From assembly GCA_001871325.1 (NCBI GenBank), contig MNVA01000098.1, forward strand, positions 1 to 42,499: a stretch of DNA of 42,499 bases, written 5' to 3'. This document shows, one piece after another, positions 1 through 42,499 of the stretch. The stretch's first letter is position 1, and every line of letters starts with the position of its first letter. Source of the stretch: Ignavibacteria bacterium CG1_02_37_35. Lineage in GTDB: Bacteria; Bacteroidota; Ignavibacteria; Ignavibacteriales; Ignavibacteriaceae. Both the position numbers and the translations under genes were made by a program. The notes beneath the pieces are model-generated. The model searched no databases, was not told the origin of the DNA, and saw nothing but the letters and a program-made list of their open reading frames with translations.

Positions 1-55
1 CTTGTCAAAGAACAATGAAAATTCTGATTGAATTTTACTTTTACTTTATTATTTT

Positions 56-86
56 AAGGGAAACGATTTGTTTTTTCGTTTCCCTT
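56..86. terminator. Stem-loop (10-bp stem AAGGGAAACG/CGTTTCCCTT), possible terminator
   Basis: Perfect inverted repeat downstream of the minus-strand CDS ending at 163; T-rich on the plus side only. Confidence 0.5.
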
Positions 87-162
87 ATTAATGATTTTTT
101 CTCTTTTTCTTACTTAACTTGTTCTCTTTTAATTACTTATGACCTCCTGTGGTCATTTGATA

Positions 163-2592
163 CTATTTTAAAAATATCATTTTTTTAGTTTGGATAAAAT
201 CACCTGCACGAAGTTGATAAAAATATATGCCCGAGGCGAATCCGCTTTTGGCAGAAACCCCGCTTCCCATCTGTTTGTTGCTTGTTGTTTGTTGTAAGTT
301 GAATACAACTTTATAACTGCCGGGTTGTTTTTCTTCATTCACTAACACTGCGACTTCATTCCCAAGCACATCATATATTTTTAGTGTTACTTTGCAGCCG
401 ACTGCCAACTGCCAACTGATTACTGTACTTGGGTTAAAAGGATTCGGATAGTTCTGCATCAAAGCAAATTCTTTCGGCACTTCACTCTCTGATTCGGTTT
501 CAGTAGGGTCAGCGACAAAACCGATTTTTTTTAGTGCGCTGTCTATCTCTGCATTTTTCATAAAATTATTCCAAAGTAATTGAGAGCGGTAATTCTCAAC
601 CATAACAATTATCGGACCCTGATCAATTGCTAAATAACTTGAAGCATACCAATTTTCTTTTAAGTTGAACGCATCTTTAAATCCGTAAATTCCCCAAATC
701 TTACTGCCGTATGTGTTGTAAAAATTTTTAAAGGTCATAATAGATTCGGTCGGAGTGTACGGCATAGACGATAGAGCGGCTGTTGGTGAAATCGTGCCAT
801 TATCATTAAATGGTTCGTGGACTGAATAGCCGAACGGATCATCACTTGCAGTAAATCCCCAGGTGAGTTGATTGTAACCGGGCATCCCTTTAGGGTTTGC
901 CTTAGCATACTCACGCTGAATAAGCGTATGATTTTTATTGTTCACAAAATAATTTGTGTAAGCATCTTTTTTGTTCCGGGGATCAAATCCCAAAAAAGAA
1001 TAATGCGCAAAGAAAAGAGGTCCTCCGTAATCCCAGCCGACATCTAATTTGTATCCATAAAAATATTTTCCATTTTTATAAGAGGAATGACTCGCCCAAC
1101 CGTTAGCATAAAGACTTGCAGGTACGCTATGCTTCGGAGAAGCAATTCCCAAGAGATAAACGATCATCGTCTCATTCCAGCCGGCGAGCTGCATGTTCAT
1201 TTGCCACGCATAATTTGGAGACCAATGCCAATACAAAAAATTACTGCTCGAAGTTCTTCTGTACCAATCAAATTCTGTTTCTTCCCACAACCGTGTTATC
1301 ACACTCCTGATTGAATCCTCTTCAGCCGAATTTTGATCAAAATATTTTCTTGCTGCAAGTAATCCCTGAAGCATAAATGATGTTTCCACTAGATCGCCGC
1401 CATCGTCATAAGTGCCAAATGGAATAACTTTTCCGGTTTCTCCGTTCAACCAATGAGGCCAGGCACCGTGAAAGCGCTCTGCTTTTGTTTCAAGAAAATT
1501 TACTATTTTTAACACACGTCCTCTCCCCTGCTGTCGTGTAACAAATCCCCGTTCAATTCCTGTAAGCAGAGCCATGACGCCAAACCCCGATCCGCCTATT
1601 GTTACAGTGTTCTTACTGCCGGTACGTTCGCGTATAAGACCTGAAACAGGGTGAGCGTAATCCCAAAAAAACCGAAATGTTGACTCTTGCAGCATTGTTA
1701 ACCATTCATCGTCATTCATTTGTTTGGTCTCTGCGGTAACTTCAAGGCTTAAAGCAGACTCATTAAGACTTCCATCTATGGCAGCAACTTTATAGCTTGC
1801 ACTTACACCGGTCGCACCGATAAAATCATTATAAAACCGCTCGTCTTTTTGAGTGGTTCCAATCGTAACATAGTTTCCATTTTCAAGTTTATAAATTCTG
1901 TATCCTTGTAAAGTAGTATCAGTATTTAACGTCCATGAAAGCTCAATGTGCTTGTAATAACCTTTTGCGGCAACATTTTGTGGAACTGCAGGCGGAGTGA
2001 CGCTGCCCGAAGACATCCGAATTTCATCAAGATAAAAAATGTGTTGAATGGTATCAGCAGTGTTCTGTCCATAAAAGATAGTTTTAATAATTTTTAAATC
2101 TGCCTGCCCCGGATTTGATTGAAAAATAGAAATGGGGACAGAAATTTTAAACCATTCATTTTCCGGAACCGAAGAAACGTAATCTGATAATTTTTGTTTC
2201 GGAGTTTGTTTATTATTTAAATCCTCAAGATAGATTACCGGGAGATCAGCCGAAGCGATTAGAGAAGTGGTATAAGCCAAAAAAATAATTGAGTCTTTAG
2301 TGGTTGCATCGCGGCCGGGCCAATCAATGCCGGCAACAGCAATTGCCCAGTCTCCCCCGGATTTTGAAGTGTACTTCAAGCGGAGTGAGTTTGTTCCAGA
2401 GTACTTTATGGCAGATTCAACAGGAAATTTGTTTGTGTTGATTAACTCAAGAAGGCTGCTGCCGCTTACCGTTCCCCAGCTTGGATCATAAAAAGAATTA
2501 GACGGACTGTCGTTAAAGAAAACATAATCCTGCGAAAAACTTTTAACCGATAAAAGCATAAAAGAGATGCATATTATTTTTACAAATTTCAT
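163..2592 (-). CDS. Secreted glucoamylase-family (PF10091 / GH144-like) glycoside hydrolase with FN3-like domain and T9SS type A sorting tail
   Basis: Motifs FRFFWDYAHPVSGLIRER, GGSGFGVMALLTGIERGF, WPHWLNGETG, YDDGGDLVETSFMLQGLLAAR; PNPFNPST...GDFIQTKKMIFLK tail; signal peptide. Start could also be ATG at 2610. Confidence 0.85.
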   Translation of the reverse strand: MKFVKIICISFMLLSVKSFSQDYVFFNDSPSNSFYDPSWGTVSGSSLLELINTNKFPVESAIKYSGTNSLRLKYTSKSGGDWAIAVAGIDWPGRDATTKDSIIFLAYTTSLIASADLPVIYLEDLNNKQTPKQKLSDYVSSVPENEWFKISVPISIFQSNPGQADLKIIKTIFYGQNTADTIQHIFYLDEIRMSSGSVTPPAVPQNVAAKGYYKHIELSWTLNTDTTLQGYRIYKLENGNYVTIGTTQKDERFYNDFIGATGVSASYKVAAIDGSLNESALSLEVTAETKQMNDDEWLTMLQESTFRFFWDYAHPVSGLIRERTGSKNTVTIGGSGFGVMALLTGIERGFVTRQQGRGRVLKIVNFLETKAERFHGAWPHWLNGETGKVIPFGTYDDGGDLVETSFMLQGLLAARKYFDQNSAEEDSIRSVITRLWEETEFDWYRRTSSSNFLYWHWSPNYAWQMNMQLAGWNETMIVYLLGIASPKHSVPASLYANGWASHSSYKNGKYFYGYKLDVGWDYGGPLFFAHYSFLGFDPRNKKDAYTNYFVNNKNHTLIQREYAKANPKGMPGYNQLTWGFTASDDPFGYSVHEPFNDNGTISPTAALSSMPYTPTESIMTFKNFYNTYGSKIWGIYGFKDAFNLKENWYASSYLAIDQGPIIVMVENYRSQLLWNNFMKNAEIDSALKKIGFVADPTETESESEVPKEFALMQNYPNPFNPSTVISWQLAVGCKVTLKIYDVLGNEVAVLVNEEKQPGSYKVVFNLQQTTSNKQMGSGVSAKSGFASGIYFYQLRAGDFIQTKKMIFLK

Positions 2593-3257
2593 CCTAAACC
2601 TTACTTCCAATTTTCTTCATGACAATAGAGAGTGTCAAATCTTTTTTGATTACCAGGATCATCCCCTTTCTCTTTGATCTGATCTTTTTATATTGAGAAA
2701 GTTATCAAATTAATCTGACGTTGTCAAATATTCCATACAAAAGTTTACAGGGAACTCATTTCAATTATGAACGAATGTCTAATTCAAATTGATTTTACAT
2801 AAGCTAATAACTAACCGGGAAAACCGGAAATTAAAATAATAAATACCAAATAATTTGGGATGAACGTTTGAATGATCGTATGATTGATTGAAAAACGTTC
2901 ATTCATTCATTCATCTTCATGCAGTCATCCTCTCGCTTTATTTATGTCATTAATATTCTGTAAATATTGCACGAACGTTAGTTTTAAGGCATTGGTCTCC
3001 CACTGCGGTTTCTCTCTATTTTTTATACAAATTATTTTGGTAAGCCCCCTTGCGCAGAATATCTATTTGAAGAATCAAGCTCCCCCTGATGTCTTACTTT
3101 AGTTTTGAAAAACCGTTTTTTTTTCGAAGTTTCATCACGGGAAATTGTTAAATAATTAATTTATGACAAGAAAAATCGGGAAGAGTTGAAGCATCCCAAA
3201 AGCTTATTTTGCGATCAAAAATATTCTCCCCAAAATCAAAACAAGAAGAGAACCACT

Positions 3258-4508
3258 ATGATTTTAGAAAAATATTCCATGGGAGTCGGGGACAGATTTA
3301 GCCATCAAGCTAAAGCACAACTATCTGCATTTCTGAAAGCAAAAGAAAAAGGAATCACCATTATTCCGGTTTGGAATAAATCAAAACGTGAACATACGCT
3401 AATTGGCTCTTCTCCAAAAACAGTCAGAATGAAAGCTGACGAAGCAGTTGCTGCACTTAGTTGGAAAGATTCTTATTATGTAGACGCCGATCATATCGGA
3501 TTAAAAACTGTGGATGATTTCACAGACTTTGCCGATTTTTACACGCTTGATGTTGCAGATTTTATTGGCGAAAAACCGAATGATGCTGAATTACAAGAGT
3601 TTTTAAAAAGCGCTTCCAAATACACCGGGTCGCTTTTTATTCCGAATGTCTCAAAATCATTTCAAGTAACTGAACAGAAACTAAAAAATATTGCCGATAA
3701 ATATTTAGTTGCTATTAAAGAAGCTTCAAAAATTTACCACCATATCAGTTCAATAAAAGGTTCAGACCACTTTGTTACTGAAGTCTCCGTTGACGAAAGC
3801 AACGAAGCACAATCTCCCGAAGAATTGTTTTTTATTTTGTGCGGACTCGCTTCTGAAAATGTTCCGGTTCAAACTATCGCTCCAAAATTTACAGGACGCT
3901 TTAATAAGGGAGTTGACTATGTTGGAGACGTAAATCAATTCATCAGAGAATTTGAAGATGATGTTGCGGTTATCAACTTTGCAATAAAAGAATTTAAGTT
4001 ACCTGTCAATCTTAAACTCAGCATCCACTCCGGAAGCGATAAATTTTCTCTTTATAAACCGATCTATCAAATCATTAAAAAATATGATGCGGGTTTACAC
4101 TTGAAAACGGCTGGAACTACTTGGTTGGAAGAATTGATCGGATTGGCTGAAGCAGGCGGAGATGGATTGGAAATTGCAAAAGAGATTTACCAACAATCTT
4201 TTTTGAGAAGCGCTGAATTGATGAAGCCTTATGCTACAGTGGTTGATATTGATTTTAGCAAATTGCCAAGGCCTGTGGAAGTTTGGAAATGGTCAAGTGA
4301 AGAATTTACAAATGCACTGAGACATGATCAAAAATGCAGAGATTATAATATCCATTTCAGACAGCTGCTTCATCTTGGATTTAAGATCGCCGCCGAGATG
4401 GGGGACAAATATTATGACGCTTTAAAAAAACATAAAGACGTTATCAGCAAAAACGTTTTTGAAAATATTTTCGATCGGCATATTAAAGTTCTTTTTTTAG
4501 GGGAATAA
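3258..4508 (+). CDS. uxaE: Tagaturonate epimerase UxaE-like protein
   Basis: MILEKYSMGVGDRFSHQAKAQL... matches the UxaE family; ATG at 3258 preceded by AAGAAGAG; the track start at 3186 is a TTG extension. Confidence 0.85.
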   Translation: MILEKYSMGVGDRFSHQAKAQLSAFLKAKEKGITIIPVWNKSKREHTLIGSSPKTVRMKADEAVAALSWKDSYYVDADHIGLKTVDDFTDFADFYTLDVADFIGEKPNDAELQEFLKSASKYTGSLFIPNVSKSFQVTEQKLKNIADKYLVAIKEASKIYHHISSIKGSDHFVTEVSVDESNEAQSPEELFFILCGLASENVPVQTIAPKFTGRFNKGVDYVGDVNQFIREFEDDVAVINFAIKEFKLPVNLKLSIHSGSDKFSLYKPIYQIIKKYDAGLHLKTAGTTWLEELIGLAEAGGDGLEIAKEIYQQSFLRSAELMKPYATVVDIDFSKLPRPVEVWKWSSEEFTNALRHDQKCRDYNIHFRQLLHLGFKIAAEMGDKYYDALKKHKDVISKNVFENIFDRHIKVLFLGE

Positions 4509-4577
4509 ATTTCGAGTTTTCTTTGAGCAAAGATTCAAAAAACTCTCTAACATTAACAGATACTAAGAGGATAAGTT

Positions 4578-5411
4578 ATGGAAATACGATTCACAACAGA
4601 TAATGCATCTTACAAAAAAATGACCACGGCTGAACTGAAAAAGTTATTCTTAATTGATAAACTTTTTCATGAAGACGAAGTTTACATGATCTATTCAGAT
4701 GTTGATAGATCAATCACCGGTTCCGCTGTTCCAAAGAACGAAAAATTAAAATTACTTAGCAGCAAAAAAGAAATGGCGGCTGATTATTTTTTGCAGAGAC
4801 GTGAAATCGGGATCATCAATATCGGCGGTAATGGACTTATCACCGCTGACGGGAAAGAATTTTCTTTAGAACAGAAAGATGCACTTTACATCGGGAAAGG
4901 AACAAAAGAGATAGAATTTTCAAGTTTATCTTCTGAGAAACCTGCCAAGTTTTATTTTGTCAGTTATCCAGCACATAAAGAATATCCGACCGTACATAAA
5001 AAGTTTTCCGATGCTGAACCTGTCGAGCTTGGAAGTCAAAAAGACGCTAATAAAAGAACCATTTACAAATACATTCATCCAAAGGGAATTAAAAGCTGCC
5101 AATTAGTTATGGGTTTAACGGAACTCGATGAAGGTAACGTCTGGAACACGATGCCGGTACATACGCATCAAAGACGTTCGGAAGTTTATATGTATTTTAA
5201 TATAAACGATGACGCCGTTGTGTTTCATCTTTTTGGTGAACCAAACGAGACAAGACATTTTGTTCTTCGTAACGGTCAGGCGGTGATTTCACCGGGCTGG
5301 TCTGTACATAGCGGAGTCGCTACACAAAGTTATTCTTTTATTTGGGGAATGGGGGGAGAGAATCAAGACTTTGATGACATGGACTGGGTACCTATGAAAG
5401 AATTAAACTGA
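4578..5411 (+). CDS. kduI: 5-dehydro-4-deoxy-D-glucuronate isomerase
   Basis: KduI-type sequence incl. MPVHTHQRRSEVYMYF and NGQAVISPGWSVHSG; AGAGGATAAGTT RBS region. Confidence 0.93.
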   Translation: MEIRFTTDNASYKKMTTAELKKLFLIDKLFHEDEVYMIYSDVDRSITGSAVPKNEKLKLLSSKKEMAADYFLQRREIGIINIGGNGLITADGKEFSLEQKDALYIGKGTKEIEFSSLSSEKPAKFYFVSYPAHKEYPTVHKKFSDAEPVELGSQKDANKRTIYKYIHPKGIKSCQLVMGLTELDEGNVWNTMPVHTHQRRSEVYMYFNINDDAVVFHLFGEPNETRHFVLRNGQAVISPGWSVHSGVATQSYSFIWGMGGENQDFDDMDWVPMKELN

Positions 5412-5520
5412 TAAAATTAGTTGAATATAAAATAGTCTTTGCCTGATTGAATGAATGATTGATTGATTGTATGCAATTAGCAGATGATTTTTCAGCGACT
5501 GCAAATTATTCTTTAAAAAC

Positions 5521-5556
5521 AAAAAAGCCGTTAGTAAAAACTGACGGCTTTTTTTA
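5521..5556. terminator. Bidirectional rho-independent terminator between convergent kduI and pectinesterase-like gene
   Basis: aaaaaagccgttag-taaaaa-ctgacggcttttttt hairpin with A-tract/T-tract. Confidence 0.85.
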
Positions 5557-5579
5557 TCCCAGAGAAAAATTATTTTCGA

Positions 5580-6590
5580 CTACTTATTCTCGTCCATCTC
5601 TTTCAAAATTGCTACGGGATCCCACTTCCCTTTGAAAATCCATGCCGGTGTAATCCCATCCGGAGAAAATTTACTTTGAGCAAAATCAAGATTGTCTTCA
5701 TGCCACGAATAATCAATTGAATCCCCATGGCAATTAAAAAAATAGATTCTTTTTTCGCCCCACCGTAATCTCACAGGCGGATCAGAAATTTTATGATAAA
5801 TTGCTTTGTCTGCCATATTGTTTGAGAATGTGCAATCAACTAAATAAAATTGAGCATCTCTATGAAAACGCCCTAAAGCAAATCCGGGAACACCATCAAA
5901 TTTAGAATTACAGATGACAAATTTTTGGTTTTCATCATTACTTCCATCGTGCCAGAGAGAAGCATTTTTGTTGTGTCCGTAAAACTTACTGTCGGTAATA
6001 TAACACCAACCCCGCGGGCAAACATAATCAACGTATCCTTCGAAATAGCAATTTTTATGATAATACATTCCATCAACTTTATTCCATAGACTTAACGCAT
6101 CACCGCCGTCCGCGATAATATTACAATCAACAAGGATGATCCGGGTTCCGCCGCCGCATATTGCAAACTGGTGATCATTCCTTCCATAAAGACTTCCATA
6201 ATTATTATGTACTGTAAGATTTTGGAAGATTAAATCCGAAGTCCCTTCTTTAATATTGACTACAGCGGCTCCCCAATCATCTTGATGCATTGCTTTCCAA
6301 TTGCTTCGAAGTTCAGCATAAACGATCATTGTGCTCTCCCTATCTTCACCGATAAATGCAATGGAACTTTTCTCAATGAAAATTTTTTCATGATAAATTC
6401 CATTTTTAATAAGAATAACATATCGTCCCTCTGTTTTCGCAGGAAGTGCATCTATAGCTTGTTGGATAGAAATAAAGTTTCCGCTTCCGTCTTTTGCAAC
6501 TATAATATCAGGAGTATATCCCTTCATTTCCACAAAAAAAATCATCGCTGCCAAAACGATCGTGAAAAATATTTTTGATTTTGAAATCAT
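5580..6590 (-). CDS. Pectinesterase-like (CE8) secreted beta-helix protein
   Basis: DGSGNFISIQQAIDALP, IKNGIYHEKIFI, EGYVDYV, LGRFHRDAQFYLVDCTF; signal peptide; ATG at 6590 with AGAAGG upstream. Confidence 0.82.
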   Translation of the reverse strand: MISKSKIFFTIVLAAMIFFVEMKGYTPDIIVAKDGSGNFISIQQAIDALPAKTEGRYVILIKNGIYHEKIFIEKSSIAFIGEDRESTMIVYAELRSNWKAMHQDDWGAAVVNIKEGTSDLIFQNLTVHNNYGSLYGRNDHQFAICGGGTRIILVDCNIIADGGDALSLWNKVDGMYYHKNCYFEGYVDYVCPRGWCYITDSKFYGHNKNASLWHDGSNDENQKFVICNSKFDGVPGFALGRFHRDAQFYLVDCTFSNNMADKAIYHKISDPPVRLRWGEKRIYFFNCHGDSIDYSWHEDNLDFAQSKFSPDGITPAWIFKGKWDPVAILKEMDENK

Positions 6591-6608
6591 CAACCTTCTC
6601 ACTGAAAT

Positions 6609-7951
6609 TTATTTGAGAAGAATCATTTTCTTTGTTTGCATAAAATCCCCGGTTTTAATAGTAGAGAAATCTCTCCAGCATATTTCATCGCACTGCTGTA
6701 AGTCTGGTTTTTAGCAAGCAAAGCGCCGGTTATAACTGCCCCATCTCCTGATTCAAAAGGCCATTCTACAACAGCCGGGTTTGAAGTGCCTTCAATTTCC
6801 CCGCTGATAAGTACATTTTGGAGACAAACATATTTACCGGTTCTCATTACCGGATCGTTATCAACCCAAGGATAAATTCTAAAATAAAAAGTCTCTCCCG
6901 GGTCAACTTTTTCGTTTAAAGATATTGATACGGGTAAGAGATCGGTTATACTTAAATAATTGTTCACGCTATCCAAAGTTTTGTATTCAACTTTTGTTTC
7001 ATTACTAAACGTCGGATCGGTGGAGTAGTAGAACCCGGCTTTCATTGTATTTATACTTGCTGCGGCAATGCCAAGTGAAATGCCTGTAGCTGTAAAATTA
7101 AATCCTGCTTTGGGGGTAACAACAAACTGGATATAAACCGAATCTATTCGTGTAGTTTGATTTGCGGGCCAGGTATCTAATTTTAATCTTTGGCTTTGCC
7201 CTGGACCTGTGTATTGATTGATCTTCAAATTATTCAGCAATTCATCTAAAGCGGAGACTTGTCCCGATAGAGCAACAGTCGTTCCCGTTCCACCAATCCC
7301 CGGATCACTCAATTCCCACTTTGCACTTGCGGGATACGTAACTGCTTTCGTAGTTCCTGCGATTGTCGCCATTCTCATATAAAGATATTTTGATGTTGAA
7401 CTCGCTCCTGCATACCAGGGATAAACTCTGACGTAGAGAGTCTTTCCATCTACTACATCTTCATTTAATTCAAATGAATAGAGGGAATCAGAATCTTTTT
7501 TTAAGACAAGAATCGTATCGTTTAACTGTGTTGAAGAAGAAAAATTTTCGTCCAGGGAGAACGCTACATTTGCTCTTAAACCATCAGTTCCCTTGCCGCC
7601 AAGGTAAATTGATAGATTCTCAGCATGAAAATTAAACGACGCATTAGGAAGTACGGCAAACTGAACCCATCGGGTATTAACTTGTGTGGTTTCTGCTCCC
7701 CATGGTACGGCACTACCATTCTCAAAGGGCCACCATCTTTGATCCGGTCCGGGACCGTTTGCGTAATCACGTACAACAAAACCAGGACTGGATGTTTGAG
7801 TAAACCCGGATAAATTTCCTGTAACAGCGGATACTTTTTGACTGTCAGACAACGTCAAACTCCATGAGACTGAAGCCGGAGTTTGAGCTAAGATTCTTAT
7901 TGAAAAGAGCAACACCATAAGAATAAAATTCCCACGTAATGAGTTTCGCAT
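6609..7951 (-). pseudogene. Remnant of a T9SS-exported multidomain protein: two complete copies and the start of a third ~170-aa module, then an out-of-frame T9SS tail
   Basis: The ORF (track 6623..8017) ends ...MKYAGEISLLLKPGILCKQRK*; another frame through 6609-6680 reads DFSTIKTGDFMQTKKMILLK*. Confidence 0.75.
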
Positions 7952-8013
7952 AACTTTTTTCTTTTTGTAAAAATGAGTTGTCGTTTTTATCTCAAAAATA
8001 GTAATCAAAGAAT

Positions 8014-8772
8014 TCACTTGCCGCCAATTTGGATAGTAGGATTTTTTATCAAATATCTCGCAATCGGTAATTCAATTTCTTTAATTCCTTCGACCACCAA
8101 ACCGGCGACTAATACAGCTCCCTCAAAGGAGAAATGAGTATTGTCGGTTTTGCCCTCCGGTAAAGATTTATATTTATTCGGCGGTATCCATAGAAAAACA
8201 TCCTTTGTTTTGTCGTCTCCCAATTCAGCAAAAACTTTTTCACTTTTTTTATGAACATCAATTAAGGGAACATTCATCTGTACAGCAACTTCTCTGACGA
8301 CAGCAGGATAATCTCCATGTTGATCAACAAACTTTCCTTCCTTATCAAATTTTCTTCTGTTAACAGGAGTTAATAAAACTGGTGCTGCACCTTTTTCTCT
8401 TGTCTCGTTCACGTACTTAATTAAATTTCGTTTATACAAGGTATGTGCTTCTGCGTAGCGAGTGGTATCTGAGATTTTTTGGTCATTGTGTCCGAATTGA
8501 ATGAAAACATAATCTCCCGGTTTAAGTTTATCTAAAACGTTCTTCCATAACCCTTGCTGAATAAAACTTTTTGTGCTCTTTCCGTTCTTGGCATGATTCT
8601 CAAAAGTTAATTCATTACCAAAAAATAGCGGAAGCACTTGTCCCCAACCTCTTTCCGGGTTGTCTTCAATGGGTTTTGTCGCCATTGTTGAATCTCCGAC
8701 GAGATAAATTGTGGGATGATTATTTGTACTGATGAGAAGAGGAAAACAAAGAAAAATGACTAATTTAAACAT
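8014..8772 (-). CDS. Rhamnogalacturonan acetylesterase (CE12, SGNH hydrolase)
   Basis: YLVGDSTMA, GWGQVLP, NHAKNGKSTKSF, FIQFGHNDQK, DNTHFSFEGA. Confidence 0.9.
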   Translation of the reverse strand: MFKLVIFLCFPLLISTNNHPTIYLVGDSTMATKPIEDNPERGWGQVLPLFFGNELTFENHAKNGKSTKSFIQQGLWKNVLDKLKPGDYVFIQFGHNDQKISDTTRYAEAHTLYKRNLIKYVNETREKGAAPVLLTPVNRRKFDKEGKFVDQHGDYPAVVREVAVQMNVPLIDVHKKSEKVFAELGDDKTKDVFLWIPPNKYKSLPEGKTDNTHFSFEGAVLVAGLVVEGIKEIELPIARYLIKNPTIQIGGK

Positions 8773-8935
8773 TGTTAAGATTTTTGATGAGTTTTGTTTG
8801 GAAATTTTTGGGGATGGTTTTATTAGATGATCTTAAGAGAAGTACAGAGCGTTCACGAAGTAAAAGAACTCAAAAAGGAAATTCATTTTCGAGCAGTTAT
8901 AAAATCTGTAAGAGAAAACATTATTGGGCAGTAGA

Positions 8936-9967
8936 TTAAGCAGTTTTTGAAGCAATTTTATCAACAAGAAACAGTTCGGTATCCAATACCACTTTTTGAG
9001 GACTAAAATCCTTCGGATTATTTATTTGATCAATCATCATTTTAACTGCTTGCGTTCCAAGTTCTTTGGTTGATTGATGCACAAAGTTAAAAAGTGAAGG
9101 GATGTTTTTGTTGAAGGTGGTATTTCCGAAACAGGTTATTTCTATGTCGCCCGGAATGTTAATGCCAAGCTCAACGGCAGCGTCGTAGATCCCTAAAGCA
9201 ACGGGATAAGTAACCGCTAAAATGTATTCCGGCAGTTCACCTTTTTTATACATTTCTTTAAAAGCTTTGTATCCGTCTTCTTCAGAAAATCCCCCTTCGG
9301 AAATCCATTTCGGTTTGATCGGAATTTTGTGTTTACTCATCGCATCGCGAAAGCCATTGAAACGATCTCTACCGATATTAATATTTTGGTAGCCCCCGAT
9401 GTGAGCAATTTTTTTATACCCTTTTTTAACAGCATACTCGATCGCAGCAAAAGCGCCGGCTTTATCATTAACGGTCACGCTTGAAATATTCGGCATATCC
9501 GGCACGCGGTCAAGAAAAACCAATCGTACTCCATGCGCTAGTACTTTTTCAAATATTGAAAGGTCTGTTGTTTCTTCGGTAATTGAAATAATTAGCCCGT
9601 CCACCCGCATGGAAAGTAAAGATAAGATATGTTTCTTTTCTCGATATGCCTGCTCTTGCGAAACCGTGAGAACAATTTCATAATTGTTTTCGAAAGCTGC
9701 ATCATAAATCGCCTCGATAATAGAAGCGAAAAAAACGTGAGCAATTTTCGGAACTACAAGTCCTATGGTATTAGATCTTCTCGATGATAAATTCCTCGCC
9801 ATAATATTTGGCATGTATCCAAGCTCTTCAGCAAGCGCCTTTACTTTAGCAGTAGTTGCAAAAGATATATCGGGATGCCCCCGCAATGCTTTTGAAATTG
9901 TAACTTTTGAAACATTTAATTGTCTCGCTAAATCTTCCAATTTTATTGGTTGAGTTTTCTTTACCAT
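8936..9967 (-). CDS. LacI-family transcriptional regulator
   Basis: N-terminal HTH KLEDLARQLNVSKVTISKALRGHPDIS; periplasmic-binding-like sensor domain. Confidence 0.95.
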   Translation of the reverse strand: MVKKTQPIKLEDLARQLNVSKVTISKALRGHPDISFATTAKVKALAEELGYMPNIMARNLSSRRSNTIGLVVPKIAHVFFASIIEAIYDAAFENNYEIVLTVSQEQAYREKKHILSLLSMRVDGLIISITEETTDLSIFEKVLAHGVRLVFLDRVPDMPNISSVTVNDKAGAFAAIEYAVKKGYKKIAHIGGYQNINIGRDRFNGFRDAMSKHKIPIKPKWISEGGFSEEDGYKAFKEMYKKGELPEYILAVTYPVALGIYDAAVELGINIPGDIEITCFGNTTFNKNIPSLFNFVHQSTKELGTQAVKMMIDQINNPKDFSPQKVVLDTELFLVDKIASKTA

Positions 9968-9988
9968 TTTATTTTCGTCTACAATAAT

Positions 9989-11965
9989 TTATTTGTGATT
10001 AATTTTATCTTTTAACCAAAGGAAAAGATTTTCGGCGGCTTTATAATTTTCAAATTCTTTCGGCAGTTTTCTGTTATCGTAATATTCGTTATAAAACCAG
10101 GGATCACCAACAGCAAGAACAGACCCATTCCCATAATCTGAAAATGCAATAAGACAATTTTCATTATTTTCTAAAATACATTTTGCTGAAGCGGAGAGCT
10201 TGAGAGTACTGATCTCCTTCAAATAGATACTGTTTACCTTCTCGAAAATAGGATGAAGCGGGAAAGAATCAATTTTGCCCAAACTAAAGTTTTTCCCTAC
10301 AACCCTGTTTTTGCTATCGCCGTTAAAGTGTATTCCAAATTTTTCTGTAAGCAAATTAAGGTTTACGAACTCACAGTTCAAACTGTCGTTGGCAAAAACC
10401 AAAAGAGTTCCACCGTTGTGAACCCAGGAGACTATTTCTTTTCGAGATACTTCATCCAGATAGTTGGGCGTTAAATTTTCTGATGGGATATCAGGATCAA
10501 CAAGAATGTAAATTGAAACTTCTTTTAGAGCATTCATAGTTGGCGCAGTTTTAATTGCATTAAGAGTACCGCCCAATTTTTTAATAAGATTTCCTAATTC
10601 AGAAAACCCGGAGTTGGCGGTATCTTCCCAGGTGTAGTGAAACCGCTCCCCATTTTTGTTTTCATTGTTAAAATAATAATCTAATCCAACGCTAAATTCT
10701 TTTTCCCCATTATTCAAAGTCGAATCAGTAAAGGGGGGATTTTCTAATTCAATCGCCGATAAAATAAATGGACCATATCCCTTAAAATCATTTACTCTGA
10801 TTTTTTCATTTACGTAATATTCGTAGCTCCCATCACGGTATGGTTTGCCTCCCAAACCGGCGCCGGCACAGATATTCTTTAAATAAATAATTCCATTTTC
10901 ATCAACAGTAACAAGATTTCCAAGTACACCTTGGAATGATTCTTTTGCAAAATCATAATATTTTTTATCGAGGTAACCTTTGTTAGCTCCTTTGGCAAAA
11001 GCATAAATGAACATCAAAGAACCTGATGCTTCAAAATAATTCCCATCCCGATTTCCCTGATCAAGAACTTGAAACCAGAGTTTCGTTTTTACATCGCGGT
11101 ATTTAATCAAACTCAGAGAGAGATTTTTCAAAATAGTAATTAATCCAACTCGCTTTGGATGATCTACCGGGAAGTAATCTAAAACATCAACAAGAGCCAT
11201 GCAATACCAACCTAATCCGCGTCCCCAAAAATTTGGTGAAGTACCGGTAAGTGGGTCAGCCCATTTCTGTTTTTTCGATTCATCCCATCCATGGAAATAA
11301 AGTCCGGAGGAAGAATCTTTTAAATGAAGATCAATCAAATTGAACTGATTAAAAATATCATCGAACGCTTCATTATCGTCAAACAATAATGCATATTTTG
11401 CATAAAAAGGTTCACCCATGTACAATCCATCGAGCCACATTTGAGATGGATAAATTTTCTTATGCCAGAAACCTTTCTCGCTCGTTCTCGGTTGATTTTC
11501 TAATTGTTTTCTTAACCGTTTGGCTGCATTGAGATATTTATCGTCACGTGTTGCAGTATAAAGATTTAGTAATGATCTTCCGGGAGCAATATTATCAATA
11601 TTGAAGTCGTTGTACTTATATGTTTTTATATTCCCCGAACTATCAATATAGTGGTTGAGATTTTTTTTGATATAATCAAAATAATCCTTTTCTCCTGTCG
11701 TTTTCCACATTTGATAAAATGCTTCGAGGATAAGTCCCTGTTCATAATTCCACTTGTGACTTTTCTCTTCAGATTGGTAAGTGATTGAATCGGGATGCAA
11801 CTTAATGAAGTTTTTTATGATTTGCTCCGCAGTAATTTCAGAAGAGTACAATTTCGCCTTGCTCTGGCAAATCAAATCAGAATTAATAAAACCAAACAGA
11901 ATTAAAAATATCGGTACGAAGCGCATAAAGGAGAAAGAGAATAGTTCTAAATATTTTTTTCTCAT
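9989..11965 (-). CDS. Unsaturated rhamnogalacturonyl hydrolase (GH105/GH88-like) with C-terminal DUF4350-like domain
   Basis: MWLDGLYMGEPFYAKYA, NFWGRGLGWYCMALVDVLDYFP; C-terminal GGTLLVFANDS; ATGA overlap with upstream PL1 stop. Confidence 0.88.
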   Translation of the reverse strand: MRKKYLELFSFSFMRFVPIFLILFGFINSDLICQSKAKLYSSEITAEQIIKNFIKLHPDSITYQSEEKSHKWNYEQGLILEAFYQMWKTTGEKDYFDYIKKNLNHYIDSSGNIKTYKYNDFNIDNIAPGRSLLNLYTATRDDKYLNAAKRLRKQLENQPRTSEKGFWHKKIYPSQMWLDGLYMGEPFYAKYALLFDDNEAFDDIFNQFNLIDLHLKDSSSGLYFHGWDESKKQKWADPLTGTSPNFWGRGLGWYCMALVDVLDYFPVDHPKRVGLITILKNLSLSLIKYRDVKTKLWFQVLDQGNRDGNYFEASGSLMFIYAFAKGANKGYLDKKYYDFAKESFQGVLGNLVTVDENGIIYLKNICAGAGLGGKPYRDGSYEYYVNEKIRVNDFKGYGPFILSAIELENPPFTDSTLNNGEKEFSVGLDYYFNNENKNGERFHYTWEDTANSGFSELGNLIKKLGGTLNAIKTAPTMNALKEVSIYILVDPDIPSENLTPNYLDEVSRKEIVSWVHNGGTLLVFANDSLNCEFVNLNLLTEKFGIHFNGDSKNRVVGKNFSLGKIDSFPLHPIFEKVNSIYLKEISTLKLSASAKCILENNENCLIAFSDYGNGSVLAVGDPWFYNEYYDNRKLPKEFENYKAAENLFLWLKDKINHK

Positions 11966-14850
11966 TTCAAGAAGATCATTTTTTTCGTTTGAATAAAATC
12001 TCCGGATTGAAGTTGATAGAAATAAATTCCGGAGACTACATCGTTATTCTTTGTTGAAAAGAGGCTTTGATGTACACCTTTTGATTGATATTCATTTACT
12101 AACGTTGCAACTTCATTCCCAAGTACATCATATATTTTTAATGTTACATGACCACCAATTGCCAACTGCCAACGGATTTCCGTTTCCGGATTAAAAGGAT
12201 TTGGGTAATTCTGTGATAAATTAAAAGAAAAAGATGAATGGGAATTGTGAGTTTCGTTAATTGCAGCCGGATCTATTTTTGCGGCACCGGCATTCTGCAA
12301 TACAATATCTTTAACCGTTTGCGCATCAATTGGAGTGTAGCTATAATAGGAACGGGGATCAAAATTGTAGCCTGTTAAATGTTCAATCAACGCGCCGGAA
12401 TTGGCTGAATAATTAGCTATCGCTTTTACGAATCCCGCCGGATCTCCGCTCAATGTTTCACCGGGATCATTTACCGTAGAAATTAAAATTGGTGTCGGCG
12501 TATTTTCAAAATAATTTCCTTCAACTAACACCTGAGCTTGACACGTAACCCCAACTCCATACCCGCCATTAACTCCTGCGCTCGAATAGAGATTATTCAG
12601 AAGATGCGCTTTTGCAAATCTTATTCTCGGATGACGCGAATACGTACCGTCAAACCAATTTCTAAAATAAGTTACTCTCATTGTGGTATCCGAAAACTGA
12701 TTCGTTGTATGCCCGAGTAAACAGGCTTTTCTGTGATTCGTAAAATGATTATAAGAAACAGTAACGTTAAATGCACCGCTTTTTATATCAAGCAGACCAT
12801 CATGACTACTCCCCGATAGATCAATTGAAGGGCTATCGGTAAATGAACAATGATCAACCCACACATTACTGCTTCCATCAATAGATACGCCGTCTTTTTC
12901 ATCAACCTTGCAATCGGCAAATAAAATATTACGGACAATAATGTTTTTGCAATCTACGATCTTCATTCCAAAACCAAGGAAAGATGCGTCAGTTCCCAAT
13001 CCAATAATTGAAATATTACTCGTTCGCTTAATGGAAATTTCAGTCGAATAACCACTTAACACACCGGAAATAAAAATGAGTAACGGAGTGTTGATTCCCT
13101 TCTCCCTGGCTCTCATAATATCTGCAATTTGCTGGGCATTGGTAGCGATAACCGTATCGCCACCGATCCCACCGGTTGTTCCCCCATCAAGTGATGCAAA
13201 CCCGACAATGTTATTGGCATCAATTATTTCGGTCACTCCGATTCCAAATACAGCTAAGTTGATCGAGGCGCCTCCGCCGGAATTTTCAATAATTCCATTA
13301 TACGTTTTTAACTCTGTTGGAACAAATTTAACATAAATAATTGCGCTTGAAAGTGAATCTCCTAAATAGGGAAGATCAATTTTAGAAGCGAACCCGGTAT
13401 TGCTCAAAAGTGATACTTCAAACCCTTCAGGCGCAGTAACTGAAATAAAACCATCCTCCGGTGTGAGCAGCGATCCGGAGAGGCGATAATTTTTAACGAC
13501 GGTATCTTTGTTGGCAGTCAGATATCCAAAAGCAAGAAGTTCAGGATTGGTTAAAAGTGTTGCAACCGCTAATGTTGAAGTATTGCCGGTTCCAGGAGAA
13601 ACGATAAGATAATTCTGGGATTCATTATCGGTAGAATTGTATTCGTAAACTGCAAAATAATACTTCACATTACTGGAAAGACTAACTACTGTAATGTTCG
13701 TATCGCTTCCTTCATAAACTATTTTATTTCCATTTTCTCTATCTTCAGAAGCTAAATAATTATTTGAAACCCCGGGATAGAATTCTCCATCTTGTGGAGC
13801 CCAATCAACAGGATCCACGGATCGAATAACTAAAATCCTCTTTTCACCATCACCACCCGAAAAATTCACTTTTATTGAATTACCGGTAACTTCGCTGAAT
13901 GAGAGAGTAGATTGTTTTGTTGGTTCCTTCGATACCTGCGACCCAAAAACTTGTACTAATTTTGTAGGTGAACCATTACTTACGTGAGTAATCTCCCCGC
14001 CAAATGTTCCCGCAGAGAAAGCATTGAGTCTAACTGCTACCGATACAGGCTGTCCATCAATCACTCCTCCCGTTTGTGGAAGCGTTATTGGCAATAATGA
14101 AGTGTGCCATGTCGTTCCCCCGTCAACCGATATTTCAAAATTTTCCGGCGGGGTCATTACAACATTTTCTGTTAGATTTATTCCCGAAACCGTATAGATT
14201 TGTGGAGTTGATGCAGAATCAGGATACTGCAAAAATTTCTCTAAAGAATTAACGGAAGTAATTACAGAAACCATTGAATTGGTAGTACCAGAAATAACAA
14301 CCGAATTCGTGATCACATATTTTGATGTAGTGCTTGAGATGTACCATGGATAAATTCTTAAATAAAAAGATTCGCTGTCGTTAATTTGAATGTCTGGAGC
14401 TGCCGTTATGTTGGGAACACCCGGAGCCGAACTGCTTAAGGAAATTGTACTTCCTATTTGAGTTCGATTTGTAAAAGTCGAATCTTTTGAATAATAAATA
14501 TTTGCTCTCATTCCGCTTCCTGCATTTACGTATAGGAAGAGAGAAAGAGAAGAAACTGTAAATAAATTTCCCTGCGTAGGTGAAACTCTAAATTGCATAT
14601 ATCGCATCATGTTTTCTGATGATTCACCGGACCATGTCCCGGCGGTTCCCGATGGGCTGCTTCTCTGCACACTGTTTGCATAGGTTACCTGCATGTTTGC
14701 TAATAGTTGATTATCTGCCATAATGCTGCCTGTGGTTACGGCAGACTGGTTATCAATCAAATGCCAACTGCTACTGGCTGAATTCTGCGCCACTATACCG
14801 ACATTAATAAAAAGAATGATCAAGATCGTCGCGGTTATTTTTTTTACCAT
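11962..14850 (-). CDS. Pectate lyase (PL1-type beta-helix) with N-terminal module, FN3-like region and T9SS type A tail
   Basis: SNVWVDHCSFTDSPSIDLSGSSHDGLLDIKSGAFNVTVSYNHFTNHRKACLLGH; QNYPNPFNPETEIRW...GDFIQTKKMIFLK; signal peptide. Confidence 0.9.
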   Translation of the reverse strand: MVKKITATILIILFINVGIVAQNSASSSWHLIDNQSAVTTGSIMADNQLLANMQVTYANSVQRSSPSGTAGTWSGESSENMMRYMQFRVSPTQGNLFTVSSLSLFLYVNAGSGMRANIYYSKDSTFTNRTQIGSTISLSSSAPGVPNITAAPDIQINDSESFYLRIYPWYISSTTSKYVITNSVVISGTTNSMVSVITSVNSLEKFLQYPDSASTPQIYTVSGINLTENVVMTPPENFEISVDGGTTWHTSLLPITLPQTGGVIDGQPVSVAVRLNAFSAGTFGGEITHVSNGSPTKLVQVFGSQVSKEPTKQSTLSFSEVTGNSIKVNFSGGDGEKRILVIRSVDPVDWAPQDGEFYPGVSNNYLASEDRENGNKIVYEGSDTNITVVSLSSNVKYYFAVYEYNSTDNESQNYLIVSPGTGNTSTLAVATLLTNPELLAFGYLTANKDTVVKNYRLSGSLLTPEDGFISVTAPEGFEVSLLSNTGFASKIDLPYLGDSLSSAIIYVKFVPTELKTYNGIIENSGGGASINLAVFGIGVTEIIDANNIVGFASLDGGTTGGIGGDTVIATNAQQIADIMRAREKGINTPLLIFISGVLSGYSTEISIKRTSNISIIGLGTDASFLGFGMKIVDCKNIIVRNILFADCKVDEKDGVSIDGSSNVWVDHCSFTDSPSIDLSGSSHDGLLDIKSGAFNVTVSYNHFTNHRKACLLGHTTNQFSDTTMRVTYFRNWFDGTYSRHPRIRFAKAHLLNNLYSSAGVNGGYGVGVTCQAQVLVEGNYFENTPTPILISTVNDPGETLSGDPAGFVKAIANYSANSGALIEHLTGYNFDPRSYYSYTPIDAQTVKDIVLQNAGAAKIDPAAINETHNSHSSFSFNLSQNYPNPFNPETEIRWQLAIGGHVTLKIYDVLGNEVATLVNEYQSKGVHQSLFSTKNNDVVSGIYFYQLQSGDFIQTKKMIFLK

Positions 14851-14960
14851 GGGGTTCTCCGTTTTAGAATTGTAATTTGACTTGATAAGTCCAAAAATCG
14901 AGGAAAAATTTTAAGGGGAAAACTTACTTGCAGGCAATTCTTACAAAAAGATTTAAATAA

Positions 14961-14994
14961 AAAAGATTCCACCTTATGACAGGTGGAATCTTTT
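14961..14994. terminator. Bidirectional terminator hairpin
   Basis: aaaagattccacct-tatgac-aggtggaatctttt, 14-bp perfect stem. Confidence 0.88.
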
Positions 14995-15003
14995 TATAAG
15001 AAC

Positions 15004-15566
15004 TTATTTCGTTAACATCATCTTTTTGGTAATAGTGAAAGAGCCGGCAGTTAGTTTATATATATAAACGCCGCTGGTGAGATTATTCGCTCCGAAAGTA
15101 TGCTCATATCATGCACGTAACAATCCAGCACTTTAATTATCCCGATACTTGCAGCCGCCGCCGGAGAGCCCGCTGAATATTGAATCAAATGTAGTACAGC
15201 GGCAACTCCGCTTTGCTGTCCATCGAACTCAATTCCTTTTAATGTTAGAGATGCCCCATCGCTTAAGAGAAAAAAATTATGATTACTTGATCCATCGGTG
15301 ACTTTGGTCTCTCTTACAATTGGTTTTGCAGGATTGGTCGGATCATCAGTTTGGATGGTAAGTTTTTTATTGATGCTTATTACATAACCTTGAGATTCAA
15401 CATATTCTGCCCCCGGGATCAAGCGCAAAATATCACCGTCAACGGCAGCGTCAATCGCCGCCTTTAAAGTGCCGTCTCCAGGCACAACATCTATATAGTT
15501 TTGTGCCAATGTTATCGAGGTAAAAAGCAATAACATAAAGTTAATTGTGTAGAAAGTTTTTTTCAT
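15004..15566 (-). pseudogene. Internally deleted, frameshifted remnant of a secreted beta-helix protein (N-terminus plus out-of-frame T9SS tail)
   Basis: ORF (track 15051..15566) has signal peptide and beta-helix start, then VLDCYVHDMSILSERIISPAAFIYIN*; other frame at 15004-15103 reads TFGANNLTSGVYIYKLTAGSFTITKKMMLTK*. Confidence 0.8.
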
Positions 15567-15606
15567 GACTTACTCCATTCTTTGTTTATATATCGTTCAT
15601 TGTTTA

Positions 15607-17013
15607 CTAAAAATTAAAATAACTCTCTGCATTTTTATAGCAGATACCTTCGATTAGCGATTTCAACAAATTTTCATCATTAGGGATCAGACCATTTTCA
15701 ACATCCTTACCAAGAATATCACACAATATTCTGCGGAAATATTCGTGTCTTGGATAGGAGAGAAAACTTCGCGAGTCAGTTAACATCCCAACAAACCGGC
15801 TTAAAAGCCCCAGAGAAGAAAGTGCGTCAATCTGTTTTTCAATTCCGTTCTTCTGATCCAAAAACCACCAAGCACTTCCGAATTGAATTTTGCCGGGGAC
15901 GCTTCCATCTTGAAAGTTACCCGCCATCGTTGCAAGTAATTCATTATCCGCCGGGTTTAAATTGTATAAAATAGTTTTAGCGAGTTTATTCTTCGCATCT
16001 AACTTGTCTAATAATTTTTTTAAAGGTCTTGCAATTTCAAAATCACCAATTGAATCGTAACCTGTATCCGCGCCAAGCTTCTTCATCATTCTTGTGTTGT
16101 TGTTTCTTAAAGCACCGAGGTGAAATTGCTGTACCCAGTTTTTATCGTGATTCATCAACCCGAATTCATAAAGCATACATGATTTGAATTTGAGAATTTC
16201 AACCGTTGATAGCGCATCTTCTTTCAGAATTTTTTGAAAAATATTTTTTACTTCGTCTTCTGTATAATCTTCAGCATAAGGTTGTTCGATTCCATGGTCT
16301 GAAAGCCTGCATCCATTTCTATCAAAGTAGTCGTGCCGAAGTTTTAAAGAAGCAAGGTAAGTTTCGAAGTTTGTAATTTCAGAATTGGAAAGGGCTTCTA
16401 ATTTCTTTAACCAAACTTTGAATGATTGAATGTTTTCTACCGCCATACTTTTGTCAGGTCTAAATGTTGGTAGTACTTTTACTTCATAATTCTCATCTTT
16501 TAGTTGGCTATGAAATTTTAAAGAATCAGTCGGATCATCAGTAGTACAAATAGTTTTTACATTGAATTGTTTAAGAATTCCCCGGGTTGAAAATTCATCT
16601 TTTTTTAAGAGGTCATTACAAGTATCCCAAACTGATTTTGCTGTGTCTTTATTTAGAAGCAAGTCATCAATCCCAAATGGCTTTTTAAGTTCCATGTGAG
16701 TCCAATGATAGAGAGGATTTCTAATAGTGAAGGGAACAGTTTCCGCCCAAGCATCAAACTTTTCATAATCGGAAGCATTTCCCGTACAATATTTTTCGTC
16801 AACACCGTTTGCACGCATAGCCCGCCATTTATAATGATCACCGTTTAACCAAATGTGTGTGAGATTTGGGAATTTTTTATTAGTGGCGATTTCTTCAACT
16901 GGCAGATGACAGTGATAATCTATAATTGGAAGGTCTTTAGCAATTTCGTGATAGAGACGGATGGAGGTTGGTTTGGAAAGTAAAAAATTCTCTGAAATGA
17001 AATGTTTAGACAT
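15607..17013 (-). CDS. uxaC: Glucuronate isomerase
   Basis: DLPIIDYHCHLPVEEIA, GDHYKWRAMRANGVDEKYCTG, GSAWWFLDQKNGIEKQIDALSSLGLLSRFVGMLTDSRSFLSYPRHEYFRRILC. Confidence 0.95.
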   Translation of the reverse strand: MSKHFISENFLLSKPTSIRLYHEIAKDLPIIDYHCHLPVEEIATNKKFPNLTHIWLNGDHYKWRAMRANGVDEKYCTGNASDYEKFDAWAETVPFTIRNPLYHWTHMELKKPFGIDDLLLNKDTAKSVWDTCNDLLKKDEFSTRGILKQFNVKTICTTDDPTDSLKFHSQLKDENYEVKVLPTFRPDKSMAVENIQSFKVWLKKLEALSNSEITNFETYLASLKLRHDYFDRNGCRLSDHGIEQPYAEDYTEDEVKNIFQKILKEDALSTVEILKFKSCMLYEFGLMNHDKNWVQQFHLGALRNNNTRMMKKLGADTGYDSIGDFEIARPLKKLLDKLDAKNKLAKTILYNLNPADNELLATMAGNFQDGSVPGKIQFGSAWWFLDQKNGIEKQIDALSSLGLLSRFVGMLTDSRSFLSYPRHEYFRRILCDILGKDVENGLIPNDENLLKSLIEGICYKNAESYFNF

Positions 17014-17529
17014 AATGAAACACCTTAATAAAATGGACTATTCGGATCATAAACAAGTTACTGATCCAGATTTCTTTTTAAAATGATTTGTTAAAAGTGC
17101 TTAAAACGAAAGAGCGTTCTAAGAACTATCCAACGAAAACGCCTTTATTATCAAGCTCATGTTACCATAGCTTCGCCTGATGAGCCACAATTTTCATCAG
17201 TTTACTTAAACGGTAAAGTTAAGGTTTATTTCTAACCACCAATTTCTGAAAATAAAATTAAATTGTCAAGTAAAATCGAAATAATCCTTCACAACACGAC
17301 GCTGTCGAATCACAAATGAGGATATTTAAAACGGCGTATTAAGAAAAGTAGAAAAGTAAGTTATGTCCGGACTTCAAAATTATTTACCGGAAGTGGAGAG
17401 TTGTTCCTGTCGCAGGCTGGTGAATGAAGCAAGGTAAAGTTCGACTCAGTTATTGACCAAATCGTTCAAATGTTTTCTTCGAAAAAACGCGAGGAATAAA
17501 TTCTTAACTGCGGAATTTTAAGTACGAAA

Positions 17530-18810
17530 TTATTGAATTAGATAGTTCACTTGCTGCAAAAACTGAGGATTAGAGATTTTGACACAATCAAAATTGGATA
17601 TTTTCCCTCCATTCTTTAAGAACATTGAGAGTATCGCAAATGCCATCGCAATACGGTGATCGTGAAAACTTTCAAAAACGGGATTTTCATTTTGTATTGT
17701 TCCGCTAACTGAAAAACCATCGGGGAATTCCTCAACATCCAATCCAAGTATTTTATAATTTTGAACTAACGCAGAAATTCTATCTGATTCTTTTACACGC
17801 AACTCTGAAGCATTTCTAATCTCAAACTCTCCTGTTCCCAAAATGGATGCAACGGATAAGATTGGGATTTCATCAATTATATTGGGAATAATCTCTTTAG
17901 GAATTTCAATTGAATGGAGCTGACTGCTTCGCACAATTATATCACCGTACAACTCATTGTCTGATTTAAGTTGGTTTACCATTTCAATTTCACTTCCCGT
18001 TTCCTTTAATATTTTTATAATTCCGGTACGCGTTTCATTTAATGAAACGTGACGCAGAATCACTTCCGAGTTTTTTGCAAGTAATGTTAGCACGATAAAA
18101 AAAGCCGCAGAGGAAATATCCGAAGGGACAAAATAATTTTGAGCGGAAGGATAATTCTTTCTCGAAGAATAACTAAACCTCTTCCTTTCTTTCTCTTCCA
18201 CGCGTAAACCAAGCATTACTTCAGTGTGATTTCGTGTTTGCTCAGATTCAATTACGCAAGTTTCATCTTCCAAGTGAAGTCCGGCAAGAAGTATCGAACT
18301 TTTTACCTGAGCGCTTGCAACAGGCATTTCATAAATAATCGGAGAAAATTTTTCAGCGGGATGAATTGTTAAAGGTAAAGTCAGATTTGGTGTAGCGGAA
18401 AACTTTGCTCCCATTAAATACAGCGGTTCAATCACCCGTTTCATCGGACGTTGTGAAAGCGATGTATCACCGATTAATGTTGACTCAAACGGTTGTGCGG
18501 AAAGAAATCCGGCAAGCAGCCGGGCAGTTGTTCCCGAATTTCCAGCATCCAAATTATTTAAAGGGGCAGTGAAATTCTTGAATCCTTTTCCTTCAATTAT
18601 TAGTCTTTCATTTTCCCATTTACTCTTAACACCAAGTTCGGAAAAACATTTTAATGTTGATCGAACATCTTCTCCATTAGACAAATTTTCAATTTCGGAA
18701 AGTCCTTTTGCCATACAAGAAAATATCACTGCGCGGTGGGAAATTGATTTATCACCGGGCAAAGCGAGTTCTCCTTTAACTTTTCCAATTTTATTAAATT
18801 CTTGCGTCAT
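17530..18810 (-). CDS. aroA: 3-phosphoshikimate 1-carboxyvinyltransferase (EPSP synthase)
   Basis: LPGDKSISHRAVIFSCMA, DAGNSGTTARLLAG, RVKESDRI, DHRIAMAFAI; TAATG overlap with upstream stop. Confidence 0.96.
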   Translation of the reverse strand: MTQEFNKIGKVKGELALPGDKSISHRAVIFSCMAKGLSEIENLSNGEDVRSTLKCFSELGVKSKWENERLIIEGKGFKNFTAPLNNLDAGNSGTTARLLAGFLSAQPFESTLIGDTSLSQRPMKRVIEPLYLMGAKFSATPNLTLPLTIHPAEKFSPIIYEMPVASAQVKSSILLAGLHLEDETCVIESEQTRNHTEVMLGLRVEEKERKRFSYSSRKNYPSAQNYFVPSDISSAAFFIVLTLLAKNSEVILRHVSLNETRTGIIKILKETGSEIEMVNQLKSDNELYGDIIVRSSQLHSIEIPKEIIPNIIDEIPILSVASILGTGEFEIRNASELRVKESDRISALVQNYKILGLDVEEFPDGFSVSGTIQNENPVFESFHDHRIAMAFAILSMFLKNGGKISNFDCVKISNPQFLQQVNYLIQ

Positions 18811-19400
18811 TATTTTTTCGTTAACCACTCCTCTATTCTTCGTTCAATTAATTCCGGATTATCTTTTTGATTATAAAAACCTTTCAACTTTCTTTGTCTC
18901 ATTGCTTCGTACAAAGTAACAGCAGCGGCGACAGAGATGTTCAGGCTTTGCACCATTCCCATCATCGGGATATAAAAAATAGTATCGGCGAGATTTTCTG
19001 CTTCATCAGAAATTCCACGATGTTCATTCCCAAAAACAAGCGCAATTTTTTTAGTAAGATCAAGATCATAAAGGTTTATCGGATTTTCCTTTAATGATGA
19101 AGCAAGAATTGTAAATCCTTCTTCGCGCAAAGTTTGATAACATTTTTTTACGTCCGTAAATTTTTCTTTTTCAACCCACTTAAAAGCAGAGGCAGAAGAT
19201 TTACTTCCGATTTTCGGATATTTTTCAATGTTATAAATAAGAGAGACTTTAGGAATTCCCACCGCATCGCAAGAACGGAAAACGGCGCTAACGTTATGAG
19301 GATCGTGGACATTTTCAAGAACAAGGCGAAGAGAATCCTGCCGCGCGGAAGCTACGGTAATGATTTTTCCTTTCCGCCGTTCTGTAATTTCTTTTTTCAA
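18810..19400 (-). CDS. TrmH/SpoU-family RNA methyltransferase, TTG start
   Basis: VLENVHDPHNVSAVFRSCDAVGI, LVFGNEHRGIS, IPMMGMVQSLNISVAAAVTLYEA; in-frame TGA just upstream of the TTG. Confidence 0.9.
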   Translation of the reverse strand: MKKEITERRKGKIITVASARQDSLRLVLENVHDPHNVSAVFRSCDAVGIPKVSLIYNIEKYPKIGSKSSASAFKWVEKEKFTDVKKCYQTLREEGFTILASSLKENPINLYDLDLTKKIALVFGNEHRGISDEAENLADTIFYIPMMGMVQSLNISVAAAVTLYEAMRQRKLKGFYNQKDNPELIERRIEEWLTKK

Positions 19401-19645
19401 CTCTTGCCTGCCTTGCCGTCAGACAGGTGGAATATTAATTTATAAATTGATTTGCAAGCGCTTCTTCCGGCTTTATCAACTAAAACTTTATGATGCTCAT
19501 CCAACTTTAAATAATACTTAGCTAACGAAACAATTTTTTCAATGGCTTCATCTTCTTTCTCAGCCCACGTTTCGCAACCTTTAATTGAGGGAATGGCTGC
19601 AGAATATCCGTCAAGCGCTTTTGAGATTATAATATCTAAAACCAT
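19397..19645 (-). CDS. HicB-like small protein (orphan)
   Basis: DIIISKALDGYSAAIPSIKGCETWAEKEDEAIEKI pattern; no HicA recognised adjacent. Confidence 0.6.
   Translation of the reverse strand: MVLDIIISKALDGYSAAIPSIKGCETWAEKEDEAIEKIVSLAKYYLKLDEHHKVLVDKAGRSACKSIYKLIFHLSDGKAGKS
19407..19427. repeat. Short dispersed palindromic repeat, copy a (cctgccttgccgtcagacagg)
   Basis: 19 of 21 bases identical to the reverse complement of 30541-30561. Confidence 0.65.
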
Positions 19646-19765
19646 GAGTAAATCATCTTACTTAAAACTGATACAAAAATTACAACTCAGCATTTTTTTA
19701 ATAAAACCATCGCTTGGCGGAATAGTATCCTCAGTTAAATCCTTGTTTTTTTGGACACGATTTAC

Positions 19766-19839
19766 GAACAAGGATTAACGAATAGCGATTTTTGATTTTA
19801 TTTTTAACTTCTAAAATCAAAAATCGTTAATCCTTGTTC
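19766..19839. repeat. Long foldback inverted repeat (28-nt right arm; 7-nt insertion in left arm)
   Basis: gaacaaggattaacg[aatagcg]atttttgatttta ... taaaatcaaaaatcgttaatccttgttc. Confidence 0.85.
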
Positions 19840-20050
19840 TGAAATCAAAAAAGTTTGGTTGTCGGCTTGGCCGCGCTAAGACTGAATGGTTGAGTGAAAA
19901 ACATTGAAAGTTTAAAACCGATAAAGAAACATTCATTCTTCCATTCATTCATCCATGCTTCCGAAATAAAATTCAACCACTTCATTTACCACAACTCTTA
20001 ACCGTGATGTATGTTAGTAAGTCACCTTACGCAAAAGATTCAATTGATGT

Positions 20051-20126
20051 CTTAATCGTAATCTTTTTCTTAATCTGCATTTGCCGTCTAAAAACGAGTA
20101 AGATTACGATTATGATTATGATTAAG
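20051..20126. repeat. Second foldback repeat with (TGATTA)n expansion in right arm
   Basis: cttaatcgtaatctt ... aagattacgattatgattatgattaag. Confidence 0.7.
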
Positions 20127-20158
20127 AAGATTTTTAATTATCAACTGCGTAACATGAG

Positions 20159-21025
20159 TTAGTAACTTGACTCACTTTTCTCGCCCATCACAATTTTAAC
20201 GCTGGCGCTGGCGCCGATTCGGTCTGCGCCGCTTGCAATCATTGCTTCGGCGTCTTCTTTGGATCGAATTCCGCCTGAAGCTTTTACGCCAATTGCAGAG
20301 CCGACAACCTTTTTCATCAATGCAACATCGCCAACAGTCGCTCCGCCTTTCGAAAATCCTGTTGAAGTTTTTACAAAATCAGCGCCCGCTTTTTTACAAA
20401 TCAAACAAGCTTTAACTTTTTCTTCATCGGTAAGAAGCGCGGTTTCTAAAATCACTTTACAAACATTACGATGCGCCTTAACCGCAGTAACAACTTTATT
20501 TACATCGTTAAAAACGTAATCATAATTTCCGCTTTTTAACTGCCCAACATTTATGACCATATCAATTTCAACGGCGCCGCTTGCAATTGCCTGCTCCGCT
20601 TCTAATCGCTTCACTTCGGTAGTTGTTGCTCCCAGCGGAAACCCGATTACCGTACAAACTTTAACATCGGTTCCTTTTAATAATGAAGAACAAAGCGGAA
20701 CAAATCCCGGATTAACGCAGACGGAAGCGAAATGATATTGTTTAGCTTCAGAACAAAGTTTTGTTATTTCATCATTAGTTGCATCGGGTTTCAGCATCGT
20801 GTGGTCAATCATTCTTGCAAGTGAAAGATCGGGGAGATGATCGCCGACGCCAAGCCCGGCAGTAATTCTTTCCGCCCCAACATTTACAATATTTTTAATC
20901 GCATTCGGCTGCGTGATGACGTTTGTTTCCCAGCCTTTGCAAGTATCACCCTGACAATAAAAATCGCGCAGTGATTTTTCTAAAAATACTTGCGAAACAA
21001 TTCTTTCAACTTTTGATGAATCCAT
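20159..21025 (-). CDS. deoC: Deoxyribose-phosphate aldolase with N-terminal extension
   Basis: [80 protein letters not shown]. Confidence 0.96.
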
Positions 21026-21027
21026 TT

Positions 21028-21906
21028 TTACTTCCTGAATTTTAAATAAGCTTTAAAAGTATTTTGTAATAACATTGCTATCGTCATTGGTCCAACTCCG
21101 CCCGGCACAGGAGTAATGAATGATGCTTTAGGAGAGACGTTTTCAAAATCAACATCACCGACAATTTTATATCCTTTTGCCTGAGTCGCATCTTCAACGC
21201 GATTTATCCCGACATCAATTACAACAGTCCCCTCTTGAACCATATCCGCTTTGATGAAATTTGGGACACCGATTGCTGCAATTAAAATGTCGGCGGACAA
21301 AGTATATTTTTTTAAATCGGCGGCAGCGGAATGACAAACCGTAACGATAGCATTTGCAAATTCTTTTTTCTGAAGCAAAATATTTGCGATAGGTTTACCG
21401 ACAATATTACTGCGCCCAACAACCACAACGTGCTTCCCTTTGGTTTGAATATTATACCGCTTCAGCAATTCTTGAATACCCGCCGGAGTACACGGGAAAA
21501 ATGTATCATTCCCGATAACTAAATTCCCAACGCTTACCGGATGAAAACCGTCAACATCTTTTTCGGGAGCGATTGCGTTTATAATTTTTGATCCGTTGAT
21601 CTGCCTTGGCAGCGGAAGTTGAACTAATATCCCGTTGAAATGATTATCATCATTATACTTCTGTACAACTCTCAATAATTCATGTTCCGTTGTTGATTCG
21701 GAAAGTTTTTCAACTTTGGAAAGGAACCCAATTTCTTCACACGCTTTTGCTTTGCTGTTTACATAAACTTTTGAGGCGGAATTTTCACCGACAAGAATAG
21801 TAACTAAACCGGGAACATTCTTCCCTTCTTGTTTTAACTTATCAACTTCTCGCTTTAATTCAACTCGAATTTCAGCGGCGACTTTTTTACCATCAATTAA
21901 AATCAT
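21028..21906 (-). CDS. folD: Bifunctional methylenetetrahydrofolate dehydrogenase/cyclohydrolase
   Basis: [72 protein letters not shown]. Confidence 0.97.
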
Positions 21907-21911
21907 AGTTG

Positions 21912-22715
21912 CTAACTGACTGAAGTATTAAATTCCGGAAATAATATTCTTTCAACGGAAACTGTTTTTCCCGTTGATGCATCAACCTTAAACACAACAC
22001 CGCAGAGATGCACATCATTTTCCGCCGTTTCATATTTTTGCGGTGTTTGATAAATAAAGCGGTTTACTGCTGCCTGCGTTTTCATTCCGATAACAGAATC
22101 ATAGGGACCGGTCATCCCTACATCGGTAATGTACCCGGTACCGTTCGGAAAAATTCGCTCATCACTTGTTTGCACGTGCGTGTGAGTGCCGACAATGGCG
22201 CTTACTTTACCATCAAGATAACTTGCGAGTGCAATTTTTTCCGCAGTAGCTTCGGCGTGAAAATCAATAAAAATTATTTTTGTCTCAGATTTAATCCGTG
22301 CAAGTATCCAATCCGCCGAGCGAAAAGGACAATCAATCGTTGCCATATAAGCTCTGCCCTGCAAATTAACAACGGCAACTTTTCCTCTTTTCGAATCAAC
22401 AATTACATGACCGTTTCCATGAGTCCCTTTAGGATAATTCAAAGGACGAAGCACACGAGGCTCGTTCTTTAAATATTCTTGTGTCTGATGTTTATCCCAC
22501 GTATGATTTCCGCCGGTAATTGCATGAACGCCAAGATTAAAAAGTATTTCACCATCTTTCGGCAAAATCCCTTTTCCATCAGCGACATTTTCACCATTAG
22601 CAATAACCACGTCTGCTTTGTATTTTTGAATCATGCCAGGAAGCCATGTTTGTACGAAGGTTAATCCCGGTTTGCCAATAATGTCGCCGATAAAAAGTAT
22701 ATTAATTAATTCCAT
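21912..22715 (-). CDS. YmdB-family metallophosphoesterase
   Basis: NILFIGDIIGKPGL, NGENVADGKG, GGNHTWDK, FHAEATAEK, GTHTHVQTSDERI, DVGMTGPYDSVIG. Confidence 0.93.
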   Translation of the reverse strand: MELINILFIGDIIGKPGLTFVQTWLPGMIQKYKADVVIANGENVADGKGILPKDGEILFNLGVHAITGGNHTWDKHQTQEYLKNEPRVLRPLNYPKGTHGNGHVIVDSKRGKVAVVNLQGRAYMATIDCPFRSADWILARIKSETKIIFIDFHAEATAEKIALASYLDGKVSAIVGTHTHVQTSDERIFPNGTGYITDVGMTGPYDSVIGMKTQAAVNRFIYQTPQKYETAENDVHLCGVVFKVDASTGKTVSVERILFPEFNTSVS

Positions 22716-22794
22716 ATTCTCCTAAATTTGTAGGGAAAATATATCTAATTAAAAAGTAACTTAAAAGAATTGAGAAAGATTTCTCCGGTTTTAT

Positions 22795-24513
22795 ATGCTG
22801 AACACTGAAATTTTACAACTTCCAATTGAAGAAGCGGAGTTTTCCGTTGTTGATGTTGAGACAACCGGGTTAGGTCCGGCAAATAATAACATCATCGAAA
22901 TCGGTTTGGTGAAAATAAAAAATTTCAAAGTGATTGACCGGTATAATTCTTTTATCAATCCCGGGAGAGCGATTCCCCCTTTTATTACGCAGTTCACCGG
23001 CATTTCGGATGATGACGTTTACGACGCGCCATTCTTTGAAGATTTGGTAAAACCTTTACAGGATTTTTTAGAGGATTCGGTTTTAGTCGGACACAATTTA
23101 CAATTCGATTTAAGTTTTCTTCGGAAAGAATTTCGAGTTTGCGGAATCGAAAATTACCAGCCTCTTCAGCTTTGCACCCTTCGTTTGGCAAGACGAATGC
23201 TGCCAAATCTCAAAAGCCGATCGCTGGGAAATCTTGCAAACCATCTTCATTTAAAAAATGAAGATGCACACCGTGCTTATGCCGATGCGGAAGTAACAGC
23301 AAAAATTCTTTACGCGTTAGTTGAAATATTAAAAGCCGCAGAAGGTTTTCAGACGGTTCAAGAATTTATTAATTATCAATACCAGTCCGTTCAAATAAAG
23401 CCGGGAGTTCCGCTTAAAAAAAATCTTGCAGATGCATTTCTCTCGCTTCCCAAATCTCCCGGCGTTTATTTCTTTTTTAATAAGAAGGAAGAAATAATTT
23501 ATATCGGGAAAGCGAAATCACTGCGAGAAAGGATAAAATCTTATCTCGCTCCAACTTCTGCGCGGAAGAGTAAAAAAATTCTTACCACGGCGCATAAATT
23601 TAAAACAATAACCACAAAAACCGAATTAATCGCACTGCTTGCCGAAGCCGAATTGATAAAAAAGATAAATCCTAAAATGAATGTTATGTTGAAACAGTAT
23701 CATAATAAATATTTCTTACGATTTTCACTTACTCATAAAGCTCCAAAGATTGAACTGACCAACAAATTTTCTTTTGATGGAAATGATTATTTCGGGATGT
23801 TCATTTCGCGTAAACTTGCCCAGCAAGTCCTTGATATGATTGACAAAATTTTTCTTCTGCGCGAGTGTGATGAAAAAGAATTTAAAAAGAAACACAGATG
23901 TTTTCTTGCAGAGATTGAACGCTGCACTGCTCCCTGTGTAGTTGATACTATTGAGCCTTATCTAGATGAAGTGAATAATGTGTACGAGTTTCTTTACGGG
24001 AAGAATCAATTTGCCGTTGACCGGTTGATCTCGAAAATGAAAAGTTATTCCTCTCAACTTCGTTTTGAAAAAGCCTCAGAAATAAAGGAATTAATTTCGC
24101 TTGTTCTCTCACAAATTCATAAATCATCTCTGCTTGCAGAACCGATCAATACCGCAAATGTGCTGTTTGAAATATCCGGTTATGAAGGACAAAAAGATTA
24201 TCTTCTTCTCCTCCAGGGAAAACTTTTTATTAAAGACTACTTTGCGAATGACCAAATAAATTTTGACCGCGCTTTAGAAGATTATTTTGATGGGACAACA
24301 CAGCTTGATTATAATCCCAACGATGAAGATTTGGAAAAAATAAAAATTACATTAAACTGGATAACACAGCATCGTCAAGTTGTTCATATTTTTTATTTAA
24401 AAGAGTTCCACACAAGGGAAGAACTTTTCAAAAAGATGGAACGGGGCAAAATAGTTTCCTCTGCACCGGATGAATCATATTTCGAAATAAATAATTTCAT
24501 CCCGCAAGAGTAA
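22795..24513 (+). CDS. DnaQ-like DEDDh exonuclease fused to UvrC-like GIY-YIG domain
   Basis: SVVDVETTGLGPANNNIIEIGLV, VGHNLQFDLSFLRKEF, HRAYADAEVT; then SPGVYFFFNKKEEIIYIGKAKSLRERIKSYL. Confidence 0.92.
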   Translation: MLNTEILQLPIEEAEFSVVDVETTGLGPANNNIIEIGLVKIKNFKVIDRYNSFINPGRAIPPFITQFTGISDDDVYDAPFFEDLVKPLQDFLEDSVLVGHNLQFDLSFLRKEFRVCGIENYQPLQLCTLRLARRMLPNLKSRSLGNLANHLHLKNEDAHRAYADAEVTAKILYALVEILKAAEGFQTVQEFINYQYQSVQIKPGVPLKKNLADAFLSLPKSPGVYFFFNKKEEIIYIGKAKSLRERIKSYLAPTSARKSKKILTTAHKFKTITTKTELIALLAEAELIKKINPKMNVMLKQYHNKYFLRFSLTHKAPKIELTNKFSFDGNDYFGMFISRKLAQQVLDMIDKIFLLRECDEKEFKKKHRCFLAEIERCTAPCVVDTIEPYLDEVNNVYEFLYGKNQFAVDRLISKMKSYSSQLRFEKASEIKELISLVLSQIHKSSLLAEPINTANVLFEISGYEGQKDYLLLLQGKLFIKDYFANDQINFDRALEDYFDGTTQLDYNPNDEDLEKIKITLNWITQHRQVVHIFYLKEFHTREELFKKMERGKIVSSAPDESYFEINNFIPQE

Positions 24514-24580
24514 TTATTTTGACCAAACTCTTTGAAAATCAATGAGAAGTTTCTAAGTTTCATTAAATAAAAGGAAGACT

Positions 24581-25783
24581 ATGAGCGAAACGTTATCAAT
24601 TCTAATTTTTTCGGAAAACAGGGAATCCGCCGGAATGTATCAAACCCTTGCTTCCGAATTCCAGGCTCAAATTCTTATAAAAGAAAAGAATAAAAATAAC
24701 CTTGCCTTATTAATGGAAAGACCATACGACTTCCTTATAGATGAAGTTCAAAATCCGGTATTGAACGAAATTGAATTTGTTGATCTTTTAAGTGATGCGG
24801 CTCCCGGTGTCCCAATTCTTTTAGTCTCTTCTTTTTTCTATGACACCAAAGATATCGTCTTCGGAAGAAAAATAGCCGGCTTTCTCTTAAAACCACTCAC
24901 CTTCGAAAAACTTCAGCTGGAAGTTAAATTAATTCTAAAACAAAAAAGAGATCGAACTGTTGAAGAGATTGCGGAAATGCGGGAAGTTCCCCCTGTTGAT
25001 TCGTTAGTATCGCAAAACAAAAAGTTATCGGTTTTATTTGAAATTTCTAAAAGCATTAACTGCATCAAAGATTTTGATGAAATGCTTCTTCACATTGTAG
25101 AGGTAGCGGCAAATTCCCTTGATGCTGAACGCGCCACTCTCTTTATTCTTGATAGTCAAAAAAAGGAATTATGGTCAAAATCAGGTATCGGCATTCATCA
25201 GAAAGAAATTAGAATCTCTATTGATTCCGGAATTGCAGGAGAAGTAGCCCAAAGTAACTCCTATCAAATAATTGACGATCCTTACAGCCATCCTAAATTC
25301 AATAAAAAGGTTGACAAAGTTACCGGGTTTAAAACACGAAATATTCTTTGTGTCCCTATGACAAATATTAACGGTGATGTTATTGGCGTTTTCCAAATCT
25401 TAAATAAAAAAGAAGGTTTATTTACTTCGGATGATGCACAGTTTTTAAGTGCAATGGCGGTTAGTACCGGAATTGCAATCGAAAATTCTTTACTCCGTGA
25501 AGAATTAAAAAATCAATTAGAAAAGGTCAAAACTACTTACGACGAACTCTACATCGCTCAAAATCAAATTGTGAAAGAAACAAAAATGGTGAACACTTTA
25601 GAACTTCTGAATAAGATTAAAACCGAAATGTTTCAACCGCAGACTTATGACGCTCTTATTAGCGGGTTAAAAAATGTGAAAAACTTTCAACAAGTCCTTG
25701 ATCAAATAAATCTCTTTAAAGAAAAAAATCTTTCATACTTAGATAACGCTGAAAAAGAAATTAAAAAATCTACCCGGCATTAA
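24581..25783 (+). CDS. Receiver-like plus GAF domain protein
   Basis: N-terminal receiver-like fold (LIDEVQNP, LLVSS, LLKP); GAF segment AERATLFILDS...GIAGEVAQSN...NILCVPM. Confidence 0.8.
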   Translation: MSETLSILIFSENRESAGMYQTLASEFQAQILIKEKNKNNLALLMERPYDFLIDEVQNPVLNEIEFVDLLSDAAPGVPILLVSSFFYDTKDIVFGRKIAGFLLKPLTFEKLQLEVKLILKQKRDRTVEEIAEMREVPPVDSLVSQNKKLSVLFEISKSINCIKDFDEMLLHIVEVAANSLDAERATLFILDSQKKELWSKSGIGIHQKEIRISIDSGIAGEVAQSNSYQIIDDPYSHPKFNKKVDKVTGFKTRNILCVPMTNINGDVIGVFQILNKKEGLFTSDDAQFLSAMAVSTGIAIENSLLREELKNQLEKVKTTYDELYIAQNQIVKETKMVNTLELLNKIKTEMFQPQTYDALISGLKNVKNFQQVLDQINLFKEKNLSYLDNAEKEIKKSTRH

Positions 25784-25800
25784 CTACTATTTATAATAGA

Positions 25801-25890
25801 GCGAAAAGTAGCAATGGATGATGTTTGACCTGTTTGCCGACAAAGTAGGTGAAAATTGATAAAATCATTTTTAAATATTTAGCAAAAAAA
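25801..25890. repeat. Direct repeat, left copy
   Basis: gcaatggatgatgtttgacctgtttgccgacaaagtaggtg-aaaattgataaaatcatttttaaatattt; near-identical to 30513-30610 with an 8-nt indel. Confidence 0.88.
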
Positions 25891-25981
25891 AACAAAAACA
25901 TTTTTAGAAATCTCTTGACTTTCTCGTTTTTCTTTTTGATTATAGTCACGGAAAAATTAAATTATAAAAGGATCTGCTTTT

Positions 25982-26140
25982 ATGTGTGCTTTTTCTGAAC
26001 CTTATCGAAAAAATAAACCATCATCTTTTCTTCATCCATCTTCTGTAATAATCCATGATTACATTTTATGTACGGTTAAATTAAATTTTTATTTTTATTT
26101 AAGTCTGGCATTTTTAACTGAATTAATGGAAAAACTATAA
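25982..26140 (+). CDS. Possible 52-aa leader/small ORF (low confidence)
   Basis: MCAFSEPYRKNKPSSFLHPSSVIIHDYILCTVKLNFYFYLSLAFLTELMEKL; AAAAGGATC upstream of ATG. Confidence 0.25.
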   Translation: MCAFSEPYRKNKPSSFLHPSSVIIHDYILCTVKLNFYFYLSLAFLTELMEKL

Positions 26141-26151
26141 TTGGAGTATAT

Positions 26152-26946
26152 ATGAAAAAAATAACCTTATTAATTGTATTAATTTTTATCTCAACTCATT
26201 TTCCGCAAAAAACAGATGAGATAAAACCAAGCATTAAGAATTTTTATACTGAATTAAATAATATTGTTGCTCATTATGATATGAAACTCGGTATGCAAAA
26301 GAAATTTTCAAATGATGAATTGTTTAACACTGCGAAATTGCTATATATAGCAACTGAAGATGATCCTGTTGCGTTTCGAAAAGAATTGAAGAGTGAGTAT
26401 GATGCGTGGGCAGCCGAAACAATAAAAAATAATTATAAACCTATTGGATTAAAACCCGGGGTTAAACTGGGTATTTTACATAAATTAATAGATGAAAGAT
26501 ATGGAAAAAATTTCACAAAAATTTTAGAAATTCCCTATTACTTAAAGGTTAAGATACTGGATATTCAAGGTACTATTTACATTCATACGGATAAAAATAC
26601 ATTCCCTCAAATTAATTTGATTTGTTCTGTTGAAGATGTTATAAAAGGTGAAAAGAAATTCAAGAAAGAGGACATAATAACAGTAAGTTTTTTACTGCAT
26701 TGGTTCCCAGAAGGTTATCCCTCCTTTGAAAAAGGTAATTCGTATTTTATTCCGGTTGATTATTGGAAAATGGATAATGAAATTGAAGCATTTTGCCTTG
26801 GTATCTTACATAATGCTGAAAAATCAGCGGTATTATCGTTAAATGAAAATAAATTAATAGATGCTAAAAACTGTTATTTACTTGATTCAACAAAAACATG
26901 GGAAATATTTAAAAGAAATTTTCTTAAAAAATATAAATTAAATTAA
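26152..26946 (+). CDS. Secreted protein of unknown function
   Basis: Signal peptide-like MKKITLLIVLIFISTHFPQ; no family recognised; TTGGAGTATAT upstream. Confidence 0.75.
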   Translation: MKKITLLIVLIFISTHFPQKTDEIKPSIKNFYTELNNIVAHYDMKLGMQKKFSNDELFNTAKLLYIATEDDPVAFRKELKSEYDAWAAETIKNNYKPIGLKPGVKLGILHKLIDERYGKNFTKILEIPYYLKVKILDIQGTIYIHTDKNTFPQINLICSVEDVIKGEKKFKKEDIITVSFLLHWFPEGYPSFEKGNSYFIPVDYWKMDNEIEAFCLGILHNAEKSAVLSLNENKLIDAKNCYLLDSTKTWEIFKRNFLKKYKLN

Positions 26947-26960
26947 GAAAGGAGTAAACA

Positions 26961-29834
26961 ATGAAAGCAACAAAAATTTTAATAGTATTAATAGTTTTAA
27001 GCAGTATTCATTTAACTGCACAATTAACCTCTTTTCAAAGAGTAGAGTATGATAATGTAAAAGGCAAATATATTGTGTATGCTGATGCGCTGGATGGTAC
27101 TCCAGATAAAGTTTTTTGGAATGATTATTATAAATCCAGTAATTTAAAACTCAAACAATTTGATATTCTTTTTTCACCTCTTCCACTTGAACTATTGGGT
27201 TATGGCTCGGACATACAATCTCAGGCATTAACTTCGGCTTATGAATGGGAAGACCATGGATATATACATTATGATTTTACTGATTTTTTCCCAGCGATTG
27301 AGTCAAAATTTGATAATTCCACAAATATTTTTCGAGATAATTATGTATGTGGGTTTACGGCTATGGCTGTTACAAAGAATGATAATATTTATCAATTTGA
27401 GCCTTATTCCGATCTTTCTGTGACAGAATATAAACAAACAGCAATTTACTTAAATAATACATCGGATTTCAATTATAATTGGACAACAGACGTAAACGAT
27501 CTAGGTACTATTAATGCAAGATTTAAATCGGTTTATCTCCATGAATTTGGGCATCTTTTATGGATAGGGCATAGTTATAGAATTTTAGGTCAACCTGCTG
27601 ATGTGATGAATGCAGGGAATCCACCTTATCAAATGGCTAACTCTTTAACTAGTACTGACATAGAGGGAATTGCGCATATTTATCAATTTTTTGGTTGGGG
27701 TGCTACCGGTATAGAAGATGGGATAGAACTTAATGGCCCAGTATATTTAAATCAAAATTCTAGTTATGCTTACTCCGCAATTTTTGTAGATGTTGCCCCC
27801 TTAGGTGATTATGTTGTTGGCGGGTATAATTGGAAGATATTACTACGGCATGCTGAAGGAGAATATCAATATTCTACAGGAACCGCAGGCTCAAATGAAA
27901 TATGGAATATTAACGCAAATTTAGGAGCAGTTCCAACAGGGTATTGCTGGTACAGAGATGCGAATAATAATGTAATTGGCAGATTAAAAGTTACAGGCAC
28001 AGACAATGACGGGATTGTTCATACATCTGAACAGAATATTTATGTTTCCGGGGTTGCTAACAACACAACCAACGGAACGCTACCAAATAATGAGACATGG
28101 TGCGGAACAATGAATATAACAGGTAATGTAACCGTACCAAGTGGAATTACTCTTAAAATATTACCGGGAACTGATATAAGGTTTCAAAACAATTCTTCGT
28201 TAATAGTAAACGGTGGCCTTAATGTAAACGGCACAAGTATGGACAAAATTACTTTTGATTTTATTACTCCAAACGCAACTATACAAAATGGAATTAAGGT
28301 GAACTCTGGCGGCAGCATTAATATTTCTCATTCAATCGTAAAAAACGGTTACAAAGTTATCAATGTAAATCAAGGAGTTGCTTCAATAGATAATTGTGAA
28401 GTTACAAATTGCTCATCACATGGTATTTATTTGTATGGAACCGATTACACTTCCAGCCAGCCGGTAATAACAAATTGTAATATTCACGGAAATACCAACG
28501 GTTGCGGAATAGCGATGTATTATAGTTCTCCTCTTTTAATAGGGAATGAAATTTATAATAATTTTATCGGTGTAGGCGTAGCTAATTTATCACAACCTGA
28601 TTTTGGAAATTTGGGCAATTATGGGAATAATAATATTCATAATAATTCTTCCCAAGGTGTTTATGCAATTTATTATGGCAGTCCTTTTTTGGGGAGAGAT
28701 GCCTGCGAAACACAGGGAGGTCGTAATATTCTGGAAAACAATTCATATCATGAATTATTAGTTGCTTCTAACGTTGCTGTGTTAGCAGAGAAAAATTGGT
28801 GGGGAAGTGATCCTCCTAATTCAAGTAAAATTACCAGCTTTTATAATACTATTGATTATGACCCTTGGCTTAGCTCAAGTCCTTCACAGCAGTTTGCAAA
28901 TATGCGGTTATCTCCGGAGGAAAATCTTTTTAACACTGAGTTTCATCAAGGAGAAAATATTGGTGTTGATAAAACTATTCAAAAAGCAACTTTACCTCTT
29001 GATCCAAACATTTCGCTAATAAATAAGTTAGGATATGCAAAACGGCAAATTGATTTGAAACATTATAAAACAGCACAATTGATCACCAAAGAAATTATTG
29101 AAAAATATCCCGATTCAAGCGCAGCTTTTCTTGCGCTTGGTATGTTGTGGCGGGCAAGTAAAGAAGATGATATAGAATCATTTAAAGTATTTTTGAAAAA
29201 TCTTGGTTTGCAGAAAACTAAAAACGAATTATTCGGTGCGGCAGAAATAATTGAAGCCGATTTTGAAAAAAATAATCGTGTCGCAAAGTTGAATACAATC
29301 ATAAACAAATACAAAGACACCAAAACCGCTGAATTTGGTTATTTCAACTTGTTCCTTTATTATGTCCTTGAAGAAGACAATAAAGCTAAGGCAAAAGAAA
29401 CCGGTGATTTAATTATTTCATTATTCCCTAATTCGCCAGCCGCTATTGAGGTAAACGATCTTTTAAATATTAATATTAAGGAAGTAATTGCTAAACCGGT
29501 ATCTTCAAATAAAATCAATCTTACAAATAATGAACTACCTACTGAATATAAATTACTTGGAAATTATCCAAATCCTTTTAACCCAAGTACAACAATAAAT
29601 TACGCTCTTCCGGTTCAATCAAATGTTGAAATAAATATTTTTGATGTCATGGGAAGGTTAATTAGAAGTTTTGTTATTAGCTCTCAAAATGCAGGTTATC
29701 AAAATGTAATTTGGAATGGGAAAAATGAAAACAACGAACAGATTGCATCGGGAATTTATTTGTACAGATTCAAAGCCGTTTCAACAGATGGAAAGGTCTT
29801 TGAAAAAACATCTAAGTTGTTAATGCTGAAGTAA
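26961..29834 (+). CDS. Matrixin-like zinc metalloprotease with right-handed beta-helix region and T9SS type A tail
   Basis: YLHEFGHLLWIGHS (HExxHxxxxxH), downstream DVMNAG; beta-helix repeats; NYPNPFNPSTTINY...SGIYLYRFKA. Confidence 0.85.
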   Translation: MKATKILIVLIVLSSIHLTAQLTSFQRVEYDNVKGKYIVYADALDGTPDKVFWNDYYKSSNLKLKQFDILFSPLPLELLGYGSDIQSQALTSAYEWEDHGYIHYDFTDFFPAIESKFDNSTNIFRDNYVCGFTAMAVTKNDNIYQFEPYSDLSVTEYKQTAIYLNNTSDFNYNWTTDVNDLGTINARFKSVYLHEFGHLLWIGHSYRILGQPADVMNAGNPPYQMANSLTSTDIEGIAHIYQFFGWGATGIEDGIELNGPVYLNQNSSYAYSAIFVDVAPLGDYVVGGYNWKILLRHAEGEYQYSTGTAGSNEIWNINANLGAVPTGYCWYRDANNNVIGRLKVTGTDNDGIVHTSEQNIYVSGVANNTTNGTLPNNETWCGTMNITGNVTVPSGITLKILPGTDIRFQNNSSLIVNGGLNVNGTSMDKITFDFITPNATIQNGIKVNSGGSINISHSIVKNGYKVINVNQGVASIDNCEVTNCSSHGIYLYGTDYTSSQPVITNCNIHGNTNGCGIAMYYSSPLLIGNEIYNNFIGVGVANLSQPDFGNLGNYGNNNIHNNSSQGVYAIYYGSPFLGRDACETQGGRNILENNSYHELLVASNVAVLAEKNWWGSDPPNSSKITSFYNTIDYDPWLSSSPSQQFANMRLSPEENLFNTEFHQGENIGVDKTIQKATLPLDPNISLINKLGYAKRQIDLKHYKTAQLITKEIIEKYPDSSAAFLALGMLWRASKEDDIESFKVFLKNLGLQKTKNELFGAAEIIEADFEKNNRVAKLNTIINKYKDTKTAEFGYFNLFLYYVLEEDNKAKAKETGDLIISLFPNSPAAIEVNDLLNINIKEVIAKPVSSNKINLTNNELPTEYKLLGNYPNPFNPSTTINYALPVQSNVEINIFDVMGRLIRSFVISSQNAGYQNVIWNGKNENNEQIASGIYLYRFKAVSTDGKVFEKTSKLLMLK

Positions 29835-29859
29835 AAACAAAACGAACATTAACAAGTTT

Positions 29860-30498
29860 ATGTCCATAATCAAAACAAGAGTGCCGGAAATATTCCGGCA
29901 CTTATTTTTTTCATTAATATTATTTGTAGTTCCGTTATTTGCTGAACGACCTGATGTTACCTTATTAAAAATTAAAGAGCATAAAACTTTAATAGAATCT
30001 GCGGCAAGATATTTTGAAGTAAATCCGAAATATTTAAGAGCTATAATCTATGTTGAAAGAACTTTAAATTATGATTGGGAAGATGATGCCCTTGATATAC
30101 CTCTTGCCGAAGAAGGATTTAACAGTTCAATAGGTTTTAGTCAGGTAAAAATGAAAACTGCATACTGGATTGAGGTTCAAGTCAACGATTCAAAGAGCAG
30201 TTTTTTTCCAGGAAAGAAATACTCTGGTTTGTTAAAGGTGAGCAAAAGTCCGGCAGAAATAATAAAGAAACTGCAAAATGATACTTTGAATATTTACTTT
30301 GCGGCAGCATATTTAAGGATTGCGCAAAGCAGATGGTCGAAAGCAAATTATTCAATTGACAAAAAACCCGCGATAATCGGCACCTTGTACTCAACGGGTT
30401 TGTTTCATGCAGATGGGTCAGAAAGAAAGCCAAAAGACAATCCCAAAGCGAATTCATTTGGTAAAAAAGTGTTGCAAGCGTACCAATTATTCAAATAA
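29860..30498 (+). CDS. Lysozyme/transglycosylase-like secreted protein
   Basis: Signal peptide-like segment; YFEVNPKYLRAIIYVERTLNYDWEDD, SSIGFSQVKMKTAYW, AAAYLRIAQSRW; start uncertain. Confidence 0.6.
   Translation: MSIIKTRVPEIFRHLFFSLILFVVPLFAERPDVTLLKIKEHKTLIESAARYFEVNPKYLRAIIYVERTLNYDWEDDALDIPLAEEGFNSSIGFSQVKMKTAYWIEVQVNDSKSSFFPGKKYSGLLKVSKSPAEIIKKLQNDTLNIYFAAAYLRIAQSRWSKANYSIDKKPAIIGTLYSTGLFHADGSERKPKDNPKANSFGKKVLQAYQLFK
29879..29910 (+). terminator. Rho-independent terminator hairpin lying in the 5' end of the next ORF
   Basis: agtgccgga-aatat-tccggcact followed by tattttttt. Confidence 0.75.
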
Positions 30499-30512
30499 AT
30501 AAAAAACCTAAC

Positions 30513-30610
30513 GCGACAAGTCGCAATGGATAATGTTTGACCTGTCTGCCGACAAGGCAGGTGGAAGATGGAAAATTGATAAAATCATTTTTAAATATTT
30601 TGACACAAAA
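30513..30610. repeat. Direct repeat, right copy
   Basis: gcgacaagtcgcaatggataatgtttgacctgtctgccgacaaggcaggtggaagatggaaaattgataaaatcatttttaaatattt. Confidence 0.88.
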
Positions 30611-30670
30611 AACAACATGTCTTGCCGTCAAGCAGGAAAGTTACATGACAATATTTTACTTGGAGAATAA

Positions 30671-32563
30671 ATGAAATCATCTTTCACTTTTGTTTGTTGC
30701 ATGATTCTCTTTTCCGCCTTAATAAAATCGCAAACTTCTCTGTATATGCCGCTTGATATAAAAAAAGCTTATGCAAATGGCACGCGAAACTATGACGGGA
30801 CACCCGGCAAAAATTACTGGCAGAATTCCGCCGATTATAAAATCAGCGCTCAAATATTTCCGAAAGAAAAATTGCTAAAAGGAAGCGAGACGATAACTTA
30901 TTTCAACAATAGCCCCGACACCTTGAATTATTTAGTTTTTCGTCTTTATCAAAATATTTATCAGTTCGGAGCGCCGAGAGAATTTGGCATTAATAAAAAA
31001 GATTTGCACGACGGAATTAAAATTCACAGAATAAAATTAAACGAGGCGGAGTTTTCCCCCGACACAGCAAAGAGCGTTTCTATCAACTCAACAGTAATGA
31101 GAATATCTCTTCCGAAACCTCTCTTCCCTAAAAGCTCAATTACTTTCGGATTCGATTGGGAACTAACGCTTCCTTCAGTCTCAAACATCCGCATGGGCGT
31201 TTACGATTCGACAACTGCAATGGTTGCTTATTGGTATCCGCAAGTTTCGGTCTATGATGATGTGCATGGCTGGGATGATGACCAATACACCGGGAGTCAG
31301 GAATTTTATAACGATTTCAACAATTATGATGTGTCAATTGTATCGCCAAATTCTTTTTGTATTTGGGCAACAGGAGTGTTGCAAAATGCCGATGAAGTTC
31401 TTTCCCCCCAAATTTTAAAACGGTATCAAAAGGCGGCGGTCTCTGAGGAGGTAGTTAAAATTATTCGTCAGGAGGATTTGGGGAAGAATAATTTTAACAC
31501 AGCTTTACAAACAAATAAATGGAATTACATAGCCGAGAGAGTAACTGACTTTGCATTTGCCTATTCGGATCATTATTTATGGGATGCAGTAACCTCAGTA
31601 GTTGATTCTACAACAATGCGGCAGACACTTATCTCCGCAGCTTATAATCCAAAGTCGGAAGATTTTTACGAAGTGGCATCAATTGCAAAAAAGATTATTC
31701 AATCTTACTCTTTTAGTTTTCCAGCTATTCCTTTTCCCTATCCACGTATGACGGTTTTCAACGGACAAGGCGGAATGGAATTTCCGATGATGGTAAATGA
31801 CGGTTCATCAAAACAAAGAAGCGGTACGGTATATTTAACCGCACACGAAATCGGTCATACCTACTTCCCATTTTTTATGGGAACGAATGAAAGAAGATAT
31901 GCTTTTATGGATGAAGGCTGGGCAACAATTTTGCCGGAAGATTTACTTCCCGTAATTGAACCTTCTGCAAACGATCGCGGGAAAAATTTGGCGGACGGAT
32001 TTTCTCGCATTGCCGGAAAAGAAGATGAACTTCCGCTTCTCATTCCTTCATCTGCTATTCGTGGACATGGAACTTATCGCACTTCAGCATACACGCGTCC
32101 CGGTTTAGCATATAAACTTTTACGGGATGCTCTTGGTACTGAAACTTTTCTTAAAGGTCTTCACGAATATGTAAAACGCTGGAATGGTAAACATCCTATT
32201 CCCTATGATTTTTATTATTCTTTCAACAATACGCTTAACCAAGATTTAGGCTGGTTTTGGAAGCCTTGGTTTTTTGAATTTGGATTTCCTGATTTAGCTA
32301 TCAAATCAGTTTCAGTTAAAAAGAATAAAGTAAAAATAACCGTTGAGAAAATCGGTTCGATGCCTGTTCCGGTTGCGCTCAAACTGAGTTATAAAGATGG
32401 GAAAACAAAAGAGTATTACGAAAACACAAGTGTCTGGAAAGATGGAAAAACTAAAAAAGAATTCACCTATCCTGTAGAAGGTGCGCTTATTAAAGTGCAG
32501 CTTGGCAAAGATGAAATTCCCGATACTGATAAATCAACTAATATTTTTGAAATTAAAAAATAA
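30671..32563 (+). CDS. M1-family metallopeptidase
   Basis: GQGGMEFPMM, LTAHEIGHTYFPFFMGTNERRYAFMDEGWAT; signal peptide. Confidence 0.93.
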   Translation: MKSSFTFVCCMILFSALIKSQTSLYMPLDIKKAYANGTRNYDGTPGKNYWQNSADYKISAQIFPKEKLLKGSETITYFNNSPDTLNYLVFRLYQNIYQFGAPREFGINKKDLHDGIKIHRIKLNEAEFSPDTAKSVSINSTVMRISLPKPLFPKSSITFGFDWELTLPSVSNIRMGVYDSTTAMVAYWYPQVSVYDDVHGWDDDQYTGSQEFYNDFNNYDVSIVSPNSFCIWATGVLQNADEVLSPQILKRYQKAAVSEEVVKIIRQEDLGKNNFNTALQTNKWNYIAERVTDFAFAYSDHYLWDAVTSVVDSTTMRQTLISAAYNPKSEDFYEVASIAKKIIQSYSFSFPAIPFPYPRMTVFNGQGGMEFPMMVNDGSSKQRSGTVYLTAHEIGHTYFPFFMGTNERRYAFMDEGWATILPEDLLPVIEPSANDRGKNLADGFSRIAGKEDELPLLIPSSAIRGHGTYRTSAYTRPGLAYKLLRDALGTETFLKGLHEYVKRWNGKHPIPYDFYYSFNNTLNQDLGWFWKPWFFEFGFPDLAIKSVSVKKNKVKITVEKIGSMPVPVALKLSYKDGKTKEYYENTSVWKDGKTKKEFTYPVEGALIKVQLGKDEIPDTDKSTNIFEIKK

Positions 32564-32564
32564 A

Positions 32565-32912
32565 ATGGATCTAGAAAAAGTCTGTGATTATTGCTTAAAG
32601 AAAAAAAGTGCAACAGAATCTCTTCCGTTCGATGAAGATACACCCGTTTATAAAGTTATGGGAAAAATGTTTTGCCTGGTAAACCTTATTCCCCCAGTTT
32701 CAATCAATTTAAAATGTGACCCTGAAATCGCAATTGAGCTTCGTGAAAAATATAATGAAGTTCAGCCGGGTTATCATATGAATAAGACACATTGGAATAC
32801 GGTTTTTCTGACGAATAATATTTCAGACAAACTTATTTTAGAATGGATAGATAATTCCTATAATTTAATTGTCGCAAAACTCCCAAAAACTGTCAGAGAA
32901 AAATTGGTATAA
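32565..32912 (+). CDS. MmcQ/YjbR family protein
   Basis: MDLEKVCDYCLKKKSATESLPF...GYHMNKTHWNTV; ATG at 32565 just after the upstream stop. Confidence 0.85.
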   Translation: MDLEKVCDYCLKKKSATESLPFDEDTPVYKVMGKMFCLVNLIPPVSINLKCDPEIAIELREKYNEVQPGYHMNKTHWNTVFLTNNISDKLILEWIDNSYNLIVAKLPKTVREKLV

Positions 32913-32914
32913 CG

Positions 32915-33607
32915 ATGATGCTGTTCGTTGTAAGTACTCCGATCGGAAATTTAAAAGACATAACCTTCCGCGCCGTTGAAACGCTTGGTGAAGTTGATTT
33001 TATTATTTGCGAAGATACAAGAGTTTCTTCTCACCTATTAAATCACTATCAAATTAAAAAAGAAATGATTTCTCTGAATGCTTTCAGTGAAGAAAAAAAA
33101 ATAGAATATGTTTTGGGAAGAATACGAAACGGTGAAAAGTCCGCACTCATTTCCGATGCGGGTACTCCGACCATTTCTGATCCGGGAAACAGATTAATTT
33201 CAGCCGCTATCCGGGAAGGGATTCAGGTTGTCCCGATTCCAGGAGTCTCGGCAGTAATAACTGCTCTTTCCATTGCCGGTTTACCTACGGATGCTTTTGT
33301 TTACGAAGGATTTCCGCCGCAAAAAAAAGGAAGACAAAAATTCCTTTCCGGTTTAGCGACTGAAGAACGGACGATCGTGTTGTATGAATCGACTTACCGC
33401 ATCCATAAACTGCTGGATGAATTAAACAAATATATGCCGGAAAGAATAATCGTAATTTGCCGTGAACTCACAAAAATGTTTGAAGAAGTTTTGCGCGGGA
33501 AAGCCGAAGAATTGATTAGTAGAATTGGTGAGAAAGAATTGAAAGGAGAAATTGTTGTGGTGATTTCTCCTTTAAATTGGATTGAAAAAGAAATTATTGA
33601 TAATTAA
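32915..33607 (+). CDS. rsmI: 16S rRNA (cytidine(1402)-2'-O)-methyltransferase
   Basis: LFVVSTPIGNLKDITFRAVETLGEVDFIICEDTRVSSHLL, SDAGTPTISDPGNRLI, PIPGVSAVITALSIAGLPTDAFVYEGFPP. Confidence 0.96.
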   Translation: MMLFVVSTPIGNLKDITFRAVETLGEVDFIICEDTRVSSHLLNHYQIKKEMISLNAFSEEKKIEYVLGRIRNGEKSALISDAGTPTISDPGNRLISAAIREGIQVVPIPGVSAVITALSIAGLPTDAFVYEGFPPQKKGRQKFLSGLATEERTIVLYESTYRIHKLLDELNKYMPERIIVICRELTKMFEEVLRGKAEELISRIGEKELKGEIVVVISPLNWIEKEIIDN

Positions 33608-33649
33608 TTCCTGGGTATCCAGAAACAACGAAACAAACGTGAAGAAAAT

Positions 33650-33691
33650 AAGGTGGGGAATCTTGTGAACCTGAAGGTGGGGAATTATGTG
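33650..33691. repeat. Tandem repeat, two 18-nt units with 24-nt period
   Basis: aaggtggggaatcttgtg / aaggtggggaattatgtg. Confidence 0.6.
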
Positions 33692-33832
33692 GTTGTTGAC
33701 ATACGAATGGCAAACCAATTCTTGCATTTTATCAATTCACCTTGGAGGGAAGTTTGTTTTACTGAATTATGAGCAAATATTTTTTCAATTTAGTGGTGGC
33801 TAAACCATTCGCAAAAAAATCTTTAAAACAAA

Positions 33833-33865
33833 AAACCCTTATAAGTTATTATCTTATAAGGGTTT
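33833..33865 (-). terminator. Rho-independent terminator of the tRNA-Val gene
   Basis: aaacccttataag-ttattat-cttataagggttt, 13-bp perfect stem; T-rich on the minus strand after the stem. Confidence 0.88.
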
Positions 33866-33872
33866 GTAAGTG

Positions 33873-33947
33873 TGGGGGCTTACGGAGTCGAACCGCAGAC
33901 CCTCTGCTTGTAAGGCAGATGCTCTAAACCAACTGAGCTAAGCCCCC
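33873..33947 (-). tRNA. tRNA-Val (anticodon UAC), CCA not encoded
   Basis: Minus strand gggggcttagctcagttggtttagagcatctgccttacaagcagagggtctgcggttcgactccgtaagccccca folds as a cloverleaf; loop CTTACAA. Confidence 0.95.
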
Positions 33948-34510
33948 GAATCCATTGATATTTAAATGATGTAATATTGGCTATTAATTTTTTTGCCAAG
34001 ATTTTTCTGGTGCTTTATTACAATCCCCTCAACGATGCTGTTTACCGCACTATGATATATGGATTTAAATTCTATGACGTTTATTAAACACCACCTCCAT
34101 CTTACTTTGTTAAGAACAACAACATTACTTAATGTCAATAACTAAGAAAAATCTTAGTCAATAAAACATTGCTAAATCTTAAATTCAAAATATTCAAATT
34201 ATTCAAATAAACAAAATCATTTTAAGAGGAGTTCCCCCTTTTTTTGAATTCTTTATTCTGCTGAACCATTTCTATCTTATCACTCTTACTTGCACGAATC
34301 ATCCTGATTTAGCTGTCAGTTGCAAGTGCGTAAGACTGTTGCCAACCAAGTTGCAATATTCTCTTAAAAAAAATCTAGTATTTAAAGAAAAATCCTTGCA
34401 AATGAAAAATAAAATCATGAATTTTAATATCATCAAAGCAGGTTTATAACCATACGTTTGTGAACCTGCCAGGTTACGATAATTTCAGATTTACAAAAAT
34501 AGGAGATGTT

Positions 34511-35089
34511 ATGAATTTCAATTTTAGTCAAACTTTAGTAATAGTATTCGTGTTAATGGCGGCTATTTCATCACAAGCCCAAAAAGATAAAAAACCCCGT
34601 CCAAGTTTGAAAGCCAGTGTTGCTCAAACAATTGGAATTGACACCGATATTGTTATTGATTTTAGCAGGCCTGGTGTTAAAGGCAGAAAGATTTGGGGAG
34701 ATGTTGTTCCTTTCGGATTAGCCCCGGGAAATAAGTATTCAAAGGAACAACCATTTCCATGGAGAGGCGGTGCAAATGAAAATACTACGATCTCTTTTAG
34801 CAAAGATGTCGTGGTCAATGGTAATAAATTAGCCGCAGGAAAATACAGTCTCCATTTCATCCCTTCGGAGAAAGAATGGATATTAATATTTAACAAGAAC
34901 AGCGCTCTTTGGGGGAGCTATCTTTATAATAAAGATGAAGACGCACTTCGGATCACGGTAAACCCTGTCGAAGCTCCATTTCAAGAATGGTTGATTTATG
35001 GATTTGATAATTTGGCAGGTAATTCCACAACTGCTTTTCTTCAATGGGAAGAACTTAAAGTGCCGTTCAACATTTCAACAGCGGAATAA
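34511..35089 (+). CDS. DUF2911 family secreted protein
   Basis: RPSLKASVAQTIGIDTDIVIDFSRPGVKGRKIWGDVVPFG...LAAGKYSLHFIPSEKEWILIFNK; AGGAGATGTT before ATG 34511. Confidence 0.88.
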   Translation: MNFNFSQTLVIVFVLMAAISSQAQKDKKPRPSLKASVAQTIGIDTDIVIDFSRPGVKGRKIWGDVVPFGLAPGNKYSKEQPFPWRGGANENTTISFSKDVVVNGNKLAAGKYSLHFIPSEKEWILIFNKNSALWGSYLYNKDEDALRITVNPVEAPFQEWLIYGFDNLAGNSTTAFLQWEELKVPFNISTAE

Positions 35090-35129
35090 TTTTTTCTCTC
35101 AAACTTGTTCGGGCATCCCCGGTTCCGGG

Positions 35130-35191
35130 ATCAATCTCTTTTATCTGAGAATCGAAAATAATTCATCCCCGTTCATATAAAAGAGATTGAT
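35130..35191. repeat. 15-bp perfect inverted repeat with 32-nt loop
   Basis: atcaatctcttttat ... ataaaagagattgat followed by atttttc. Confidence 0.7.
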
Positions 35192-35245
35192 ATTTTTCTA
35201 TGGGATTCAGCGTAAGTTTTTTTTAATTCCAAAATCGGAAATAAT

Positions 35246-37735
35246 ATGGATAAATTCCTCAAGAGCATCTTCTCTTGTTCTTTAGTGCTTTCGTTTTTTT
35301 TTAGAATCAATATAGATGCACAGCCGGTACAAACACAAAACTCTTCAGAAATCCGCTTAGCACTTGAAAAACTAAATGTGCTGGGCAGTGTCTTATATAT
35401 AGCTGCGCACCCGGACGACGAAAATACCGGACTGATGGCATTTCTCTCTAAGGGAAGAAAGTTCCGAACGGCGTATCTTTCGCTCACAAGAGGAGACGGT
35501 GGTCAAAATTTGATTGGTTCGGAAAAAGGAAGTGAGATTGGCATTATCCGCACTCAGGAATTATTGCAGGCAAGAAGTCTGGACGGCGCTGAACAATATT
35601 TTACTCGCGCAGTGGATTTTGGTTTTTCAAAATCACCTGAAGAATCTTTCAATTTTTGGGAAAAGGAGAAAATCCTCTCGGATATCGTTTGGGTTATTAG
35701 AAATTATAAACCGGATGTAATTATCACCCGGTTTCCTCCCGCTGGAAACGGAGGACACGGCCATCATACAGCTTCTGCCTCACTTGCATTGGAAGCATTT
35801 ACGGCAGCGGCAGATACGCAGAGATTCACTGAACAATTAAAATATGTTCAACCATGGAAATCAAAAAGGATATTTTGGAATAGTTGGCGGCCAGGTCAAA
35901 ACGAAATAGATCAATTACTCAAAGTGGATACCGGACAATTTAATTTCTTGCTCGGGAAATCTTACACGGAAATCGCAGCCGAAAGTCGTTCGATGCATAA
36001 GAGTCAAGGTTTTGGAGTAACCGCATCCCGGACACCACGTATAGAGTATTTCCAGTTCATTGAAGGAGATGCAGCTAAGACCAATCTTTTTGAAGAAGTT
36101 AATACAACCTGGGACAGAATTAAGCATGGAGAAAAAATCGGGAAGCAAATCAATGAAATTCTACAATTATTTGATTTCCACGATCCGTCAAAGTCATTAC
36201 CAAAGCTGATAGAACTCTATGCTGTTATAGATAAAATTGAAAACAATTACTGGGTTGACATCAAACGGAAGGAACTGTTAAGCATAATCCAATCTTGTGC
36301 AGGCTTGTGGATGGAATCGCTCTCTTCAGATTATTCCGCTGCTCCCGGGGATGAGGTAAATGTAAAAACCATGCTTGTTAATAGATCGGAAAATATATTC
36401 AAAATAAAAAAGATTGAATTCCCATCTATTCCATCTGACACTGTCATGAATAATAAACTCGAACAGGATCAGCTCTTTACGATCGAGAGTAAAATTAAGA
36501 TACCCGATTCATACCCGATTTCTCAGCCCTATTGGCTTGTGAAAGAACCAACTAAGGGCTCGTTCACCATTTTGGATCAACAAAAAATTGGCAAAGCGGA
36601 GAATGATTTTTCAATACCAGTTAATATTTACGTCAGCTATGGTAGTGTAGATTTGGTATTTTCGATTCCACTACGCTACCGGTGGAACGATAGAGTTGAT
36701 GGAGAACATTACAGACCTTTTGAAGTATGTCCGCCGGTAATCGCAAATTTAAACGGGAAGGTAGCAATATTCCCCGATGAAAAAACTAAAAATATCCGGA
36801 TCAAATTAAAAAGTTTCAGCCCTAATATCTCCGGTGAGGTTCATTTGCAGACAGATGGTAATTGGAAAGATTCTCCTTACAGCATCCCATTTTCTCTTAA
36901 AAATAAATATGACGAACAGACATACTCATTCAAAATTACTCCACCAAAAAATTCCGGAGTGTCAATGCTAAATGTTGAGTTGAATATTGATGGGAAGACT
37001 TACAATAAATCTTTTGTAGAAATTTTACACGCTTATATCAAACCGCAAGTTTATTTCCCGGAAAGTAAAATTAGTTTAGTTAAACTTGATATTAAAAAAT
37101 TCGATGACAAAATTGGATATATAATGGGTTCGGGTGATGATGTCCCCGAGTGTCTGCAAAACATTGGTTATGATGTTACTTTGCTGAGCGACGAAATGAT
37201 AGAAGAAACCGATTTATCCCAATACCATGCGATCATTACGGGTATCAGAGCTTATAATACACGTGAACGGCTTAAATTCGACCAAACCAAACTTATGGAG
37301 TTTGTAAAAAACGGCGGTACGTTTATCGTACAATATAATGTTCAATCTGGTTTACAGACTGAAAATATTGGTCCATATCCATTTAAACTCGGCAGTGGCC
37401 GAATTACCGTAGAAGAAGCACCGCTAAATTTTGTGAATCCAGAACATCAATTATTAAATTTCCCAAATCAGATTACCTCAACAGATTTTGAAAATTGGGT
37501 TCAGGAAAGAGGTTTGTATTTCGCGGATAAATGGGATGAGAAGTACGAGACAATATTCTCAGGACACGACCCTGGTGAAAAGGATTTAACCGGGGGAACT
37601 TTATTTACGCATTACGGGAAAGGCATTTTTATTTTTTCAGGTCTCGCTTGGTTCCGTCAACTGCCGGCAGGTGTTCCAGGCGCTTATAGACTTTTTGTTA
37701 ATATGATCTCAGCAGGAAAATATGATGGAAAGTAA
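35246..37735 (+). CDS. Large PIG-L (LmbE-like) family deacetylase
   Basis: VLYIAAHPDDENTGLMAFLSKGRKFRTAYLSLTRGDGGQN, GGHGHHTAS; long C-terminal region ending in an amidotransferase-like segment. Confidence 0.9.
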   Translation: MDKFLKSIFSCSLVLSFFFRINIDAQPVQTQNSSEIRLALEKLNVLGSVLYIAAHPDDENTGLMAFLSKGRKFRTAYLSLTRGDGGQNLIGSEKGSEIGIIRTQELLQARSLDGAEQYFTRAVDFGFSKSPEESFNFWEKEKILSDIVWVIRNYKPDVIITRFPPAGNGGHGHHTASASLALEAFTAAADTQRFTEQLKYVQPWKSKRIFWNSWRPGQNEIDQLLKVDTGQFNFLLGKSYTEIAAESRSMHKSQGFGVTASRTPRIEYFQFIEGDAAKTNLFEEVNTTWDRIKHGEKIGKQINEILQLFDFHDPSKSLPKLIELYAVIDKIENNYWVDIKRKELLSIIQSCAGLWMESLSSDYSAAPGDEVNVKTMLVNRSENIFKIKKIEFPSIPSDTVMNNKLEQDQLFTIESKIKIPDSYPISQPYWLVKEPTKGSFTILDQQKIGKAENDFSIPVNIYVSYGSVDLVFSIPLRYRWNDRVDGEHYRPFEVCPPVIANLNGKVAIFPDEKTKNIRIKLKSFSPNISGEVHLQTDGNWKDSPYSIPFSLKNKYDEQTYSFKITPPKNSGVSMLNVELNIDGKTYNKSFVEILHAYIKPQVYFPESKISLVKLDIKKFDDKIGYIMGSGDDVPECLQNIGYDVTLLSDEMIEETDLSQYHAIITGIRAYNTRERLKFDQTKLMEFVKNGGTFIVQYNVQSGLQTENIGPYPFKLGSGRITVEEAPLNFVNPEHQLLNFPNQITSTDFENWVQERGLYFADKWDEKYETIFSGHDPGEKDLTGGTLFTHYGKGIFIFSGLAWFRQLPAGVPGAYRLFVNMISAGKYDGK

Positions 37736-37871
37736 TAAGCACAAAGATGAAAACATGTGGGAGGAGAAACCCCCATTTCTATCATCATGGAAACGGCTAT
37801 ATTCGATCGTCTTTCTCAATCTTGTAATTCTTGTTCTACTGTTTTATCTTTTTACAAAAATTTTTAGTTGA
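37722..37871 (+). CDS. 49-aa single-pass membrane protein, absent from the ORF track
   Basis: MMESNKHKDENMWEEKPPFLSSWKRLYSIVFLNLVILVLLFYLFTKIFS; overlaps the PIG-L stop by 14 nt. Confidence 0.7.
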   Translation: MMESNKHKDENMWEEKPPFLSSWKRLYSIVFLNLVILVLLFYLFTKIFS

Positions 37872-37911
37872 ATAGATCAGTTAATTTCCCTATGTCTAAT
37901 ACAGAACACTA

Positions 37912-39609
37912 ATGAGTTTGTTTGATTGGGTTGTCCTCGGAAGTTTTCTTGCGTTCGTAGTTCTATATGGAATGTGGAAAACTCGCGGTAAAAAAAATAT
38001 TCAGGATTTTCTTCTTGCAAACAAGACAACTCCGTGGTACACCGTAACCCTCTCCATTATGGCAACCCAAGCGAGCGCAATTACATTTCTTTCAACTCCG
38101 GGACAAGCATATGTAGATGGAATGAGGTTCGTTCAGTTTTATCTCGGGCTCCCGTTGGCGATGATTATTTTATCTGTAACAGCAGTTCCATTATTTCACA
38201 ATTTAAAAGTTTATACAGCGTATGAATACCTCGAACAGAGATTTGATTTAAAAAATCGCCTGTTAGGAAGTGTTTTGTTTTTGATTCAGCGCGGACTCGC
38301 AGCGGGGTTCACCATTCTCGCTCCTTCGTTAATCGTCTCTATTTTACTCGGCTGGGATGTCCAACTCACCGTTTTAATTACAGGAATTCTGGTCGTTCTC
38401 TACACCGCATCGGGTGGCACCGATGCTGTTAATAAAACACATCTGATGCAGATGCTGATAATTACGGTGGGAATGGGTACCGCATTTTTCATGATCATTT
38501 ATTCCCTTCCGAAGGATATTTCATTTTTGGACGCAACAAAAATCGCAGGCAAAATGGGGAAGCTGAATGCCATCACCTTCGATTTTGATTGGAAGGATAG
38601 ATATAATTTTTGGACGGGGTTGATCGGGGGAACATTTCTCGCGTTATCATATTTTGGTACCGATCAGTCTCAAGTTCAGCGGTATCTTTCCGGTAAATCA
38701 ATTGCGCAGAGCCGCATTGGACTGCTTGCAAACGGAGTAATTAAAATACCGATGCAGTTCGGCATTTTGTTTTTAGGTGCGATGGTTTTTGTCTTTTATC
38801 AGTTTGCGCTTCCCCCTCTCTTTTTCAATTCTGTTGAGACAACTAATGTGAAGAAAAGCGCCTATGCTTCGGAGTATCAAATACTGGAAAATAAATATGA
38901 AGTGATTCACAATGAAAAGCAGGCAAAGATTAGAGAGATGCTGGACGCTGATAAGAAAAATGACAAAATTAAATTTAGCGAGGCTGCCGAATCTGTTAAT
39001 AGATCTAAAAAAAATGCATTGGAAATTAGAAAAGAGGCTGCCGGATTAATTAAAAAAGCAAATCCCGGTGCTGACACAAATGACACCAATTTTATCTTTC
39101 TCACATTTGTTGTAAATATTCTGCCCGCCGGACTAATTGGTCTAATCCTTGCGGCGATATTTTCCGCATCAATGTCATCAACATCTGCGGAACTAAATGC
39201 ACTCGCTTCAACTACCGTTGTTGATATTTATAAACGGATGATCAAACCAGAGGGTACGGAGAGACATTACGTGATGGTATCAAAACTAAGCACGATCTTT
39301 TGGGGATTTTATGCAATTTCGTTTGCTCTTTTTGCAAACCGTATGGGTTCGTTAATAGAGGCAGTTAATATTTTAGGATCACTTTTTTATGGGACGATCC
39401 TGGGAATATTTTTAATTGCATTTTATTTCAAGAAGATCGGAGGGAGCGCTACATTTTATTCTGCACTCGCTGCGGAATTGGTTGTGATAGGCTGTTTTTT
39501 CTTTACAGATATTCCGTATCTCTGGTACAATGTAATTGGATGCGTTTTGCTTATTCTTCTGGCTCATCTGGTTCATCCATTTGTCAAAAAGCTATCGCGG
39601 CCGCTTTAA
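37912..39609 (+). CDS. Sodium:solute symporter (SSS) family transporter
   Basis: TTPWYTVTLSIMATQASAITFLSTPGQAY, YTASGGTDAVNKTHLMQM, SYFGTDQSQVQRYLSGKS; multiple TM helices. Confidence 0.93.
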   Translation: MSLFDWVVLGSFLAFVVLYGMWKTRGKKNIQDFLLANKTTPWYTVTLSIMATQASAITFLSTPGQAYVDGMRFVQFYLGLPLAMIILSVTAVPLFHNLKVYTAYEYLEQRFDLKNRLLGSVLFLIQRGLAAGFTILAPSLIVSILLGWDVQLTVLITGILVVLYTASGGTDAVNKTHLMQMLIITVGMGTAFFMIIYSLPKDISFLDATKIAGKMGKLNAITFDFDWKDRYNFWTGLIGGTFLALSYFGTDQSQVQRYLSGKSIAQSRIGLLANGVIKIPMQFGILFLGAMVFVFYQFALPPLFFNSVETTNVKKSAYASEYQILENKYEVIHNEKQAKIREMLDADKKNDKIKFSEAAESVNRSKKNALEIRKEAAGLIKKANPGADTNDTNFIFLTFVVNILPAGLIGLILAAIFSASMSSTSAELNALASTTVVDIYKRMIKPEGTERHYVMVSKLSTIFWGFYAISFALFANRMGSLIEAVNILGSLFYGTILGIFLIAFYFKKIGGSATFYSALAAELVVIGCFFFTDIPYLWYNVIGCVLLILLAHLVHPFVKKLSRPL

Positions 39610-39756
39610 TTCTATCAGAAATTATTCATTGTTAGCGAGGATATTTCTTCTATTACGGAGAAGCCAGAACTAAAAATAAAGAATGAAGAGTGAACAAGAA
39701 CTTTTGAAGGATAAGCGATAAAATCATTCCGACAAATTTGGACGATTTTGTTTATC

Positions 39757-39810
39757 ATTCCGCTTTAGCGGAATTTGTTCGTGCAGCACTAACCATTTAT
39801 GGTTGTGCTG
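39757..39810. repeat. Two adjacent short hairpins (REP-like) between convergent genes
   Basis: attccgc-ttta-gcggaat (39757-39774) and cagcactaacca-ttta-tggttgtgctg with one bulge (39784-39810). Confidence 0.65.
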
Positions 39811-40073
39811 AATTAGAAATGCACTATTCAATTATCGTTATCATATTAGCGTTGACAATTCTTTAATCGCCCCTTCCCACATTCCCGTGAGTGGATTTCA
39901 CAATTTGAATAAAATATCTACAACACTCTACCCAATTAAGTTGATCTTGCCTTTCCTCAAGTCGAGATAGTGAAAAATAGTATTTGAAGAAATGGTATAA
40001 TAAGCCCGCCTTCTTTGAAATATCACTTAATCAAAGAACTAAAGTTTGTTAGCAAACACTTTTAGACTTTTTG

Positions 40074-42479
40074 CTACTTTAGTTTCAAAACCCTCCAACC
40101 GGTTCCATCAATTTTAATTTTGAACGAATTCCCCTGCGCGGAAATATTTTCATTTGTATTAATATCATTCAGCAATTCTGTTTCATAAATTGTGGGAAGT
40201 TGAACAATTACCTCCTGCTTTTCCGTCTCTTTATTTAGAATGACCAAAAGTTTCTCATTGGCATCGCAACGCAAGTATGCGTAAATTTTATCGTTTGCTA
40301 ATACGGTTTGGAAATCACCATAACGTAACGCTGGATGATATTTTCTCATCTTAACGATACTGCATGTTCTATTCAGCATTTGTTTTTCAAACTCATTTAA
40401 CTGATTGTCAAACCGCATAAAACGGCGATTATCCGGGTCATCGGCTCCGGTCATTCCGAATTCGGAACCGTAATAAATAACCGGTAAACCGGGAATGGTA
40501 AACATAAAAGCGTAAAACAATTCTGCTTTTCTATAACTCGAAGGATGAATAACAGTGGGAGGATTTGTCCACGCTAACTCGCGCATATCAACGCCCTGCT
40601 TGGCAACAGCGCTGTCCGCGTAAGCCATAAATCTAACTTTATCGTGGCTGTCCATAATATTTCCCATCAGATGATGCACGCCGAAAGTTTCAAATGATTT
40701 TTTCAAAGTATAATCAAGCGAAACAAAAGATCGTTCTTTTTCCAGGAAAATTGGGATTGCAGAATAAGAAAGATTGAAATCGAACTGAGCGCTTAACTGT
40801 CCGTTGTTAACATAAGAACCCACAAGTTCATTGCTGCCAAAAGTTTCGCCGATCTGATAAACTTTTTTGTTTCCCGGAGTTTCGATTTCTTCTTTCAAAG
40901 TTCGTGTAAGTTCGCGCCAGAATTCATTCGGAACATGTTTTACAGCGTCGTGTCTAAATCCATCAGCGCCGCTTTCCTTCAACCACCAAATTGCGTTTTG
41001 TGCCATCCATTTAATGGGCGCATCCGTTTTTGTGTAATCGAATGAAGGCATGTATGGCTCAAACCAGGTGGTTAAACGATACTCATCCCATAAGCGAAGA
41101 TTTTTTCTTCCATCGGGTAAATCTAACGTTCCAAACCAATCGGGATGTTCTTTAAAAATCGGATTTTCAAGATGAACATGATGTGCTACAACATCAAGCA
41201 AAACTTTTATTCCATGTTGATGCGCGGTTGTAACAAGTTCATTCAATTTTTTTATCGTCCCGAATTTTTCTTCGGCGGCAAAGTTATTTACGGGCCAATA
41301 ACCATGATACCCTGAAAACCACCGATACGGTTTAGGCGACTCGCGGTAGGCAACATTAGGATTATCATAAACCGGTGAAACCCAAATAACATTTATTCCT
41401 AATTCATCAAAATATCCTTCATCGATTTTGTTTATTATTCCTTGGAAATCTCCGCCTTGATAATTTGCCTGCCATGCTAACGAATCATGTTTTACGGGAA
41501 TATTATTGCTCTTATCGCCGTCATTAAACCGATCTACCATGATAGAATAAATGGAGCCGTCATACCAAGATGAAAAACCATTTTTTGTACCCGAAGTTTT
41601 TCCATTGGTAAAAAAGACCGACTGAATATTCGAATTTTTACCGGCTATAGAAATCAGCATACGAAAAATTTGATTCCCCTTCATGTCTTTTGTAGAAAGT
41701 GATACATCAATTTTATTCCTGGAAATTTTTATTGCGCGCGGTGGTACTAATTGATTATGTAACAAAGCAAAAATATTCGATTTAGAAATCTTACTCCCCT
41801 TCCCATCCTGTTCAAAATAAAACGATAGATTAGTTTCATTCGGCTTTTCGGTTTTACCGAGAATGTGAAGATATGTTTTCCCTGAACTTTTTTCCGTGAT
41901 TCTCAAAACGGAGTTGAAGCCGTCAAATCCGGTTGGAACGGTTTCTTTATTTTCCGGATCAATAATGTCTTTTCCATCGACTGAGAATTTGTAAAAATAA
42001 TTACCAGGCTCAAGATTTATAGTCGCTTCATAAATTCTGCTGTTTCCCCTTTCAATTAAAGGATTTGCTTGCCGGTTCCAATTGTTAAAACTTCCGATAA
42101 CAACAACGTTTGATGGTTTACCTTCCGGTTTATACCGGAATGTATGACTTTGTAATTCTTTCTTTTGGTTCTGCAACAATAATGGAATAACATAATTTTT
42201 ATTATTAAAAGTGAAACCGAGTAAACTCAAACCTTTAAAAGATTTCTTCGGCTGAAGAACAAGTTTCTTTGTTGATTTATCAAACGAAAAACTTACATCC
42301 TTGTTTGCTGAAAAGGTTAGATTATAATTTTTAGCATAAAACAGATCGCTCACCAATATTGTGTCGCTCACTCCGGCGGTTAGTTTTACCGGTTCAATTA
42401 AATCGGATATTTCCTGAGCCTGAATTGTTTGAAGAAAAAGTAAACTAAGAAATATTTTTACTAGAAATTTTGAAAACAT
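40074..42479 (-). CDS. GH13 alpha-amylase family protein with N-terminal E-set/CBM48-like domain, secreted
   Basis: VVVIGSFNNWNRQANPL; DRFNDGD, GINVIWVSPVYDNP, LLDVVAHHVH, GADGFRHDAVKHVP, QIGETFGS, MGNIMDSHDKVRFM; ATG 42479 preceded by GGAGAAT. Confidence 0.93.
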   Translation of the reverse strand: MFSKFLVKIFLSLLFLQTIQAQEISDLIEPVKLTAGVSDTILVSDLFYAKNYNLTFSANKDVSFSFDKSTKKLVLQPKKSFKGLSLLGFTFNNKNYVIPLLLQNQKKELQSHTFRYKPEGKPSNVVVIGSFNNWNRQANPLIERGNSRIYEATINLEPGNYFYKFSVDGKDIIDPENKETVPTGFDGFNSVLRITEKSSGKTYLHILGKTEKPNETNLSFYFEQDGKGSKISKSNIFALLHNQLVPPRAIKISRNKIDVSLSTKDMKGNQIFRMLISIAGKNSNIQSVFFTNGKTSGTKNGFSSWYDGSIYSIMVDRFNDGDKSNNIPVKHDSLAWQANYQGGDFQGIINKIDEGYFDELGINVIWVSPVYDNPNVAYRESPKPYRWFSGYHGYWPVNNFAAEEKFGTIKKLNELVTTAHQHGIKVLLDVVAHHVHLENPIFKEHPDWFGTLDLPDGRKNLRLWDEYRLTTWFEPYMPSFDYTKTDAPIKWMAQNAIWWLKESGADGFRHDAVKHVPNEFWRELTRTLKEEIETPGNKKVYQIGETFGSNELVGSYVNNGQLSAQFDFNLSYSAIPIFLEKERSFVSLDYTLKKSFETFGVHHLMGNIMDSHDKVRFMAYADSAVAKQGVDMRELAWTNPPTVIHPSSYRKAELFYAFMFTIPGLPVIYYGSEFGMTGADDPDNRRFMRFDNQLNEFEKQMLNRTCSIVKMRKYHPALRYGDFQTVLANDKIYAYLRCDANEKLLVILNKETEKQEVIVQLPTIYETELLNDINTNENISAQGNSFKIKIDGTGWRVLKLK

Positions 42480-42499
42480 AAATTCTCCACACATTTTTT

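Follow-up and report, generated by a model that had tools for sequence, protein, structure and literature searches.

How did a reading frame that starts like a secreted protein come to overlap the out-of-frame sorting tail of a T9SS protein inside a pectin-degradation locus? We addressed this question in the window, a stretch of 42,499 nucleotides that forms the whole of one contig (C154) of an Ignavibacteria draft genome (242 contigs, 92% complete). An earlier, sequence-only reading had described two such remnants here and proposed that each gene had lost its middle, through either a recurrent deletion mechanism or a systematic collapse of the assembly.

Head frame and sorting tail

The ORF of 171 aa on the minus strand (15566-15051) has, as that reading stated, a signal-peptide-like start; in translation it opens MKKTFYTINFMLLLFTSITLAQ... 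and closes ...VLDCYVHDMSILSERIISPAAFIYIN before its stop. Searched against Pfam, it gives a partial DUF4957 match with an E value of 2.9e-4, which is below the cut-off. The overlapping frame, likewise reported earlier, translates as YEHTFGANNLTSGVYIYKLTAGSFTITKKMMLTK and has its stop codon at 15004-15006, the tail sequence being SFGANNLTSGVYIYKL...KKMMLTK. This tail corresponds to the last ~34 residues of the T9SS type A sorting domain (PF18962 / TIGR04183), which in full has ~75 residues, but under half of the domain is left in the window. Because the tail is this short and lies in another frame than the signal-peptide ORF, it cannot sort the head product. A tail-profile search of the genome did not detect the ~34-residue window tail.

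In a sister genome, G071, the end of a T9SS gene coding for 728 aa matches the tail with 90% amino acid identity across 31 codons. When the 728-aa protein was searched in the genome of the window, the window tail gave the top identity among 148 matches (77% over 39 residues), the remaining matches being 25-56% identical. Judging from the 90% identity and the conserved inverted repeat that follows, the orphan tail is real and no chance frame. The 15-bp repeat (14960-14995) is a probable intrinsic terminator of the 728-aa gene; it was not among the predictions of a simple terminator scan.

Table 1 Features of the scar and its neighbours in the window, and genes of the sister locus that are missing from it
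Feature	Position in window	Strand	Size	Evidence or remark
uxaC, intact left-hand neighbour of the scar	15607..17013	-		collinear with C77 1-1098; 84% aa identity, 362 codons
Head: ~155 initial codons, with signal peptide and part of DUF4957	15106..15566	-		77% aa identity over residues 1-155 to G071:C77:1178-1642
Deletion junction, TAT	15106..15108	.	3 bp	common to both C77 flanks; window compared with the two C77 flanks
Out-of-frame extension of the head reading frame within the tail gene	15051..15105	-		stop after SILSERIISPAAFIYIN; both frames translated
Tail: final ~34 codons, with stop, of another T9SS gene	15004..15108	-		blastn to C77 24262-24425
Perfect inverted repeat after the tail	14960..14995	-	15 bp	repeat search; also conserved behind this tail in C77
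Pectate lyase with T9SS tail, intact right-hand neighbour	11962..14850	-	962 aa	Pfam Pectate_lyase_4 and Por_Secre_tail; collinear with C77 24607-27495
Weak pectate-lyase-like protein			448 aa	missing gene; below cut-off
Two T9SS proteins			584 and 698 aa	missing genes; no other recognised domain
GH28			462 aa	missing gene
Pectinesterase with T9SS tail			1258 aa	missing gene
Pel9A-like beta-helix protein			651 aa	missing gene
TonB/SusC-like receptor			1098 aa	missing gene; below SusC/RagA cut-off
Protein of no matched family			732 aa	missing gene
PorV/PorQ-family protein			334 aa	missing gene

Collinearity with a sister locus and the junction

We sought intact relatives of the head gene in 80 genomes of the family. 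The full-length relative that the sequence-only reading proposed to look for in sister genomes is present in G071, one same-genus genome, where a gene of 453 aa (C77:1178-2539) stands at the syntenic place; G020 and G023 hold more distant intact copies. A scan of genome contigs gave distant matches only. The G071 protein has DUF4957, DUF5123 and a T9SS tail, and the window ORF has neither DUF5123 nor an in-frame T9SS tail.

We compared the whole sister contig, C77 (38.5 kb), with the window. Window 16704-15106 aligns to C77 1-1638, where the start of the DUF4957 gene directly follows uxaC, as the head does in the window. C77 24262-24425, the end and 3' flank of the 728-aa gene (C77:22180-24366), is the counterpart of window 15108-14952, and window 14717-8958 aligns to C77 24741-30498, which carries the pectate lyase, GH88 and LacI genes. 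Past 8958, the window continues with a GDSL esterase, a pectinesterase, KduI and UxaE. The two flanks, 16704-15106 and 15108-8958, thus have the same order and strand as in C77. The uxaC label (uronate isomerase-like) is taken from gene context and from the sister gene. In a separate observation, the uxaC-like protein is ~30% identical to the uxaC-like proteins of the equivalent loci of another genus (G017, G018, G020), as against 50-71% for LacI, GH88 and KduI, and because of this difference it is perhaps a non-orthologous replacement.

The 728-aa gene of G071 ends SFGANNLTSGVYIYKLSAGSYTITKKMMLTK, matching the window tail, whereas the tail of the intact DUF4957 gene itself, ...VSFNAGKLNSGVYIYRLKSGNKVLSNKMILSK and a stop, is absent from the scar. 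In G071, the tail, the 3' flank and the terminator belong to a gene ~21.8 kb further on. On this comparison, the head and the tail are from two different genes. A frameshift that fuses head and tail into one protein was also considered and rejected; no slippery heptamer was seen by eye, and the parts are unrelated genes.

On the minus strand, the window reads CATGATATGAGCATACTTTCGGAGCG across the junction. The sister head reads CATGATAT followed by TACA, with which the window agrees up to TAT, and the sister tail reads GTTTAT followed by GAAAAGAGTTTCGGAGCA, with which the window agrees from TAT on; 22,625 bp of C77 are absent from the window at this point. The upstream break falls at about codon 155, inside the DUF4957 domain, with no T9SS tail anywhere near. 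The breakpoints are read against G071 rather than the true parental sequence, so that the 3-bp overlap is relative to the sister, and because about 6% of random joins are expected to share at least 3 bp, this homology is suggestive at most. Of the earlier proposal that recombination between tail-like sequences had joined the ends at a microhomology, the shared bases (TAT) are found; the tail-like sequence at the upstream breakpoint is not.

The feature is very probably what a single large (or net) deletion left behind in a pectin-utilisation locus. The ends would have been joined at the 3-bp TAT by illegitimate recombination or by slippage during replication, and the join would have removed nine whole genes, including those of the TonB/SusC-like receptor and the PorV/PorQ-family protein; several successive deletions would have left the same final scar. 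That the tail is of the T9SS type would follow only from the abundance of T9SS genes in the locus and in the genome, where the T9SS tail profile has ~140 matches over the cut-off among the matches listed. The deletion put forward in the sequence-only reading is therefore supported by an intact syntenic relative, but as a multi-gene loss of 22.6 kb and not as the lost middle of one gene.

The missing block and its probable loss

In C77, the missing block holds nine complete genes of the pectin-degradation locus (Table 1), and with it have gone the greater part of the DUF4957 gene and almost the whole 728-aa gene. An 18.5-kb DNA query of the block against the genome of the window gave short matches only, mostly at T9SS tails. 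No orthologue of the receptor (best match 36% identical) or of the body of the 728-aa protein (best match 38%) was found in this genome, and GH28 had no match there in a single search run with no positive control. Since flank orthologues of G071 and this genome are 74-90% identical, true orthologues of the missing genes should have shown up. A relocation of the block within the genome was rejected, as the DNA, receptor, 728-aa and GH28 searches did not find it. With the assembly 92% complete, the missing genes could be unassembled or unbinned.

We also considered that the metagenome assembly had dropped the 22.6 kb through a chimeric join or a minor strain variant. Such an artefact would suit a draft of 242 contigs, many of which end at or near T9SS tails, but the two sides have 3 bp in common with no repeat on the head side, and repeat collapse does not make joins of this sort. 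Moreover, the flanks keep their order and strand and the tested pieces of the missing block are not on other contigs, and we regard the artefact as improbable.

In G020, which belongs to another genus, the gene order is DUF4957, receptor, a protein of 780 aa, PorV-like, GH88, UxaC-like and LacI, and a further genome, G018, keeps the receptor, a protein of 725 aa, PorV-like and GH88. Because these genomes retain the core order, the block appears to be ancestral in outline and to have been lost here; the sister G071 may have gained some of the genes. The head has 155 codons without a stop or indel and a dN/dS of 0.13, similar to the 0.06-0.15 of neighbouring secreted enzymes, which indicates that the block was lost recently, relative to the divergence from G071.

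Other remnants and consequences for the locus

The other remnant with an out-of-frame tail exists as described earlier: ORF 6623-8017 lies on the minus strand, and an out-of-frame tail, FSTIKTGDFMQTKKMILLK and a stop, ends at 6609. The ORF corresponds to the N-terminal ~430 residues, a third, of a T9SS protein of ~1200-1276 aa whose G017 copy carries a pectinesterase domain; it breaks near 6664-6676 and is followed by a ~19-residue T9SS tail in the other frame. G071 has no gene at the place of this remnant, between the GDSL esterase and the pectinesterase. As far as these comparisons go, the second remnant is a separate event in a different kind of gene. The mechanism suggested as common to both remnants is not supported, given genes of different kinds, separate breaks and the lack of a G071 counterpart of the second.

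We surveyed orphan tails in this genome and in G071 with a tail profile and with a tail pattern anchored at the stop; short tails fall below the profile, and the counts are lower bounds. Most tails are in long frames or at contig ends. Away from contig ends, the genome has at least five orphan tails (two in the window, C222:230-346, C222:709-888 and C33:7319-7492), and the sister has at least one (C86:5026). The region C222:1-900 is a degraded duplicate composed of a T9SS tail and ~89 codons from the start of an acyl-CoA dehydrogenase gene, the enzyme start sharing 90% identity with that of the intact copy at C222:8301, 7.8 kb away; by eye, a truncated transposase-like frame precedes it and a second tail-like frame follows. 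At C33:7319-7492, a spare headless T9SS tail follows closely behind an intact, same-strand T9SS gene, and the G071 tail at C86:5026 is a similar short spare tail. The orphan tails are decay scars of different kinds and not the outcome of one mechanism. Few in number away from contig edges and different in origin, they also lend no support to the systematic assembly collapse offered in the sequence-only reading.

Separately, contigs C74, C116, C138, C144, C161, C177 and C224 end within ~200 bases of a T9SS tail; because contigs end near tails, T9SS genes seem to be places where the assembly breaks rather than collapses. At C169:5600-6480, a subtilisin-like T9SS gene (labelled by eye) has an apparent single frameshift before its last ~140 codons and looks like a pseudogene or a sequencing error.

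A recurrent deletion by recombination between T9SS tails, acting on several genes of the genome, would account for the five or more orphan tails away from contig ends, but this scar joins two different genes, with its upstream break outside any tail, the scars differ in kind (a degraded duplicate at C222, a spare tail after an intact gene at C33), and the sister too has a spare tail; we consider it very improbable. Scarcely credible is an intragenic deletion in which a single DUF4957/T9SS gene lost its middle and left its own tail out of frame: a T9SS tail does occur on the intact relative, but it is another gene of the sister locus that the tail matches, together with its 3' flank and terminator-like repeat, and the genes between head and tail are also gone.

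In bacterial chromosomes, large deletions of the illegitimate or short-homology type are known to leave gene-loss scars in the form of joined pseudogene ends. The scar of this multi-gene deletion is one more instance: a few shared bases link two truncated genes in different frames, the flanks are collinear and relatives have the genes intact; it shows no difference in kind, the setting here being the pectin locus of a T9SS-bearing bacterium. A literature search on DUF4957/DUF5123 and on such scars returned almost nothing useful.

In the sister and in other genera, the locus resembles the SusC-type polysaccharide-utilisation loci of Bacteroidota, Chlorobi and Ignavibacteria in that pectin enzymes, many of them T9SS-tailed, stand beside a TonB/SusC-like receptor, whereas the window is without the receptor module. 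The sister receptor has TonB/plug domains and scores 62 bits against a SusC/RagA cut-off of 368 bits; no SusD match was found among the sister proteins scanned, and the neighbouring 732-aa protein matches no family. In Melioribacter roseus, CAZymes carry C-terminal Por sorting domains (PMC3534657).

Because the joined remains are out of frame, what is left is likely a non-functional product; from its sequence, we expect an exported fragment of 171 aa with no sorting signal and most domains gone. The case corrects a tempting misreading, in that a head with an out-of-frame sorting tail need not mean one damaged gene. It is a long shot that T9SS genes of this lineage are preferred end points for locus-scale deletions and that orphan out-of-frame tails mark lost polysaccharide loci; if true, orphan sorting tails would be readable as fossils of lost diets. 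The locus retains pectate lyase, GH88, esterases and uronate catabolism and is missing the receptor module. For this organism, the deletion would mean a clear functional loss after the split from its sister, the locus parting with its receptor module and several pectinases while other pectin enzymes and uronate catabolism were kept, a small, ordinary case of polysaccharide-locus turnover.
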